Shown here: in pieces, positions 1 to 64,000 of the stretch
Position numbering within the stretch: the first letter of the stretch is position 1
Layout of the letters: the number at the start of each line of letters is the position of its first letter
Position numbers and translations under genes: made by a program
Notes under the pieces: generated by a model
What the model saw: the letters and a program-made list of their open reading frames with translations, nothing else
Told to the model about the DNA's origin: nothing
Databases searched by the model: none
Source of the DNA: Albidovulum sediminicola
GTDB lineage: Bacteria; Pseudomonadota; Alphaproteobacteria; Rhodobacterales; Rhodobacteraceae
Assembly: GCF_025751575.1 (NCBI RefSeq)
Contig: NZ_JAOWLA010000004.1
Coordinates: forward strand, 62,001-126,000
Length of the DNA: 64,000 nt
Direction of reading: 5' to 3'

Positions 1-57
1 GCGCCCTGGCTCGTCCTGGCGGCAAAGCTGTTCCGAATGCTGGTCGCGCGCGCCTAG
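1..57 (+). CDS. 3' end of an unidentified gene
   Basis: The first 18 codons run open in frame 1 and end at a TAG at 55-57. The visible tail is APWLVLAAKLFRMLVARA, hydrophobic and basic, so it could be the end of a membrane-associated protein, but too little is present to name it. Its stop overlaps the stop of the convergent acetyltransferase gene within the palindrome CCTAGG. The reading could also be chance, since only 57 bases are visible. Confidence 0.4.
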   Translation, partial: APWLVLAAKLFRMLVARA

Positions 58-515
58 GGCGCAAGCGCGGCGCGGTAGCGGATATGGCCGTCGGGCGCCG
101 CGAAGGCGTCGTAGAGCTTCCGTGCCGCGGCGTTGGTCTCCTCCGTCATCCAGTAGATTCGGGCGCAGCCGCGCGCCTTGCCGATCGCCACAAGGTCCGC
201 GATCAGCGCGCGCCCGACACCATGGCCCCGTGCGGCGGGCGTGACGAAAAGATCCTCCAGGTAAAGGTCCGGCGTGGCGACCCAGCTGGAATCATGTGTC
301 TGCCAGAGGGAGAATCCGACCGGCACGCCATCGACCTCTGCCAGCCTGAGCGACATGGGATGGCCGGGGTCCAAGATGCGCGCCCAGGTGCGGTCATTGA
401 CCGCCTCGGGCAGGGCCTTGTCGTAAAAGGCCAGGAACTCTGCCCAGAGCGCGCGCCAGGCCGTTTCGTCCCGCGACTCCGCGTCGCGGATGGTCAGTTC
501 CGCCCCCGCCATCAT
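54..515 (-). CDS. GNAT family N-acetyltransferase
   Basis: A 153-residue single-domain acetyltransferase of the GNAT fold, which would transfer an acetyl group from acetyl-CoA to an amine; the substrate cannot be told. The acetyl-CoA binding motif A is clear (RGHGVG at residues 96-101, after the beta strand ending LFVTPAA), and the later N-x-x-ARKLYD segment near residues 128-136 is the usual motif B. Its ATG overlaps the stop codon of the upstream M20 peptidase gene by 4 bases, so the two are probably translated from one message with coupling. It ends tail-to-tail with the partial gene at the window edge. Confidence 0.85.
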   Translation of the reverse strand: MMAGAELTIRDAESRDETAWRALWAEFLAFYDKALPEAVNDRTWARILDPGHPMSLRLAEVDGVPVGFSLWQTHDSSWVATPDLYLEDLFVTPAARGHGVGRALIADLVAIGKARGCARIYWMTEETNAAARKLYDAFAAPDGHIRYRAALAP

Positions 516-1885
516 CCGGCGATCCGGTCGAGGATTCGCGCCCAGCTGCGAATGCCATGGTGGAAGCTTTCCAGGTCGTATTTCTCGTTCGGGGAATGGA
601 TCTGGTCATCGTCCTTGCCGAAGCCGATCAGCATCGCGTCCATGCCGAGGATTGACTTGAAGAAGCCCGCGATCGGAATCGATCCGCCGCAGCCGATGAA
701 GGCCGCCGGGCTGCCCCATTCCTCGCTCAGCGCGTGGCGGGCGGCCTCGAAGGCGGGGTTGTCGATCTCCATGACCGAGGCGGGGGAGCCGTCCGGCTCG
801 CTCCAGACCAGTTCGCAATCCTCGGGAAGCTGGTCCTCAATCCAGCCCCTGAAGGCCTGCAGGATCTTGTCCGGGTCCTGACGTGACACCAGCCGGAAGG
901 AGACCTTGGCATGGGCTTCGGCGGGAAGAACCGTCTTGAAGCCCGCGCCGGTGTAGCCGCCCCAGACGCCGTTCACCTCCGCGGTGGGACGCGACCAGAT
1001 CATCTCAAGCGGAGTGCGCCCGGTTTCGCCCGCCGGGACCGACAAGCCGACATCGCCCAGATAGGCACTGTGATCGAAGGCCAGAGATTGCCACTGGGCG
1101 CGGATCGCCTCGGGCAATTCGTCCACGTCGTCGTAGAAGCCGGGCACCTGGACGCGGCCCTGGTCATCGTGAAGCTGGCCGAGGATGCGGGACAGGACGT
1201 GGATCGGGTTGCGTGCCAGACCGCCATACATGCCCGAATGCAGGTCACGGCCGGCGGCGCGGACGGTGAACTCCACCCGCGCGAGGCCGCGCAGCATGGT
1301 CGTGATCGCGGGCCGGGCGGAGTCGAAAAGCCCGGTGTCGCAGATCAGCGCCAGGTCCGCCGCAAGCTCGGCGCTGTTATCCGTCATGAAGGGCACGAGC
1401 GAAGGGGAGCCCGATTCCTCCTCCCCCTCAAGGAAGATCGTCAGGCGGCAGGGCAGGGCGCCGTGAACGGCCTTCCAGGCACGGCAGGCCTCCAGGAAGG
1501 TCATGAGCTGACCCTTGTCGTCCGACGATCCGCGCCCACGGATGACCTTGCCCTTGGCCGTTTCCTCGATCGCCGGGTCGAAGGGATCGCGATGCCAAAG
1601 CGTCAGCGGATCGACCGGCTGCACATCGTAGTGGCCGTAGAAAAGCAGGTGCGGGCCGCCTTCGCCACCATGCGCCACGACCATGGGGTGGCCGGGCGTG
1701 GGGCGCGACGAGGCCTCGAACCCCAGCGATCTCAGATCCTCGACCAGCCAGTCGGCGGCCGCTGCGCAATCGCCGCGATAGGCCGGATCGGTGGAGATCG
1801 AGGGGATTCGCAGCAGCCCGAACAGGCGGTCCAGCGCCTCGGGCAGGGTATCGTCGATCCGGGACAGGACGGCCTCAAGGCTCAT
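512..1885 (-). CDS. M20 family metallopeptidase (dipeptidase/deacylase type)
   Basis: A 457-residue cytoplasmic zinc peptidase of the M20/M28 superfamily, in the branch often annotated as M20 dipeptidase. Metal ligands and catalytic residues are in place: YGHYDVQP (His85, Asp87), RGSSDDKGQ (Asp122/Asp123) and GEEESGS (Glu155/Glu156). A lid or dimerisation segment separates the two halves of the catalytic domain, including HSGMYGG. Length is normal for the family. It is the first gene of a two-gene unit with the GNAT gene (ATGA overlap) and is divergent from hemA. The likely role is hydrolysis of small peptides or N-acyl amino acids; the exact substrate is not readable from sequence. Confidence 0.85.
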   Translation of the reverse strand: MSLEAVLSRIDDTLPEALDRLFGLLRIPSISTDPAYRGDCAAAADWLVEDLRSLGFEASSRPTPGHPMVVAHGGEGGPHLLFYGHYDVQPVDPLTLWHRDPFDPAIEETAKGKVIRGRGSSDDKGQLMTFLEACRAWKAVHGALPCRLTIFLEGEEESGSPSLVPFMTDNSAELAADLALICDTGLFDSARPAITTMLRGLARVEFTVRAAGRDLHSGMYGGLARNPIHVLSRILGQLHDDQGRVQVPGFYDDVDELPEAIRAQWQSLAFDHSAYLGDVGLSVPAGETGRTPLEMIWSRPTAEVNGVWGGYTGAGFKTVLPAEAHAKVSFRLVSRQDPDKILQAFRGWIEDQLPEDCELVWSEPDGSPASVMEIDNPAFEAARHALSEEWGSPAAFIGCGGSIPIAGFFKSILGMDAMLIGFGKDDDQIHSPNEKYDLESFHHGIRSWARILDRIAG

Positions 1886-2016
1886 GGTCGGCTCCTCGTG
1901 AACAGCGGCGCGGGCAGCCTAGCAGGCGCGCGCGCGGTGTCCAGCGTCCACCGGACGTTGCAGAAAAACCCTAAAAACGCCGAGCGCGGCAAATTGTACA
2001 CTCGCATTGGGCGGTT
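1886..2016. other. Divergent control region between the M20 peptidase and hemA
   Basis: About 200 bases separate the two divergent starts. Apart from the FNR-type box listed separately, I see a short AT-rich stretch near 1965-2000 but no convincing hairpin, repeat or small gene. Confidence 0.4.
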
Positions 2017-2030
2017 TTGACTCTTATCAA
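2017..2030. promoter_or_regulatory. FNR/FnrL-type binding site upstream of hemA
   Basis: The 14-mer TTGACTCTTATCAA matches the FNR consensus TTGAT-N4-ATCAA at nine of ten fixed positions. A TACAAA-like -10 lies at 2052-2057, about 22 bases downstream of the box, which is the spacing of a class II activator site, and the hemA ATG is at 2093. FnrL control of hemA is established in Rhodobacter sphaeroides; the assignment here is by analogy. Confidence 0.75.
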
Positions 2031-2092
2031 GGCCGCATCTGGGCGATAGCCTACAAAGAGCCGGAATACTGAAGCTGCGCGAGGATACGGAC

Positions 2093-3316
2093 ATGGATTT
2101 CAATGCAACGCTCGACGCGGCGCTGAAACGGCTTCATGACGAAGGCCGCTACCGGACCTTCATCGATATCGAGCGGCGCCGGGGCCATTTTCCCAAGGCA
2201 CTTTGGAACCGTCCGGACGGAACGCAATCGGAAATCACCGTGTGGTGCGGCAACGACTACCTCGGCATGGGGCAGAACCCGGTCGTGCTGAATGCGATGC
2301 ACGAAGCGATCGACGCCACCGGCGCGGGGTCGGGGGGCACCCGCAACATTTCCGGCACGACGGTCTATCACAAGCGGCTTGAGGCCGAGATCGCGGACCT
2401 GCACCAAAAGGAAGCGGCGCTGCTCTTCACCTCGGCCTATATCGCCAACGACGCGACGCTTTCGACGCTGCCCAAGCTCTTCCCCGGCCTGATCATCTAT
2501 TCGGACGAGTTGAACCACGCCTCGATGATCGAGGGGATCAAGCGCAACGGCGGCGCCAAGCGGATCTTCAAGCACAACGATCTGGCCGACCTGCGCGCGA
2601 AGCTGGAGGCCGACGATCCCGAGGCCCCGAAACTGATCGCCTTCGAATCCGTATATTCCATGGACGGCGACATCAGCCCGATGGAGGCGATCTGCGACAT
2701 CGCCCAGGAATTCGGCGCGCTGACCTATCTGGACGAGGTCCACGCGGTCGGCATGTACGGCCCGCGCGGCGCGGGCGTGGCTGAAAAGCTGGGCCTGATG
2801 GGGCGTATCGACATCATCAACGCGACGCTTGCCAAGGCCTATGGCGTGATGGGCGGCTACATCGCCGCCTCGGCCCGGATGGTCGATGCGATCCGGTCTT
2901 ATGCGCCGGGGTTCATCTTCACCACCTCGGTGCCGCCGGCGGTCGCGGCGGGGGCGGCGGCCTCGGTCCACTATCTGAAGTCCGCGCAGGACCTGCGTGA
3001 CAAGCAGCAGGAAAACGCCCGCATCCTAAAGACGCGGCTGAAGGCCCTCGGTCTGCCGATCATCGATCATGGCACCCATATCGTGCCCGTCCATGTCGGC
3101 GATCCGGTGCACTGCAAGAAGATCTCCGACATGCTGCTTGAGCATTACGGGATCTACGTCCAGCCCATCAACTTCCCGACGGTGCCGCGCGGGACCGAGC
3201 GGCTGCGTTTCACGCCTTCGCCGGTCCACTCGCCCGAGGATATCGACCGCTTGGTGAAGGCGATGGACGCGCTCTGGTCGCATTGCGCGCTTAACCGCCA
3301 AGAACTGAGCGCCTGA
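2093..3316 (+). CDS. hemA: 5-aminolevulinate synthase
   Basis: A 407-residue PLP enzyme that condenses glycine with succinyl-CoA to give 5-aminolevulinate, the first step of C4-pathway tetrapyrrole synthesis (haem, and bacteriochlorophyll if made). The glycine-rich substrate region [11 protein letters not shown] lies near residues 78-88, and the PLP-binding lysine is Lys248 in [10 protein letters not shown], the same number as in the Rhodobacter enzyme. [12 protein letters not shown] carries the cofactor Asp and His. Length is typical of bacterial ALAS. A GAGGA ribosome site precedes the ATG. It sits alone behind an FNR-type box, consistent with raised expression at low oxygen. Confidence 0.97.
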
Positions 3317-3427
3317 CGGCTGGGCGGTCGCATTCCGCCTTGCTCTGTGCTATGAAATCCTGAATACGGCTGAACGCTATGACCCGAATCGTCGGGCATG
3401 TTGGGGACAAGGACCAGGGGCAGGGGC

Positions 3428-4651
3428 ATGATCGGGCGGAGGGTTCATCCTTCGACGCAGGAAGCGGACAAACCTAAAGGGTTTGACGACTACGATCTGC
3501 GCCTCGGCGATGTCATGCGCGGCGAACGCGCGACCTTGGCCAAATCCCTTCTGGATGTGCAGCGTGAGTTGAAGATCAAGGCGAGCTACATCGCCGCGAT
3601 CGAAAACGCCGATGCTTCTGCCTTCGAAACGCCCGGCTTCGTGGCCGGCTATGTGCGGTCCTACGCGCGCTATCTCGGGCTAGACCCCGAATGGGCCTAC
3701 GCCCGGTTCTGCGTCGAGGCGAAGTTCGCCGTTCATCACGGCATGTCGCCCGCCGCATCCGGCCCCAAGCCCCGGCCGCAACGCGCGCCGCGTGAAGGCT
3801 CCGACGCGCTGGCCGCGCCGTCGGTTCCGTTTTCGCCGCGCGGCGAGGCGATCCTGTCCAACATCCAACCTGGTGCGCTCGGCTCCATCACCGTGCTGCT
3901 CGCGCTGATCGCGGGGATCGGCTACGGCGGCTGGTCGCTTTTGCAGGAAGTGCAGCGGGTGCAGTTGGCGCCGGTCGAACAGGCCCCCGGCATCGTTGCG
4001 GAACTTGATCCTCTGGCCACCGCAGGGGCCGCGCGTTCGGGCCAGTCGATGGCCCAGACGCTTGATATCGCAGGGCTTCCGGGCAGTGACGGGCCGACCT
4101 CGCCTGAAATCTATGACCGGCTTTACCGGCCCGAGGCGCTGGACGTGCCCGTTCTGGTGGCGCGCGACGGCCCGATCGCGGCCATAGACCCGCGCACCGA
4201 AGGGGCGCTGGCCGAGGCGGCAACCGGTGTCGACCTGATGCCGGGCGCAGGTGTTCCCACGCTTGGCGAAACGCCGGTGCAAGTCGTCGCCGACGCCGCG
4301 CCGGGGGTAGAGATCCTGGCGGTTCGTCCCTCCTGGGTGCGGGTTTCGGCTGCGGACGGCACTGTGCTGTTCGAAAAGATCCTCGACGCCGGCGAACGCT
4401 ATTCCGTCCCGCAGATGGACGTCGCGCCGCTGCTTCGCGCGGGCAACTCCGGCTCGGTCTATTTCGCCGTTGCGGGGCAGACCTACGGTCCCGCCGCCGC
4501 CGGCGCCCAGGTTGTGAAGAACGTGGCCCTGACGCCCGAGGCGCTGACCGAGGTCTATGCCGTCGCGGACCTTGAGCAGGACGCGGATCTTGCGCATTTT
4601 GTCGCCGTCGCCTCGGCGGTCGTGTTGGAAGCAGGCGCCTCGGGCGAGTAG
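3428..4651 (+). CDS. RodZ-like helix-turn-helix membrane protein
   Basis: A 407-residue bitopic protein with the RodZ architecture: an N-terminal HTH_25 domain (about residues 20-95, with ASYIAAIENAD and the FVAGYVRSYARYLGL helix), one transmembrane segment near residues 145-170 (ITVLLALIAGIGYGG), a long low-complexity periplasmic linker, and a C-terminal beta domain of the DUF4115 type (SWVRVSAADGTVLFEKIL...GERY). RodZ links MreB filaments to the elongation machinery. An upstream in-frame ATG at 3398 is less likely because AGGGGCAGGGG sits directly before the ATG at 3428. ispG follows 66 bases downstream on the same strand; a RodZ-ispG order is common in proteobacteria. Confidence 0.8.
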   Translation: MIGRRVHPSTQEADKPKGFDDYDLRLGDVMRGERATLAKSLLDVQRELKIKASYIAAIENADASAFETPGFVAGYVRSYARYLGLDPEWAYARFCVEAKFAVHHGMSPAASGPKPRPQRAPREGSDALAAPSVPFSPRGEAILSNIQPGALGSITVLLALIAGIGYGGWSLLQEVQRVQLAPVEQAPGIVAELDPLATAGAARSGQSMAQTLDIAGLPGSDGPTSPEIYDRLYRPEALDVPVLVARDGPIAAIDPRTEGALAEAATGVDLMPGAGVPTLGETPVQVVADAAPGVEILAVRPSWVRVSAADGTVLFEKILDAGERYSVPQMDVAPLLRAGNSGSVYFAVAGQTYGPAAAGAQVVKNVALTPEALTEVYAVADLEQDADLAHFVAVASAVVLEAGASGE

Positions 4652-4717
4652 CCCGATTGCCCTTGGCCGTCCAAGTCACTATCTAGGCGCTGACCCTGAC
4701 GGGAAACGAGGCCGCCT

Positions 4718-5848
4718 ATGTCTTCCGACCATCTGAACCACGTCCGCCCCTGGCGCAACATTTACCGCCGGAAGTCGCGCCAGATCATGGTCGGCAAGGT
4801 CGCGGTCGGCGGCGATGCCCCGATCTCGGTCCAGACGATGACCAACACCATCACCTCGGACGTGAAGGCGACGGTGGAACAGGTTCAGCGCGCCGCCGTG
4901 GCAGGGGCCGACATCGTCCGCGTCTCTACGCCCGACCAGGCCTCGACCCGCGCGCTGCGCGAGATCGTGGCCGAAAGCCCGGTGCCCATCGTCGCCGACA
5001 TCCACTTCCACTACCGCCGCGCGATCGAGGCGGCCGAGGCAGGCGCGGCCTGCCTGCGCATCAACCCCGGCAACATCGGCTCGCCCGAGCGGGTGCGGGA
5101 GGTCGTGAAGGCCGCCCGCGATCACGGATGTTCGATCCGTATCGGGGTGAACGCCGGCTCGCTTGAACGGCACCTGCTGGAAAAATACGGGGAGCCTTGC
5201 CCCGAGGCGATGGTCGAAAGCGGCCTCGACCATATCAAGCTTTTGCAGGACAACGATTTTCACGAATTCAAGATTAGCGTGAAGGCCTCTGACGTGTTCC
5301 TGGCGGCTGCGGCCTACCAGCAACTGGCCGAGGCGACGGACGCCCCCATCCACCTGGGCATCACCGAGGCGGGCGGGCTCATGTCCGGTACCGTGAAGTC
5401 CGCCATCGGGCTTGGGAACCTTCTGTGGATGGGGATCGGCGACACGATCCGCGTCTCGCTTTCCGCCGACCCGGTCGAGGAGGTGAAGGTCGGATTTGAG
5501 ATCCTGAAGTCGCTGGGCCTGCGTCATCGCGGCGTCACGATCATCTCTTGCCCGTCCTGCGCGCGGCAGGGATTCGACGTGATCAAGACCGTCTCGGCGC
5601 TGGAGGAGCGGCTGGCCCATGTCACGACCTCGATGAGCCTGTCGATCATCGGGTGCGTGGTTAACGGACCGGGCGAGGCGCTGATGACCGATATCGGCTT
5701 CACCGGCGGTGGCGCGGGGTCTGGCATGGTCTATCTTGCGGGCAAGCAAAGCCACAAGCTGTCGAACGCGCAGATGATCGACCACATCGTCGAACTGGTC
5801 GAAACGCGCGCGGCCGAGCTTGAGGCCGCGAAGGCCGCGGCCGAGTAG
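4718..5848 (+). CDS. ispG: 4-hydroxy-3-methylbut-2-enyl diphosphate synthase
   Basis: A 376-residue [4Fe-4S] enzyme of the MEP isoprenoid pathway, converting methylerythritol cyclodiphosphate to HMBPP. The cluster ligands are visible as CPSC (Cys278, Cys281) and Cys313 in CVVNGPGE, followed by the usual conserved Glu. The N-terminal TIM-barrel part opens [16 protein letters not shown] and contains VQTMTNT, matching the short bacterial form. A GAGG ribosome site is spaced correctly before the ATG. It probably belongs to the same transcript as the RodZ-like gene upstream. Confidence 0.97.
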
Positions 5849-5915
5849 CCCATTTTTCTGTGCCCTGCGCTGCGGGGCCGTTGACGCCCAGCAGGCCACC
5901 GGATAGCTGAACGCC

Positions 5916-7730
5916 ATGGCACGCGCACCTTTGCTTCAGCTCTCCGGCATCTCGCTGACCTTCGGCGGCAATCCTGTTTTCGACGGGCTTGACCTTGTCG
6001 TCCAGCCGGGCGACCGCGTCGCGCTTGTCGGGCGCAACGGGTCGGGCAAATCGACCCTCATGAAAGTCATGGCGGGGCTGGTGGAGCCCGACCAGGGTGC
6101 CCGCACCGTGCCCCCCGGCGTGACCGTCGGCTATATGGAGCAGGAGCCCGATCTGTCGGCTTTCGCCACGCTCGGCGAGTTCGCCGCTTCCGGCCTGCCC
6201 GAGGGCGAGGGATACCGCGTGTCGGTCGTGGCCGAAGGCTTGCGTTTCGACCCGGAAACCCCGGTTGCGGCGGCCTCCGGCGGCGAACGGCGGCGTGCGG
6301 CGCTGGCGAAGCTGCTGGCGGAGGCGCCGGAACTGATGCTTCTGGACGAGCCGACCAACCACCTCGACATTCAGGCGATCCGCTGGCTGGAAGACCAGTT
6401 GCGCGACACCCGCACGGCCTATGTCATCATCAGCCACGACCGCGCCTTCCTGCGGGCCTTGACCAAGGCGACGCTCTGGATCGACCGCGGTGCGGTGCGG
6501 CGGAACGAACGGGGGTTCGAGGCCTTCGAGGACTGGCGCGAAACCGTCTGGGCCGAAGAGGACAGCGCCCGCCACAAGCTTGAGCGCAAGATCAAGGCCG
6601 AGGCGCGTTGGGCGGTCGAGGGGATCTCTGCCCGCCGGCGGCGCAACCAGGGGCGGCTGCGCGCCCTTCAGGCGATGCGGGCCGAACGTGCGGCGATGAT
6701 CCGTCGCCAGGGGACCGCCGACATGGCGCTGGAAACGGGTCAGGTCTCCGGTCGTTTGGTGATTGAAGCCAAAGGAATATCAAAGCGTTACGACGACAAA
6801 TTGATCTTGCGCCCCTTCGACCTGACGGTCTTGCGCGGCGACCGGGTCGCTTTCGTCGGACCGAACGGCGTCGGGAAGACCACGCTTCTCAAGATGCTGA
6901 CCGGAGAGGTCGCGCCCGATAGCGGTACGATCCGCCACGGCACGAACCTGGAGATCGCGGTTTTCGACCAGGCGCGCGCGGCGCTCGATTTCTCCATGTC
7001 GCTCTGGGATGGGCTGGTGAACGATCCGGACATGGCGGTCTCGGGCCGCTCGGACCAGGTGATGGTGCGCGGCGCGCCCAAGCATGTCGTGGCCTACCTC
7101 AAGGATTTCCTCTTCGACGAGGCGCAGGCGCGGGCACCGATCGGGTCGCTGTCCGGGGGGGAACGCGCGCGGCTCTTGTTGGCGCGGATCATGGCCAAGC
7201 CCTCGAACGTCCTCGTGCTCGACGAACCGACGAACGACCTGGACGTGGAGACGCTGGACCTGCTTCAGGACATCCTGGGCGAATACGACGGAACGGTTCT
7301 GCTGGTCAGCCACGACCGGGATTTCATCGACCGGGTCGCCACGACGACAGTGGCGATGGAGGGCGACGGTCGCGCCGTCGTCTATGCGGGGGGATGGAGC
7401 GACTATCAGGTGCAGCGGGGCGAGGCCGCGCCCGGGCCCGTGGCAACTAAGTCTGCGCCAAAACCCCTGGCGACACCGGAGGAGAAGGTTAGAAAGCCCG
7501 CCCAAGGTCTTACCTTCACAGAGAAACATCGCCTGGAAGCCCTACCAGGCGTCATCGAGAAGCTTGAGGCCGAGATTGCCAAGCTGACGGATTTCCTGTC
7601 CGACCCCGACCTGTTCCAGAAGTCGCCGGAGAAGTTCCGCAAGGCCTCTGACGGGCTGGCCGAACGGCAGGCGGCGCTCTCTGCCGCCGAAGAGGAATGG
7701 CTGACGCTGGAAGAGAAGGCGAGCGCCTGA
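5916..7730 (+). CDS. uup: ABC-F family ATPase, Uup type
   Basis: A 604-residue soluble protein with two ABC domains in tandem and no membrane segments. Walker A motifs are GRNGSGKST (about residue 42) and GPNGVGKTT (about residue 320), signatures SGGERRRAALAKLL and SGGERARLLLARI, Walker B boxes LLLDEPTNHLD-like and VLDEPTNDLD. The interdomain linker is rich in Arg (RRRRNQGRLRALQAM), as expected of ribosome-binding ABC-F proteins, and the last 80 residues form a coiled coil (GLTFTEKHRLEALPG...LTLEEK) that distinguishes Uup from EttA. Uup is linked to ribosome function and DNA branch migration. The ribosome-binding site is weak. Confidence 0.88.
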   Translation: MARAPLLQLSGISLTFGGNPVFDGLDLVVQPGDRVALVGRNGSGKSTLMKVMAGLVEPDQGARTVPPGVTVGYMEQEPDLSAFATLGEFAASGLPEGEGYRVSVVAEGLRFDPETPVAAASGGERRRAALAKLLAEAPELMLLDEPTNHLDIQAIRWLEDQLRDTRTAYVIISHDRAFLRALTKATLWIDRGAVRRNERGFEAFEDWRETVWAEEDSARHKLERKIKAEARWAVEGISARRRRNQGRLRALQAMRAERAAMIRRQGTADMALETGQVSGRLVIEAKGISKRYDDKLILRPFDLTVLRGDRVAFVGPNGVGKTTLLKMLTGEVAPDSGTIRHGTNLEIAVFDQARAALDFSMSLWDGLVNDPDMAVSGRSDQVMVRGAPKHVVAYLKDFLFDEAQARAPIGSLSGGERARLLLARIMAKPSNVLVLDEPTNDLDVETLDLLQDILGEYDGTVLLVSHDRDFIDRVATTTVAMEGDGRAVVYAGGWSDYQVQRGEAAPGPVATKSAPKPLATPEEKVRKPAQGLTFTEKHRLEALPGVIEKLEAEIAKLTDFLSDPDLFQKSPEKFRKASDGLAERQAALSAAEEEWLTLEEKASA

Positions 7731-7889
7731 GCCGCACGAAGGTGCCGGTGAATGGCCTTCACCTCGGCCTCGCGGCCGTCTCGGGTTGTCCGCGTGACCT
7801 GCCTCGTGGGGGCTAGCGCACTAGGCTCGGGCTGGCATCCCGGTGCCGAAATCTCTTAGGTTTGAGCCAAACCAGCAAGGAGGGGCCGC

Positions 7890-8975
7890 ATGACCGGACC
7901 GCTGACGGGGCTCAGGATCGTGGAGTTCGCGGGGCTGGGGCCCACGCCCTTTGCCGCGATGACGCTGGCCGACATGGGGGCGGAGGTCGTGAGGCTCCAG
8001 CGGCCCGGCACCCGCCACATCTTCGGTCTCGGGTATGAGGTTCTGGACCGGGGGCGGGGGTTCCTCGCGCTGGATTTGAAAGACGCGGGCGACCGCGCGG
8101 TGGCGCGGCGGCTGATCGGCAAGGCCGACGGGCTGATCGAGGGGATGCGCCCCGGTGTGACAGAACGCCTTGGCCTCGGGCCCGATGATTTCCCGGAGAA
8201 CCCGCGCCTCGTCTACGGGCGGATGACCGGCTGGGGGCAGTCGGGGCCGCTGGCGCTGACGGCCGGACACGACATCAATTACATCGCCCTGACCGGCGCG
8301 CTACACGCGATCGGGACTCAGGACCGCCCCGTGCCGCCCCTGAACCTTCTGGGCGATTTCGGCGGGGGCGGCATTTACCTGGCTTTCGGCATGGTCTGCG
8401 CGATGCTGGAGGCACAGCGTTCGGGCCGGGGGCAGGTTGTGGACGCGGCCATCACCGACGGGGTCGCACATCTGACGGCGATGATCCGCACGATGGTCGC
8501 GGGCGGGGCCTGGGTCGACCGCCGGGAGGCGAACCTGCTGGACGGCGGGGCGCCCTACTACGGCACCTACCGCTGCAAATGCGGGGGCTTCGTGGCATTG
8601 GGGGCGATCGAGGAGAAGTTCTGGCTGGCCTTTCTGGGCTGCGCCGGGTTGGACCCTGCGGCGCTGCCCGACCGCCATGACCCCACGAACTGGCCTGCCC
8701 TGCGGGGCACGCTCGCGGCGCGTTTCCTGACCCGGACGCGTGACGAATGGGCTACCTTGGCCGAGGCGACGGATGCCTGCCTGACGCCGGTCCTGACGCT
8801 GGAGGAGGCGCCTGCCCACCCCCACAACGTCGCCCGTGGGGCCTTTGTCGCGCAGGAGGGCGTGACCCAGCCCGCGCCCGCGCCGCGCCTGTCGCGCACG
8901 CCCGGCGCTGTCGCGCCGGGGTCCCAGAGCGTGCCGCTTGATCCAGCCGAGCTACTGTCGCGCTGGGGCGCTTAG
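7890..8975 (+). CDS. Alpha-methylacyl-CoA racemase (CaiB/BaiF fold)
   Basis: A 361-residue member of the class III CoA-transferase fold, assigned to the racemase branch because the acid/base pair is present: His127 in [11 protein letters not shown] and Asp156 in GDFGGGG, matching the His/Asp pair of mycobacterial MCR. These enzymes interconvert 2R- and 2S-methylacyl-CoA esters so that branched acyl chains can enter beta-oxidation. AAGGAGG precedes the ATG at normal distance. It converges with the RACo-like gene, with only four bases between the stops. A role with the branched-chain catabolic genes at 37-42 kb is possible but there is no linkage. Confidence 0.87.
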
Positions 8976-8979
8976 GCGA

Positions 8980-11022
8980 TCAGCCCCGGCGCCGCCTGCG
9001 TCCGCCGTCCGCCCCGCCGCCAGAGCCGCCGGTGTTGAAGCTGACGTCGGGAAGGCTGACGACCTTCGAAAGCTCCGGGAAGCCGTCGGTCGCGTGCGGG
9101 ATCGCGTTCGCGGCGACGAAATGTTCCTGGAAGCGCGGCTCGATGGCGGTCTCGACCTTGTGGATGCGCTTGACCTCGGCCTCGATCGCCGCGCGTGCGC
9201 CGATGTTGGACAGCGCGATGCGCGCGCCGGTCCCGGCAGCGTTCCCGGCTGAGGTCACCTTGTCCAGCGGCACGTCCGGGATCATGCCCAGAACCATCGC
9301 GTGCTTGGGGCTGATATGGGCGCCGAAAGCCCCCGCGAGAACGACGCGGTCCACCTTGTCGATCTGCAGCTCGTCCATCAGCAGCCGCGCACCCGCATAG
9401 AGCGCGGATTTCGCGAGCTGGATCGCGCGGATGTCGCCCTGCGTCACGCTGATCAGCGGGCCGCCATTGGCGGTGCCGTCATGAAGGAGATAGGCGTTGG
9501 TGCGGCCCGTGGGAATGCAGCGCGGGGTGCCGGTCTGTTCGGCCGAGCCGATCAGCCCGCCGGCGTCCAGTAGGCCCGCCATGCGCATCTCCGCCACGAC
9601 CTCGATGATGCCGGAGCCGCAGATGCCGGTGATCCCGGTGGCGGCCGTCGCGGCGGCAAAGGCCGGATCGTCGGACCAGAGGTCGCTGCCGATGACGCGG
9701 AAGCGGGGCTCCTTCGTCACCGGGTCGATTTCCACCCGCTCGATGGCGCCGGGGGCGGCGCGCTGGCCGGCGCTGATCTGCGCGCCCTCGAAGGCCGGAC
9801 CGGTGGGCGAGGAGCAGGCCAGGACCCGGTCCTTGTTGCCGCAAAGGATCTCGGCATTGGTGCCCACGTCGACGATCAGGACCATGTCCTCGGACTTGTC
9901 GGGCTCTTCGGAAAGCGCGACGGCGGCGCAGTCCGCGCCCACGTGGCCCGCGATGCAGGGCAGGATGTAGACGCGCGCATGATCATGGAGCGCGCCCAGT
10001 TCAAGATCGCTGGCCGGCAGCGACAGGCTTTCGGAGGTGGCCAGCGCAAAGGGGGCCTGGCCGAGTTCGACAGGGTCGATGCCCAGAAGCAGGTGGTGCA
10101 TCACCGGGTTGCAGACAAAGACAGCCTCGACGATCTGGCGCGGGTCGATGTTCGCCTCGGTCGAGATGGCCTGGGCGAGGCCGTTGAGCGCATGACGCAC
10201 GGCCGAGGTCATTTCCTTGTCGCCGCCGGGGTTCATCATCGCGTAGCTGACCCGGCTCATCAGATCCTCGCCGAAGCGGATCTGCGGGTTCATGAGACCG
10301 GAAGAAGCCAGCACGTTGCCGTTGCGCAGGTCGACAAGGTGGGCCGCGATGGTGGTGGAGCCGAGGTCGATGGCCAGGCCGTAAAGCCGCCCCTCCCAGA
10401 AGCCGGGCCACAGGTCGATGATCCGGGGCTTGCCGCGATGATCCTTGTGGATGGCGACGGTTACCTTCCATTCGCCTTTGCGCAGGATCGGCTGCAGCCT
10501 GCCGAGAAGCACGGCGTCGGCCTCAAGCCCGTCGATCTGCCACTGCTGACGCAGCGCGTCGGAGAGCCGCTGGAAATCGCCCGAGGGTTCGTGCATGTCG
10601 GGTTCGGCAACCTCGACATAATAGGCGTGGGTGGCCGGATCCATGGTGATGTCGCGGGTCGTCGCGGACTTGCGGATCACCTGACGGTGCACCTGGCTTT
10701 CCGGCGGCACGTCGATGACGATATCGCCCATGACCTTGGCCTGGCAGCCGAGCCTGCGGCCCTCCTTCATGCCGCGGATGCGGTCATAGCGGGCCTCGAC
10801 CTCATTCCATTCCGACAGCGCGTCCTGGCCGACGGTGACGCCATGCTTGGGGAACTCCCCATAGCCCGGCGTGATCTGGCACTTGGAACAGATGCCGCGC
10901 CCGCCGCAGACCGAATCGAGGTCGACGCCCAGCTGGCGTGCCGCCGTCAGCACGGGCGTACCCACGGGGAAACGCCCCCGCTTGCCAGAGGGCGTGAAGA
11001 TGACGAGCGGCTCGTCGGTCAT
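8980..11022 (-). CDS. RACo-like [2Fe-2S] ASKHA ATPase (DUF4445)
   Basis: A 680-residue protein resembling RACo, the reductive activator of corrinoid proteins. The N-terminal plant-type ferredoxin domain has Cys39, Cys45, Cys48 (DSVCGGRGICSKC) and Cys93 (LGCQAKV) as [2Fe-2S] ligands. A linker leads to an ASKHA ATPase module with AIDLGSTTIAAHLVDL (near residue 230) and LIVDVGTNAEI phosphate loops, then GICGSGIIE and AGAFG. The C-terminus is Gly/Arg rich. The start was taken at 11022 because GGAG lies eight bases upstream and homology begins there; the frame is open further upstream. No corrinoid protein or methyltransferase gene is nearby, so the partner is unknown. Confidence 0.85.
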   Translation of the reverse strand: MTDEPLVIFTPSGKRGRFPVGTPVLTAARQLGVDLDSVCGGRGICSKCQITPGYGEFPKHGVTVGQDALSEWNEVEARYDRIRGMKEGRRLGCQAKVMGDIVIDVPPESQVHRQVIRKSATTRDITMDPATHAYYVEVAEPDMHEPSGDFQRLSDALRQQWQIDGLEADAVLLGRLQPILRKGEWKVTVAIHKDHRGKPRIIDLWPGFWEGRLYGLAIDLGSTTIAAHLVDLRNGNVLASSGLMNPQIRFGEDLMSRVSYAMMNPGGDKEMTSAVRHALNGLAQAISTEANIDPRQIVEAVFVCNPVMHHLLLGIDPVELGQAPFALATSESLSLPASDLELGALHDHARVYILPCIAGHVGADCAAVALSEEPDKSEDMVLIVDVGTNAEILCGNKDRVLACSSPTGPAFEGAQISAGQRAAPGAIERVEIDPVTKEPRFRVIGSDLWSDDPAFAAATAATGITGICGSGIIEVVAEMRMAGLLDAGGLIGSAEQTGTPRCIPTGRTNAYLLHDGTANGGPLISVTQGDIRAIQLAKSALYAGARLLMDELQIDKVDRVVLAGAFGAHISPKHAMVLGMIPDVPLDKVTSAGNAAGTGARIALSNIGARAAIEAEVKRIHKVETAIEPRFQEHFVAANAIPHATDGFPELSKVVSLPDVSFNTGGSGGGADGGRRRRRG

Positions 11023-11107
11023 GGGGAAACTCCGGGTCTTCCTGATGCGCGGGGCTACCATAGGCGAGGATCGCCCGACGGCAAGGCCCGTTCGCGGCAG
11101 GTAAAGG

Positions 11108-12283
11108 TCAGGGCGCGTCAGCCCTGTCCGATTCCCGTGCTTGCAGCCAGCGCAGCACGGCCTCCCGGTCGCCATCCAGAACAGGGGCAGGCTGGCGCGC
11201 GGCGGGTTCGGCAAGGCCGGTGATCTTGACGGGGTTCCCGGCGGCGACAAAGGCGGGGCGCCCGTCCGTCGCTTCGACCGGCAGCACCATGTTGCGTGCG
11301 AGAACCTGCGGGTCGGCCAGCGCCTCGGCCATGGTCTGGACACGGCCGGTGGGCACGCCGTTGGCCTCAAGCGCCGCGATCCAGTGGGCGCGGGGTTCGG
11401 CCAGTGTGAGCGCCTCGATCATGCGTTTGAGAAGGTGGACGTTTTCGCAGCGCGCCGCGTTGCTGGCGAAGCGCGGGTCGTTGGCCAGATCGGGCTGGCC
11501 CAGGGCCGTGCAGAGCCGGGCGAAGATGGCGTCATTCCCGGCCGCAATGACAAAGAAGCCATCGCTGGCGCGGAAGGTCGAAAACGGGGTGATCGTGGGG
11601 TGGCGCGCGCCGGTGGGGCCCGGGGGTGTGCCGGTCGCGGTGGTGATGGCGAGCGAGTGTTCCTGGATCGCGATCTGGGCATCCAGCATCGAGATGTCGA
11701 TCTTCGCGCCCCGTCCGCTGCGGTCGCGCGCGTAAAGCGCCGCCAGCACGCCCTGCACCAGGTACATCCCCGCCGCGATATCCCCGATCGAGGCGCCGAC
11801 GCGAACGGGTGGGCCGCCTTCCTCTCCGGTGATCGACATAACGCCGCCGCGCGCCTGAACGACCATGTCGTAGGCGGGCTTGCCCGCCTCGGGTCCGGTA
11901 TGGCCGAAGCCCGAGACCGCGCCGTAGACCAGCCGGGGAAAGCGCGCGGAAAGCTCGGCCCAGCCGTAGCCCAGCCCCTCCATCGTGCCGGGGCGGAAGT
12001 TTTCCAGGATCACGTCGGCCTGACCCAGAAGCCGATCGAACACCGCCCGGTCGCCCGCGGATTTCAGATCCAGCGCGATCGACTTCTTGCCGTGGTTCAG
12101 CGCCGCGAAATAGGCGCTTTCGCCTTCCTTGAAGGGCGGGAAGGCGCGGGTGTCGTCGCCAGTGCCGGGGCGTTCGACCTTGATCACGGTCGCGCCGAAA
12201 TCTGCCAGCTGGATCGCGGCGACGGGGCCGGCCAGCACGTGGGTCAGGTCGATGACGACGATTCCGTCCAGCGGCGCGGACAT
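11108..12283 (-). CDS. Class III CoA-transferase (CaiB/BaiF family)
   Basis: A 391-residue CoA-transferase that should move CoA between carboxylic acids through a covalent aspartyl intermediate. The nucleophile is Asp168 in GASIGDIAAGMY, which aligns with Asp169 of formyl-CoA transferase; the racemase His motif of the neighbour at 7.9 kb is absent (GKPAYDMVVQARGG here), so this is a transferase. The N-terminal HVLAGPVAAIQLADFGATVIKVE stretch is typical of the family. GGAGG precedes the ATG. It is transcribed in the same direction as the RACo-like gene, 85 bases apart, perhaps one operon. Substrate acids are not predictable from sequence. Confidence 0.87.
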   Translation of the reverse strand: MSAPLDGIVVIDLTHVLAGPVAAIQLADFGATVIKVERPGTGDDTRAFPPFKEGESAYFAALNHGKKSIALDLKSAGDRAVFDRLLGQADVILENFRPGTMEGLGYGWAELSARFPRLVYGAVSGFGHTGPEAGKPAYDMVVQARGGVMSITGEEGGPPVRVGASIGDIAAGMYLVQGVLAALYARDRSGRGAKIDISMLDAQIAIQEHSLAITTATGTPPGPTGARHPTITPFSTFRASDGFFVIAAGNDAIFARLCTALGQPDLANDPRFASNAARCENVHLLKRMIEALTLAEPRAHWIAALEANGVPTGRVQTMAEALADPQVLARNMVLPVEATDGRPAFVAAGNPVKITGLAEPAARQPAPVLDGDREAVLRWLQARESDRADAP

Positions 12284-12375
12284 GGGGGCCTCCGATTGCG
12301 GTCAAGGGACCCTAGACGGCGCGGGCGGCCCCGCCTTGATCCAGATCATTGGGCTGTGGGCGGTGCCCCGGGGCC

Positions 12376-13128
12376 TCAGCTACGCTCTTCGGCGACGATG
12401 CCCTGCATGGCCTCAAGCGGCGCGTAGCCGCGCAGAAGCTGGTCGCCGATGACAAATGACGGCGTGCCGGAGATCTGGAGGCGCTGCGCAAGAAGGTGAT
12501 TGTCCTCGATGATCTTCGTGACTTCGGGATCGTTCATGCGCGCGGCGACGGCCTCGGCGTCGATGCCGAGGTCCTCGGCAAAGTTGCGCAAGGCGGCGTC
12601 GGTCACATCGCCGCGGAAGGTTTCGTAAAAGCCCGCGCTGATCTTCGCGTAGGCCTCATCGCCCGCGACCATACGCGCCGCGATTGCGAAGCGGGAGGCC
12701 AGCACGGACTGCTCGCCGAGGATGGGGTATTCCTTGACGATGAAGCGGATGTTCCCGTCCGAGGTGATCAGGTCGGAAACCGCGCCATGCGCCTTGCGGC
12801 AGTAGCCGCAGCGGTAGTCGAGGAACTCGACCACCGTGATGTCGCCCTCGGGGTTGCCGGCGACGAAGCTCCAGCCGTCGTCGAAGATGTCCTTGGCGTT
12901 GGCCGCGATCAGCGCCTTGTCCCCGTTCGCCTGGGCTTGGGCGTTGCGCTGTTCCAGCTCGTTGATGACCTCGACCAGCACTTCGGGATGGGCCAGAAGA
13001 TAGCCGCGCACTTCATTCCCGAAGGCCTCGCGTTCCGCGTCCGACATGGCGGTGATATCGAAGGCAAGCGCGGGTTGGGCGGCGGCCAGCGTGGCTGCCA
13101 GGGTGAGGGCGGAGGCAAGGCGGTTCAT
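12376..13128 (-). CDS. Periplasmic DsbA-family disulfide oxidoreductase
   Basis: A 250-residue exported thioredoxin-fold protein. The start at 13128 gives a classic signal peptide (MNRLASALTL... cleaved after ALA near residue 22); longer starts would bury it. An N-terminal helical arm (residues 28-85, VEVINELEQRNAQAQA) resembles the trimerisation stalk of ScsC/Com1-type proteins. The active site is CGYC (Cys107, Cys110) in EFLDYRCGYCRKAHG, and the cis-proline loop is SGTPSF. It would oxidise or isomerise disulfides in the periplasm. It is divergent from the aminotransferase gene and stands alone on its strand. Confidence 0.88.
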   Translation of the reverse strand: MNRLASALTLAATLAAAQPALAFDITAMSDAEREAFGNEVRGYLLAHPEVLVEVINELEQRNAQAQANGDKALIAANAKDIFDDGWSFVAGNPEGDITVVEFLDYRCGYCRKAHGAVSDLITSDGNIRFIVKEYPILGEQSVLASRFAIAARMVAGDEAYAKISAGFYETFRGDVTDAALRNFAEDLGIDAEAVAARMNDPEVTKIIEDNHLLAQRLQISGTPSFVIGDQLLRGYAPLEAMQGIVAEERS

Positions 13129-13298
13129 TCGGTTTTCCTGTCGTCGGGCCTTCCGGCCGGTTGGGGTGCCCCGCATGACACAGGCCAGCCGGTGCGCAAG
13201 GAGACGTGGCGCCACGGACGGTCCGGGGCATTGACCTTGGCCGCCCGGGCTGAAATCTACGGGCATGATAATTTGGCGGCCACAATAGGGACCTTTCC

Positions 13299-14441
13299 AT
13301 GCGGGCTTCAAGACGGGGATCGGTCGATCCCTTCATTGTGATGGATGTTCTTGAGGCCGCGCGCGCGGCCGAAGCCGCCGGACGGCGGATCGTCCACATG
13401 GAAATCGGCCAGCCTTCGACCCCCGCGCCGGCGGCCGCGCGCGCCGCCCTTGCCCGCGCGATGGAGGAGGGCGCGCTGGGGTACACCGTCTCGCTCGGCC
13501 TGCCTGCGCTGCGCGCACGCATCGCCCGGCTTTACGGCGAGTGGTATGGCGTTGATCTGGACCCCGCGCGTGTCGTCGTGACCGCCGGTTCCTCGGGCGC
13601 CTTCGTTCTGGCCTTCACCGCGCTCTTTGACGCGGGCGAGAAAGTGGCGCTGGGAGAGCCGGGCTACCCTTCCTACCGGCAGATCCTCAAGGCGCTGTCG
13701 CTGCAACCCGTGGGAATTCCCACGCGGCTTGAAGACCGCTACCAGCCCCGGCCCGAGGATATCCCTGACGACGTCGCGGGGCTGATCGTGGCCTCGCCCG
13801 CCAACCCGTCCGGAACCATGCTGTCGAAACCGGCCCTTGGCGCGCTGATCGCGGAGGCACACGCGCGCGACATCGCCTTCGTTTCGGACGAGATCTATCA
13901 TGGCCTTCATTACGAGGGGCGCGCAGTCTCGGCGCTGGAGGTCAGCGACGATGTCTATGTGATCAACTCGTTTTCCAAGTATTTCTCCATGACGGGCTGG
14001 CGCGTGGGCTGGATGGTCGTGCCCCCGGACCATGTGCGCCTGGTCGAGCGCCTGGCGCAGAACATGTTCATCTGCCCGCCGCACGCCAGCCAGATCGCGG
14101 CGCTTGCCGCGCTGGATTGCGGCGAGGAACTGGAGGGCAATCGCGCCGTCTACGCCGAGAACCGCCGCCTGATGCTGGAGGGGTTGCCGAAGGCCGGTTT
14201 CACCCGCATCGCGCCCCCGGACGGGGCATTCTACATCTACGCGGACGTGTCGGCGATGACGGACGACAGCCGCGCGCTCGCCGCCGAGATCCTTGAGGGC
14301 GCCGGCGTCGCGGTCACGCCGGGGCTCGATTTCGATCCGGTGCGCGGCACCCGGACCCTCAGGTTTTCCTATGCGGGCGCCACCGCCGATATCCGCGAGG
14401 GGCTGGAGCGGCTGGCGCGATTCATGGCCACGCGCAGCTAG
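13299..14441 (+). CDS. Class I/II pyridoxal-phosphate aminotransferase
   Basis: A 380-residue fold-type I aminotransferase of the AspC/AatA-like group. The PLP lysine is Lys227 in NSFSKYFSMTGWRVGW, with the preceding SDEIYHGLHYEG supplying the Asp and Tyr cofactor contacts and SPANPSGTM the Asn. The C-terminal Arg that binds the substrate carboxylate lies in GTRTLRFSYAG. It would exchange amino groups between an amino acid and a 2-oxo acid; specificity is undetermined. AGGGACC precedes the ATG. The gene is divergent from the DsbA-like gene and may share the message that continues into amiC, 80 bases downstream. Confidence 0.88.
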   Translation: MRASRRGSVDPFIVMDVLEAARAAEAAGRRIVHMEIGQPSTPAPAAARAALARAMEEGALGYTVSLGLPALRARIARLYGEWYGVDLDPARVVVTAGSSGAFVLAFTALFDAGEKVALGEPGYPSYRQILKALSLQPVGIPTRLEDRYQPRPEDIPDDVAGLIVASPANPSGTMLSKPALGALIAEAHARDIAFVSDEIYHGLHYEGRAVSALEVSDDVYVINSFSKYFSMTGWRVGWMVVPPDHVRLVERLAQNMFICPPHASQIAALAALDCGEELEGNRAVYAENRRLMLEGLPKAGFTRIAPPDGAFYIYADVSAMTDDSRALAAEILEGAGVAVTPGLDFDPVRGTRTLRFSYAGATADIREGLERLARFMATRS

Positions 14442-14522
14442 GCCCGCAGCCCCGTCGGGTCTATCGCGCCGATTGCGCGCCGCCGCGCTTGCGCTATGAT
14501 CGCCGGAAAAAAGGCGGGCAGG

Positions 14523-15743
14523 ATGCGGCGGCTCTTCGGATTTCTCGTTTCGGCGCTTTTGGTTGCGCCGCTGCCTCGCGCTGTCGCGGCGGAGGGACTA
14601 AGCGCGCTCGCCCGCCTTGACCCGGCGCAATCCGCGCTGATCGACGGCCCAGGGGGCGTCAGGATCGACCTCACCCTCGACCAGGCGGTGCCCTACCGGG
14701 TCTTCTTCCTGGCCGATCCGCCTCGCCTCGTCGTCGATTTCCGCGAGGTTGATTTTTCCGCCGCCCTGCCTGCGGACCTTGACCGGAGCGCGCGCGTCAC
14801 CGGCTTGCGCTTCGGCCCTTACCGCGAGGGGTGGTCGCGGCTGGTGGCCGAGCTTGACGGACCCTACAGGCTCGAAAGCGCGGCCGAGCCTCGGGCCGGG
14901 CAGGCTGCGCGGATCGAGGTGCGGATCGTGGCTGCGTCGGACGAGGTGTTCGCCGCCAGCGTCGGCGTGCCGGAAGATCCCGACTGGCCCCGGCCCGAAC
15001 CCGCCCCGGTTCCGCCGCCGAAGCTGCGGCAGGACGGCACGCGGCCCTTGGTCGTGGTGCTGGATCCCGGGCACGGCGGGATCGACCCGGGGGCCGAGGC
15101 GGGATCGCTGCGCGAGGCCCATCTGACGCTGTCCTTCGCCCGCGAACTCGCGGATGCGCTGCGCCGCGACGGCATGATCGTCGAATTGACGCGCGGTGAT
15201 GACAGCTTCGTGCCGCTTGAGGCGCGCCTGTCCATCGCGCGCGGGGCGGGGGCGGACCTGTTCCTGTCGCTTCACGCCGATGCGCTGGAAGTGGGCGTCG
15301 CGACCGGCGCGACGATCTACAAGCTGGCACCCGCCGCCAGCGAACGGGCCGCGGGCCTGTTGGCCGAGCGCCACGACCGCGCCGACCTTCTGGCCGGGGT
15401 CGATCTCTCGCAGCAGGACGACATCCTGGCCTCGGTCCTGATGGACATGAGCCGGCGCGAGACGGCGCCACGCTCCGACCGTCTTGCGCTGCGCCTTGCG
15501 GAGGCGATTGGGGACGCGGGCATCCACCTTCACCGCCACCCGGTGCAGGAGGCGGCGTTCTCCGTTCTCAAGGCGCCCGACATCCCCTCGGTCCTGCTGG
15601 AGCTTGGGTTCCTTTCCTCCCCCCGGGATCGCGAAAGGCTTTCCGATCCCGTCTGGCGCGCCACGATGGTCGAGGCGATCCGCGCCGCCGTCACGAAATG
15701 GGCAGCAGAGGACGCGGCAGAGGCACGGCTGGTGCGCCAGTAG
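14523..15743 (+). CDS. amiC: N-acetylmuramoyl-L-alanine amidase, AmiC type
   Basis: A 406-residue periplasmic amidase that cuts the bond between MurNAc and the peptide stem during cell separation. A signal peptide (MRRLFGFLVSALLVAPLPRAVAAEG) is followed by an AMIN domain (residues about 30-140) and an Amidase_3 domain with the zinc ligands in LDPGHGGIDPGA (His), REAHLTL (Glu) and SLHADA (His), and the catalytic Glu in LLELGFLSS. The start at 14523 is preferred over 14496 because it follows AAGGCGGGCAGG and begins the signal peptide. PBP1A follows 101 bases downstream, a cell-wall pairing. Confidence 0.93.
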   Translation: MRRLFGFLVSALLVAPLPRAVAAEGLSALARLDPAQSALIDGPGGVRIDLTLDQAVPYRVFFLADPPRLVVDFREVDFSAALPADLDRSARVTGLRFGPYREGWSRLVAELDGPYRLESAAEPRAGQAARIEVRIVAASDEVFAASVGVPEDPDWPRPEPAPVPPPKLRQDGTRPLVVVLDPGHGGIDPGAEAGSLREAHLTLSFARELADALRRDGMIVELTRGDDSFVPLEARLSIARGAGADLFLSLHADALEVGVATGATIYKLAPAASERAAGLLAERHDRADLLAGVDLSQQDDILASVLMDMSRRETAPRSDRLALRLAEAIGDAGIHLHRHPVQEAAFSVLKAPDIPSVLLELGFLSSPRDRERLSDPVWRATMVEAIRAAVTKWAAEDAAEARLVRQ

Positions 15744-15844
15744 GGACCGCCCCTTCGCCCGGCGCGAATCCGCCGCCACGGGAACTTGTTTTGACCCGGT
15801 CCATTCGAGGTTATATAGGGTGGCGAGTTTAGGAAGGGCTGCGC

Positions 15845-18397
15845 GTGATCCGCTTTCTGTTTTCCACCGCCGGGGGTCTGTTCAGCTGGATCATCACCGG
15901 CATCTTCTTCGGCGCCCTGACGCTGGGCGGCGTGTTCTGGTTCTACGGTCAGGACCTGCCGAACCATGAGCAGTTGACCCAGTATTCGCCCAAGACGATC
16001 AGCCGGATTTATTCCGGCGAGGGCCGGATCATCGATGAATTCGCCGACGAGCGGCGCATCTACGCCCCGATCGAAGAGATCCCGGACCTTGTCAAACAGG
16101 CTTTCATCTCGGCCGAGGACAAGAATTTCTATACCCACCAGGGCTTTGACTCCCGCGGTATCGCGGCTGCGGTGTGGGAGGCAGTCAAGTCCCGCGGCAA
16201 GAACGTCCGCGGCGCCTCGACCATTCCGCAGCAGGTGGCGAAGAACTTCCTGCTGTCGGGGGACAAGACGATCGAGCGCAAGATCAAGGAGCTGATCCTG
16301 TCCACGCGGCTCGTCGAGACGCTGTCGCGCGACAAGATCCTGGAGCTTTACCTCAACGAGATCTTCCTGGGTCAGAACAGCTACGGCGTATCCGCCGCGG
16401 CCCAGACCTATTTCAACAAGACGCTGAGCGAGCTTGCCCCGCATGAGGCGGCGACACTCGCCGCCATGCCGAAGGAGCCGTCGAACTTCCACCCGGTGCG
16501 CAACCACGACCGGCTGCTTGAACGGCGCAACTATGTGCTGCGCGAGATGTGGCAGAACGGCTACCTCAATGAGGCGAGCTATCGCAGCGAGCGCGATCAG
16601 CCGCTCCGCTCGGTGCAGAACGGCGACTTCCCCGCGTTCCGTGAGGCGCTTCCGCCGCGCGACTACTTCACCGACGAGATTCGCAGCCAGCTGTCCAAGA
16701 GCTTCGGCGAGGAGGAGTTCTTCTCGGGCGGCTTGTCGATCCGCGCGACAGTCGATCCCTCGATGCAGGCAGAGGCCGCCGCCGCCCTTCAGGAGGCACT
16801 TGAAAGCTACGACCGGAAACAGGGCCTCTGGCGCGGGACCGGGCGTGTGCTCGATCCCGAGGCGCTGAAGGACGAGGCCGCTTGGCGCGCGGCGCTGGCT
16901 GCCGCCGATGTGCCGCGCGACGTGGCGGGATGGTCGCCCGCCGTGGTGCTGGAGGTGGGTGAGCAATCCGCGCGTATCGGCATCGAGGGTGTCAAGGATG
17001 ATGCGGACGGCCATTACATCCCGGCGGAGGACGTGACCTGGGCGCGCAAGCGACTGGCGGACGGCACGCGCGGCCCCAAGGCCAAGGTCGCGGGCGACCT
17101 CGTCTCGGTCGGCGACGTCGTTCTGGTCACGGCGCTTGTCGACAAGGAGGGCGCGTTCGAACGCTGGTCGCTCCGCCAGGTGCCGGAGGTGCAGGGCGGC
17201 TTCATGGCGATGGATGTGAACACCGGGCGCGTCATTGCCATGCAGGGCGGTTTTTCCTGGCAGTCGTCCGAGTTCAACCGCGCGACGCAGGCGATGCGTC
17301 AGCCGGGTTCGTCGTTCAAGCCTTTCGTCTACGCCGCCGCGCTGGATTCCGGCTTCACGCCCGCGACGATCGTGGTCGATGCACCGATCGAGGTCGATAC
17401 CCCGCAGGGCCTCTGGCGTCCCAAGAACGCCTCGAACAAGTACTACGGGCTGACGCCGCTGCGGACCGGGATCGAGCAGTCCCGGAACCTGATGACCGTG
17501 CGTGTCGCGCAGGAAATCGGGATGGAGACGGTCGCGGGCTATGCCGAGCGCTTCGGCGTCTATGACCGGCTGCAGCCGTTCCTGGCCAACGCGCTCGGTT
17601 CGCAGGAAACCACGCTTTACAAGATGGTCGCCGCCTACGCGATGTTCGCCAACGGCGGCGAGCGGGTGGAACCCACGCTTGTCGACCGTGTGCAGGACCG
17701 CTGGGGGCGGACGATCTACCGTCACGACCAGCGCACCTGCGTTGACTGCGACAAGGAAGCCCTGCCAGCGGGGCAGGCACCTTCGATCCGATCCGACCGC
17801 GAACGGGTCATGGACGCGATCACCGCCTACCAGCTGACCTCGATGATGCAGGGCGTGGTGCAGCGCGGCTCCGGTTCAGGCGTGCGCCTGCCGGTTCCGG
17901 TGGCGGGCAAGACCGGCACCACCAATGACGCCAAGGATGTCTGGTTCATCGGCTTCACCTCCAACATCGTGGCGGGATGCTACATGGGCTACGACCAGCC
18001 GCGGACTCTGGGTGCGGGGGCGTATGGCGGCACGCTCTGCGTTCCGGTCTTCAACGCCTTCATGAAGAAGGCGGTGGAGAAATTCGGTGGATCGCAGTTC
18101 AAGGTGCCGCCGGGCGGGCATTTCATCAACATCGACCGCTATACGGGCGAACAGCTTCCGCCGGGTGTCGGGGGGGATTTCGTTCAGGCCGAGTATTTCC
18201 GCGACGGCGTCGTGCCGATCTTCGGCCTTGGCGCGCTGGTCGATGGCGACTGGGGCATCACCCAGAACCTGCCCCTGTTCGCGAGGGGGGAGTTCGAGTC
18301 CGAGGACGGGACGACGGTTACGACCTCCACCGGGGAAACCGTGGTCATTCCCAAGAAAGCCGATTTCGGAACGCTGAATTCGGGCGGGCTTTACTGA
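15845..18397 (+). CDS. mrcA: Penicillin-binding protein 1A (bifunctional)
   Basis: An 850-residue inner-membrane peptidoglycan synthase. One N-terminal anchor (residues about 10-35) is followed by a GT51 glycosyltransferase domain with the catalytic Glu in ISAEDKNFYTHQGFD and the STIPQQVAKN motif, an OB-like insert, and a transpeptidase domain with the SxxK serine in PGSSFKPFVYAA, SRN in EQSRNLMTV and KTGT in AGKTGTTNDAKDVWF. Length fits class A PBPs. Translation starts at a GTG preceded by AGGAAGG. It sits between amiC and prfB on one strand. Confidence 0.96.
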   Translation: MIRFLFSTAGGLFSWIITGIFFGALTLGGVFWFYGQDLPNHEQLTQYSPKTISRIYSGEGRIIDEFADERRIYAPIEEIPDLVKQAFISAEDKNFYTHQGFDSRGIAAAVWEAVKSRGKNVRGASTIPQQVAKNFLLSGDKTIERKIKELILSTRLVETLSRDKILELYLNEIFLGQNSYGVSAAAQTYFNKTLSELAPHEAATLAAMPKEPSNFHPVRNHDRLLERRNYVLREMWQNGYLNEASYRSERDQPLRSVQNGDFPAFREALPPRDYFTDEIRSQLSKSFGEEEFFSGGLSIRATVDPSMQAEAAAALQEALESYDRKQGLWRGTGRVLDPEALKDEAAWRAALAAADVPRDVAGWSPAVVLEVGEQSARIGIEGVKDDADGHYIPAEDVTWARKRLADGTRGPKAKVAGDLVSVGDVVLVTALVDKEGAFERWSLRQVPEVQGGFMAMDVNTGRVIAMQGGFSWQSSEFNRATQAMRQPGSSFKPFVYAAALDSGFTPATIVVDAPIEVDTPQGLWRPKNASNKYYGLTPLRTGIEQSRNLMTVRVAQEIGMETVAGYAERFGVYDRLQPFLANALGSQETTLYKMVAAYAMFANGGERVEPTLVDRVQDRWGRTIYRHDQRTCVDCDKEALPAGQAPSIRSDRERVMDAITAYQLTSMMQGVVQRGSGSGVRLPVPVAGKTGTTNDAKDVWFIGFTSNIVAGCYMGYDQPRTLGAGAYGGTLCVPVFNAFMKKAVEKFGGSQFKVPPGGHFINIDRYTGEQLPPGVGGDFVQAEYFRDGVVPIFGLGALVDGDWGITQNLPLFARGEFESEDGTTVTTSTGETVVIPKKADFGTLNSGGLY

Positions 18398-18485
18398 CAT
18401 CGCGGGTCGTGACGGTGCCGCCGCCCTTGCCGGGGCGCGGCACCTCCGCTATCACCCGCGCCGATACCAGAAGGAAGGAACGGCC

Positions 18486-19613
18486 ATGCGCGCCGAAACG
18501 CAGAACAGTGTCGATGCGATCAAGAAGTCGCTGAAGCTTCTGGGCCAGCGGATGGATTGGGAAACCGCGCCGCACCGGCTGGAAGAATTCAACGCCATGA
18601 TCGAGGACGGCGACCTCTGGTCGGACCCCGCGCGTGCGCAGAAGCTGATGCGCGAGCGGCAGATGTTGATGGACGCGGTCGAGACCTATCGCAAGATCGA
18701 TCGCGACCTGACCGACAATGTCGAACTGATCGAACTGGGCGAGATGGAGGACGACGCAGAGATCGTGACGGAGGCCGAGTCCAGCCTGAAGGCGCTGCGC
18801 GAGTTCGCCGCCGCCAAAGAGCTTGAGGCGCTTCTGGACGGCGAGGCGGACGGCAACGACACCTTCCTCGAAATCAACGCGGGCGCGGGCGGTACGGAAA
18901 GCTGCGACTGGGCCTCGATGCTGGCGCGGATGTATGTCCGCTGGGCCGAGAAGAAGGGCTACAAGGTCGAATTGCAGGCCGAAACCGCGGGCGATGAAGC
19001 TGGCATCCGCTCGGCCGCCTACAAGATCTCCGGGCCCAACGCCTATGGCTGGCTGAAGTCGGAATCGGGCGTGCACCGTCTGGTCCGCATCTCGCCCTAC
19101 GACAGCGCGGCGCGGCGCCACACGTCCTTCTGCTCGGTCTGGGTCTATCCGGTGGTCGATGACAACATCGAGATCACGGTGCCCGACAACGAGATCCGCA
19201 TCGACACCTATCGCTCCTCGGGCGCGGGCGGGCAGCACGTCAACACCACAGACTCGGCCGTTCGGATCACGCACCTGCCGACCGGGATCGTCGTGACCTC
19301 TTCGGAAAAGTCGCAGCACCAGAACCGCGCCAACGCCATGGCGGCGCTGAAGGCGCGGCTTTACCAACTGGAACTCGACAAGCGCAACGCCGAGATCAAC
19401 GCCCAGCACGCCGCCAAGGGCGAGGCCGGATGGGGCAACCAGATCCGCAGCTATGTGCTGCAGCCCTACCAGATGGTGAAGGATCTGCGCACGGGCTACG
19501 AGACTTCGGACACGCAAGGGGTGCTGGACGGCGACCTCGATGCCTTCATGGCGGCGACCTTGGCCATGGACGTCGCCGGCAAGAGCCGGGCCGAGGCGCA
19601 GTCCGAGGATTGA
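18486..19613 (+). CDS. prfB: Peptide chain release factor 2
   Basis: A 375-residue class I release factor that reads UGA and UAA stops. The catalytic GGQ is at residues 248-250 in SSGAGGQHVNTTDSAVR, and the anticodon-like tripeptide is SPY (residues 203-205, ISPYDSAARRHTSF) where E. coli has SPF. The frame is continuous from the ATG; the in-frame UGA and +1 frameshift that autoregulate prfB in many bacteria are absent. AAGGAAGG is well placed before the ATG. It follows mrcA by 88 bases. Confidence 0.96.
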   Translation: MRAETQNSVDAIKKSLKLLGQRMDWETAPHRLEEFNAMIEDGDLWSDPARAQKLMRERQMLMDAVETYRKIDRDLTDNVELIELGEMEDDAEIVTEAESSLKALREFAAAKELEALLDGEADGNDTFLEINAGAGGTESCDWASMLARMYVRWAEKKGYKVELQAETAGDEAGIRSAAYKISGPNAYGWLKSESGVHRLVRISPYDSAARRHTSFCSVWVYPVVDDNIEITVPDNEIRIDTYRSSGAGGQHVNTTDSAVRITHLPTGIVVTSSEKSQHQNRANAMAALKARLYQLELDKRNAEINAQHAAKGEAGWGNQIRSYVLQPYQMVKDLRTGYETSDTQGVLDGDLDAFMAATLAMDVAGKSRAEAQSED

Positions 19614-19688
19614 TCCCCCGAAACCCGTGCTTGTCAGGCAGGCCGGGTCTGTCTTAGCCTTCCCCTCACTCAGGAGGGAGGAGTGCAT

Positions 19689-20468
19689 ATGACCGACGCG
19701 ACGACGGGTCCCGACCCGTTACCCGAGATCCGCACGGCCTCGATGGCGGATATCGCCCAGGTGCTCGGGGCGGGGGTGAGGGATTTCCTGCGCGCGCCGC
19801 TCTTCGGGCTTTTCTTCAGCGCCGTCTATGTCGCGGGCGGCATGATCTTGTGGCGCGTCTATTCCGCAGCGGGGCAGGAATGGTGGATCGCACCGCTTTC
19901 AGTGGGTTTCCCGCTGATCGGCCCCTTCGCCGCTGTCGGACTTTACGAGGTCAGCCGACGCCTTGAGGCGGGGCAAAAGCCCGTCTGGGCAGAGGTTCTG
20001 GGCGTCGTTTTCGCCCAGAAGGATCGCCAGATCCCCGCGATCGCGGCGGTCATCATCGTCTTCTTCCTGTTCTGGGTTTTCGTGGCCCATGCGCTTTTCG
20101 CGCTTTTCGTGGGTCTACGGGCCTTCAGCGGCTCGATGAGCCTTTTCGAGATCTTCCTGGAAGGCAACGGACCGATCATGCTGCTCATCGGCACGTCGGT
20201 CGGGGCGGCGTTTTCGGCGGTCCTGTTCTCCATCTCCGTCGTCGGCCTGCCGCTCTTGCTTGAGCGGGAGGTCGATTTCGTCACCGCGATGATCCATTCG
20301 GTCCAGGCGACGCTAGCGAACCTGCCGGTGATGATGGTCTGGGGCGCGGTGATCGTGGTCACGCTCTTCCTGGGGATGCTGCCGATGTTCCTGGGCATGT
20401 TCGTGGTGCTGCCGGTGCTGGGACACGCGAGCTGGCACATGTATCGCCGATTGGTCGCGACCGGGTAG
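19689..20468 (+). CDS. DUF2189 multi-pass membrane protein
   Basis: A 259-residue inner-membrane protein resembling the DUF2189 family of unknown function. After a short cytoplasmic N-terminus (about 40 residues) there are about six hydrophobic segments, among them FGLFFSAVYVAGGMILW, IIVFFLFWVFVAHALFALF, LLIGTSVGAAFSAVLFSIS and VTLFLGMLPMFLGMFVVLPVL. A GTG at 19683 is two codons upstream, but AGGAGGGAGG is better spaced for the ATG at 19689. It ends against a bidirectional terminator shared with the convergent bactofilin gene. Confidence 0.8.
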   Translation: MTDATTGPDPLPEIRTASMADIAQVLGAGVRDFLRAPLFGLFFSAVYVAGGMILWRVYSAAGQEWWIAPLSVGFPLIGPFAAVGLYEVSRRLEAGQKPVWAEVLGVVFAQKDRQIPAIAAVIIVFFLFWVFVAHALFALFVGLRAFSGSMSLFEIFLEGNGPIMLLIGTSVGAAFSAVLFSISVVGLPLLLEREVDFVTAMIHSVQATLANLPVMMVWGAVIVVTLFLGMLPMFLGMFVVLPVLGHASWHMYRRLVATG

Positions 20469-20483
20469 CACAACAAAAGCAAA

Positions 20484-20501
20484 GGGCGCCCGAAGGCGCC
20501 C
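20484..20501. terminator. Bidirectional terminator between DUF2189 gene and bactofilin
   Basis: GGGCGCC-CGAA-GGCGCCC forms a 7-bp GC stem with a CGAA tetraloop in the convergent gap. On the minus strand it is followed by a T-rich run (TTTGCTTTTGTTG), so it best serves the bactofilin transcript. Confidence 0.75.
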
Positions 20502-20527
20502 CGATGACGGCCAGACGGGCCCGTGGA

Positions 20528-21022
20528 TTATTTCGCGGCGACCGGGGCCGCTTTGCCCGCACCGCTTCCGCCAGAGATGGGGTCGTCCTGACGCTGGACC
20601 GAACCTTCGAAATGCGCGCCGCTTTCGATGGCGATGGTCTTGTGGATGATGTCGCCCTCGACCCGCGCGGTGGCGGTCAGGCGGACTTTCAGCCCGCGCA
20701 CACGGCCCACGACGCGGCCATTGACGACGATGTCATCGGCCACGATCTCGCCCTTGATCGTGGCGCTTTCGCCGACGGTCAGAAGGTGGGCGCGGATGTC
20801 GCCCTCGACCGTACCCTCGACCTGGATGTCGCCGGTGGTCTTGAGGTTGCCGACCACCGTCAGGTCCGCCGAAAGGATGCTTGCGGGCGGCTTGGCCTTG
20901 GGGGCGCTGGTGGTGAACTCATAGGCCGGTTTCGCAGCAGCGACGGGTTCGCTCGGCCGGTTGGCGTCGCTTTCCGGGCTCGTCTTGGGGCCAGGCTCGT
21001 TGATCCTGCTTTTAGAAAACAT
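20528..21022 (-). CDS. Bactofilin (polymer-forming cytoskeletal protein)
   Basis: A 164-residue bactofilin: a central right-handed beta-helix domain of roughly 100 residues with repeating short strands (DLTVVGNLKTTGDIQVEG, VEGDIRAHLLTVGE, ATIKGEIVADDIVVNG), flanked by disordered Pro/Ala-rich tails. Bactofilins polymerise without nucleotide and scaffold local cell-wall synthesis or hydrolysis. Its start overlaps the end of the upstream M23 peptidase gene by 11 bases, an arrangement that fits the known partnership of bactofilins with M23 enzymes in other bacteria. It is last in the unit and ends at a terminator. Confidence 0.92.
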   Translation of the reverse strand: MFSKSRINEPGPKTSPESDANRPSEPVAAAKPAYEFTTSAPKAKPPASILSADLTVVGNLKTTGDIQVEGTVEGDIRAHLLTVGESATIKGEIVADDIVVNGRVVGRVRGLKVRLTATARVEGDIIHKTIAIESGAHFEGSVQRQDDPISGGSGAGKAAPVAAK

Positions 21023-22337
21023 TCTTTCCTGCCTTGATGTATGTCATCGGATTTACCGCCTTCCCGTTCACGCGCACTTCATAGTGCAGATGCGTCCCGG
21101 TCGAGCGACCAGTATTTCCCATAGCACCGATCGTGTCCCCGCGCGAGACTTTTTGGCCGACCTTCACGTTGATCGCGGACAGGTGCCCATAGCGCGTTTC
21201 CAGACCGAAGGCGTGACGGACGGTCACCAGGTTGCCATAGCCGCTTTCGGGGCCGGCGTGGGTCACGACGCCGTCGGCGGTGACATGGATCGGGCTGCCG
21301 TGGGCGCCCGCCAGATCGGCACCCTCATGCATACGGCCCCACCTGCGCCCGAAGGGGGAGGTGAAGCGGAACGACGTGTTGACCGGCATGGCGAAGGGAA
21401 GCTTTTCGGCGGCGATGCGGTACATGTTCATCCGGTCAAGGCCGTCAAGGATCGTCCCCGCGCGGGCGTGGTCCGCCAGCGCGCGGGCGTCGCTTTCATC
21501 CTCCGGCAGTGGCGGAAGCATCGGGCCGAGGGGGCCGCCCTGGCCGGAATAACCCTGGCGGATCTGGCCGATCAGGTCGTCGGGATCCATGCCCGCCGCG
21601 GAAAACATCTTGTCGAGCGGTTCCATCGAGACCGTGACCGCATCTTCAAGCCGCGCGAAGATCTCGTCGTGCCGCTCCTCCAGAAGGCGCATCTCGTAGG
21701 CAACCTCCTCGGTTTGCTTTTCGGCGCCAAGCGCGGCGGCGGCCATGCTGTCACGCTCCTGCGCGGTGCGGTCAAGGGCGGCCGTCAGGAATTCCAGCGT
21801 CCCGGTGACATCGGCCATGTCGGGCTCGGCGTTGGCGGTCTTGGCTGTGCCGGTACCAGACAGTTGCGCGAGTTGCCCGCGTGCCGCGTCACGTTCCTTC
21901 ATCGCCGCCTTCAGCGTCGACTGGATCACGCCGATGCCGGTCTCAAGCTCGTTGCGCCGCTCTTCAGAGGTCAGAAGCGACGCCTGCATCTGCGACACCT
22001 GGGCCAGCGCGATGGCGAAGCGCTCCTGCGCGGCAGCGGCCTCGGCGGCGCGCAGGTCGCGTTCGCGCGACATCTCGTCCAGGCGCATCTCATAGGTCGC
22101 CTGCTCGCGCAGCGCCTGTTCGCGGCTGCCGCCCGAGCCGATGGATTCCATCACCACGATCGAGGTTGACACAACCGTCCAGGCCAGAAGCAGCGCCACT
22201 CCGCCAAGAACGATCGCTTGCGTTGCGGGCTTGAGCCTGATGAAGCGGGTTTCAGTGTCGGACTTCAGGAACAGCCGCTGCTCAGGCAGGCGACGTTCGA
22301 GAAACGCGTGAATGCGGTATGCAAGTCTTGCCGGCAA
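21012..22337 (-). CDS. M23 family metallopeptidase with coiled-coil stalk
   Basis: A 441-residue membrane-anchored LytM-type peptidase. An N-terminal transmembrane segment (residues about 38-62, AIVLGGVALLLAWTVVSTSIVV) is followed by about 180 residues of coiled coil and a C-terminal M23 domain. Zinc ligands are present: His and Asp in MHEGADLAG and His in THLHYEV, with catalytic His in RYGHLSAI, so it should be an active endopeptidase. The likely start is a TTG at 22337 because no ATG or GTG occurs before the conserved basic N-terminus. It is translationally coupled to bactofilin downstream. Confidence 0.9.
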   Translation of the reverse strand: MPARLAYRIHAFLERRLPEQRLFLKSDTETRFIRLKPATQAIVLGGVALLLAWTVVSTSIVVMESIGSGGSREQALREQATYEMRLDEMSRERDLRAAEAAAAQERFAIALAQVSQMQASLLTSEERRNELETGIGVIQSTLKAAMKERDAARGQLAQLSGTGTAKTANAEPDMADVTGTLEFLTAALDRTAQERDSMAAAALGAEKQTEEVAYEMRLLEERHDEIFARLEDAVTVSMEPLDKMFSAAGMDPDDLIGQIRQGYSGQGGPLGPMLPPLPEDESDARALADHARAGTILDGLDRMNMYRIAAEKLPFAMPVNTSFRFTSPFGRRWGRMHEGADLAGAHGSPIHVTADGVVTHAGPESGYGNLVTVRHAFGLETRYGHLSAINVKVGQKVSRGDTIGAMGNTGRSTGTHLHYEVRVNGKAVNPMTYIKAGKNVF

Positions 22338-22479
22338 GCGGTGGTCCCCAGATCAGCAGCATCCCCAACGTTCCGGTCCTCTCTGGGCCGGTAACAGGTG
22401 CGGGATTAGCAATGTGACCGCCCCGCCGCAACATCTTTGGTCCGGCACCGCGCCCGTGCGGCGATAAGCCGCCGATGGA

Positions 22480-23319
22480 TCAGTCCGCGTCGGGCCGGAA
22501 GGCGGGGGGAAATTCCTCTGCCAGGGGCCAGTAGAAGTCCGGCGGCAATCCGGCCTCGGCGCGCTTTTCTTCGTTGAAGGGCGGCTTCAGCGCGCCATGA
22601 AAGTAGCGCCGGACAAGCGCGTGGAAGCTCTCCTTGGGGTCAAGGTTTTCCCGCCCGCAAAGGAAGTTGAACCATTTGGCGCCATAGGCGACGTGGCCGA
22701 CCTCTTCCGCGTAGATGGCTTCCAGCGCGGCGGTTGCCGCGCCGTCCTGGGCCTTTCGGAAGATCTCGATCATGCCGGGCGTGACGTCGAGCCCGCGTGC
22801 CTCTAGCACCATGGGCACGACGGCGAGCCGGCCCATCAGGTCCTTGGCCGTGTCCTCGGCCGCGCGCCACATGCCGGCGTGGGCGGGAAGGGCGCCGTAG
22901 TGGCTGCCCATCCCTTCAAGACAGTCGCAGAGAAGGTTGAAATGTTTGGATTCTTCGTCTGCCGCCTTCACCCAGTCGTCGTAGAATCCCTGCGGCATGG
23001 GCACATGGGCGAAACGCGCCACGATGTCCCAGTGCAGGTCCACGGCGTTCAACTCGATATGAGCCAGCGCATGCAGAAGCGCGATGCGGCCCTGCGGCGT
23101 GCCGGGGCGGCGGCGTGGCACCTCGCGCGGGGGAAGAAGCGCGGGCTGGTCTGGTCGTGCGGGCCGATCGGGCGGCGTTGCCTGCCCGATGGGCAGGGCT
23201 TCACCAGCCTTGCGCGCGGCGAACCATTCCGCCGCATGCGCGTGCGACAGCGCGGTCTTGGCGCGCCCGTCCGCGGTGCGCAGCACCTCCTCGGCGCGCT
23301 CTGCCAGGCATTTTGTCAT
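22480..23319 (-). CDS. DUF455 ferritin-like protein
   Basis: A 279-residue all-helical protein resembling the DUF455 family, with a ferritin-like four-helix core. Candidate diiron ligands occur in HIELNAVDLHWDIVARF, DEESKHFNLL and YAEEVGHVAYG (E-x-x-H patterns). The start at 23319 follows GGGGGAGA at good spacing; an upstream alternative lacks such a site. The function is unknown; some relatives are fused to oxidoreductases or involved in tRNA modification, but nothing here decides it. The 70-base gap to the Bcp gene upstream on the same strand permits co-transcription. Confidence 0.8.
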   Translation of the reverse strand: MTKCLAERAEEVLRTADGRAKTALSHAHAAEWFAARKAGEALPIGQATPPDRPARPDQPALLPPREVPRRRPGTPQGRIALLHALAHIELNAVDLHWDIVARFAHVPMPQGFYDDWVKAADEESKHFNLLCDCLEGMGSHYGALPAHAGMWRAAEDTAKDLMGRLAVVPMVLEARGLDVTPGMIEIFRKAQDGAATAALEAIYAEEVGHVAYGAKWFNFLCGRENLDPKESFHALVRRYFHGALKPPFNEEKRAEAGLPPDFYWPLAEEFPPAFRPDAD

Positions 23320-23389
23320 CGCGGGTCTCCCCCCGGGGATTAACTGGTGCCGAGATGCCCGATCCGGCCCGCCGTCGCAAGGCCGCGCG

Positions 23390-23851
23390 TCATAGCGCCT
23401 GCAGGGCAGCAAGCACCTGCTCCGCGTGACCCTTGACCTTCACCTTGGGCCAGATCCGCGCGATGCGCCCATCCGGGCCGATCAGGAGGGTCGAGCGTTC
23501 GATGCCCATGTAGGTGCGACCGTACATGTTCTTCTCGACCCAGACGCCGTAGCGTTCGCAGGTGTCACCCTCGGCGTCGGAGGCGAGCACGATGCCCAGC
23601 CCATGCTTGCGGCAGAACTTGTCATGGGCCGCGACCGTGTCCTTTGACAGGCCGATCACCGTGGCGCCCGCCGCTGCGAAGTCTGGCGCCAGACGGGTGA
23701 AGTCCAGCGCCTCTGTCGTGCAGCCGGGGGTGTCGTCCTTCGGATAGAAATAGAGCACGACGGGCTTGCCCGCGTGATCGGCCAGCGAAACGGTGCCGCC
23801 GCCGTCGCGCGGCAGAGTGAAATCAGGGGCGAGGTCGCCGGTTTCGAGCAT
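23390..23851 (-). CDS. bcp: Thioredoxin-dependent peroxiredoxin, Bcp/PrxQ type
   Basis: A 153-residue peroxiredoxin that reduces hydrogen and organic peroxides. The peroxidatic residue is Cys44 in PKDDTPGCTTEALDFT. The resolving Cys that many Bcp proteins carry five residues later is Leu49 here; other cysteines are Cys80 (KFCRKHGL) and Cys98 (DTCERYG), either of which might resolve. Length and fold match the family. It is divergent from the AsmA-like gene, 93 bases apart, and lies upstream of the DUF455 gene on its strand. Confidence 0.92.
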   Translation of the reverse strand: MLETGDLAPDFTLPRDGGGTVSLADHAGKPVVLYFYPKDDTPGCTTEALDFTRLAPDFAAAGATVIGLSKDTVAAHDKFCRKHGLGIVLASDAEGDTCERYGVWVEKNMYGRTYMGIERSTLLIGPDGRIARIWPKVKVKGHAEQVLAALQAL

Positions 23852-23944
23852 TTCCGCAATCCTTTGCCGGTAGAAGCCACTATATGTTTTAATCGCTACC
23901 CGGCGAGTTTAAAGGGGGGCGGAAAAAGGGGCCACCGAGCAGAG

Positions 23945-26900
23945 ATGAGCGAAACCACGACCAGACCTGTCAGACGCCACCTGCGCTGGCCTGCGCGGCT
24001 CGTGGTCTTTCTTCTGGTTGCGGCGCTGGTCTTTGGCGGGACGGTGCTTGCGCTTGGCCTGTCCGGCCAGGCGGTGTCGGCGCCGCGCTGGGTGGTTTCC
24101 GCCATCGAGGACCGGGCGAATACCGGCCTTGCCGGGCGCGCCTCGGTCCGGATCGGCGCGGTGGAGGCGGTAGTCCAGGCGGGCTTTGTGCCGCGCCTTC
24201 GCGTCGTTGACGTGGAGCTCTTCTCCCCCCGGGGCCGGCGGCTCGCGACGCTCGACAGCATGGGGGCAAGCTTTTGGCCGCGCCCGCTTCTGAACGGGAT
24301 CGTGCAGCCGCGCAACCTGCGTCTGACCGGCGCGCGGGTCGCGCTGAGGCGCACCGCCGCGGGGGATTTCGACATCGCGCTTCCGGACACAGGGGTCGCG
24401 GCGGGCGGCGCGCTCAGTCCCGCGCAGATCCTTGACGAGGTCGATCGCGCCTTTGGTTTGCCCGCCCTGCGCGCGATCGAGCGGGTGGAGGTCAAGGACC
24501 TCTCGATCCGTTTCGAGGACGACCGCGCGGGCCAGTCCTGGACCATCGCGGACGGCCGCATGTCGCTGACGCAATATGCCGCGCGCCTGGCCTATGACGT
24601 GAATTTCTCGGTCGCCGGACCGGCTGGGGAACCGGCGCAGGTAGAGGTCTCCTTCTCGACCGAGAAATCGAACTCCGAAGCCGGGATCATCGCCCGCGTC
24701 ACTGGCGTTTCGGCGCAGGATCTGGCCGCGCAATCGCCCGCACTGTCCTGGCTCGCCGCGCTTGAGGCGCCGATCTCGGGCGCGCTGCGGACCGGGATTG
24801 ACCGCAACGGCATGGTCCAGGTCATGCAGGCGGAGCTTGATATCGGCGCAGGGGCCGTCAAGCCCCGCCCGGACGTGGCGCCGCTTCCCTTCGATCAGGC
24901 CCGCGTGGCGCTGTCCTACCGCCCGGCGAGCAACCGACTTGATTTTACCGACATCGCCATCGAAAGCCCGTCGCTGTCGGCCACGGGAACCGCCCGCGCC
25001 TGGTTGCAGGGGATGGAGACCGGCTTTCCCGAGGCGCTGGTGGTGCAGCTTCGGATGGCGCAACTCGCGGGAAACCCGGACGGCATGTTCGCAGCACCCC
25101 TGGTTTTCGAAGACAGCCTGATCGACTTCAAGCTGGCACTGGACCCCTTCCGCGTGACACTGGGGCAGATGACGCTGTTCGATCAGGGCAAGCGCATCAC
25201 CGCGCAGGGCACCGCCGCGGCGGGCGAGGATGGCTGGAACCTGTCGCTGGACGCCGAGATGGCCAGCCTCGACGCCCGGCGGCTGGTCGAGCTTTGGCCG
25301 GTGACGGTGGCCGACAAGACCCGGTCCTGGCTTTCCGAGAACCTGCTGTCGGGCGAGGCCTTCAACGCTCATGGCGCGCTGCGCTTTCAGGCGGGGCAGG
25401 CGCCGGTCTTCAATCTGGGGTTCGAGTTCCGCGACGCCGCCGCGCGGTTCGTGAAGACGATGCCGCCGATCACGGCGGCGGCGGGGTTCGGGACGCTCGA
25501 CACCACGCGCTTTTCGCTGACGCTGGAGCAGGGGACGGTTCAGCCGCCTGAGGGCGGGGAGATCTCCATCGCCGGGTCTTCCATGCGGGTCGATGACACT
25601 CGCCTGAAACCCGCCACCGGCATCTTTGACCTGAAGACCCAAGGCAGCCTGACGGCGGCCCTGTCGCTTCTGGATCAGAAGCCGCTGGAGGTCATGCGCA
25701 AGGCTGAGCGCGGCATTGACCTGGCCGAGGGGGATGCCGAGGTCGAGGTGCACATGGTGCTGCCGCTACGCAAGGGCCTGAAGATCGCGGATGTCGATTA
25801 TGAGGCGCGCGCGCAACTCGCGAATGTCCGCTCCGACACGATCGTGGAAGGCAAGCAGTTGCTTGCGCCCCGGCTAAGCGTGATTGCGGACAAGGACGGG
25901 GTCAGCGTCTCTGGCGCGGGCACGCTTTCGGGCGCGCGGTTCGACGCGACCTGGCGCCAAAGTGCCGCGCCAGAGGAAAAGGGCCACAGCACGGTCGCGG
26001 GAACGGTGGAGCTTTCGCCCGGGTTCCTGACCGCGTTCGGCCTCAGCCTGCCGGAGGAGGTGTTTACCGGGCGCGGAAGCGGCGAAATCGCGCTGGACCT
26101 CACCAAGGGGGAACCCACGCGCTACCACCTGACGTCGGGCCTTGGCGGGATCACGATGGCAATCCCGGCCCTTGGCTGGTCGAAGGCCCCGGGCACGCAG
26201 GGTCGGCTGGATGTCGCAGGTGTTCTTGGGCACCCCACAACGGTCGAGTCGCTTGAATTGGAGGTCGGCGGGCTATCGGTCTTGGGCGACGTGACCATGG
26301 CCGCGGACGGTGGGCTTGAGGCCGCGCGCTTCCCGCAAGTCACGCTCGGGGGCTGGTTCGAGGGGGCGGTCGAGCTTCTGGGGCGCGGCAAGGGCCTGCC
26401 CGCGGCGATCGTGATCACCGGGGGCACGGCCGATCTGACCCGTGGCCAACTTGGCGGCGCGGGCGGCGGGGGCAATTCGGGGCCGATCTCGGTGGCGCTA
26501 GACCGGTTGCAGGTGACCGAGGGGATTGGCCTGACCCGGTTCCGGGGCGATTTTACCGTCAACGAGGGGCTCCAGGGGCGTTTCACCGGCCTCGTGAACG
26601 GCGCGGCGCCGGTCAACGGTGCCGTCGTGCCAGCAGGCGGGCGGACGGCGTACCGGGTGCAGTCCGATGACGCTGGCGCCGTCCTGAGCGCGGCGGGCGT
26701 GTTCGGAAAGGCTCGTGGCGGAACGCTAGACCTGGCGCTTCGGCCCGAGGGCGAGAAGGGGCGCTACGCTGGAACGGTCGAGATGTCGTCGATCCGTGTG
26801 GTCGATGCGCCGGTGCTGGCGGGGCTGCTCGACGCAGTGTCGGTCGTCGGCCTGATCGACCAGTTGAGGGGGCCGGGGATCCTGTTCAACAAGGCCTCCG

Positions 26901-27217
26901 GGGCGTTCCGCATGACGCCGGAGGCCGTGGAAATCAGCGAGGGCGCGGCGACTGGCGCTTCCATGGGGATATCGGTCGCGGGCCTCTACCACGCCGACCG
27001 CAAGGAGATGGACTTGCAAGGCACCATCTCTCCGATCTACCTGCTCAACGGAATCGGGCGGATCGTCTCGAAAAAGGGGGAGGGGCTTTTTGGCTTCAAT
27101 TACACGATGAAGGGCCCGACCTCGGCCCCGCGCATCCGCGTCAACCCGCTCTCGCTCCTGACGCCCGGGATGTTCCGGGAAATCTTCCGCTCCGCGCCCC
27201 CGACGATAGACGAATGA
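23945..27217 (+). CDS. Large AsmA-like (DUF3971/YhdP-type) envelope protein
   Basis: A 1090-residue protein with a single N-terminal transmembrane helix (residues about 17-40, [21 protein letters not shown]) and a very long beta-rich body, the pattern of AsmA-like/YhdP proteins proposed to bridge the periplasm and carry phospholipids to the outer membrane. The C-terminal AsmA_2-like part includes [25 protein letters not shown] and NGIGRIV. The start at 23945 lies immediately before the anchor; upstream codons would add a non-homologous tail. Its stop overlaps the queA start by four bases (ATGA), so the two are coupled. Confidence 0.85.
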
Positions 27218-28272
27218 AACTTTCCGACTTCGATTTCGACCTGCCCGAGGCGCTGATCGCGACCCGTCCCGCAAACCCGCGAAGCGCGGCCCGGCTTCTG
27301 GTCGTGGAGGGCGACCGGATTGTGGACCGGCATGTGCGTGAGCTTGTCGATCTGCTGCGCCCGGGCGACCGGCTGGTCTTGAATGACACCCGCGTGATCC
27401 CCGCCCGGCTGAGCGGCACCCGTACGCGCGAGACGGGGCAGGGACCGGTCAGCGCGCGGATCGAGGCGACGCTGCTGGAGCCGCGCCCCGGGGGTGCCTG
27501 GGCCGCGTTGCTGAAACCCCTGCGCAAGGTGAAGGAGGGCGAGGAGATCCGCTTTTCCGACCGCCTCACCGCGCGGGTCGCGTCCATTGCCGAGGGGCAG
27601 GCGGACCTGGCCTTCAACCTTGAGGGCGAGGATTTCGACGCCGCGCTGGCCGAGGCGGGCGACATGCCCTTGCCGCCCTATATCGCTGCGCTGCGGGCAC
27701 CAGACGCCCGGGACAAGACCGACTACCAGACCGTCTGGGCGCGCCATTCCGGCGCGGTCGCGGCGCCCACGGCCTCACTTCACTTCGACGAGGCGCTGCT
27801 CGCCGCGCTGAAGGCCCGGGGCGTCGATTTCACCCATGTCACGCTGCATGTGGGCGCGGGCACCTTCCTGCCGGTGAAGGTAGAGGACGTGACGACCCAC
27901 AGGATGCACGCCGAATGGGGCGAGGTCACGGAACGGGCCGCGGCAGAGATCAACGCAACCAAGGCGGCGGGCGGCCGGGTGATCCCGGTCGGCACAACGG
28001 CCCTGAGGCTAATCGAGACGGCGGCGCGGTCGGGGCGGGTGGAACCCTGGCGTGGCCCCACGGATATCTTCATCTACCCGGGCTTCGTCTTTCACGCGAC
28101 CGACGCGCTGATGACCAACTTCCACCTGCCCAAGTCCACGCTGCTGATGCTTGTCTCGGCGCTGATGGGGACGGAGAGGATGCGAAAGGTCTATGCGCAT
28201 GCCGTCACCTCGGGATATCGTTTCTTCTCGTACGGGGATGCCTCGCTTCTGATCCCGGACTGGGGTGAGTGA
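27214..28272 (+). CDS. queA: S-adenosylmethionine:tRNA ribosyltransferase-isomerase
   Basis: A 352-residue enzyme that adds the ribosyl part of S-adenosylmethionine to preQ1-modified tRNA to give epoxyqueuosine. Family signatures are clear: [20 protein letters not shown] at the start, [30 protein letters not shown] and [16 protein letters not shown]. Length is normal. It overlaps the AsmA-like gene by four bases. Other queuosine genes are not in the window. Confidence 0.97.
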
Positions 28273-28356
28273 CGCATCCGGGGGCCAGGGTGTCGCAGCC
28301 GCCCTTGGCGCGGCGGGACGACAGAGCTAGCAAGTAGAAAAGACGCCGGAGACCTC

Positions 28357-29622
28357 ATGCTGACCGTTCTTCGTAATTCCTGGGCCCTGTTGCTGGGCAT
28401 GATGCTTCTGATGATCGGCAACGGCGTGCAGGGCACCCTGCTGGGCATCCGCGGTTCGATCGAGGGATTCAGTACCACCCAGATGTCCTTCGTGATGTCG
28501 GCCTATTTCCTGGGCTTTCTCTTCGGCTCACGCATGACGCCGGACATGATCCGCCGGGTCGGCCATGTGCGGGTCTTCGCGGCGCTCGGCTCGATGATCT
28601 CGGCGGTGTTGGTCGCCTATGCGGCCGCGCCGGACTGGATCGTCTGGGTGGTGATGCGGGTGCTGATCGGCTTTTCCTTTTCGGGGGTCTACATCACCGC
28701 CGAAAGCTGGCTGAACAACGCCTCGACCAACGAGACGCGCGGCCAGGCGCTGTCGCTTTACATGATCATGCAGATGCTGGGCATCATCTCTTCCCAGGCG
28801 CTGCTGAACCTTGGGGACCCCTCGGGTTATTTCCTGTTCGTCATCCCCTCGATCCTCGTCTCTGTCGCCTTCACGCCGATCCTTCTGTCGGCCAGCAAGG
28901 CCCCGGCGTTCGAGCTGACGAAGCCCCTGAACTTCGTCAGCCTCTACCGCACCTCGCCGCTGGGCTGCGTCGGCATCTTCATCCTGGGGGGCATCTTTTC
29001 GGCGCAGTTCGGCATGGCCTCGGTCTGGGGTTCCGCGGTCGGGCTCAGCGTGCGCGACCTGTCGATCTTCGTCGCGAGCATCTATATCGGCGGGCTGGTG
29101 TCGCAATATCCCATCGGCTGGCTGTCCGACCGGATGGACCGCAGAAAGCTGGTCTTCGCGCTGTCGGTTCTGGGCGCGGTCGCAACGGTGATCCCCTTCC
29201 TGGTCAACGCCAACTTTGCGGCGTTGGTGCTGGTCGGGGCGGTCATGGGCGGTGTCTCCAACCCGCTTTATTCGCTGCTTGTGGCCTATACCAATGACTT
29301 CCTTGACCCGCATGACATGGCGGCCGCCTCGGCCGGGCTGATCTTCATCAACGGTGTGGGCGCGATCGGCGGCCCGCTCCTGACCGGCTGGATCATGGCG
29401 CATCTCGGACCCGACGGCTTTTTCCTGTTCATCGCGGTCCTTTTTGGCGCCATGGCATCCTACGCGGCCTGGCGGATGACGCGCCGCCCGTCTCCCACGA
29501 CCGAGCAGACCGGGGCCTTCACGCCGCTGTCGCCGACCGCCTCTGCCGTCGCCGTCGAGGTGGCGATCGAGGCGGCGATCGAGGCGCGCGCGGAGCCGCC
29601 GCGCGAAGAGGACGCCGAATAA
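28357..29622 (+). CDS. MFS transporter (YcaD-like)
   Basis: A 421-residue major facilitator with about 12 transmembrane segments. The cytoplasmic loop 2-3 has FGSRMTPDMIRRVGHVRVFAALG, and the symmetric loop 8-9 has GWLSDRMDRRKLVFALS, the usual MFS signature. The N-terminus (LRNSWALLLGMMLLMIGNG) resembles the YcaD/UMF-type branch of uncharacterised transporters. The cytoplasmic tail ends in an Ala/Glu-rich low-complexity stretch (VAVEVAIEAAIEARAE). GGAG precedes the ATG. Substrate unknown. It is followed by the DUF924 gene 57 bases downstream. Confidence 0.85.
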   Translation: MLTVLRNSWALLLGMMLLMIGNGVQGTLLGIRGSIEGFSTTQMSFVMSAYFLGFLFGSRMTPDMIRRVGHVRVFAALGSMISAVLVAYAAAPDWIVWVVMRVLIGFSFSGVYITAESWLNNASTNETRGQALSLYMIMQMLGIISSQALLNLGDPSGYFLFVIPSILVSVAFTPILLSASKAPAFELTKPLNFVSLYRTSPLGCVGIFILGGIFSAQFGMASVWGSAVGLSVRDLSIFVASIYIGGLVSQYPIGWLSDRMDRRKLVFALSVLGAVATVIPFLVNANFAALVLVGAVMGGVSNPLYSLLVAYTNDFLDPHDMAAASAGLIFINGVGAIGGPLLTGWIMAHLGPDGFFLFIAVLFGAMASYAAWRMTRRPSPTTEQTGAFTPLSPTASAVAVEVAIEAAIEARAEPPREEDAE

Positions 29623-29679
29623 CGCTGGTCAAGCGCCGCATCCCCTGCCAACCTTGGGCAAAACGAAGGGAGGCCGGCG

Positions 29680-30252
29680 ATGAACGAGGCGAAGGAGATC
29701 GTCCACTACTGGCTTGAAGATGTGGGCCCGGATGGCTGGTACGCGGCGGTCGATGCGGTGGACGCCGAGATCCGCAAGCGGTTCCTCGACCTCTGGGAGA
29801 AGGCGCATGCCGGCGCGCTCACCCAGTGGTGCGAAACCGCCGAAGGCGCGCTGGCCTATCTGATCCTGACCGACCAGTTCCCGCGCAACATGTTCCGGGG
29901 CGATCCGCGGTCCTTCGCGACCGACGCGGCGGCGCGCGCGGCGGCGCGGGTGGCGGTGGGGCAGGGGCTGGACCTCGCCATCGCCGAACCCGCGCGGGTC
30001 TTCTTCTACATGCCCTTCGAACATTCCGAGGATCTTGAGGACCAGGACTTCGCCGTGGACCTGATGGACCGCAACCTGCCCGAAACCGGTGCCGAGTTTG
30101 CCGTGCATTCCCGGGCGCACCGGGAAATCATCCGCCGCTACGGCCGCTTCCCCTTCCGCAATGCCGCCTTGGGCCGGCAAACGACAAAGGAGGAGCGCGC
30201 CTTCCTTGATGGGGGCGGCTATGGCGCGATCGTCCGGGAACTGGGTGGCTAG
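29680..30252 (+). CDS. DUF924 family protein
   Basis: A 190-residue soluble helical protein of the DUF924 (TPR-like) family, recognised from YLILTDQFPRNMFRGDPRSFATDAAA and the later FFYMPFEHSEDLEDQ and RFPFRNAALGR motifs. No biochemical role is established for the family. GGGAGG precedes the ATG. It lies between an MFS transporter and lpdA on the same strand; the palindrome before lpdA suggests lpdA has its own promoter. Confidence 0.85.
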   Translation: MNEAKEIVHYWLEDVGPDGWYAAVDAVDAEIRKRFLDLWEKAHAGALTQWCETAEGALAYLILTDQFPRNMFRGDPRSFATDAAARAAARVAVGQGLDLAIAEPARVFFYMPFEHSEDLEDQDFAVDLMDRNLPETGAEFAVHSRAHREIIRRYGRFPFRNAALGRQTTKEERAFLDGGGYGAIVRELGG

Positions 30253-30308
30253 CCATGCGCAAGACGCAAGGCAACTATCTTCTCGCGAAGTTGCGGGCGC
30301 CGAGGAAA

Positions 30309-30326
30309 TAGTTTAATGGCAAACTA
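30309..30326. promoter_or_regulatory. AT-rich palindrome upstream of lpdA
   Basis: TAGTTT-AATGGC-AAACTA is a 6-bp perfect inverted repeat, AT-rich against a GC-rich background, 25 bases before the lpdA GTG. It is followed by CTTTTTTC, so it could also be a weak terminator of the DUF924 message; the low stem stability makes an operator more likely. Confidence 0.4.
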
Positions 30327-30350
30327 CTTTTTTCAGAGGGAGGAGATACC

Positions 30351-31745
30351 GTGGCGCAAACGTTCGACATGATCGTGATCGGGGCCGGTCCAGGCGGCTA
30401 TGTGGCCGCCATCCGTGGCGCCCAGCTTGGGCTCAAGGTCGCGATCGTGGAACGCGAACACCTGGGGGGCATCTGCCTGAACTGGGGCTGCATCCCGACC
30501 AAGGCGCTTCTGCGCTCGGCCGAGGTCTTCCACCTGATGCACCGCGCCAAGGAGTTCGGGCTCAAGGCCGATGGCATCGGCTATGACCTCGACGCGGTTG
30601 TGGCCCGCTCGCGCGGGGTGGCCAAGCAGCTTTCGGGCGGCATCGGCCACCTGATGAAGAAGAACAAGGTCACCGTCTTCATGGGGGCGGCCACGCTGCC
30701 AAAGAAGGGCACGGTCAGCGTGAAGACCGAGAAGGGGACCGAGGAACTCACGGCGAAAGCCATCGTTCTGGCGACCGGCGCGCGGGCGCGCGAGCTTCCG
30801 GGGCTGGAGGCTGATGGCGACCTCGTCTGGACCTACAAGCACGCGCTGGCGCCCAAGCGGATGCCTGAGAAGCTGCTGGTGATCGGCTCTGGCGCCATCG
30901 GGATCGAGTTCGCGAGCTTCTTCAACACGCTGGGCGCCGACACGACCGTGGTCGAGGTCATGGACCGTGTCCTGCCCGTCGAAGACGCGGAGATCTCGGC
31001 CTTCGCGAAGAAGCAATTCGTGAAGCAGGGTATTAAGATTGTCGAGAAGGCCGCGGTCAAGAAGCTGGACCGCAAGCCCGGCGTTGGCGTCACCGCGCAT
31101 ATCGAAAAGGACGGCAAGACCGAGACGCAGGAGTTCGACACGGTCATCTCCGCCGTTGGCATCGTTGGCAATGTCGAGAACCTCGGGCTTGAGGCGCTTG
31201 GCGTGAAGATCGACCGGACGCATGTGGTCACGGACGCATACTGTCGCACCGGGGTCGAGGGGCTTTACGCCATCGGCGACATCGCCGGCGCCCCTTGGTT
31301 GGCCCACAAGGCCAGCCACGAAGGCGTGATGGTTGCCGAGCTGATCGCGGGGCAGCACCCGCACCCGATCAAGCCGAACTCGATCGCAGGCTGCACCTAT
31401 TGCCACCCGCAAGTGGCCAGCGTCGGCCTGACCGAGGCGAAGGCGAAAGAGGCAGGCTATCAGGTCAAGGTCGGCCGCTTCCCCTTTATCGGCAACGGGA
31501 AGGCGATTGCGCTCGGCGAACCGGAGGGGCTGATCAAGACGGTGTTCGACGCCAAGACCGGCGAGCTTCTGGGCGCCCACATGGTCGGCGCCGAAGTGAC
31601 CGAGCTGATTCAGGGCTACGTCGTGGGCCGCAGCCTGGAGACGACCGAGGGCGAGTTGATGGAAACCGTCTTCCCGCACCCGACGCTCAGCGAGATGATG
31701 CACGAGGCCGTTCTGGATGCCTACGGACGCGCGCTTCACATCTGA
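30351..31745 (+). CDS. lpdA: Dihydrolipoyl dehydrogenase
   Basis: A 464-residue FAD-disulfide oxidoreductase, the E3 component of 2-oxo acid dehydrogenase or glycine-cleavage complexes, re-oxidising dihydrolipoyl groups with NAD+. The FAD motif is GAGPGGYVAAIRGAQLG, the redox disulfide is Cys42/Cys47 in GGICLNWGCIPTKALL, the NAD motif GSGAIGIEFASFF, and the C-terminal His-Glu dyad lies in HPTLSEMMHE. It starts with GTG after GGGAGGAG. No E1 or E2 gene is adjacent, so it may serve several complexes. It ends at a strong hairpin and an intergenic repeat. Confidence 0.95.
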   Translation: MAQTFDMIVIGAGPGGYVAAIRGAQLGLKVAIVEREHLGGICLNWGCIPTKALLRSAEVFHLMHRAKEFGLKADGIGYDLDAVVARSRGVAKQLSGGIGHLMKKNKVTVFMGAATLPKKGTVSVKTEKGTEELTAKAIVLATGARARELPGLEADGDLVWTYKHALAPKRMPEKLLVIGSGAIGIEFASFFNTLGADTTVVEVMDRVLPVEDAEISAFAKKQFVKQGIKIVEKAAVKKLDRKPGVGVTAHIEKDGKTETQEFDTVISAVGIVGNVENLGLEALGVKIDRTHVVTDAYCRTGVEGLYAIGDIAGAPWLAHKASHEGVMVAELIAGQHPHPIKPNSIAGCTYCHPQVASVGLTEAKAKEAGYQVKVGRFPFIGNGKAIALGEPEGLIKTVFDAKTGELLGAHMVGAEVTELIQGYVVGRSLETTEGELMETVFPHPTLSEMMHEAVLDAYGRALHI

Positions 31746-31747
31746 CC

Positions 31748-31770
31748 GGATGGGGGCTCTGCCCCCGTCC
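31748..31770 (+). terminator. Hairpin downstream of lpdA
   Basis: GGATGGGGGC-TCT-GCCCCCGTCC forms a 10-bp stem (one G-T wobble) with a 3-base loop directly after the lpdA stop. It lacks a U tract but is followed 15 bases later by the family repeat element, together probably forming the 3' end. Confidence 0.65.
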
Positions 31771-31784
31771 CCGCCACGCGCGGA

Positions 31785-31814
31785 CCCCCCCGGAGTATTT
31801 CGGCCAGAATGAAG
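31785..31814 (+). repeat. Rhodobacterales-type intergenic repeat, copy 1
   Basis: Core CCCCCCCGGAGTATTT then CGGCCAGAATGAAG. I recognise this as an abundant intergenic sequence in Rhodobacteraceae genomes that follows a GC-rich hairpin. A second copy in inverted orientation lies at 31942-31970. Confidence 0.6.
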
Positions 31815-31941
31815 GGCCGCGACATTCAATAAGGCGGCACCCCGCCTCGGGCGGCGGATGCCGGGGAAGCGGGGCGCTTTCACTCTGGGCGGTCATCGGC
31901 GCTCCCGCCTGTACCGCGGAACCAGAAGAACGGAAATTCCT

Positions 31942-31970
31942 TTCATTCTGGTTAAAATACTCTCGGGGGG
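31942..31970 (-). repeat. Rhodobacterales-type intergenic repeat, copy 2 (inverted)
   Basis: Read on the minus strand: CCCCCCGAGAGTATTTT then AACCAGAATGAA, a close match to copy 1 at 31785-31814. It stands downstream of the rhodanese gene, after its own hairpin, mirroring the lpdA side. Confidence 0.6.
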
Positions 31971-31972
31971 CG

Positions 31973-31993
31973 CGGGGGGCAGACGGCCCCCCG
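31973..31993 (-). terminator. Hairpin downstream of the rhodanese gene
   Basis: On either strand an 8-bp stem CGGGGGGC / GCCCCCCG with a 5-base loop lies four bases past the rhodanese stop. There is no U tract on the minus strand; the intergenic repeat follows at once. Confidence 0.6.
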
Positions 31994-31996
31994 TTC

Positions 31997-32359
31997 CTAC
32001 CTTTCCACCTGGCCGCCGGCGGCGATCCAGTCGCCTAAGCCGCCGATGTTGTAGACCTCGTCATAGCCAAGGTCGCGCAGCATCTGCACCGCCATCTGGC
32101 TGCGTCCGCCCGCCGCACAGTATAGTGCGACCGGGCCGTCCCGGGTCAGGCACTCAGGGCAGTCCGGCGCCTTCGGGTCGCAGCGCATCTTGACGAAGGC
32201 AAGCGGGATATGCAGCGCGCCCACGGCCTTGCCCGAGGCCGCGACCTCCGCCGGTTCGCGAACGTCGATCACGACGAGCGACCCGTCGGCTGCGCGGGCG
32301 ACGGCCTCCTGCGGGCTGATGCGGCCCGAACCGCGATCGGGTTTGCGGAATGAAAGCAT
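31997..32359 (-). CDS. Rhodanese-like sulfurtransferase
   Basis: A 120-residue single-domain rhodanese, expected to carry persulfide sulfur. The active loop is Cys81 in YCAAGGRSQMA, with the usual Arg and Ser, after a VVIDVREPAEV strand. Three further cysteines (Cys60, Cys67, Cys70 in RCDPKAPDCPEC) lie in a small insertion and may form a disulfide, bind metal or relay sulfur. The start at 32359 is chosen because AGGAG is nine bases upstream; the ATG at 32368 abuts that site. An ATTC-N8-GAAT palindrome stands 52 bases upstream, and uvrA is divergent. Confidence 0.87.
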   Translation of the reverse strand: MLSFRKPDRGSGRISPQEAVARAADGSLVVIDVREPAEVAASGKAVGALHIPLAFVKMRCDPKAPDCPECLTRDGPVALYCAAGGRSQMAVQMLRDLGYDEVYNIGGLGDWIAAGGQVER

Positions 32360-32410
32360 TCTGGTCATCTCCTGTTTCGCGGTTTGGGCGCGCTCTTTCC
32401 GCAAAGATAC

Positions 32411-32426
32411 ATTCGAATAAGGGAAT
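32411..32426. promoter_or_regulatory. Candidate SqrR/BigR-type operator upstream of rhodanese
   Basis: ATTC-GAATAAGG-GAAT fits the ATTC-N8-GAAT palindrome described for the persulfide-responsive ArsR-family repressor SqrR of Rhodobacter. It lies 52-67 bases upstream of a rhodanese start, a plausible target for such a regulator. The match is of only eight fixed bases, and no sqrR gene is in the window. Confidence 0.5.
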
Positions 32427-32474
32427 ATTAAAGACCGGCGGTGTCGTGCCTACAAAAAATCTCCCGCATGCGAT

Positions 32475-32489
32475 GTTCATCGTATGTTC
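32475..32489. promoter_or_regulatory. LexA (SOS) box upstream of uvrA
   Basis: GTTC-ATCGTAT-GTTC is an exact direct-repeat GTTC-N7-GTTC, the LexA site of alphaproteobacteria. It is 65 bases before the uvrA ATG. UvrA is a standard SOS gene in this class, so the site is very probably functional. Confidence 0.88.
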
Positions 32490-32554
32490 ACTATTAGTAG
32501 TTGGAGACTCGCCCGCCGTGGACTATGTCTGGACCGCGAACTGCGGGGGCGGAT

Positions 32555-35416
<2,862 letters not shown>

Positions 35417-35453
35417 GGCGTGGCCGCGCGGGCTCCTGCCCCTTGGCCACGCC
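35417..35453. terminator. Bidirectional terminator after uvrA
   Basis: GGCGTGGCC and GGCCACGCC pair as a 9-bp outer stem starting at the base after the uvrA stop, with an inner GGGC-TCCT-GCCC hairpin. It separates uvrA from the convergent DUF2892 gene. U tracts are poor on both sides. Confidence 0.65.
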
Positions 35454-35468
35454 CCGGTGCCTAGCGGA

Positions 35469-35675
35469 TCAGGATCTTTTCATCGGGCAGGTGTTGAGCC
35501 CGAGGATCGTGTAAAGCGGGCAGGTGCCCAGAAGCCCTGTCGCCAGCGGGATGATCCCCAGCAGGTAAAGCCAGCGCATTGACGCGTCGGCATTCATGAA
35601 GAATCCCGCGATCAGCGCGACCCCGAGGATGACCCGCAGGATGCGGTCGATCCCGCCTACGTTGTTCTTGAGCAT
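35469..35675 (-). CDS. DUF2892 small membrane protein (YgaP-like membrane part)
   Basis: A 68-residue protein resembling the DUF2892 family, with two transmembrane segments (ILRVILGVALIAGFF and MRWLYLLGIIPLATGLLG) separated by a short loop. Cys52 and Cys63 in TCPLYTILGLNTCP are typical of the family; in E. coli YgaP the same membrane module is fused to a rhodanese. Here a rhodanese gene lies 3.1 kb away across uvrA. GGAGGG precedes the ATG. It is downstream of the Crp/Fnr gene on the same strand, 99 bases apart. Confidence 0.87.
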   Translation of the reverse strand: MLKNNVGGIDRILRVILGVALIAGFFMNADASMRWLYLLGIIPLATGLLGTCPLYTILGLNTCPMKRS

Positions 35676-35760
35676 CAGAACCCTCCGTGACTGCCCGATT
35701 TCGCCCCCCTTTGTGCGTCGGGGTGCAGGGGGACTATGGAGGGGTAGTCACGGTTTGTCT

Positions 35761-35773
35761 GTGATCTTGTCAC
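35761..35773. promoter_or_regulatory. GTGA-N5-TCAC palindrome between the Crp/Fnr and DUF2892 genes
   Basis: GTGATCTTGTCAC is a 4+5+4 inverted repeat ending two bases from the Crp/Fnr stop codon; another TCAC half-site lies at about 35748-35751. It is a candidate Crp-type site controlling the DUF2892 gene, 86-98 bases upstream of its ATG. The arms are short, so chance is possible. Confidence 0.35.
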
Positions 35774-35774
35774 C

Positions 35775-36428
35775 TTAGCGCGCCGTGGCCGCAAGCCGAC
35801 CAAGCGCGGGGGCATCGCGCAGGATGACCGCGCCCCGCTCAGTTTCCACCCAGCCGTCGCGGGCGAAGGCCTCAAGCCTGCGCGACACGACCTCGCGCGC
35901 GGTGCCGATGCGGGCGGCAAGTTCCTGGTGGGTGGCGCGGACCCATCCATCCTCGGCCAGCGTCAGCAGCGCCTCAGCCAGGCGCGCCTCGACCCGGATG
36001 AAGGCCACGCGCTCCAGCACGTGCATCATGCCCTGCATCCGCGCTGCGAAGGCGGCGAAGACATGGGTGCGGAAGGCAGCCGATTGGTCCATCAGCCCAA
36101 GGAAGGCGTCGCGGGGCACAAGAACGACCCGCGTGTCGGTCGCGGTGATCGCCTCTGCCGAATAATCCTCGCCACCGAGCAGGCCTAGGGTGGTCTGCAC
36201 GCAGGACCCGCCCGGCTCCACCGTGTAAAGCAGGATCTCACGCCCAGTGGTGCCGGTCAGGTATACATCGATACGCCCGTCAAGCACGATGACGAAGCCG
36301 CGTGCGCTGTCACCGGGACGAAAGAGGATGGTGCCACCTGCAACATCGGTCGGAACCAACTGGCCCAAACGCGCCCGCGCCGCCGCATCCAGCCACGCCA
36401 GGCCAGCGGCGCCGTCAAGCCAGCTCAA
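35775..36428 (-). CDS. Crp/Fnr family transcriptional regulator
   Basis: A 217-residue regulator with an N-terminal cyclic-nucleotide-binding-like beta roll (GTILFRPGDSARGFVIVLDGRIDVYL...REILLYTVEPG), a long dimerisation helix and a C-terminal winged helix (HQELAARIGTAREVVSRRLEAF). The N-terminal cysteines of oxygen-sensing FNR are absent; a single Cys sits in GGSCVQTT. No phosphate-binding cassette for cAMP is evident. The start is a TTG two codons after, and in the same frame as, the TGA stop of the RcnB-like gene, so translation may depend on re-initiation. Proximity to DUF2892 and rhodanese suggests a redox or sulfur signal. Confidence 0.85.
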   Translation of the reverse strand: MSWLDGAAGLAWLDAAARARLGQLVPTDVAGGTILFRPGDSARGFVIVLDGRIDVYLTGTTGREILLYTVEPGGSCVQTTLGLLGGEDYSAEAITATDTRVVLVPRDAFLGLMDQSAAFRTHVFAAFAARMQGMMHVLERVAFIRVEARLAEALLTLAEDGWVRATHQELAARIGTAREVVSRRLEAFARDGWVETERGAVILRDAPALGRLAATAR

Positions 36429-36434
36429 GGCCGC

Positions 36435-36758
36435 TCAGTCCAGGATCGCGCTGACCGCGCGCAGCACCGTGACAATCGTGTAGGTATCCTCGTTCACGAC
36501 AAGTATGTTGCCGTCAACGATCAGGTAGCGCTGGCCCGGGCCAAGCGGCGGCAGGCCGTAGCGATCCGGGTAGCGGATGCGGTGGTAATCATAGTCGCCG
36601 ACATAGTCCCCCCGGTGCCAGGATTTCTTGGCGAGTCCCGGCGGCACGCAGGCCGGGTTCTTCTTTGCCAGCCCGGGCGGGCAGTTCTTCGGCCCGGCTG
36701 CCGCCGGAACGGCGGCAAGGGCGGTCAGCAGGACGGCAAGGATCGCGAGCGGCTTCAT
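36435..36758 (-). CDS. Small secreted RcnB-like protein
   Basis: A 107-residue exported protein. The start at 36758 gives a signal peptide (MKPLAILAVLLTALAAVPAAAG), followed by a duplicated CPPGLAKKNPAC / VPPGLAKK stretch and a C-terminal part (YGLPPLGPGQRYLIVDGNILVVN) resembling the RcnB periplasmic family. RcnB affects nickel/cobalt homeostasis in E. coli, but many relatives are uncharacterised and metal ligands are not obvious here. It directly precedes the Crp/Fnr gene, only six bases from stop to start in the same frame. Confidence 0.65.
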   Translation of the reverse strand: MKPLAILAVLLTALAAVPAAAGPKNCPPGLAKKNPACVPPGLAKKSWHRGDYVGDYDYHRIRYPDRYGLPPLGPGQRYLIVDGNILVVNEDTYTIVTVLRAVSAILD

Positions 36759-36835
36759 GAGGGTCTCCTTCTGGCCGCGAACATAACGCCGTTCGCAGCC
36801 AGAAGGCAGGGGCAAAGCGCCGTGGGCGGCGGAAT

Positions 36836-37708
36836 TCAGCCTCTGTGCCGTTTTTCAAAGCGTGGGAGCATGGCGGAAAAGTCCATGCCGCGACCGTCCT
36901 CGGCCTCCACGAAGGTTTCATAAAGGCGGGTCGCCAGCTCGCCCATCGGCGTGTCGGCATCGGCGCTGCTGGCGGCCTGCTGCGACAGGCGCAGGTCTTT
37001 CAGCATCAGTTCCGCCGCGAAGCCCGGCTTGTAATCGTTGTCGGCGGGCGATTTGGGCCCAACGCCCGGGGCCGGGCAATAGGCGTTCATCGTCCAGGAA
37101 TAGCCCGAGGAGGTGGAGACCACGTCGAACATCTTCTGCCGGTCAAGGCCCAGCTTATCGGCCAGGGCGAAAGCCTCGCAGGTGGCGATCATGGTCACGC
37201 CGAGGATCATGTTGTTGCAGATCTTGGCGGCCTGACCTGCGCCCGCGTCGCCGCAATGGACCGCCTTCTGGCCCATGATGTCGAACAAAGGCTTCACCTT
37301 GTCAAAGGATGCCGCATCGCCCCCCACCATGAAGGTGAGCGTGCCGGCGGCTGCCCCGCCGACGCCGCCCGAGACCGGCGCATCGAGCGCGCCAAGCCCC
37401 GCCGTGCGGGCGTCCGCCGCGACGGCCCGGGCGCTTTCGACATCGACGGTCGAGCAGTCGCACAGGACCGCGCCCGCAGCCATCGCAGGGATCACCTCGG
37501 CGGCGACCGCGCGCAGGATCGCGCCATTGGGCAGCATGGTGATCACGACCTCGGCCCCGGCCGCGGCAGCGGCGGCGCTGTCGGCCTTCACGACGCCTTC
37601 CGGCATCGGCGCCGCGGTGTCGAACCCTGCTACCTGATGCCCGGCCTTCACGAGGTTCGCCGCCATCGGCGCGCCCATGTTGCCCAGACCGATGAATCCG
37701 ATCTTCAT
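36836..37708 (-). CDS. mmsB: 3-hydroxyisobutyrate dehydrogenase
   Basis: A 290-residue NAD-dependent dehydrogenase of valine breakdown, oxidising 3-hydroxyisobutyrate to methylmalonate semialdehyde. The Rossmann motif is FIGLGNMGAPMAANLVKAGH, the substrate loop DAPVSGGVGGAAAGTLTFMVGG, and the catalytic lysine lies in GAGQAAKICNNM. AAGGAG precedes the ATG. It is last of the three-gene unit acyl-CoA dehydrogenase, hydrolase, mmsB, three bases after the hydrolase stop. Confidence 0.95.
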   Translation of the reverse strand: MKIGFIGLGNMGAPMAANLVKAGHQVAGFDTAAPMPEGVVKADSAAAAAAGAEVVITMLPNGAILRAVAAEVIPAMAAGAVLCDCSTVDVESARAVAADARTAGLGALDAPVSGGVGGAAAGTLTFMVGGDAASFDKVKPLFDIMGQKAVHCGDAGAGQAAKICNNMILGVTMIATCEAFALADKLGLDRQKMFDVVSTSSGYSWTMNAYCPAPGVGPKSPADNDYKPGFAAELMLKDLRLSQQAASSADADTPMGELATRLYETFVEAEDGRGMDFSAMLPRFEKRHRG

Positions 37709-37711
37709 GTC

Positions 37712-38755
37712 TTACTCCTTTTCGAAGGTCAGGGCCTCGGCCCCGAGCGGCATCAGCAGTCTCTCGATATCGTCTGCCGTGACCGCCTCGGGGCCGGCGT
37801 GACGCCAACGCGGGTTGCGATCCTTGTCGATGATCGCGGCGCGGATGCCCTCGATGAAATCCGCATGCTCCATCGCACGGTAGGTAAATCGGTATTCCAG
37901 CGCCAGCGCCTCGCGCATCGTGGGGGTTCCGCGCAGGCGGCGGATCATCTCGATGGTGCAGGCGGCGGACAGCGGGGCCGCACGGGCCAGGGCGCGGGCG
38001 GTCTCGGCGGCGAAGTCGCTGGACTCAGCGGTCAGCGCGGCGGCGATATCGGCAAGCGTCGAGGGCGCGAAGAGCCGGTCGATCGCGGGGCTGAGGGCGG
38101 CTAGGCGACCCTCGGGTGCCTCCTTGGCAGCCGCGGCGATGAGGCCCGCGTCACCGGTGTCGATCAGGCGGGTCTTCAGCGCTTCCCATGCGGCCTCCGG
38201 GACGAACTGGTCGGCGAATCCGGCCAGGATCGCGTCGGCTGGTCCGAGCCGCACGCCCGTGGTGCCGATGTATTCGCCAAGGCGCCCCGGTGCTGTCGCG
38301 AGGATGAAGCTGCCGCCGACATCCGGCACCAGGCCGATGCCACACTCGGGCATCGCCACCTGCGCACTTTCGCCCACGATCCGGTGGCTTCCGTGGCAGC
38401 CCACGCCCACGCCGCCGCCCATGGTGAACCCTTGCAGGAAGCTCACGACCGGCTTGGGATATTCCGCGATCCGGGCGTTCATGCGGTATTCGTCGGCCCA
38501 GAACTTGCGGCCGTAGGTGTAGTCTCCCGCCTTGCCGGTCGCATACATCTCGGCGATGTCGCCGCCCGCGCTGAAGGCGCGATCGCCCTCCGCGTCGATC
38601 AGGATCAGCGCGAGCTCCGGGTCCTTAGCCCAGGCGATCAGCGCCGCGTCGATTTCCAGGCACATGGCGTAGGTCAGGGCGTTCAGCGCCTTGGGACGGT
38701 TCAGCGTGATGCGCCCCGCGCGGCCTTCCTTGCGGATCAGGATATCGGGCATCAT
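37712..38755 (-). CDS. 3-hydroxyisobutyryl-CoA hydrolase (enoyl-CoA hydratase fold)
   Basis: A 347-residue crotonase-fold protein of the HIBCH group, which releases CoA from 3-hydroxyisobutyryl-CoA in valine catabolism. The oxyanion-hole strand is FSAGGDIAEMY, followed by LQGFTMGGGVGVGCHGSHRI and the catalytic acid region MPECGIGLVPDVGGSF. The length, about 90 residues more than simple hydratases, and the extended C-terminus fit HIBCH. Its start overlaps the acyl-CoA dehydrogenase stop by four bases, and mmsB follows. It could be labelled enoyl-CoA hydratase by similarity, but the context favours the hydrolase. Confidence 0.88.
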   Translation of the reverse strand: MMPDILIRKEGRAGRITLNRPKALNALTYAMCLEIDAALIAWAKDPELALILIDAEGDRAFSAGGDIAEMYATGKAGDYTYGRKFWADEYRMNARIAEYPKPVVSFLQGFTMGGGVGVGCHGSHRIVGESAQVAMPECGIGLVPDVGGSFILATAPGRLGEYIGTTGVRLGPADAILAGFADQFVPEAAWEALKTRLIDTGDAGLIAAAAKEAPEGRLAALSPAIDRLFAPSTLADIAAALTAESSDFAAETARALARAAPLSAACTIEMIRRLRGTPTMREALALEYRFTYRAMEHADFIEGIRAAIIDKDRNPRWRHAGPEAVTADDIERLLMPLGAEALTFEKE

Positions 38756-39900
38756 CCCCTCTCGGCCAGCAGCGCGCGGGCGGTGATGAGGCGCATGATC
38801 TCATTCGTGCCCTCAAGGATCTGATGGACGCGCAGGTCGCGCACGGTCTTTTCGACCCCGTAATCGGCCAGGTAGCCGTATCCGCCATGCAGTTGCAGGC
38901 ACTGGTTGGCGACATCAAAGGCGTTGTCGGTCACCAGAAGCTTCGCCATGGCGCAGAACTTGGTCGCATCGGGCGCCTTGCGGTCGAGCTTCCAGGCCGC
39001 CTGGCGCAGGAAGGTCCGGGCCGATTGCAGCTTGACCTCCATCTCCGCCAGGCGAAACTGCAGCGCCTGGAACTGGTCGATGGATCGGCCGAAGGCCTTG
39101 CGTTCGCCCATGTAGACAAGCGTCGCGTCCAGCGCCGCCTGCGCTGCGCCAAGCGCCGAGGCCGAGATGTTCAGCCGCCCGCCGTCCAGCCCTGCCATTG
39201 CGTAGGTGAACCCGCGGCCTTCTTCGCCCAGCAGGTTTTCAGCCGGAATCGTGCAGTCGTCGAACTGCACCTGCGCGGTGGGCTGGGCACGCCAGCCCAT
39301 CTTGTCCTCGAAGGCGCCGAAGGAAAGCCCCGGCGTCCCCGCCTCGATGACCACGGCAGAGATGCCCTTCGGCCCCTCTGCGCCGGTGCGCACCATCGTC
39401 AGATAGGCGTCCGAATAGCCGCCGCCCGAGATGAAGGCCTTGGTGCCGTTCAGCCGCCAGCCTTCGTTCGTCCGTTCGGCCCGCGTGCGCAGCGCCGCCG
39501 CGTCCGAGCCCGACCCCGGTTCCGTCAGGCAGTAGGAGAACACGGTTTCCAGCGTGCACATCGCGGGCAGCCAGCGCGCCTTGTCCTCGGGGCTGCCGAA
39601 CTTGTCGATCATGCCCGCGCACATGTTGTGGATCGACAGGAATGCGCCCACCGCTGGGCAGGCCATGGCCAGCGCCTCGAAGACCAGCGTGCCATCAAGC
39701 CGGGTCAAGCCCGAGCCGCCGTATTCCTCGCTCACATAGATGCCGCCGAGCCCCAGCGCACCGAGTTCGGGCCAGAGCGTCTTCGGGATCGTGCCCTCCG
39801 CTTCCCACTTTCGGGCGTTGGGGGCGATATGCTCCTGCCCGAAGGCATGAGCCATGTCGAAGATCGCCTGCTGTTCCTCGGTCAGGGCAAAATCCATCAA
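38752..39900 (-). CDS. Acyl-CoA dehydrogenase, isobutyryl-CoA type
   Basis: A 382-residue FAD enzyme that should oxidise isobutyryl-CoA to methacrylyl-CoA. Family motifs are YCLTEPGSGSDAAALRTRAE, FISGGGYSDAYLTMVRTG and LHGGYGYLADYGVEKTVRDLR, and the catalytic Glu lies in ILEGTNEIMR near residue 367. GGGAGG precedes the ATG. It leads the unit with the hydrolase and mmsB, so isobutyryl-CoA is the favoured substrate, although a short branched or straight acyl chain cannot be excluded from sequence alone. An AAATTCC-N10-GGAATTT palindrome stands just upstream. Confidence 0.92.
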   Translation of the reverse strand: MMDFALTEEQQAIFDMAHAFGQEHIAPNARKWEAEGTIPKTLWPELGALGLGGIYVSEEYGGSGLTRLDGTLVFEALAMACPAVGAFLSIHNMCAGMIDKFGSPEDKARWLPAMCTLETVFSYCLTEPGSGSDAAALRTRAERTNEGWRLNGTKAFISGGGYSDAYLTMVRTGAEGPKGISAVVIEAGTPGLSFGAFEDKMGWRAQPTAQVQFDDCTIPAENLLGEEGRGFTYAMAGLDGGRLNISASALGAAQAALDATLVYMGERKAFGRSIDQFQALQFRLAEMEVKLQSARTFLRQAAWKLDRKAPDATKFCAMAKLLVTDNAFDVANQCLQLHGGYGYLADYGVEKTVRDLRVHQILEGTNEIMRLITARALLAERG

Positions 39901-39932
39901 AGCCTCCCGCGACGCTGAATTGAACGGACGTT

Positions 39933-39956
39933 AAATTCCAACTGTTACAGGAATTT
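39933..39956. promoter_or_regulatory. Palindromic operator candidate upstream of the valine-degradation unit
   Basis: AAATTCC-AACTGTTACA-GGAATTT is a perfect 7-bp inverted repeat with a 10-base spacer, AT-rich in a GC-rich setting, 33-56 bases upstream of the acyl-CoA dehydrogenase ATG. The size fits a dimeric repressor of TetR or GntR type; the regulator is not identified. Confidence 0.5.
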
Positions 39957-40107
39957 TGCAAGGGCCGATGCGCGGGCCGTTTTGGTGGGCCGGGCGCCGC
40001 TAAAGTTTGCCGCAAATCCGATGAATGTGAAACGTGCGTCTTCGGTGGCCGTTAAGAATCGCGGCGCTACTACGAGGGCACCGAAACAGCCAAGCAGGGG
40101 AAACTGT

Positions 40108-40464
40108 ATGACACTGGCGAATTCGACCTGGTACCTCGACGTGAACGAAGGGGGCGCCAAGCCGTTCATCATCAAGGTGGTCTTCGGGCCGCAGAACAAT
40201 GACGGCGGCTCCGTCACCTTCGGTAGCCTGACCGGGCAATGGGCGGAATCCAACGGACTTTTCACGATCGAACTGCCGGGCGGAAGCTTCGGGTTCGACA
40301 CGATCTGGACGGGCGAATACCGGGGCAAGGCGGGATCGGGCTTTGGCTCGCCGGAGTTCAACAACATGGCCTTCGACTTCTCGATGACCACGACGCCCCC
40401 CGCGACCGGCGCGCTGTCTGACATTGGCGAGCTCTTGCAGGGTCTTCAGAAACGGGCCGCCTGA
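40108..40464 (+). CDS. Small protein of unknown function
   Basis: A 118-residue soluble protein I do not recognise. It begins MTLANSTWYLDVNEGG and is rich in predicted beta strands (FIIKVVFGPQN, GSVTFGSLTGQWAE, LFTIELPGGSFGFDTIWTGEYRG), with no signal peptide, cysteine or membrane segment, and ends with a short helix (IGELLQGLQKR). It could be a small beta-barrel. The start follows AGGGG at good spacing. It is divergent from the valine unit and convergent with mmsA, so it interrupts the valine genes on the opposite strand. Confidence 0.75.
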   Translation: MTLANSTWYLDVNEGGAKPFIIKVVFGPQNNDGGSVTFGSLTGQWAESNGLFTIELPGGSFGFDTIWTGEYRGKAGSGFGSPEFNNMAFDFSMTTTPPATGALSDIGELLQGLQKRAA

Positions 40465-40476
40465 GGGCATGAAAAA

Positions 40477-40500
40477 GGGGCGCGGCCTGTGCCGCGCCCC
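40477..40500. terminator. Strong hairpin terminator after mmsA
   Basis: GGGGCGCGGC-CTGT-GCCGCGCCCC is a perfect 10-bp stem with a 4-base loop. On the minus strand it is followed by CTTTTTC, so it is a rho-independent terminator for mmsA; the opposite gene may also use the stem. Confidence 0.88.
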
Positions 40501-40524
40501 GATCATTTCCGTCGGCGGATAGGG

Positions 40525-42024
40525 TCAGTCCATCGCCTTGAACGCGAACTCCCCGCCTTCCTTGATGCCCGAGAACCAGCGCGCCGTGACGGTCTTGGTC
40601 TTGGTGTAGAAGCGGAAGGCGTCGGGCCCATACTGGTTCAGGTCGCCGAAGGCCGACTTTTTCCAGCCGCCGAAGGAGAAGTAGGACAGCGGCACCGGGA
40701 TCGGGAAGTTGATGCCCACCATGCCCACGTTGACACGGGACGCGAAGTCGCGGGCGGTGTCGCCATCGGCGGTGAAGATCGCCGTGCCGTTGCCGTAGGG
40801 GTTGTCCATCGTCAGCCTCAGCGCTTCGTCATAGGTCTTGGCGCGGACCTGGCTCAGGACGGGGCCGAAGATCTCTTCCTTGTAGATGTCCATCTCGGCC
40901 GTGACGTTGTCAAACAGCGTCGGGCCGACGAAGAAGCCGTTCTCATACCCCTGGAGCGTGAAATCGCGACCGTCGGTCACAAGCGTCGCGCCCTGTTCCA
41001 CGCCGGAGGTGATCAGCCCCTTGACCCGCTCTTGCGATGCGCGGGTGATCAGCGGGCCGTAGTCCACATCCTCGCCCGCGGTGTAGGGGCCGACCTTCAG
41101 CTTCTCGATGCGCGGCACCAGCCGTTCGATCAGCGCGTCGGCGGTCTTGTCACCGACCGGGACCGCAACCGAGATTGCCATGCAGCGTTCGCCCGCCGCG
41201 CCAAAGCCCGCGCCGACCAGCGCGTCGGCGGCCTTGTCCATGTCGGCATCCGGCATGATGATCATGTGGTTCTTCGCACCGCCGAAGCACTGCGCGCGCT
41301 TGCCGTTCGAAGCCGCGCGGCCATAGATGTACTGCGCGATCGGCGTGGAGCCGACGAAGCCAACGGCCTGGATCGTCTCGTGGTCAAGGATCGCGTCGAC
41401 GACTTCCTTGTCGCCGTTGACGACCTGAAGCACGCCATCGGGCAGGCCCGCCTCTTGCAGCAGTTCCGCCAGCAGGAGCGAGGTCGAGGGACAGCGCTCG
41501 GACGGTTTGAGGATCATCGCGTTGCCGCTGGCCAGCGCCGGCGCCATCTTCCACAGCGGGATCATGGCGGGGAAGTTGAAGGGCGTGATGCCGGCGACGA
41601 CACCAAGCGGCTGGCGCATCGAGAAGAGGTCGATCCCCGGGCCGCCGTCGTTCATGTATTCGCCCTTGAGAAGCGCGGGCGCGCCCATGCAGACCTCGAC
41701 GACCTCAAGACCACGCTGCACGTCGCCGCGGGCGTCGGGCAGGGTCTTGCCGTGCTCGCGGCTGACGGCCTCGGCGAGCTTGTCCATGTTCTCGTTGATG
41801 AGGGCGGCGAATTTCATCATCACCCGCGCGCGGCGCTGCGGGTTGGTCGCGCCCCAGGCGACCTGGGCCTTGGCGGCGTCGTCCACCGCGGCGCTGAGTT
41901 CCGCGACGGAAGCCAGCGGCACCTTGGCCTGAACTTCGCCGGTGGCGGGGTTGAAGACATCGGTGAAGCGCCCGGTGGTGCCCTTCACATGCTTGCCGTT
42001 GATCCAGTGGGTCAGTTCTTGCAT
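40525..42024 (-). CDS. mmsA: Methylmalonate-semialdehyde dehydrogenase (CoA-acylating)
   Basis: A 499-residue aldehyde dehydrogenase that turns methylmalonate semialdehyde into propionyl-CoA, the last specific step of valine breakdown. The catalytic Cys is at about residue 281 in GAAGERCMAISVAVPVG. The GERCMA context, lack of the general-base Glu before it (GGAKNHMIIMPDAD region) and ITPFNFPAMIPLWKMAPALASGN are typical of the CoA-dependent MmsA branch. GGAGG precedes the ATG at 42024; an upstream open stretch has no homology. It is divergent from a LysR gene and physically near, but not in, the acyl-CoA dehydrogenase unit. Confidence 0.95.
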   Translation of the reverse strand: MQELTHWINGKHVKGTTGRFTDVFNPATGEVQAKVPLASVAELSAAVDDAAKAQVAWGATNPQRRARVMMKFAALINENMDKLAEAVSREHGKTLPDARGDVQRGLEVVEVCMGAPALLKGEYMNDGGPGIDLFSMRQPLGVVAGITPFNFPAMIPLWKMAPALASGNAMILKPSERCPSTSLLLAELLQEAGLPDGVLQVVNGDKEVVDAILDHETIQAVGFVGSTPIAQYIYGRAASNGKRAQCFGGAKNHMIIMPDADMDKAADALVGAGFGAAGERCMAISVAVPVGDKTADALIERLVPRIEKLKVGPYTAGEDVDYGPLITRASQERVKGLITSGVEQGATLVTDGRDFTLQGYENGFFVGPTLFDNVTAEMDIYKEEIFGPVLSQVRAKTYDEALRLTMDNPYGNGTAIFTADGDTARDFASRVNVGMVGINFPIPVPLSYFSFGGWKKSAFGDLNQYGPDAFRFYTKTKTVTARWFSGIKEGGEFAFKAMD

Positions 42025-42127
42025 TTCAAGCCTCCCGAATGTGCTGGGCGCACAATAGTCTTGCAGAATTGCGTGGAAAAGAGGCAGTTTCCCAAATGTG
42101 TTTTGCATTTTTGCAGGGGGTGGCTCG

Positions 42128-43021
42128 ATGGCCGATTGGGATGATCTGCGAATATTCCTTGCTGTTGCCCGGGCAGAAAGCCTCTCCGGGGCGGGTAAGG
42201 TCTTGAAGCTCGACCCCGCCACGGTCGGCCGGCGCGTCGCCCGGCTGGAGGAGCGGATGGCGGCGCGGCTCTTCGTGCGCTCCGCGCAAGGTTACGCGCT
42301 GACGGGCGAGGGGCAGCGCCTTCAGGCCCATGCGACGCGCGTCGAACAGGCGGTGACCGAGGCGATCGAGGATGTCGGGGCAGAGGGTCCCGGCCTGACC
42401 GGCCAGATCCGGATCGGCGCGCCGGACGGCTGCGCGAACTACCTGCTGCCGCAGATCGTCGCGCAGATTTGCGCCGACCATCCGGGGCTGGAGGTTCAGA
42501 TCGTCGCCCAGCCGCGCGTCTTCAACCTGTCCAAGCGTGAGGCCGACGTCGCCATCGCGGTCAGCCCGCCGGTCGCGGGCCACCTGACGGTGCAGCGGCT
42601 GACCGACTACAAGCTGCACATGGCGGCGGCGCAGGAATACCTTGATCGTCACCCACCGATCGAGAGTCTTGCCGACCTGAAGGGACACCCCACCATCGGC
42701 TATATCCCCGACCTGATCTTCGACAAGGAACTCGACTACCAGTCCGAGGCGGGGATGGAGAGTGTCACGCTTGCCTCGAACTCGGTCTCGGTGCAGCTGA
42801 ACTGGGTGCGGATCGGGGCCGGGATCGCGGTGGTGCATGATTTCGCGCTTCCCGCATTGCCGGGGCTGGTGAAGATTCTGCCGGACCAGTTGTCGCTGAC
42901 GCGCTCCTTCTACTTGATCCGGCATCCTGAGGATCGGCGCGTCGAGCGGCTGAACCGGTTTTCCGAATTGCTTGGCCAGGGCGTGCGCCGGGAGGTCGCC
43001 CGGCTGGAATCCCTGTCTTGA
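42128..43021 (+). CDS. LysR family transcriptional regulator
   Basis: A 297-residue LysR regulator: winged helix at residues 1-60 (WDDLRIFLAVARAESLSGAG, then KLDPATVGRRVARLEERM), linker helix and a two-lobed effector domain starting GLTGQIRIGAPDG. The helix pattern ATVGRR differs from the common AVSRQI and is typical of one alphaproteobacterial branch. It is divergent from mmsA with 103 bases between starts, so it probably controls mmsA and itself. The start at 42128 follows CAGGGGG and begins the conserved domain. Confidence 0.9.
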   Translation: MADWDDLRIFLAVARAESLSGAGKVLKLDPATVGRRVARLEERMAARLFVRSAQGYALTGEGQRLQAHATRVEQAVTEAIEDVGAEGPGLTGQIRIGAPDGCANYLLPQIVAQICADHPGLEVQIVAQPRVFNLSKREADVAIAVSPPVAGHLTVQRLTDYKLHMAAAQEYLDRHPPIESLADLKGHPTIGYIPDLIFDKELDYQSEAGMESVTLASNSVSVQLNWVRIGAGIAVVHDFALPALPGLVKILPDQLSLTRSFYLIRHPEDRRVERLNRFSELLGQGVRREVARLESLS

Positions 43022-43068
43022 CAGAATGTTGCCTAACGGAGACGCTGAGAGAAAGGATCGTTCTGTCA
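43019..43068. repeat. 8-bp inverted repeat between lysR and the CBS gene
   Basis: TGACAGAA (43019-43026, including the lysR stop codon) and TTCTGTCA (43061-43068) are exact complements separated by 34 bases. The second arm ends just before the CAGGAGG ribosome site of the CBS gene, so the pair could form an RNA structure or a spaced operator. Confidence 0.35.
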
Positions 43069-43078
43069 GGAGGTTGTC

Positions 43079-43513
43079 ATGCAGGTTCATCAGATGCTCC
43101 GCGCCAAGTCCCAGGGGCAAATCGTCACCGTGAAGCCGGAGAGCTCGGTGGCCGATGCCGCGCGCCTGCTGTCCGAACGGCGGATCGGCGCGGTGATCGT
43201 CTCGATCGACGGCAAGCAGCCGCTCGGCATCCTCTCCGAACGCGACATCGTGCGGGACCTTGGGCGCCGCGGCGCCTCCTGCATGGCCGACAAGGTCGAG
43301 GCGCTGATGACGCGCAACCTGATCAGCTGCGCCCCTGACGATTCTGCCGACAGCGTGCTGGAGCGGATGACCCAGGGCCGGTTCCGCCACATGCCGGTGA
43401 TGCAGGACGGCGCGATGATCGGCATCATCTCGATCGGGGACGTGGTGGCGGCGCGGATTTCCGAACTGGCGATGGAGAAGGACGCGCTGGCGGGGATGAT
43501 CATGGGGAACTGA
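43079..43513 (+). CDS. CBS-pair domain protein
   Basis: A 144-residue protein made of two CBS motifs forming one Bateman module (ITVKPESSVADAARLLSERRIGAVIVS... and LISCAPDDSADSVLERMTQGRFRHMPVM). Such stand-alone modules bind adenine nucleotides or SAM and regulate partner proteins. GILSERDIV and GIISIGDVV are the conserved strand-turn segments. CAGGAGG is ideally placed before the ATG. It lies between the LysR gene and coaD, all on the same strand; no partner is apparent. Confidence 0.9.
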   Translation: MQVHQMLRAKSQGQIVTVKPESSVADAARLLSERRIGAVIVSIDGKQPLGILSERDIVRDLGRRGASCMADKVEALMTRNLISCAPDDSADSVLERMTQGRFRHMPVMQDGAMIGIISIGDVVAARISELAMEKDALAGMIMGN

Positions 43514-43590
43514 GCCCGCCGGGCTTGCATTTCGCGGCGCAATATTGTTGCGTGCGCGCATGAGAGGCGCGTCAGGAAAGGACAGACCCC

Positions 43591-44088
43591 ATGCGCATCG
43601 GTCTTTATCCCGGCACGTTCGATCCGGTCACGCTTGGCCACACCGACATCATCCAGCGCGCCATGGCGCTGGTTGACCGGCTGGTGATCGGCGTGGCGAT
43701 CAACCGCGACAAGGGGCCGCTGTTCTCGCTCGAAGAGCGCGTGGCGATGGTCGAGGCCGAATGCAAGGTGATCGCCGCGCGGACCGGGGGCGAGATCCTC
43801 GTGCATCCGTTTGAGAACTTGCTGATCGACTGCGCGCGCGATGTCGGCGCCAGCGTCATCGTGCGCGGGCTCCGGGCCGTGGCGGACTTCGAGTACGAAT
43901 TCCAGATGGTCGGCATGAACCGGGCGATGGACGACACGGTCGAAACCGTCTTCCTGATGGCGGATGCCCGCCGTCAGGCGATCGCCTCGAAGCTCGTCAA
44001 GGAAATCGCCCGGCTGGGCGGCGACGTCACCAGGTTTGTCACTCCGGACGTGCGGGCGGCGCTATACGCCAAGCTCGGCCGAAGCTGA
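43591..44088 (+). CDS. coaD: Phosphopantetheine adenylyltransferase
   Basis: A 165-residue nucleotidyltransferase that makes dephospho-CoA from 4'-phosphopantetheine and ATP. The T/HxGH motif is in GTFDPVTLGHTDII, and the second motif region RGLRAVADFEYEFQMVGMNR and the SSKLV-like segment (ASKLVKEIARLGGDVTRFV) are intact. Length is standard. AGGAAAGG precedes the ATG. It ends 16 bases before the stop of the convergent GAPDH gene. Confidence 0.96.
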   Translation: MRIGLYPGTFDPVTLGHTDIIQRAMALVDRLVIGVAINRDKGPLFSLEERVAMVEAECKVIAARTGGEILVHPFENLLIDCARDVGASVIVRGLRAVADFEYEFQMVGMNRAMDDTVETVFLMADARRQAIASKLVKEIARLGGDVTRFVTPDVRAALYAKLGRS

Positions 44089-44104
44089 GCGGGACCCGCG
44101 CGCC

Positions 44105-45106
44105 TCAGATCAGCTTGCCCATCGCGACGGCCGTGTCGGCCATGCGGTTGGAAAAGCCCCATTCGTTGTCGTACCAGCTGAGGACGGAGCAAAGCGTGCC
44201 GTCCATGACCTTGGTCTGATCCAGATGGAAGACGCTCGAATGCGGGTCGTGGTTGAAATCGGAGGAGACGTTCTTGAAGGGCGTGTAGCCCAGGATGCCC
44301 TTCAACGCCCCGTCAGCGGCGGCCTTGATTGCCGCGTTGATCTCTTCGACGCTCGTCGCGCGCTTGGCGATGAATTTCAGATCGACGACCGAGACGTTGG
44401 GCGTCGGTACCCGGATTGCGAAGCCGTCGAGCTTGCCCTTCAGTTCCGGCAGCACCAGCCCCACCGCCTTCGCGGCTCCGGTCGAAGTTGGGATCATCGA
44501 CAGCGCCGCCGCCCGCGCGCGGTAAAGGTCCTTGTGCATCGTGTCCAGCGTCGGCTGGTCGCCGGTGTAGGAATGGATGGTCGTCATCATCCCCTTTTCG
44601 ATCCCGATCGCTTCATTGAGGACCTTGGCGACCGGGCTGAGGCAGTTCGTCGTGCAGGAGGCGTTGGAAACGACGATGTCGTCCCGGGTCAGCGTGTTGT
44701 GGTTGACGCCGAAGACGATGGTCTTGTCCGCGCCATCGCCAGGGGCCGAGATCAGCACCCGCTTGGATCCGTTTTCCAGATGCGGCAGGCATTTTTCCTT
44801 GGAGGTGAAGATGCCCGTGCATTCCATCACCACATCGACATGCGCCCAGGGAAGGTCTGCGGGGTTGCGAATGGCGGTGACGTCCATCGGGCCGCGACCG
44901 ACGTCGATCGTGGTTTCGGTCGTCGTCACGGTGGCCGGGAAGCGGCCATGGACGCTGTCGAAGCGAAGAAGATGGGCGTTGGTTTCGACCGGGCCCAGAT
45001 CGTTGATCGCAACGACCTCGATATCGGTGCGTCCCGACTCGATGATCGCTCTCAGCACGTTGCGCCCGATGCGCCCGAACCCGTTGATCGCTACCTTGAC
45101 CGCCAT
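44105..45106 (-). CDS. gap: Glyceraldehyde-3-phosphate dehydrogenase, paralogue 1
   Basis: A 333-residue phosphorylating GAPDH. The catalytic Cys is in SNASCTTNC, the phosphate-binding region [16 protein letters not shown] and TSTGAAKA. The cofactor-selecting Asp after the second strand is present ([11 protein letters not shown]), pointing to NAD specificity. The ATG at 45106 is preferred over 45112 because GGAGG then lies eight bases upstream. A LacI-type operator sequence is found 44-57 bases upstream. It is one of two tandem GAPDH genes, separated by a 47-residue membrane protein gene. Confidence 0.95.
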
Positions 45107-45149
45107 TGCCATGCCCTCCGCAAGTCGGAGCCACGGCCCCGCGAATTTG

Positions 45150-45163
45150 CGTTACCGCTAACA
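45150..45163. promoter_or_regulatory. LacI-type operator upstream of GAPDH paralogue 1
   Basis: Read on the minus strand this is TGTTAGCGGTAACG, a near-palindrome of the TGTTA-N4-TAACA kind bound by LacI-family regulators. It resembles, from memory, the CceR site of Rhodobacter sphaeroides, a regulator of central carbon metabolism. Related copies lie upstream of the second GAPDH gene. Confidence 0.6.
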
Positions 45164-45201
45164 TCATTTGCTATGGCAAAGTCAACAGGAGAGTTCGGGC
45201 G

Positions 45202-45345
45202 CTAACGCCAGAAGGCCAGATACTCGATCAGATCGGCGAATTTCTTCGCAAGAAACAGCGAAGCCGCGCCCCCGGCCCACCAGAAGTCGGCAAGAAGCGC
45301 GGCAATCGCTATGACAGCCAAGACTGCGGCAATCCGGTTGGTCAT
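45202..45345 (-). CDS. 47-residue single-pass membrane protein
   Basis: A very small protein between the two GAPDH genes, starting MTNRIAAVLAVIAIAALLAD with one transmembrane helix (residues about 5-21), then FWWAGGAASLFLAKKF and an aromatic C-terminus (IEYLAFWR). It starts 31 bases after the stop of GAPDH paralogue 2 and is on the same strand, so it is probably translated from that message. I believe similar short proteins sit next to gap in other Rhodobacteraceae, which would support its reality. No function is known. Confidence 0.65.
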   Translation of the reverse strand: MTNRIAAVLAVIAIAALLADFWWAGGAASLFLAKKFADLIEYLAFWR

Positions 45346-45376
45346 GGGCGGGGGCGCGCAGGCCCCCCGGGGCTCC

Positions 45377-46381
45377 TTATTGCAGGAGCCGCCCCATCGC
45401 GCCGGCCACATCGGCCATCCGGCAGGAGAAGCCCCATTCGTTGTCGTACCAGGCCAGAACCCGGACGGTGCGCTTGCCCACCACCTTCGTCTGATCCGGT
45501 GCGAAGATAGAGGAGAAGGGCGTGTGGTTGAAGTCGATGGAAACCTTCGGCTCCGGGTCATAGGACAGGACCATGCCCATGTAGCCTGCCGCGGCTTCCC
45601 TTACGATTTCGTTTACATCGGCGACCGTCACATCCTTGCCCGCCTGGAAGGTTAGGTCCACGGCAGAGACGTTGGGCGTCGGCACGCGGATCGCGGTCCC
45701 GTCAAGCTTGCCCGCGAGTTCGGGAAGCACTTCGCCCAGGGCCTTGGCGGCACCGGTCGAGGTCGGGATCATCGCCATCGCGGCCGCGCGGGCGCGATAC
45801 AGGTCCTTGTGGCGGCGGTCGAGCGTCGGCTGGTCGCCGGTGTAGCTGTGGATCGTCGTCATGATGCCCGACTCGATCCCGATCGCGTCGTTCAACACCT
45901 TGGCGATCGGCGCCAGGCAGTTCGTCGTGCAGGAGCCGTTCGAGACGACCAGATGTTCGGCCTTCAGTTCACGATGGTTCACGCCGTAGACCACGGTCTT
46001 GTCGGCGCGCTTGGCGGGGGCGGAAACCAGAACGCGCTTGGCGCCGCGGGTCAGGTGCACGGCGGCCTTGTCGCGGTCGTTGAACTTGCCGGTGCATTCC
46101 AGCACTACGTCAACCCCATCCCAGTCCAGTTCGTCGGGGTTGTAGGTCGACATGACCTCGATCGGCCCACGGCCAAGGTCGAGCGTGTTGCCCGCGACCT
46201 TCACAGGACCGGAGAAGCGGCCATGGACGCTGTCGTATTTCAGCAGGTGCGCGTTGGTCTCGATCGGGCCGGTGGCGTTGATCTTGACCACCTGAACGTC
46301 ATTGCGGGCGGCTTCGGCGATGTGCGCAAGCGTACAGCGGCCAATCCGGCCAAATCCGTTGATTCCGATGGTGACGGTCAT
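45377..46381 (-). CDS. gap: Glyceraldehyde-3-phosphate dehydrogenase, paralogue 2
   Basis: A 334-residue GAPDH with the catalytic Cys in SNGSCTTNC. It differs from paralogue 1 at the cofactor site: KINATGPIETN replaces [11 protein letters not shown], so the Asp that normally fixes NAD is Ala, and TLDRRHKDL places two Arg where NAD enzymes have Leu-Pro or similar. Both changes are compatible with NADP use, as in GapB-type gluconeogenic enzymes; this is inference. AGGAG precedes the ATG. Two LacI-type operators lie upstream. It is followed by the 47-residue gene. Confidence 0.94.
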   Translation of the reverse strand: MTVTIGINGFGRIGRCTLAHIAEAARNDVQVVKINATGPIETNAHLLKYDSVHGRFSGPVKVAGNTLDLGRGPIEVMSTYNPDELDWDGVDVVLECTGKFNDRDKAAVHLTRGAKRVLVSAPAKRADKTVVYGVNHRELKAEHLVVSNGSCTTNCLAPIAKVLNDAIGIESGIMTTIHSYTGDQPTLDRRHKDLYRARAAAMAMIPTSTGAAKALGEVLPELAGKLDGTAIRVPTPNVSAVDLTFQAGKDVTVADVNEIVREAAAGYMGMVLSYDPEPKVSIDFNHTPFSSIFAPDQTKVVGKRTVRVLAWYDNEWGFSCRMADVAGAMGRLLQ

Positions 46382-46465
46382 GCAACTCTCCTGATCCTGT
46401 CGCGCACGCGAGTCTCTTATCGGAATAGCAGCGAAGAAAATTCATTAAAACCCGCTATTTCAATA

Positions 46466-46479
46466 TGTTAGCGAAAACA
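46466..46479. promoter_or_regulatory. LacI-type operator upstream of GAPDH paralogue 2, copy A
   Basis: TGTTAGCGAAAACA, a half-perfect form of TGTTA-N4-TAACA. It is repeated exactly 20 bases downstream (46486-46499), placing both on the same face of the helix. It lies in the divergent region between paralogue 2 (start 46381) and the DUF808 gene (start 46604). Confidence 0.6.
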
Positions 46480-46485
46480 GTGGGC

Positions 46486-46499
46486 TGTTAGCGAAAACA
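46486..46499. promoter_or_regulatory. LacI-type operator upstream of GAPDH paralogue 2, copy B
   Basis: Identical 14-mer TGTTAGCGAAAACA to copy A with a 20-base start-to-start distance (about two helical turns). The repeat extends one base further (G) on the right. Tandem phased copies suggest cooperative binding. Confidence 0.6.
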
Positions 46500-46603
46500 G
46501 CGGCATCAATATGCGGTCTCCGACGCTTCTGTTCTCGTTTTCGCCATCGGCTTGTGTGCCCCGGCCAATCGGATAGTGTGGCGCGGCTTTGAGGGAGACG
46601 GAC

Positions 46604-47575
46604 ATGAGCGGCCTGCTTGCACTTCTTGACGACGTTGCCGCGATTGCCAAGGTCGCCGCGACCTCGCTCGACGATGTGGCGGGTGCGGCGATGAAAGCGG
46701 GAAGCAAGGCCGCGGGCGCGGTCATCGATGACGCGGCCGTGACGCCAAAGTACCTGCACGGGTTCGATGCCAGCCGTGAACTGCCCATCGTCGGCCGCAT
46801 CGCGCTGGGGTCACTCAAGAACAAGATTCTGATCCTTCTGCCGGCGGCGCTGCTGCTGTCGGCGTTCCTGCCCGGCGCCATAACGCCGATCCTGGCGCTT
46901 GGCGGCGCCTATCTGTGTTTCGAAGGGGCGGAGAAGATCTTTCACGCGCTAATGCCCCATGCCGATAAGCAGGTCGAGGCTGATTTCAACGTGAAAGACC
47001 CCGGCCATCTGGAGCAGGAGAAAGTCGCGGGGGCGATCAAGACCGACTTCATCCTCTCGGCGGAGATCATGACGATCGCGCTCGCGGCGCTGCCGGACAG
47101 CGGCTTCCTGATTGAGGCGGCGGCGCTCGCCGTCGCTGGGGTGGGGATCACGGTGGCCGTCTACGGCAGTGTTGCGCTGATCGTGAAGATGGATGACATC
47201 GGTTTGTTTCTGGCGCGCCGCGGGCGGCTTGCCGCGACGCGCGCGATTGGCCGGGGGCTCGTCCAGGCGATGCCACGGCTGATGAGTGTGCTGACGACCG
47301 TCGGAACGGCGGCGATGCTATGGGTCGGGGGCTCGATCGTGATTCACGGGCTGGAATACGCCGGGCTGACGGCGATCGGCCACCTCATCCACGACTGGGC
47401 GGCGGCTGCGGCCCATGCCGTCCCCTCGGCCGCGGGGGCGGTGGAATGGGGCGCGAAGGCGACGCTTGACGGGATCTTCGGGCTGGCCTTCGGACTTCTG
47501 CTGATCCCGGTCGCGACACGGGTTGTCGGGCCGATTTGGGCGCGCGTCTTCGGGATGTTTGCCAAGCGCACTTGA
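46604..47575 (+). CDS. DUF808 membrane protein (YedI-like)
   Basis: A 323-residue inner-membrane protein of the DUF808 family. The N-terminal helix SGLLALLDDVAAIAKVAATSLDDVAG and AGAVIDDAAVTPKYLHGF are characteristic, followed by about six to seven hydrophobic segments (LIEAAALAVAGVGITVAVYG, LTTVGTAAMLWVGGSIVI and others). Function is unknown. GAGGGAG precedes the ATG at 46604; an upstream in-frame TTG is unlikely. It is divergent from GAPDH paralogue 2 and shares the region holding the two LacI-type operators. Confidence 0.88.
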   Translation: MSGLLALLDDVAAIAKVAATSLDDVAGAAMKAGSKAAGAVIDDAAVTPKYLHGFDASRELPIVGRIALGSLKNKILILLPAALLLSAFLPGAITPILALGGAYLCFEGAEKIFHALMPHADKQVEADFNVKDPGHLEQEKVAGAIKTDFILSAEIMTIALAALPDSGFLIEAAALAVAGVGITVAVYGSVALIVKMDDIGLFLARRGRLAATRAIGRGLVQAMPRLMSVLTTVGTAAMLWVGGSIVIHGLEYAGLTAIGHLIHDWAAAAAHAVPSAAGAVEWGAKATLDGIFGLAFGLLLIPVATRVVGPIWARVFGMFAKRT

Positions 47576-47609
47576 TCGGGCAGGGGAGTCGGCGTCCCGC
47601 AAGGAAAAA

Positions 47610-47630
47610 CGGCGGCCCATCGGGCCGCCG
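47610..47630. terminator. Bidirectional terminator between DUF808 gene and tkt
   Basis: CGGCGGCCC and GGGCCGCCG form a 9-bp stem with a 3-base ATC loop in the convergent gap. The minus-strand side continues GTTTTTCC, a clear U tract for tkt; the plus side has a weaker CTTCGCTTTT. Confidence 0.85.
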
Positions 47631-47657
47631 CTTCGCTTTTCACGCCCGTCGTGCGGA

Positions 47658-49676
47658 TCAGAGCAGGGCCTTGACCTTTGCGGCCACTGCCTCGGCGGTG
47701 ATGCCGAATTCGGCGTAGAGCCGTTCGGCAGGGGCAGAAGCGCCGAAGCCTTCCATGCCCACGAACGCGGCCTTCTTCTCGCTGCCCCGCTCGCCCAGAA
47801 GGAAGCGGTCCCAGGGCTGGCGCACCGCCGCCTCGACCGCGACGCGGACCGGGCCTGCGGGCAGGACACGCTTGCGGTAGGCCTCGGGCTGGGCCGCGAA
47901 CAGCTCCATGCAGGGCATGGAGACGACGCGGGTGCCGATCCCCTCGGCCTCCAGCAGGTCGCGGGCCTTCATCGCGATCTCGACCTCCGATCCGGTGGCC
48001 ATCAGGATCGCGCGGCGCTTGCCGGTCGCCTCGGCCAGGACGTAGCCGCCCTGCGCGGTCAGGTTCTTCGCCGTGTGGGCGGTGCGGACGGTCGGCAGGT
48101 TCTGCCGCGACAGCGCCAGGACCGAGGGCGTCGTGGTCGTGGTCAGCGCCAGTTCCCACGCCTCCGCCGTTTCCACCACGTCGGCGGGGCGGAAGGTCCA
48201 GGTGTTCGGCGTCGCGCGGCAGATCGCCAGGTGCTCGACGGGTTGGTGGGTCGGGCCGTCCTCGCCGAGGCCGATGGAGTCATGCGTCATGACATAGACC
48301 GAGGGCACGCCCATCAGTGCCGAAAGCCGCATCGCGCCGCGTGCGTAGTCGGTGAAGCACAGGAACGTGCCGCCGTAGGGCCGTACGCCGCCATGCAGGA
48401 CCATGCCGTTCATCGCGGCTGCCATACCATGTTCGCGGATGCCGTAGTGGACATGCCTGCCCTTGCGGTTGGCGGGGGTGAAAATGCCCAGATCCGCGGT
48501 CTTCGTCAGGTTTGATCCGGTCAGGTCGGCCGAGCCGCCGATGGTCTCCGGCATGACCGGGTTGACCGCCGCCAGCACCATTTCGGAGGCCTTGCGGGTC
48601 GCGACCTTGGTCAGCTTCTCCGACGCTTCCTTCTTCACCGCGCGGATCGCGGCGGCGAGCTTCTTTGGCGCGCCAAGCGACATCTGGCGCTCGAACTCCG
48701 CGCGCTTGGCGGGGGACAGGGCGGCCATGCGGCCTTCCCACTCGGCCCGCGCCGCGGCGCCGCGCGCCCCGATGGCGCGCCAGGCGGTCAGGATCGCCTC
48801 AGGGACGACAAAGGCGTCGTGGTCCCAGCCGTAGATGGCCTTGGTCGCCTTGATCTCATCAGGGCCGAGGGGCGAGCCGTGGGCACCCGCGCTATCCTGC
48901 TTCTTCGGGCTACCGAAGCCGATATGCGTCTTGCAGTCCACCAGAACGGGGCGGTCCGACCCTTTCGCCTCGGTCAGGGCGCGGTCAATGTCGACCGGAT
49001 CGTGGCCGTCGCAGGAAACGACTTTCCAGCCAGAGGCCGCGAAGCGCGCCCGCTGGTCTGTCACGTCCGACATGGAAATCGGCCCGTCGATCGAAATGCT
49101 GTTGTTGTCCCACAGGACGATCAGCTTGCCGAGCTTCTGCATCCCCGCAAGGCCGATGGCCTCCTGGCTGATGCCCTCCATCAGGCAGCCGTCCCCGGCG
49201 ATGACCCAGGTCGTGTGATCCACGACCTTGGCGCCGAAGCGGGCGCGCAGAGATTCCTCGGCCATGGCGAAACCGACGGAGTTCGCGATGCCCTGACCCA
49301 GCGGGCCGGTCGTCGTCTCCACGCCCGCGACATGGCCGTATTCCGGGTGGCCCGCCGTGATCGCGCCCCATTGGCGGAAGTTCTTGATCTGCTCCAGCGT
49401 CACGTCCTCATACCCGGTCAGGTAAAGGAGCGCGTAGATCAGCATGGAGCCGTGGCCCGCCGACAGGATGAAGCGGTCGCGGTCGGCCCATTTCGGCGCT
49501 GAGGCGTCGAACTTCAGGTGCTTTTCAAAGAGCACCGTCGCCATGTCGGCCATGCCCATCGGCATGCCGGGGTGGCCCGAGTTCGCAGCCTGAACGGCGT
49601 CCATGGCCAGCGCGCGGATCGCGCAGGCCTTCATCCAGTGGTCGGAGTGTTTCTCGCGAAGCGTGGCAATATCCAA
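47658..49676 (-). CDS. tkt: Transketolase
   Basis: A 672-residue thiamine-diphosphate enzyme moving two-carbon ketol units in the pentose-phosphate (and, if present, Calvin) pathway. ThDP and metal motifs are visible: [18 protein letters not shown] and [13 protein letters not shown] with the NNSISIDG continuation, and the transketolase motif in [21 protein letters not shown]. No ATG occurs before the conserved N-terminus; the best start is a TTG at 49676 with AAAGGA eight bases upstream. It is followed by a strong terminator. Confidence 0.95.
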
Positions 49677-49897
49677 GGGCCCGGTCCTTTTGAAGCAGCA
49701 TGCAGTTGCGCGCTTGATAGCAATGATCCGGGCAAGATCAAGCGCAGCCCCTAAAGCATTGGGGCGAAAGGGGCAGAAAAGCCCCGGTTGTTTGGATAAC
49801 ATGGGCCAAGTACCGATTGCGGCCGATTCGTGGCAGCGCGGGCAGTCAGGCGGGCGAAGACCCGCATGCGCAGATCGACAGAAGGGGCCTTGTCGTC
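49677..49897. other. Divergent control region of tkt and the coiled-coil/zapA pair
   Basis: A 221-base region between divergent starts. A small hairpin GGGGC-AGAAAA-GCCCC lies at 49770-49785 and could be in a leader RNA. I see no copy of the LacI-type operator found at the GAPDH genes and no RNA gene that I can recognise. Confidence 0.35.
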
Positions 49898-50365
49898 ATG
49901 AGTGACATCACCGAACTGGAACGCCGCGTGTCGGCCGCGCTGTCGCGCATCGACCGGGCGCTCGACACCTTGACGCGACCGGCGCCCGCGCCCGACGATC
50001 CCGCGCTGCGCGAGGCGCTTGAAAGCGAACGCGCCGCCAATGCGCAGCTGACCGAACGGGTGCGCGCCATCAAGGAAAAGCAGGAACACGTCGTCACGGC
50101 GCTGGAACGCAAGGTCGCGCAGCTGACGCGCCAGTTGGACGCTGCGTCCCGCGATCTGGCGCGCCAGCGGCAGGTCAACACCGACCTTGTGGCGGTCAAC
50201 CGGCAGCTTACCGAGACGGCGCGCGATGCATCGCCGTCGTCAGACGCGATCAACACTGCGCTGGAGGGCGAGCTTGCCGCGCTGAGGGCCGAGCGCGATG
50301 CCGAGATGGCCGAGATCGAGCAGATCCTCGCCGAACTCAAACCCCTGATCGAGGAGGTGGCCTGA
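49898..50365 (+). CDS. Coiled-coil protein upstream of ZapA
   Basis: A 155-residue protein with no recognisable enzymatic domain. It is almost entirely heptad-like (ISELERRVSAAL-type start, then RAIKEKQEHVVTALERKVAQLTRQLDAASRDLARQRQ, given in parts) and very rich in Ala, Glu, Arg and Leu, ending in an acidic helix (EIEQILAELKPLIEEVA). The stop and the zapA start share one base (TGATG), so it is translationally coupled to zapA, suggesting a ZapB-like structural partner at the division site; that is inference. GAAGGGG lies 8-14 bases before the ATG. Confidence 0.75.
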   Translation: MSDITELERRVSAALSRIDRALDTLTRPAPAPDDPALREALESERAANAQLTERVRAIKEKQEHVVTALERKVAQLTRQLDAASRDLARQRQVNTDLVAVNRQLTETARDASPSSDAINTALEGELAALRAERDAEMAEIEQILAELKPLIEEVA

Positions 50366-50745
50366 TGCCGGAGATGCGGATCACCATCGGCGGGCGGGAA
50401 TTCGAAGTGTCCTGCCAGGAGGGCGAGGAACAGTTCCTGCGCTCTGCCGCGCAGATGCTGGATAACGAGGCGAGCGCGCTGATTTCCCAGATCGGCCGGA
50501 TGCCTGAGGCGCGGATGCTGCTGATGGCCGGGCTGATGATCGCCGACAAGGCCGCGGGGCTTGAAGACCAGCTCCGCGGCGCCGAGGAGCGCGCGACGCT
50601 GGCCGAGCGGGTGGCCGCGAACGCCCGCGCCAACCCCGAACGGGTCGAGGTCCCGGTGATCCCCGATGTCGTGACGGACACCCTGGCCGAGATCGCCGCG
50701 CGGGCCGAGGCCTTGGCGGCGCGGCTGGAAGAACGCGCGGGTTAG
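50365..50745 (+). CDS. zapA: Cell division protein ZapA
   Basis: A 126-residue ZapA-type protein that cross-links FtsZ filaments. The N-terminal domain has ITIGGREFEVSCQEGEEQFLRSAAQMLD, then the long coiled-coil helix starting MLLMAGLMIADKAAGLEDQLRGAEER. Its ATG shares one base with the preceding coiled-coil gene. A bidirectional terminator follows at 50763-50791. The C-terminal tail (TDTLAEIAARAEALAARLEER) is longer than in E. coli ZapA. Confidence 0.88.
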   Translation: MPEMRITIGGREFEVSCQEGEEQFLRSAAQMLDNEASALISQIGRMPEARMLLMAGLMIADKAAGLEDQLRGAEERATLAERVAANARANPERVEVPVIPDVVTDTLAEIAARAEALAARLEERAG

Positions 50746-50762
50746 GGGATGCCCAAGAAAAA

Positions 50763-50791
50763 CGGCGCCCGTGCCTTGGGGCAGGGCGCCG
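50763..50791. terminator. Bidirectional terminator between zapA and grxD
   Basis: CGGCGCCC pairs with GGGCGCCG (8 bp), with an inner TGCC-TTGG-GGCA hairpin stacked above. The plus side continues CGCTTTTCC and the minus side GTTTTTCTT, so it can stop transcripts from both directions. Confidence 0.82.
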
Positions 50792-50815
50792 CGCTTTTCC
50801 TTCAAACGTAACGGT

Positions 50816-51184
50816 TTAGCCGTTCGCTTCGCGGATCTTTTCCGCCGCGTCCTTCGAATAGCCGATGCCTTTGGTGTCGAATAGCTGGTCAAGCTCGCCC
50901 GACAGCGTCATCTCGGTCACGATGTCGCAGCCGCCGACGAATTCACCCTTCACGTAAAGCTGCGGGATCGTCGGCCAGTCGGAGAAGTCCTTGATCCCCT
51001 GACGGATATCGGCGTCCGCGAGCACGTTCACATCGACATAGTCGACGCCCATGTAATTCAGCACGCCGGCCACGCGCGAGGAGAACCCGCACTGGGGCAT
51101 CGCCTTGGTGCCCTTCATGAAAAGCACGACATCGTTCGCGGTCACGGTTTCGCGGATCTGGTCCTGCGCGGTGGTGGTGGTCAT
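50816..51184 (-). CDS. grxD: Monothiol glutaredoxin, Grx4/GrxD type
   Basis: A 122-residue monothiol glutaredoxin with the CGFS motif (Cys32 in PQCGFSSRVAG), the WPTIPQLYVKGEFVGGCDI glutathione-binding strand and a C-terminal helix. Such proteins hold a bridging [2Fe-2S] cluster with glutathione and, together with BolA proteins, handle iron-sulfur cluster delivery or iron sensing. The bolA gene lies immediately upstream on the same strand (six bases apart), supporting a BolA-Grx complex. GGAG precedes the ATG. Confidence 0.95.
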   Translation of the reverse strand: MTTTTAQDQIRETVTANDVVLFMKGTKAMPQCGFSSRVAGVLNYMGVDYVDVNVLADADIRQGIKDFSDWPTIPQLYVKGEFVGGCDIVTEMTLSGELDQLFDTKGIGYSKDAAEKIREANG

Positions 51185-51190
51185 CTGGGT

Positions 51191-51433
51191 CTACTCCGGT
51201 GCTTTGGTGGTCAGCGCGAGCGCGTGAAGCTCTCCTTGCGCGCCGTCCATCTTTCCCTTGAGCGCGGCATAGACCGCGCGCTGTTGCTGAACTCGGTTCA
51301 TGCCGCGGAAGCTTTCGTCGATCACCTCGGCGGCATAGTGGTTCCCGTCGCCGGCAAGATCGGTGATCGTGATCTGCGCATGCGGAAACGCGGCACGAAT
51401 GAGGTGTTCGATATCCTGGGCTTCCATAGCCAT
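51191..51433 (-). CDS. BolA family protein
   Basis: An 80-residue BolA/YrbA-like protein, partner of CGFS glutaredoxins in iron-sulfur cluster handling. The class II KH-like fold is seen in ITDLAGDGNHYAAEVIDESFRG and RVQQQRAVYAALKG, with the invariant C-terminal His in GELHALAL and a second candidate ligand His in the GDGNHY loop. It is directly upstream of grxD with six bases between, in one transcript. purL lies further upstream on the same strand, separated by the ureidoglycolate lyase gene. Confidence 0.92.
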   Translation of the reverse strand: MAMEAQDIEHLIRAAFPHAQITITDLAGDGNHYAAEVIDESFRGMNRVQQQRAVYAALKGKMDGAQGELHALALTTKAPE

Positions 51434-51552
51434 GGGGTTAAGTCCTGTCTGTGGTTCTTGCCCTACATGTAGAACCGCCGCCCGCGCTCCGCAAGCGCAG
51501 AGCGGGCGGTCCTTCGACGGATCGCGGCGGTTAAAAGCCGCAGGCTCGCACC

Positions 51553-52203
51553 TCAGCGGCGCAGCGGTACGGAGAGGTAGACGCCGAACTCCGCCCCGAT
51601 GTCAGCGCTGACGCGCGCGTGGACGCGGCCCTGGCGGTCGAGGAACCGTTGCCGATCCTCGACCGGGAAGACGCCCTCGTGCCAGATGTTCGCATGGATA
51701 TAAAGCCCGCGGCTCCCGTCGCACCAGAAGGCAACTACCTTCTCCGGCACCAGGTCATCGCCCGGCAGCGCCAGCGGCACCACGAAGGGCTTGCGGTCGA
51801 GCGGGAAGAACAGCTGGCCCCCGTCCGGGTGGTAGTTCATGTGCCAAAGAAGCACCTTGTCGCGCGGCGCGGTCGCGCGGGTTGTCTGCGCCTTCTGCGG
51901 GTCGGCCGACCAACCCAGCACATAGTTGCCCTTGACCGCCTCGTTCTCTCCGTAAAGGACGTCGCCGCGCCAGTCGCAGCGGAATATGCCTTCGACCCAG
52001 CCGCCCTCATCACCCGTACCCTCGTCGACCGGGCGCCAGCCTTGCTCGGGCCAGCGGGTGATCTCGATCTCGAACCCTTCGAAATCGTCCACGAGGTAGC
52101 CGTACCCCTTCAGGCTTTCTGCCGTCGCTTCGACAAGCGGCACCTGATGCAACGGCAGGCTCGGCTTTTCGGCTGCATCGAACATGTAGACAGGTGCGTT
52201 CAC
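51553..52203 (-). CDS. allA: Ureidoglycolate lyase
   Basis: A 216-residue cupin-fold protein resembling AllA/ureidoglycolate lyase, which splits ureidoglycolate into glyoxylate and urea in purine (allantoin) breakdown. Supporting segments are LVEATAESLKGYGYLV at the start, LLWHMNYHPDGGQLFFPLDRKPFVVPLA, and IHANIWHEGVFPV with the likely metal-binding His residues. It is somewhat longer than E. coli AllA (160 residues). Translation appears to start at a GTG with GGGAGGGG upstream. No other allantoin genes are adjacent, so its physiological context is uncertain. Confidence 0.8.
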   Translation of the reverse strand: MNAPVYMFDAAEKPSLPLHQVPLVEATAESLKGYGYLVDDFEGFEIEITRWPEQGWRPVDEGTGDEGGWVEGIFRCDWRGDVLYGENEAVKGNYVLGWSADPQKAQTTRATAPRDKVLLWHMNYHPDGGQLFFPLDRKPFVVPLALPGDDLVPEKVVAFWCDGSRGLYIHANIWHEGVFPVEDRQRFLDRQGRVHARVSADIGAEFGVYLSVPLRR

Positions 52204-52292
52204 TGGACCCCTCCCGCAATGATCGGAAGGAGGCTAGGCGGCCTATTGGCCGCCTGCAATTGCGATTACCTTATCTGTCGCGTGCGATCGGC

Positions 52293-54452
52293 TTATGCGA
52301 CGGCGGCGGCGAAGGCGCTGCGGTACAGGCCGGACAGTTCCGCCATGGGTGCGTTAGAGGACCCGAACCGTACGTCGGCGCCGCCGAAAGTGCCGACGCG
52401 CGCGGCGTCAACACCGGCCGCACGCGCGGCGGCCAGAAGGCCGTCAAGTGCATCGGGTGCGAGCGCAACCAGGTAGCGCGCCTGATCCTCGCCGAAAAGC
52501 TGGCCGATATCGGCGCTATCAAGCGTCACGCCGATCTTCGCGCCCTCTGCCATCTCGAAGGCCGCGAGCGCCAGCCCGCCGTCCGACAGGTCGGAGGCCG
52601 CGCGGACGGACTTGCGGTTGGCGCGCAGAAAGTCGCCGTTCTTGCGCTCAAGCGCCAGGTCGACATGGGGCGCGTCGCCATCTTCGCGGCCGAAGGCTTC
52701 GGCAAGCAGCGCGGACTGGCCGAGATGGCCAGAGGTCTGGCCGATCACCACGGCGATGTCGCCCTCGCCCGGAAGGCCTGCGATCAACTCGTCCAGCGTC
52801 GCCAGAAGGCCGACGGCGCCGATCGTCGGCGTGGGCAGGATGCCCTTGCCGTCGGTTTCGTTGTAAAGCGAGACGTTGCCCGACACGATGGGGAAGTCGA
52901 GCGCGCGGCAGGCCTCGCCGATGCCTTTGATCGCGCCGACGAACTGGCCCATGATCTCGGGCTTCTCGGGGTTTCCGAAGTTCAGGTTGTCGGTCGCGGC
53001 AAGCGGCGTGGCGCCTACGGCCGTCAGGTTGCGCCAGGCTTCGGCCACGGCCTGCTTGCCGCCCTCGTAGGGGTTGGCCTTCACGTAGCGCGGCGTCACG
53101 TCCGAGGTGAAAGCCAGCGCCTTCGGGGTGCCGTGGACCCGCACGACGCCCGCGCCCAGACCGGGCGCGCGCACCGTGTCGGCCATGACCGAGGTGTCGT
53201 ACTGTTCCCAGACCCAGGACTTGTGGGCATGGTTGGGGGAGGAGATCAGCGCCCTGAGACCCGCAATGGGGTCGATGTCGAGCGTCTCGGCAAAAGCCGC
53301 CCGGGCCGGGGTTTCGACCCAGGGGCGGTCGTATTCCGGCGCGCTGGACGAAAGCTTCGACAGCGGCAGGTCGGCCTTGACCTCGTTGCCGTGCAGGATC
53401 AGGAAGCGGTCCTCGACGATGGTTTCGCCGACGATGGCGAAGTCGAGGTCCCATTTTTCGAAGATCGCGCGCGCCGCAGCCTCACGTTCAGGCTTCAGCA
53501 CCATGAGCATCCGCTCCTGGCTTTCCGAAAGCATCATCTCGTAGGCGGTCATGTTCTTTTCGCGCTGCGGCACCTGATCGAGGTGCAGCTTGATGCCAAG
53601 GCCGCCCTTGTCGCCCATCTCGACCGCCGAACAGGTCAGACCCGCGGCGCCCATGTCCTGGATGGAGATCACGCTGTCCGACGCCATCAACTCAAGGCAG
53701 GCCTCCAGCAGGCGTTTTTCGGTGAAGGGGTCGCCGACCTGAACGGTGGGGCGCTTTTCCTCGATGGTGTCGTCGAACTCCGCGCTGGCCATGGTGGCGC
53801 CGCCGACGCCGTCACGGCCCGTTTTCGCGCCAAGATAGACGACCGGCATGCCCACGCCCGAGGCGGCCGAGTAGAAGATCTTGTCCGCGTCCGCCAGCCC
53901 GGCGGCGAAGGCGTTCACCAGGCAGTTGCCATTGTAGGAGGCGTGGAAGCGCACCTCTCCGCCCACGTTGGGCACACCAAAGCAGTTGCCGTAGGAGCCC
54001 ACGCCCTCAACCACGCCTTTCACCAGATGCGCGGTCTTGGGATGCGAGGGCAGGCCGAAGGACAGGGCGTCCATCGCCGCGATGGGGCGCGCGCCCATGG
54101 TGAAGACATCGCGCAGGATACCGCCCACGCCGGTCGCGGCACCCTGGTGCGGCTCGATGTAGGAGGGGTGGTTGTGGCTTTCCATCTTGAAGACCACGGC
54201 CTGCCCGTCGCCGATATCGACAACGCCCGCGTTCTCGCCCGGCCCGCAGATGACCTGAGGTCCCGTGGTATGCAGCGTGCGCAGCCACTTCTTCGAGGAC
54301 TTGTAGGAACAGTGTTCGTTCCACATGGCGGAGAAGATGCCAAGTTCGGTAAAGGTCGGCTCGCGGCCGATGATCTCCAGGATGCGCTGGTACTCATCTG
54401 GCTTCAGCCCGTGCGCGGCGATCAGGTCGTCGGTGATCTGCGGTTCCTGCAT
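52293..54452 (-). CDS. purL: Phosphoribosylformylglycinamidine synthase subunit PurL
   Basis: A 719-residue small-type PurL that, with PurQ and PurS, makes FGAM in purine biosynthesis. Two tandem AIR-synthase-like halves are visible; the first contains [35 protein letters not shown] and [18 protein letters not shown], the second [22 protein letters not shown] and [14 protein letters not shown]. Length is right for the type that needs separate PurQ/PurS. GGGGGAA precedes the ATG. A very long antisense frame across it is a GC-driven shadow. Confidence 0.97.
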
Positions 54453-54753
54453 GTCAATTCCCCCGAAGAGCGCGCTGGCGATTGCGCGCCTTTTAGGGGG
54501 GAAGGCAGCCGGAGAAAAGGCCCCAATACCCGCGTGTGTGGAATAATCTTGCCAGCATGGCCAAAGCGCGCCGGGCCGGCCGTGTCCACGGCTCCGGTGC
54601 TCCGGACCCCTTCGTCGGCCGCGCGTTTATTGTGCAGGTGCAGAAAGAACTGGTCGCGCCCTGTGCAGGCACCTCGGAAATGCGAAAAAGTCGCCGTCTT
54701 TCGGATGTTGCCCGTAGACAGAACGGAAAGACTGTGGCGCTATCCCAAAAGAC
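54453..54753. other. Intergenic region upstream of purL
   Basis: About 300 bases (390 up to the next small gene) hold no gene I can support. A 103-codon plus-strand frame runs through it but passes over the terminator A tract and has no family features. Inverted AGGTGC...GCACCT arms, near 54638 and 54670, could form a loose hairpin. The purL promoter must lie at the left end, but I see no operator. Confidence 0.4.
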
Positions 54754-54781
54754 AAAAAAAAGGCCGAGACAAAGCTCGGCC
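54754..54781 (-). terminator. Rho-independent terminator downstream of lysR and a 25-codon frame
   Basis: On the minus strand GGCCGAG-CTTTGT-CTCGGCC (7-bp stem, 6-base loop) is followed by eight T residues, a textbook intrinsic terminator. It lies 59 bases past the stop of the 25-codon frame, so the lysR message ends here. Confidence 0.92.
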
Positions 54782-54839
54782 GAAGTCCAACAGGGAGGTA
54801 GGAAGTTGCGGGATATTCTCGACCGCCGCTTCCTGAAGC

Positions 54840-54917
54840 TCATGTAGGATCATGACGGCGGGCGATCAAGAAAAATCCAATCCCGCCAAGAACAATCCCG
54901 CTATGCGTTGCCGTCAT
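54840..54917 (-). CDS. Putative 25-residue membrane peptide coupled to lysR
   Basis: A 25-codon frame whose ATG overlaps the lysR stop codon (ATGA), encoding MTATHSGIVLGGIGFFLIAR plus RHDPT. Residues 6-19 form a short hydrophobic helix followed by Arg-Arg, which looks like a tiny inner-membrane peptide. It is inside the lysR transcript, upstream of a strong terminator. The frame is too short to be certain by composition; the overlap and hydrophobic pattern are the only evidence. Confidence 0.35.
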   Translation of the reverse strand: MTATHSGIVLGGIGFFLIARRHDPT

Positions 54918-55834
54918 GCCTCACGCGCAGCAAGGAGATTTTCGCTGGCTTGGCGCTTGCGATAGGCGATGATTTCTTCGGTGACGAAGTCGCGGAAAAC
55001 CGCCACGCGCTTGGAATGCCGCAGCTCCTCGGGATAGGCGAGAAAGACCGGAACCTCGGCGCTTTCGACCTCGGGGAATACGCGTATCAGCTGGGGAAAA
55101 TCTTCCGTCAGATAGTCCGGCAGGACCCCGATGCCAAGATTGCTGCGCACCGCCTGTAGCACGCCGTAGTAGTTGTTCACCGTGAGGGTGGAGCGGATGT
55201 CATAGGTCAGAAGATGCTGCACCAGCACACCGCCGGCCTGCACCTGCGCGGCATTGGCGTTCTGGCAGATCAGCCGGTGCTCCGACAGGTCCTCCAGCGT
55301 CTCGGGAATACCGCGTTCCGCGACATACTCCGCCGACGCATAAAGGCGCATGCGGATATTCATCAGGCGCCGGCGGATCAGGTCGGCCTGGCTCGGCTCC
55401 TTCATGCGGATCGCCACGTCGGCCTCGCGCATGGCAAGGTCCAGAACGCGTTCCTCCAGCATCAGGTCGATCTTGAGGTCGGGATAGCGGTCGTAAAGGG
55501 TCGGCAGGCGCGGCGCGAGCCAAAGCGTACCGAACCCCGTGGTCGTGGTGACGCGGATCTCTCCGTAGACCTCGTCCTCGCTGTCACGGATGCGTGCGGC
55601 CGTCGCCTCAAGCCGCTTGTTCATCGAGCGCGTCGCCTCGAACAGCAACTCCCCCTGCTCGGTGAGAATCAGGCCCCGCGCGTGACGGTGGAACAGGGTC
55701 GTGTCGAGGCTGTCCTCAAGCGACCGAATCTGTCGGCTGATCGCGGATTGCGACAGGTGCAGCGTGTCGCCCGCATGGGTCAGAGACCCTGCGTCCGCAA
55801 CTGCGTGAAATATTCTGAGCTTGTCCCAATCCAT
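54914..55834 (-). CDS. LysR family transcriptional regulator
   Basis: A 306-residue LysR regulator with the helix-turn-helix at residues 1-60 (WDKLRIFHAVADAGSLTHAG, then LSQSAISRQIRSLEDSL) and an effector domain beginning GEIRVTTTTGFG. The start at 55834 begins the conserved MDWDKLRIF; an upstream TTG would add 13 residues. It is divergent from the indolepyruvate oxidoreductase gene and is its most likely regulator, with palindromes in the region between. It is followed by a coupled 25-codon frame and a terminator. Confidence 0.9.
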   Translation of the reverse strand: MDWDKLRIFHAVADAGSLTHAGDTLHLSQSAISRQIRSLEDSLDTTLFHRHARGLILTEQGELLFEATRSMNKRLEATAARIRDSEDEVYGEIRVTTTTGFGTLWLAPRLPTLYDRYPDLKIDLMLEERVLDLAMREADVAIRMKEPSQADLIRRRLMNIRMRLYASAEYVAERGIPETLEDLSEHRLICQNANAAQVQAGGVLVQHLLTYDIRSTLTVNNYYGVLQAVRSNLGIGVLPDYLTEDFPQLIRVFPEVESAEVPVFLAYPEELRHSKRVAVFRDFVTEEIIAYRKRQASENLLAAREA

Positions 55835-55920
55835 GATCGTAACTTTCTGCCGTGTTTCCGCCTCGTCGCGCAAGTCGCCCTACATAGTGCGTAAACTGAT
55901 GACAAAAAGATCATGTCCGC

Positions 55921-55934
55921 ACAAAAGATTTTGT
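55921..55934. promoter_or_regulatory. Palindrome ACAAAA-GA-TTTTGT upstream of the oxidoreductase
   Basis: A 6-bp inverted repeat with a 2-base centre, AT-rich, next to and sharing one base with the larger palindrome at 55934-55954. It lies where the -35 region of the oxidoreductase promoter would be and within the LysR divergent region. Confidence 0.4.
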
Positions 55935-55954
55935 AGGTCAGTATTTTTGACCTA
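55934..55954. promoter_or_regulatory. Operator-like palindrome overlapping the oxidoreductase promoter
   Basis: TAGGTCA-GTATTTT-TGACCTA is a perfect 7-bp inverted repeat with a 7-base spacer. A consensus -10 TATAAT at 55953-55958 overlaps its right end, and TTGTAG at 55931-55936 is a plausible -35 with a 16-base spacer, so a bound protein would cover the promoter. The regulator could be the divergent LysR or an Lrp/GntR-type protein. Confidence 0.6.
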
Positions 55955-55980
55955 TAATGCCGCTCAAGGGTAGGAGTTCC

Positions 55981-58900
55981 ATGATGCGACACGACATAAG
56001 CCTAGCGGACCGCTTTGACCTTACCAAGCCGTCCGTCCTGCTGAACGGCACACAGGCGCTGGTTCGCCTAATGCTTATGCAAAAAGAGCGCGATCGCCGC
56101 GCCGGTTTGCACACTGCGGGCTATGTGTCGGGCTATCGCGGCTCGCCGCTGGGCGCGGTGGACCAGCAGATGGCGCGCGAGGACAAGCTGCTGAAAGCCA
56201 ACGACATCGTCTTTCGGCCCGGCCTGAACGAGGATCTGGCCGCCACCGCGATCTGGGGTACCCAGCAGGCTGAATTGCGTGGCGAGGGCAAGTATGACGG
56301 CGTCTTCGCACTCTGGTACGGCAAGGGCCCGGGGGTGGACCGCTCCGGAGACGTGATGCGCCATGCCAACATGGCCGGCACCTCGGCGCATGGCGGCGTG
56401 CTGATGGCGATGGGGGACGACCACACGGGCGAAAGCTCCACCGTGTGCCATCAGTCCGATTGGGCGCTGGTCGATGCCTATATGCCGATCGTGTCGCCCG
56501 CGGGCGTGCAGGAAATTCTCGACTACGGGCTCTACGGCTTTGCTTTGTCGCGGTTTTCCGGGCTCTGGGTCGGGCTCAAGACCATGAAGGACACAATCGA
56601 GGTTACCTCGGTCGTGGAGAGCGAACTTGACCGCATGAATTTCGTCACGCCGGATTTCCCGATGCCAGAGGGCGGGCTGAACATCCGGCTGAAGGACCAC
56701 TGGATTCCCCAGGAAGCGCGGATGATCGACCACAAGCGCTTCGCGGCGGAGGCGTTCGCCCGCGCCAATCGCATCGACCGACGCGTCTGGGGCAAGCCGG
56801 GCGCCAGGATCGGTTTCGTCGCGGCGGGCAAGAACTGGCTCGACCTCACGCATGCGCTTTCGCTTCTGGGCATTGACGCGGCGGAGGCCGAACGGCTGGG
56901 CATCACGACATACAAGGTGGGGCAGACCTTCCCGCTGGACATGACCTCGTTCCACGACTGGGCCGAGGGGCTCGACCTCATCGTCGTGGTCGAGGAAAAG
57001 CGCAAGCTGATCGAAGTCCAGATCAAGGAAGCGATCTTCGACGACCGGCAGGGGCGGCGGGTCTACGGCTGGTACAAGGGTGGCGCCGGCAACATGCACG
57101 CGCAGGAGCTTTTCCCGACGCGTATGGCGCTGGATCCGGTGATGGTCGCCGCGCGGATCGGAGAGATCCTGGTCGAGGAGGGGCGTGGAACGGATCACGT
57201 AAAGGGGGCGCTGCAAACCATTGGCGAATCGCAGAAAGCTGCGAACGTGCCTGAGCTGGCCGCGCGTCTTCCCTATTTCTGTTCGGGCTGCCCGCACAAC
57301 AGCTCGACCAAGCTGCCGGAGGGCAGCCGCGCCTATGCCGGGATCGGCTGCCATTTCATGGTCCAGTGGATGGACCGCGCCACAACCGGCTTCACCCACA
57401 TGGGCGGCGAGGGCGCGAACTGGGTGGGCGAGGCGCCGTTTTCCACCCGCGCGCATGTGTTCCAGAACTTGGGCGATGGCACCTACAACCACTCGGGTGT
57501 GCTGGCGATCCGCGCGGCCCTCGCGGCAGGGACGAACATCACCTACAAGATCCTCTTCAACGACGCCGTCGCCATGACCGGCGGCCAGACGAACGAAGGC
57601 GGGCTGACCGCCGACCGCATCGCACGCGAGGTCCAAGCGATGGGGGTCCGCGACATCGCCGTCGTGATGGATGAAAAGGAAGAGGTGGACCGAGGGCTGT
57701 TCCCCTCGGGGGTCGAATTCCATCTGCGCGACGAGCTGATGAGCGTGCAGGAGAAGTTCAGAAATCTCAAGGGCGTGTCGGTCATTCTTTATGTTCAGAC
57801 CTGCGCGGCCGAAAAGCGCCGCCGACGCAAGCGCGGGACCTTCCCGGATCCCGACCGGCGGGTCTTCATCAATACCGATGTTTGCGAGGGCTGTGGTGAT
57901 TGCGGGGTGCAATCGAACTGTGTCTCCATCGTGCCGGTCGAGACGGAGCTTGGTCGCAAGCGGGCGATCGACCAGTCCTCCTGCAACAAGGATTTTTCTT
58001 GCCTGAACGGCTTTTGCCCGTCCTTCGTGACGCTTGAGGGCGCGAAGGTCAGGAAGGGCGCGACAGCCGAACTTCACCTGCCGGACCTGCCCGATCCGGT
58101 GCTGCCGACGATCGAGGGAACGCATAACGTGGTCATCACCGGCGTTGGCGGCACCGGGGTCGTTACCATCGGCGCGGTTCTGGCGATGGCCGCACATCTG
58201 GACGGCAAGGCCGCCGGGATGATGGAGATGGCGGGGCTCGCGCAGAAGGGCGGCGCCGTTCACATCCACCTGCGCCTGGCGGAGAAGCCGCAGGATATCA
58301 ACGCGATCCGTGTCGCGGTGGGTGAGGCCGACTGCGTCATCGGCGGCGACCTCGTGGTGACGGCAGGGGCCAAGACCATCGGGCTGATGCGTCAGGGACG
58401 GACCGGGGCCGTCGTCAACGCGCACGAGATCATCACAGGGGAGTTCACGCGCAATCGCGAATTCCGGGTGCCGTCCGGGCAGATGCGGCTCGCGCTTGAA
58501 GCGCGCTTGCGGGATCGGGTGTCATTCTTCGACGCCTCCGAACTGGCCACGCGGCTTCTGGGCGACGCGATTTATTCCAACATGCTGGTCCTTGGGGCCG
58601 CCTGGCAGCGTGGGCTGGTGCCGATCTTGGGCGAGGCGATCCGCAAGGCGATCGAAATGAACGGTGCGGCCGTGAAAGGAAATCTGCGCGCCTTCGACAT
58701 CGGTCGCTGGGCGGCCGCCCACCCAGACGCCGCGGTTGAGATGGCTTCAGAAGACGATCCGAAGGCTCTGACTCTTCAGGAAAAGATCGAGTTTCGGGCG
58801 GCGCGGCTTGAGGACTATCAGAACCGCGCCTATGCGGACCGGTTCCGGCGTTTGGTGGCGGCGGCGCCCGAGGCGCTACGAGAGGCTGTGGCGAAGGGCT

Positions 58901-59394
58901 ATCACCAGCTTCTGGCCTACAAGGACGAATATGAGGTTGCGCGGCTTCACCTGGCAAGCGCCGACAAGGCGCGGGCGGAATTCGAGGGCGACTTCCGGAT
59001 GACCTTCCACCTGGCGCCGCCGCTTCTGGGCGGTGAGGGCCCCGACGGGCGCCCGAAGAAGCGCGCTTTCGGCCCCTGGGTGCTGACGGTGTTCCGCGTC
59101 CTGGCGGCGATGAAAGGGCTGCGCGGCCGGGCGATCGACCCCTTTGGGTGGCTCCCCGAGCGGCGGACGGAACGCGCGCTGATCGCGCAATACGAACGCG
59201 ACATGGCGGAGGTCCTGCCTCTGGTCACGGCTGCGACCGAAGACGCGGTGCGCGCCCTTGCCGAACTGCCGCTGGAGATCCGGGGCTTCGGCCCGGTCAA
59301 GCAAGCGGCGATCGAGCGAACGGCCAAGCGCCGGGAAGAGCTCCTGGCGGTGATCCGCTCTGGCGGCGTGCCCGAGGCGCAGGCGGCGCAATAG
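55981..59394 (+). CDS. Indolepyruvate ferredoxin oxidoreductase (fused form)
   Basis: A 1137-residue fused 2-oxoacid ferredoxin oxidoreductase. The order is pyrimidine-binding and transketolase-like domain (from AGYVSGYRGSPLGAVDQ), ThDP-binding domain (about residues 430-600, GIGCHFM, HMGGEGANWVG, FNDAVAMTGGQ), a ferredoxin-like segment with CEGCGDC and a further Cys (635, 638, 641, 647) plus SSCNKDFSCLNGFCPSF, and a gamma-subunit domain (GVGGTGVVTIGAVLAMAAH). It should oxidatively decarboxylate aryl or branched 2-oxo acids to acyl-CoA. The start at 55981 follows GTAGGAG. Role: aromatic amino acid (or phenylacetyl/indoleacetyl) degradation. Confidence 0.9.
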   Translation: MMRHDISLADRFDLTKPSVLLNGTQALVRLMLMQKERDRRAGLHTAGYVSGYRGSPLGAVDQQMAREDKLLKANDIVFRPGLNEDLAATAIWGTQQAELRGEGKYDGVFALWYGKGPGVDRSGDVMRHANMAGTSAHGGVLMAMGDDHTGESSTVCHQSDWALVDAYMPIVSPAGVQEILDYGLYGFALSRFSGLWVGLKTMKDTIEVTSVVESELDRMNFVTPDFPMPEGGLNIRLKDHWIPQEARMIDHKRFAAEAFARANRIDRRVWGKPGARIGFVAAGKNWLDLTHALSLLGIDAAEAERLGITTYKVGQTFPLDMTSFHDWAEGLDLIVVVEEKRKLIEVQIKEAIFDDRQGRRVYGWYKGGAGNMHAQELFPTRMALDPVMVAARIGEILVEEGRGTDHVKGALQTIGESQKAANVPELAARLPYFCSGCPHNSSTKLPEGSRAYAGIGCHFMVQWMDRATTGFTHMGGEGANWVGEAPFSTRAHVFQNLGDGTYNHSGVLAIRAALAAGTNITYKILFNDAVAMTGGQTNEGGLTADRIAREVQAMGVRDIAVVMDEKEEVDRGLFPSGVEFHLRDELMSVQEKFRNLKGVSVILYVQTCAAEKRRRRKRGTFPDPDRRVFINTDVCEGCGDCGVQSNCVSIVPVETELGRKRAIDQSSCNKDFSCLNGFCPSFVTLEGAKVRKGATAELHLPDLPDPVLPTIEGTHNVVITGVGGTGVVTIGAVLAMAAHLDGKAAGMMEMAGLAQKGGAVHIHLRLAEKPQDINAIRVAVGEADCVIGGDLVVTAGAKTIGLMRQGRTGAVVNAHEIITGEFTRNREFRVPSGQMRLALEARLRDRVSFFDASELATRLLGDAIYSNMLVLGAAWQRGLVPILGEAIRKAIEMNGAAVKGNLRAFDIGRWAAAHPDAAVEMASEDDPKALTLQEKIEFRAARLEDYQNRAYADRFRRLVAAAPEALREAVAKGYHQLLAYKDEYEVARLHLASADKARAEFEGDFRMTFHLAPPLLGGEGPDGRPKKRAFGPWVLTVFRVLAAMKGLRGRAIDPFGWLPERRTERALIAQYERDMAEVLPLVTAATEDAVRALAELPLEIRGFGPVKQAAIERTAKRREELLAVIRSGGVPEAQAAQ

Positions 59395-59550
59395 CCGGTC
59401 GCGCCCGCACAGGCCCCCAAAGGGGCGATGGATTTCCGGGCGCGGGCAACGTATGAGTCTCAGCCAAGGTTGCGGTCGCCGCTGTGACGGCGGGGGCGCA
59501 ACCGGGAAACACCACCGCGCCGGGGTTAGCGCGGTCGCGCGGAGGCAGGG

Positions 59551-60363
59551 ATGGCGGTTGGCGTATTCGATTCCGGGCTGGGTGGCCTGACGGTTCTGGA
59601 TGCGGTGTCCCGCGCCCTGCCTGAGGTGCCCTTTGTCTATTTCGGCGATAACGCCCACGCGCCCTATGGCGTGCGCGATGCCGATGACATCTTCAACCTG
59701 ACCTGCGCGGCGGTGGAGCGGCTTTGGTCCGAGGGCTGTGACCTCGTGATTCTGGCCTGCAACACGGCCTCCGCCGCGGCGCTGCGGCGCATGCAGGAAA
59801 GCTGGATACCTGACGACAAGCGGGTTCTGGGCGTCTTCGTTCCGCTGATCGAGGCGCTGACGGAGCGGCAGTGGGGCGACAACTCCCCCCCGCGCGAGGT
59901 CGCGGTCAAGCATGTCGCGCTCTTTGCCACGCCCGCGACGGTGGCCAGCCGCGCCTTCCAGCGCGAGCTCGCCTTCCGTGCCATCGGCGTCGATGTGGAG
60001 GCGCAGCCCTGCGGCGGCGTGGTCGATGCGATCGAACAAGGCGACGAGATCCTGGCCGAGGCGCTGGTGCGCAGCCATGTCGAGGCGCTCAAGCGCCGCA
60101 TGCCCAAACCGGAGGCCGCGATCCTGGGGTGTACGCACTACCCGCTGATGGAGGGCGTCTTCCGTGCGGCGCTGGGGCCGGATGTCGCCGTCTTTTCGCA
60201 GGCCAATCTGGTCGCGGCCAGCCTCCAGGATTACCTCGCCCGCCGGCCGGAGTTCCTGGGCGCGGGCCGCGTCTCGAAGTTCCTGACCACCGGCAACCCG
60301 CAAAGCGTCTCGGACAAGGCGACGCAGTTCCTGCGCCGGCCCATCCGGTTCGAGGCCGCCTGA
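59551..60363 (+). CDS. murI: Glutamate racemase
   Basis: A 270-residue cofactor-independent racemase that supplies D-glutamate for peptidoglycan. It starts [17 protein letters not shown]. The two catalytic cysteines are Cys70 in [11 protein letters not shown] and Cys194 in LGCTHYPLM, each with the expected neighbours. GCGGAGGCAGGG precedes the ATG. It stands 156 bases downstream of the oxidoreductase. Confidence 0.95.
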
Positions 60364-60472
60364 ACGTCGTTTTCGCGTCGCAAACACGACTTCCTTCTTG
60401 AAACAAGTCGCTCGCGGGAAAGAGTTTTTCCCCGAGGGTGGTGAATCTTGCCCGCAATTGGGGGAGGGCGGG

Positions 60473-61351
60473 ATGCGCTACGGAACAGGTGTCGTGCTGG
60501 TGTTGACGGCCGGGCTGCTTTGGTCGGGATTCGGCCTTGCCGTGCGGCACCTGGATGGTGCGGGGGCATGGGCGGTCGTCTTCTGGCGCTCGGTCGCGCT
60601 GGTGCCGGCGCTGATGCTGTTCGTGTCCTGGCGGTCGAAGGGGCAGGCCATGCGCCGGGTCCTGGCGACGGGCCGTTCCGGCGCTATCGGCGGGCTTTGC
60701 CTGATCGCTGCCTCGCTCGGCGGGATCTACTCGATCCAGGCCACGACGGTGGCCAACGCGGTTTTCCTCTTTGCGGCTGCGCCCTTCCTGACGGCGGTCC
60801 TGGGCTGGGCGCTGCTTGGCGAGCGCGTCCGCCGGTCAACTTGGGGGGCGATCGCGCTCGCCGCCGTCGGGATCTATGTCATGGTGCGCGAGGGGCTGGC
60901 CCTTGGCGCGATGGACGGAAACCTGGCGGCACTTGGCTCCGCCCTGGGGTTTGCGGGCTTCACGATCGCGATCCGCTCTGGCCGGCAGGGCGACATGGTG
61001 CCGACCGTGGTTCTGGGCGGGGTCTTCACCATGATCGCCGCTGCCCTGGTCGCGCCGATGATGGGCGAGACGCTGTGGGTCTCGACCCACGACATCGTTC
61101 TGTCCATGGGGATGGGGGCCGGGTTGCTGGCAACCGGCATGGCGCTTTACACCGTTGGAAGCCGGGTGATCCCGGCGGCTGAACTGACGCTTCTGTCGAT
61201 CGTCGAAGTTCTCATGGCCCCGGTCTGGGTCTGGCTGTTCCTGGGCGAAACCGCGTCGGAGGGTACGATCCTGGGCGGCGCGCTTCTGGTGGGCGCGGTG
61301 ATCTGGAACGCGATCAGCGGGATGCGGGGCAGGGTGCCCCTGACGCTCTGA
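60473..61351 (+). CDS. DMT/EamA family transporter
   Basis: A 292-residue inner-membrane protein with about ten hydrophobic segments and two EamA repeats, the first starting GTGVVLVLTAGLLWSGFG and the second AALGSALGFAGFTIAIRSGR. The signature VANAVFLFAAAPFLTAVLGW between the halves is typical of the drug/metabolite transporter superfamily. GGGGGAGGGCGGG precedes the ATG; the open frame upstream of it lacks homology. Substrate unknown. Confidence 0.85.
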   Translation: MRYGTGVVLVLTAGLLWSGFGLAVRHLDGAGAWAVVFWRSVALVPALMLFVSWRSKGQAMRRVLATGRSGAIGGLCLIAASLGGIYSIQATTVANAVFLFAAAPFLTAVLGWALLGERVRRSTWGAIALAAVGIYVMVREGLALGAMDGNLAALGSALGFAGFTIAIRSGRQGDMVPTVVLGGVFTMIAAALVAPMMGETLWVSTHDIVLSMGMGAGLLATGMALYTVGSRVIPAAELTLLSIVEVLMAPVWVWLFLGETASEGTILGGALLVGAVIWNAISGMRGRVPLTL

Positions 61352-61392
61352 GCCCGATTGCGGCACCGCGCGATCCATGAGAGGGATCGGTC

Positions 61393-61962
61393 ATGATCCG
61401 CGCCTTCTTTGCCCTGACCCTGCCCGACGAGGTGATCGATCAGATCGAGCGCCTTCAGGGCGCAATCCCGTTCGGCCGTGCCGTCCCGGCAGAGAACCTG
61501 CATCTGACGCTCGCCTTCCTGGGCGAGGTTTCGGACCAGACGCTCGAAGCCGCGCATGAGGCCGCGGCGTCGCTGGCGCCCGAACCTTTCGCGATTGAAC
61601 TCTCCGGGCTCCAACACCTGGGACGCGCGCCCGGCGGTGTGATTGCCGCAGGCGTCGCCCCAGACGCGCGGCTTGAGGCGCTGGCGCGGGCGCTCCGCTC
61701 CCGTCTGAATGGCGCGCGTGTGCAATTGCCGCGCGAGCGGTTTCGCCCGCATGTCACGGTGCTGAGGCTGCGCCCGGGCGATGCCGAGGATGCGACGCTT
61801 GCCCGGCTTCTGGGTCGGCACGCGACGTTCCGGGCCGGGCCGATTCCGGTCACCGGCCTGTCGCTCTTCCGATCCTACCTTGGCGGCGAAACGGCGCGGC
61901 ACGAGGAGTTGGCGCGCTACGCCTTCGACCCGATGGATGGGCGCGACGAATTTTCCCGTTGA
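61393..61962 (+). CDS. thpR: RNA 2',3'-cyclic phosphodiesterase
   Basis: A 189-residue 2H phosphoesterase (LigT/ThpR) that opens 2',3'-cyclic phosphates on RNA. The two HxTx motifs are HLTL at residues 37-40 (NLHLTLAFLGEV) and HVTV at 120-123 (RPHVTVLRL), at the expected distance. A start at 61393 lies in a GGGATCGGTC context and matches the family N-terminus (MIRAFFALTLP). It follows the DMT gene by 41 bases. Confidence 0.92.
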   Translation: MIRAFFALTLPDEVIDQIERLQGAIPFGRAVPAENLHLTLAFLGEVSDQTLEAAHEAAASLAPEPFAIELSGLQHLGRAPGGVIAAGVAPDARLEALARALRSRLNGARVQLPRERFRPHVTVLRLRPGDAEDATLARLLGRHATFRAGPIPVTGLSLFRSYLGGETARHEELARYAFDPMDGRDEFSR

Positions 61963-62028
61963 AACCCGGACAAGGGACGGCCATCTAGCAGGGGCCGGAA
62001 CCGGTCCGGACCGCAACGGGGAGCCGCA

Positions 62029-62487
62029 ATGAAGGGTCTGAAGAAGCAGCGCCGCATCCAGATCATCGTCCTGGCCGTTCTGGCCATGGCGGGGGCGCTG
62101 GCCGCATTCAAGTTCGCGATGCCGGACGCGCTCCAGTATTTCCGCTCTCCGACCGAGGTGATCGCGAGCCCGCCCTCGGCGTCGGAGACGTTCCGCATCG
62201 GCGGGCTGGTCGAGGACGGCAGCCTGGTCCGCGGCGAGGGGGCGGAGATCACGTTCCGCGTGACGGACGGCAACGGCGTGGTGCCGGTCAGCTATACCGG
62301 CCTTCTCCCCGACCTGTTCGGCGAGGGCGAGGGCGTGGTGGCGACCGGCAAGCTTGTCGGCGGGACCTTCGAGGCGAACGAGATCCTGGCCAAGCACGAC
62401 GAAACCTACATGCCCAAGGAAGTCATCGACGCGCTCAAGGAACAGGGCGTCTATGTCGAACCGGACGCTGGCGCAGCGACGAATTAA
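62029..62487 (+). CDS. ccmE: Cytochrome c maturation haem chaperone CcmE
   Basis: A 152-residue periplasmic haem chaperone anchored by one N-terminal transmembrane helix (residues about 10-28, IQIIVLAVLAMAGALAAF). The haem-binding His123 and Tyr127 are in AKHDETYMPKEV, and the OB-fold starts FRIGGLVEDGSLVRG. It carries haem to the cytochrome c lyase CcmFH. The other ccm genes are absent from the window, although in Rhodobacterales ccmE is often apart from the rest. Confidence 0.95.
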   Translation: MKGLKKQRRIQIIVLAVLAMAGALAAFKFAMPDALQYFRSPTEVIASPPSASETFRIGGLVEDGSLVRGEGAEITFRVTDGNGVVPVSYTGLLPDLFGEGEGVVATGKLVGGTFEANEILAKHDETYMPKEVIDALKEQGVYVEPDAGAATN

Positions 62488-62533
62488 CGAATTCTGAGGA
62501 CCCTTCCCGGACGCGCCAGCCCCGGGAGGTTCC

Positions 62534-63145
62534 ATGCCCAGCGTCGAAGACATTGCCCGAGAGATTGCCGCCCGCGAGGGAGGCTATGTGAACGACCCGG
62601 ACGATCCGGGCGGCGCCACCAATCACGGCGTCACGCTGGCCACGATGCGCAGGCTCGGCATCGACCTGGATGGCGACGGGCGGGTGGGGGCCTCTGACGT
62701 CAAGCGCCTGACGCGGGCGCGGGCCGAACAGATCTTTGTCGAGGAGTATTTCCGCAAGCCCGGGCTCGGCCTTTTGCCGCAGGCCGTGCAGGCCAGCGTC
62801 TTCGACATGTATGTGAACGCGGGGGCAGAGGCCGTGCGCCTGCTCCAGCGGCTCTTGAACGACATGGGCTATGCGGTTGCGGTGGACGGGGTCATCGGGC
62901 CGCAGACGGTGGCGGCGGCCATCGCGGCGGCAGAGCGCGCGCCGGATCTTTTCGCCGACGCCTACGGGATCGCCCGGCGCGACTATTACTACGCGCTCGC
63001 TGACCGCAGGCCTGCCAGCCGCAAGTTCGCCCGCCGCCGCGACGGCGGAAAGGGCGGCTGGATTCTCAGGGCCGAGGAATTCATCTCCCCCCGCTTTCAC
63101 CTCAGCGCGGCAGAGCATCGGGAAAGGATCGCGGCATGGGCCTGA
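62534..63145 (+). CDS. GTA/phage-type endolysin (GH108 N-acetylmuramidase)
   Basis: A 203-residue lysozyme-like protein of the GH108 type. The catalytic Glu15 is in AREGGYVNDPDDPGGATNHGVT, followed by VFDMYVNAGAEAVRLLQRLLND and a C-terminal peptidoglycan-binding part (DGVIGPQTVAAAIAAAE). There is no signal peptide, so it needs a holin to reach the wall. Its stop overlaps the start of the holin gene by 10 bases. The same pair serves gene-transfer-agent release in Rhodobacter capsulatus, where the lysis genes sit away from the main GTA cluster. Confidence 0.87.
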   Translation: MPSVEDIAREIAAREGGYVNDPDDPGGATNHGVTLATMRRLGIDLDGDGRVGASDVKRLTRARAEQIFVEEYFRKPGLGLLPQAVQASVFDMYVNAGAEAVRLLQRLLNDMGYAVAVDGVIGPQTVAAAIAAAERAPDLFADAYGIARRDYYYALADRRPASRKFARRRDGGKGGWILRAEEFISPRFHLSAAEHRERIAAWA

Positions 63146-63639
63146 TCTCTCGCATCTTCGGGGCGCCGACGGCGACCACGGCGCTGGGGCAGGCGGTCGT
63201 GGAGGTCGCGGGCGCCTTCACCCCCAACGCCACCCGCCGGTTGGAGACCGCACAGGCCGCCTACCTGGCCGCGCTGGACGAATTCGGGGCGGAGTTCCAG
63301 TACCTCAGGCCCGGGCGCTTCGACCGGTTGGTCAACGGCCTGAACCGGCTGCCCCGGCCGATGCTGGCCTTCGGAACGCTTGGCCTTTTCATCTACGCGA
63401 TGATCGACCCGGTCCATTTCGCCCAGCGGATGGTCGGGCTGAACTACGTCCCCGAGCCGCTCTGGTGGCTGTTGGCGGCCATCGTCGGGTTCTACTTTGG
63501 TGCACGCGAGGCGCATTATTTCCGCACCCGGGCAGACGCGCTGCCCGCCAGCGAGGGCCAGCCCGTTGCGACCGCGCCCGCCCCTGCCCGCAATCCCGCG
63601 CTTGAGGAATGGCGGCACGCGCGGGGGCGCGACCGCTAG
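63136..63639 (+). CDS. Holin, GTA_holin_3TM type
   Basis: A 167-residue membrane protein resembling the holin of three transmembrane segments used for gene-transfer-agent release. After GLISRIFGAPTATTALGQAV and an amphipathic helix come two clear transmembrane segments, PMLAFGTLGLFIYAMI (about residues 76-91) and WWLLAAIVGFYFGAR (about 112-126); the third segment is weak. The ATG lies 10 bases inside the endolysin gene, so the two are coupled. The tail is Pro/Ala-rich and basic. Confidence 0.83.
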   Translation: MGLISRIFGAPTATTALGQAVVEVAGAFTPNATRRLETAQAAYLAALDEFGAEFQYLRPGRFDRLVNGLNRLPRPMLAFGTLGLFIYAMIDPVHFAQRMVGLNYVPEPLWWLLAAIVGFYFGAREAHYFRTRADALPASEGQPVATAPAPARNPALEEWRHARGRDR

Positions 63640-63681
63640 CGCCGGTTGCATGGCGCCGGATTATCGCAGTAGCTTCCGGCC

Positions 63682-64000
63682 ATGTCTTTCAGATTGTTGA
63701 TTCTCTTCTTCTCCGTCGCCGCGTTCGCCGGTTCCGTGCTTTGGGTCGGACCGGCCGTCAAGACCGCGACGCTCGTTCCGATGGGCCTGGTCCTTGTTGC
63801 CCTGATCTGGGTGGTCGCGGGTCTCTTTACACCACGGCGGGACTGGATCCTGGTCGACGGATCGAACGTGCTTTACTGGCGCAATGACACGCCCGATCTC
63901 GCCACCGTGCGGCTGGTGGTGGGGGAACTGCTGCGCCGGGATCTGACGCCGGTCGTCTGGTTCGACGCGAATGCGGGCTATCTGGTGGCCGGGCGCTACC
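63682..64000 (+). CDS. Membrane-anchored NYN/PIN-like nuclease domain protein, 5' part
   Basis: The first 106 codons of a gene that runs off the window. Two transmembrane segments at the N-terminus (SFRLLILFFSVAAFAGSVLW and PMGLVLVALIWVVAGLF) are followed by RRDWILVDGSNVLYWRND, the start of a Zc3h12a-like NYN ribonuclease domain; the Asp in ILVDGSNV is the first catalytic acid. The remaining acidic residues lie outside the window, so activity cannot be judged. It is 42 bases after the holin gene. Confidence 0.75.
   Translation, partial: MSFRLLILFFSVAAFAGSVLWVGPAVKTATLVPMGLVLVALIWVVAGLFTPRRDWILVDGSNVLYWRNDTPDLATVRLVVGELLRRDLTPVVWFDANAGYLVAGRY

Follow-up and report, generated by a model that had tools for sequence, protein, structure and literature searches.

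The endolysin-holin pair and its chromosomal context

Two overlapping open reading frames were found on the forward strand of the window, the whole 64,000-nucleotide stretch of Albidovulum sediminicola DNA that was analysed. The first frame (62534..63145) starts with ATG and encodes an endolysin of 203 amino acids, a GH108 N-acetylmuramidase with a PG_binding_3 domain. The second frame (63136..63639), also starting with ATG, encodes a holin of 167 amino acids belonging to the GTA_holin_3TM family. The 10-base overlap between the two (63136..63145), pointed out in the initial annotation, was confirmed by the coordinates of both frames. It was exactly 10 bases long in 75 of the 77 loci with a callable holin frame (the window counted in), and such constancy indicates that the arrangement of the pair is not due to chance.

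The product of the first frame matched the Pfam families Glyco_hydro_108 (93 bits) and PG_binding_3 (76 bits), as well as the NCBIfam equivalog model NF040573 'holin-associated N-acetylmuramidase' (352 bits, with a cut-off of 240). Its N-terminus was not hydrophobic, the best mean among 15-residue windows starting in the first 40 residues being 0.39, so the description of a GH108 endolysin devoid of a signal peptide holds. The AlphaFold2 model of the protein was confident (mean pLDDT of 93). Six PDB sequences matched the endolysin, with the best matches, 7dnp and 2nr7, named secretion activator proteins.

The 167-amino-acid protein was assigned to Pfam PF11351 (GTA_holin_3TM) with 99 bits at a cut-off of 24.8. 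Its structural model, of low overall confidence (pTM 0.37), contained long helices at residues 73-90 and 107-132 and further N-terminal helices. The hydropathy analysis revealed one segment above the strict threshold and two weaker ones, and among 67 holins one strong segment was present in 34, two in 23 and none in 10. Because hydropathy gives one, two or no strong segments, three transmembrane segments are not asserted here, '3TM' being the name of the family. The holin proposed earlier thus retains its family, whereas only one of its three supposed segments passed the strict threshold. The pair is single-copy in the 4.13-Mb genome assembled in 70 contigs; the sole other DNA match was 26 bases long.

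The pair is preceded by the ccmE gene (62029..62487, forward strand), recognized by its reading frame, a profile match and synteny, and presumed to be the origin of read-through transcription. The other upstream neighbours were of the glutamate racemase, POR, EamA and LigT types, and downstream a gene with a weak NYN match, MazG and two M20 peptidase genes were located. All neighbouring genes examined were host genes, in line with the reported lack of phage genes nearby. The gene after the holin (L035:1683-2264, starting at 63682 of the window) encodes a protein with a hydrophobic N-terminus as judged by eye, and its match to the NYN ribonuclease family reached 27.7 bits at a cut-off of 23.

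Among 80 named loci, ccmE was located no more than 200 nt upstream of the endolysin gene in 69 and anywhere in the locus in 74, and a glutamate racemase gene was present upstream on the same strand in 72. The holin was found by tblastn in 78 of these loci and the order ccmE-endolysin-holin was kept. The NF040573 model matched 340 of 394 family genomes (327 above the cut-off, 54 without a match). In the class, 52 of 289 genomes had a match, with only six above the cut-off, four of which came from the same family. The pair is therefore a chromosomal locus located downstream of ccmE across the Rhodobacteraceae. Full-length lysins above the NF040573 cut-off were also noticed in another alphaproteobacterial family (f82), in genomes G588 (L143) and G474 (L144), and their leaders were left out of the leader analyses.

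The initial annotation had proposed a search of the rest of the genome for a structural cluster of a gene transfer agent (GTA), and such an RcGTA-like head-tail cluster was found on another contig. A GTA_TIM match of 489 bits was detected on contig C66, away from the lysis pair. The co-directional families around it comprised, on the head side, large terminase, portal, prohead protease, capsid, head-tail connector (21.8 bits, barely above the cut-off of 21.2) and head completion, and on the tail side, tail completion, tail tube, GTA-gp10, DUF2460, baseplate hub, NlpC/P60 and the GTA_TIM/Rcc01698-like protein. The tape measure protein of the cluster matched the NCBIfam equivalog 'RcGTA-type gene transfer agent tail tape measure protein' with 343 bits (cut-off 220). 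For the 105-amino-acid frame in the first, small-terminase position (L034:4860-5174), no family was matched. A near-complete CtrA-type site, TTAAT-N6-TTAAC, was observed upstream of the structural cluster (L034:4671-4686), whereas CtrA binding to the RcGTA promoter of Rhodobacter capsulatus was undetected according to passages of PMC6363796.

A gafA-like gene was sought via the location published for gafA, beside lipA (passages of PMC6363796). A gene for a 379-amino-acid protein with HTH and DUF6456 domains was identified 2.6 kb upstream of lipA, not directly adjoining it (contig C3 of this genome, G000; L139:3022-4161). Its position, length and domains suggest that it encodes GafA. The sequence TTAAC-N6-GTAAG is located 75 nt before the start codon of this gene; the R. 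capsulatus gafA site is TTAAC-N6-GTAAC, described in the same source as lying usually 65-71 bases before the start codon. Since both the head-tail cluster and the gafA-like gene are present, the strain has the parts of an RcGTA system and may form GTA particles.

Predicted promoter elements and a predicted hairpin in the leader

The TTAAC motif at 62484..62488 (forward strand), a putative CtrA half-site conserved in the aligned leaders, overlaps the ccmE stop codon. A forward TTAAC was detected upstream of the endolysin start within 110 bp in 70 of 81 leaders and within 70 bp in 66, with 11 leaders lacking it, and on either strand the motif was found in 73 of 81 leaders in comparison with about 8 in letter shuffles. 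The alignment of 65 leaders on TTAAC revealed a weak second half 6 bases upstream, as well as an A at position 17 in 55 leaders and a T at position 21 in 56, both being present in 52 and one or both missing in 13. A17 and T21 are as far apart as the two bases that are best conserved in a -10 element. The predicted -10-like element of the window (nAnnnT, 62499..62504, forward strand), separated from TTAAC by a fixed spacing, agrees with TATAAT only at these A and T bases. In the second set of 27 loci (29 loci, from which two were removed because their leaders duplicated leaders of the first set, near-identical ones being kept), 19 had TTAAC at 35-66 nt and 15 had the A/T pair.

The scan of the window for TTAAC-N6-TTAAC with up to one mismatch gave no hit, and for this reason only a half-site is claimed here. 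A sigma-70 consensus scan of the region 62300-63750 revealed nothing at the leader. In eight Paracoccus loci (L056, L057, L061, L062, L063, L075, L088 and L110), a complete TTAAC-N6-TTAAC was observed before the endolysin gene in place of the half-site.

Transcription is predicted to start at about 62511, 7 bases after T21. In the leader of the gafA-like gene, A and T were noticed by eye at the same spacing as in the -10-like element of the lysis leader. For gafA of R. capsulatus, the start reported from RNA-seq in passages of PMC6363796 falls at the CtrA site, some 87 bp upstream, which does not fit the position about 28 bases downstream expected from the A/T spacing. CtrA half-sites occur in the R. 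capsulatus lysis promoter (passages of PMC9638019), which is also bound by GafA (passages of PMC6363796). Of the CtrA/GafA-controlled promoter suggested for the pair by the initial annotation, the putative CtrA half-site and the gafA-like gene near lipA were identified, while control by GafA is a prediction.

A stem-loop was predicted at 62498..62533 (forward strand) by folding, shuffles and a swap test, with the 5' arm overlapping the -10-like element and the 3' arm containing the ribosome-binding site. The Shine-Dalgarno-like sequence GGGAGG (62524..62529, forward strand) is paired in the predicted hairpin. In the window leader alone, the effect was moderate (dinucleotide z of -2.1, with 6 of 200 shuffles equally stable). 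The comparison of fold stability with shuffles gave a mean z of -2.66 in 80 leaders, 41% of them below -3, whereas a control of 400 ORF starts, called mechanically in these loci, had a mean z of -0.16 with 3% below -3. At other gene starts, mean z values were +0.26 for the holin gene, +0.12 for ccmE, -0.38 for the racemase gene and -0.35 for iorA. The second set of 27 loci gave a mean z of -2.50, with 10 leaders below -3. The strength of the hairpin varied, 39 of 81 leaders falling short of a z of -2, and the dinucleotide z ranged from -1.5 to -5.9 in 16 of the 81 leaders, which were chosen as clear- or typical-looking hairpins.

In 99 of 100 leaders, the stretch from the -10-like element to the start codon can form four or more pairs that involve its final 22 nt. 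The best Shine-Dalgarno-like hexamer was mostly paired in 52 of 81 leaders in comparison with 25% of 380 control starts. In 43 of 81 leaders the pairing ended 0-2 nt short of the start codon, and in 18 its last base lay inside that codon.

When the 5' and 3' pieces were swapped among 100 TTAAC-bearing leaders, the native combinations folded at -17.92 kcal/mol and the swapped ones at -11.71 kcal/mol (z of -20.9, kinship ignored), and the same test on all 130 leaders gave a z of -25.0. At three other places in the same loci, values of -2.1, -1.0 and +2.8 were obtained. The native fold was also lower in 89 of 100 leaders when pieces were swapped against the three nearest relatives. In only 16 of 100 leaders did the own 3' part rank within the top 5% of partners for the 5' part (median rank of 12%), which probably reflects the ability of some GC-rich arms to pair widely. 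These data indicate that the predicted hairpin, which pairs the Shine-Dalgarno sequence, is kept by compensatory change while its letters vary. The Rfam search of the region 62300-62700 gave no match up to an E value of 1.

A fail-safe model and alternative explanations

It is likely that the locus is an RcGTA-type lysis cassette, set apart from the head-tail cluster and switched by CtrA and GafA, whose leader is built as a fail-safe; the start site, the effect on translation and the production of particles are predicted parts of this reading. The conserved hairpin before the pair probably keeps the cell from accidental bursting. According to the model, CtrA and GafA would switch the cassette on late in particle production, the holin would open the inner membrane and the muramidase would then cut the wall, freeing the particles; these lytic steps are known for R. 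capsulatus and are expected here from the families of the two proteins. Read-through RNA coming from ccmE would keep the whole hairpin and hide the ribosome-binding site of the endolysin gene, so no lysin would be made. RNA initiated at the cassette's own promoter would begin near the hairpin loop and be translatable, as it would lack most of the 5' arm, 77% of which on average precedes the predicted start. The predicted openness of the ribosome site after cutting at the predicted start rose from 0.23 to 0.47 and was higher in 93 of 100 leaders, any loss of the arm necessarily raising this value. The fail-safe model implies that the hairpin should weaken where ccmE is not directly upstream, and this was observed: leaders without ccmE within 200 nt had a mean z of -1.23 (n = 23) versus -2.76 for the others (n = 105; p = 3e-4), and a shorter gap to ccmE was associated with a stronger hairpin (rho = 0.32, p = 7e-4), kinship being ignored in both comparisons.

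Instead of a translational hairpin, the inverted repeat could alternatively be an operator in the DNA, bound by GafA or a different dimer, or the terminator of ccmE. GafA has been found to be dimeric in solution (passages of PMC9638019) and binds the R. capsulatus lysis promoter, as noted above. However, 99 distinct 5' parts were counted among 100 leaders, which makes a fixed operator sequence unlikely, and a terminator is unlikely because only 1 of 100 had five or more T among the 8 bases that follow the stem. The pairing up to or into the start codon described above also argues against both functions. Of the two strands, the mRNA strand gave the better fold in 58 of 81 leaders (p = 4e-4), although random windows lean likewise. 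An operator or terminator is on balance an unlikely explanation of the repeat. As to the genes themselves, their reading as leftover lysis genes of a decayed prophage, without a function today, draws on the frequency of GH108 endolysins in phages, 516 of 50,697 phage records having a match, and on Methylobacterium nodulans prophages, in which rcc00555 homologues of 38-45% identity lie beside RcGTA-like head-tail genes (passages of PMC11409702). Because of these two observations, a phage origin of the pair long ago is likely. None of the 516 phage matches, however, reached 60% identity (the highest value among the matches listed being about 42%) or covered 80% of the query, and no phage holin match was obtained at an E value of 0.01 in the same phage collection. 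The place beside ccmE is constant (69 of 80 named loci), and the length, the overlap and the leader are conserved. The divergence per site between loci, which were picked for endolysin similarity, was 0.30 for the endolysin gene, 0.29 for iorA and 0.39 for ccmE. Endolysin distances showed a low to moderate correlation with those of neighbouring genes (Spearman 0.14 to 0.41), which is not used for or against vertical descent, given the selection of the 80 loci by endolysin similarity. The prophage-remnant reading is contradicted by synteny and conservation and appears highly improbable. With a head-tail cluster and a gafA-like gene in the genome, host genes around the pair and no degraded prophage, the identification of a GTA lysis cassette made in the initial annotation is supported.

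The third alternative concerns the tie of the cassette to GTA particles. GTA_TIM was unmatched in 48 of 394 family genomes. Lysin and GTA_TIM matches occurred together in 318 of these genomes, lysin only in 22, GTA_TIM only in 28 and neither in 26 (Fisher p = 3e-13, kinship ignored). With the lysin counted above its cut-off, the respective numbers were 307, 20, 39 and 28 (p = 2e-12), and with a stricter GTA_TIM limit as well, 290, 37, 37 and 30 (p = 2e-9), kinship again being ignored. GTA_TIM is an imperfect marker of GTA, as several matches per genome occur in some genomes. The tie of the lysin to particles is not absolute, since 20 genomes (37 at the stricter GTA_TIM threshold) have a lysin above the cut-off while lacking a GTA_TIM match. 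A capsid match to the GTA of the present genome was found in 5 of the 20, two of them broken or partial (G036 and G114), and the tape and g12 families were found in one (G071). In the remaining 15 lysin genomes (G028, G030, G076, G095, G123, G141, G180, G203, G210, G212, G240, G249, G264, G376 and G390), GTA_TIM, capsid, tape and g12 were all unmatched; G123 and G141 are assembled as single contigs. Four GTA_TIM-positive genomes were used as controls; g12 was detected in all of them, and in G003 the tape was detected only below the cut-off.

A DUF6456 (gafA-type) gene was present in 18 of the 20 genomes and in 14 of those 15 (all but G376), in comparison with 6 of 26 genomes lacking both lysin and GTA_TIM (18/20 versus 6/26, p = 6e-6), and all 20 GTA_TIM- and lysin-positive comparison genomes carried it. 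Within the 20, the lysin frame was intact in 18 (13 of the 15), ccmE was adjacent in 18, the holin was found in 19, TTAAC was kept in 16 and the A/T pair in 13, and the mean hairpin z was -2.18. As far as the genomes can tell, the activator and the lysis pair tend to stay together after the loss of particle genes. This could mean that gafA and the pair together constitute a programmed-lysis module that belongs to the host and also works without GTA particles, for example in the release of DNA, vesicles or nutrients. The same picture would arise, without any new role, from a lag after recent loss of the cluster. Moreover, several of these assemblies are fragmented or incomplete, some of the 26 are likewise incomplete, the lysin of G390 has an early stop and that of G095 is cut by a contig end. 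A divergent capsid would escape the search, the tape model fell below the cut-off in a GTA_TIM-positive control, and DUF6456 is a presumed mark of gafA. Such a host-owned role is a possibility of rather low probability. In its extended form, GafA with the hairpin-guarded pair would be a self-standing lysis module owned by the host, with an RNA lock resembling that of T4 lysozyme, active without GTA particles in about a dozen genera and serving GTA release in most Rhodobacteraceae, which we consider a tentative proposal that is doubtful at present. If gafA and the lysis pair are kept in genomes devoid of particle genes, this would be relevant to the question of why GTA-linked lysis persists. 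The GTA lysis cassette with a fail-safe leader remains the preferred interpretation of the locus.

Comparison with known lysis systems

The pair probably corresponds to rcc00555/rcc00556 of R. capsulatus, to which it was matched by family and layout, none of the 80 named loci bearing the name of that species. As in A. sediminicola, the endolysin (rcc00555) and holin (rcc00556) genes of R. capsulatus both lie apart from the head-tail cluster (passages of PMC3423380, PMC6363796 and PMC9638019), and the two species are further alike in having a GTA and a gafA-like gene in the same genome and a CtrA half-site in the leader. The disruption of rcc00555 in R. capsulatus lowered transfer and left particles trapped in the cells (passages of PMC3423380, citing Hynes 2012). 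In contrast, no mention of a leader hairpin was found in the published passages on the RcGTA lysis genes. An open-literature search revealed no hairpin before a GTA endolysin among the papers listed, and the word 'hairpin' is absent from the main text of PMC9638019. The cassette itself is thus of an already known type, and the hairpin-guarded promoter is the part not met in the literature search.

The GTA of Caulobacter crescentus is related and has a GafA-related activator, GafYZ, but differs in its lysis, since no holin-endolysin was found and lysis proceeds through LypABC, as described in passages of PMC13236601.

GTA control includes the question of how a lethal lysis pair located beside a housekeeping gene is silenced and fires in GTA producers only. 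To this question, an RNA lock that is conserved and has its promoter placed over the 5' arm would be a simple and testable answer. A documented precedent is the lysozyme gene e of phage T4, in which the ribosome site of a lysis gene is hidden by a hairpin in long transcripts, and late promoters over the 5' arm give rise to transcripts that escape it (passages of PMC3014915). The genes and promoters of the two systems are unrelated, and the upstream transcript in A. sediminicola comes from a host gene, ccmE, with the function of the hairpin being predicted. If true, the arrangement would parallel that of phage T4 in a domesticated element.
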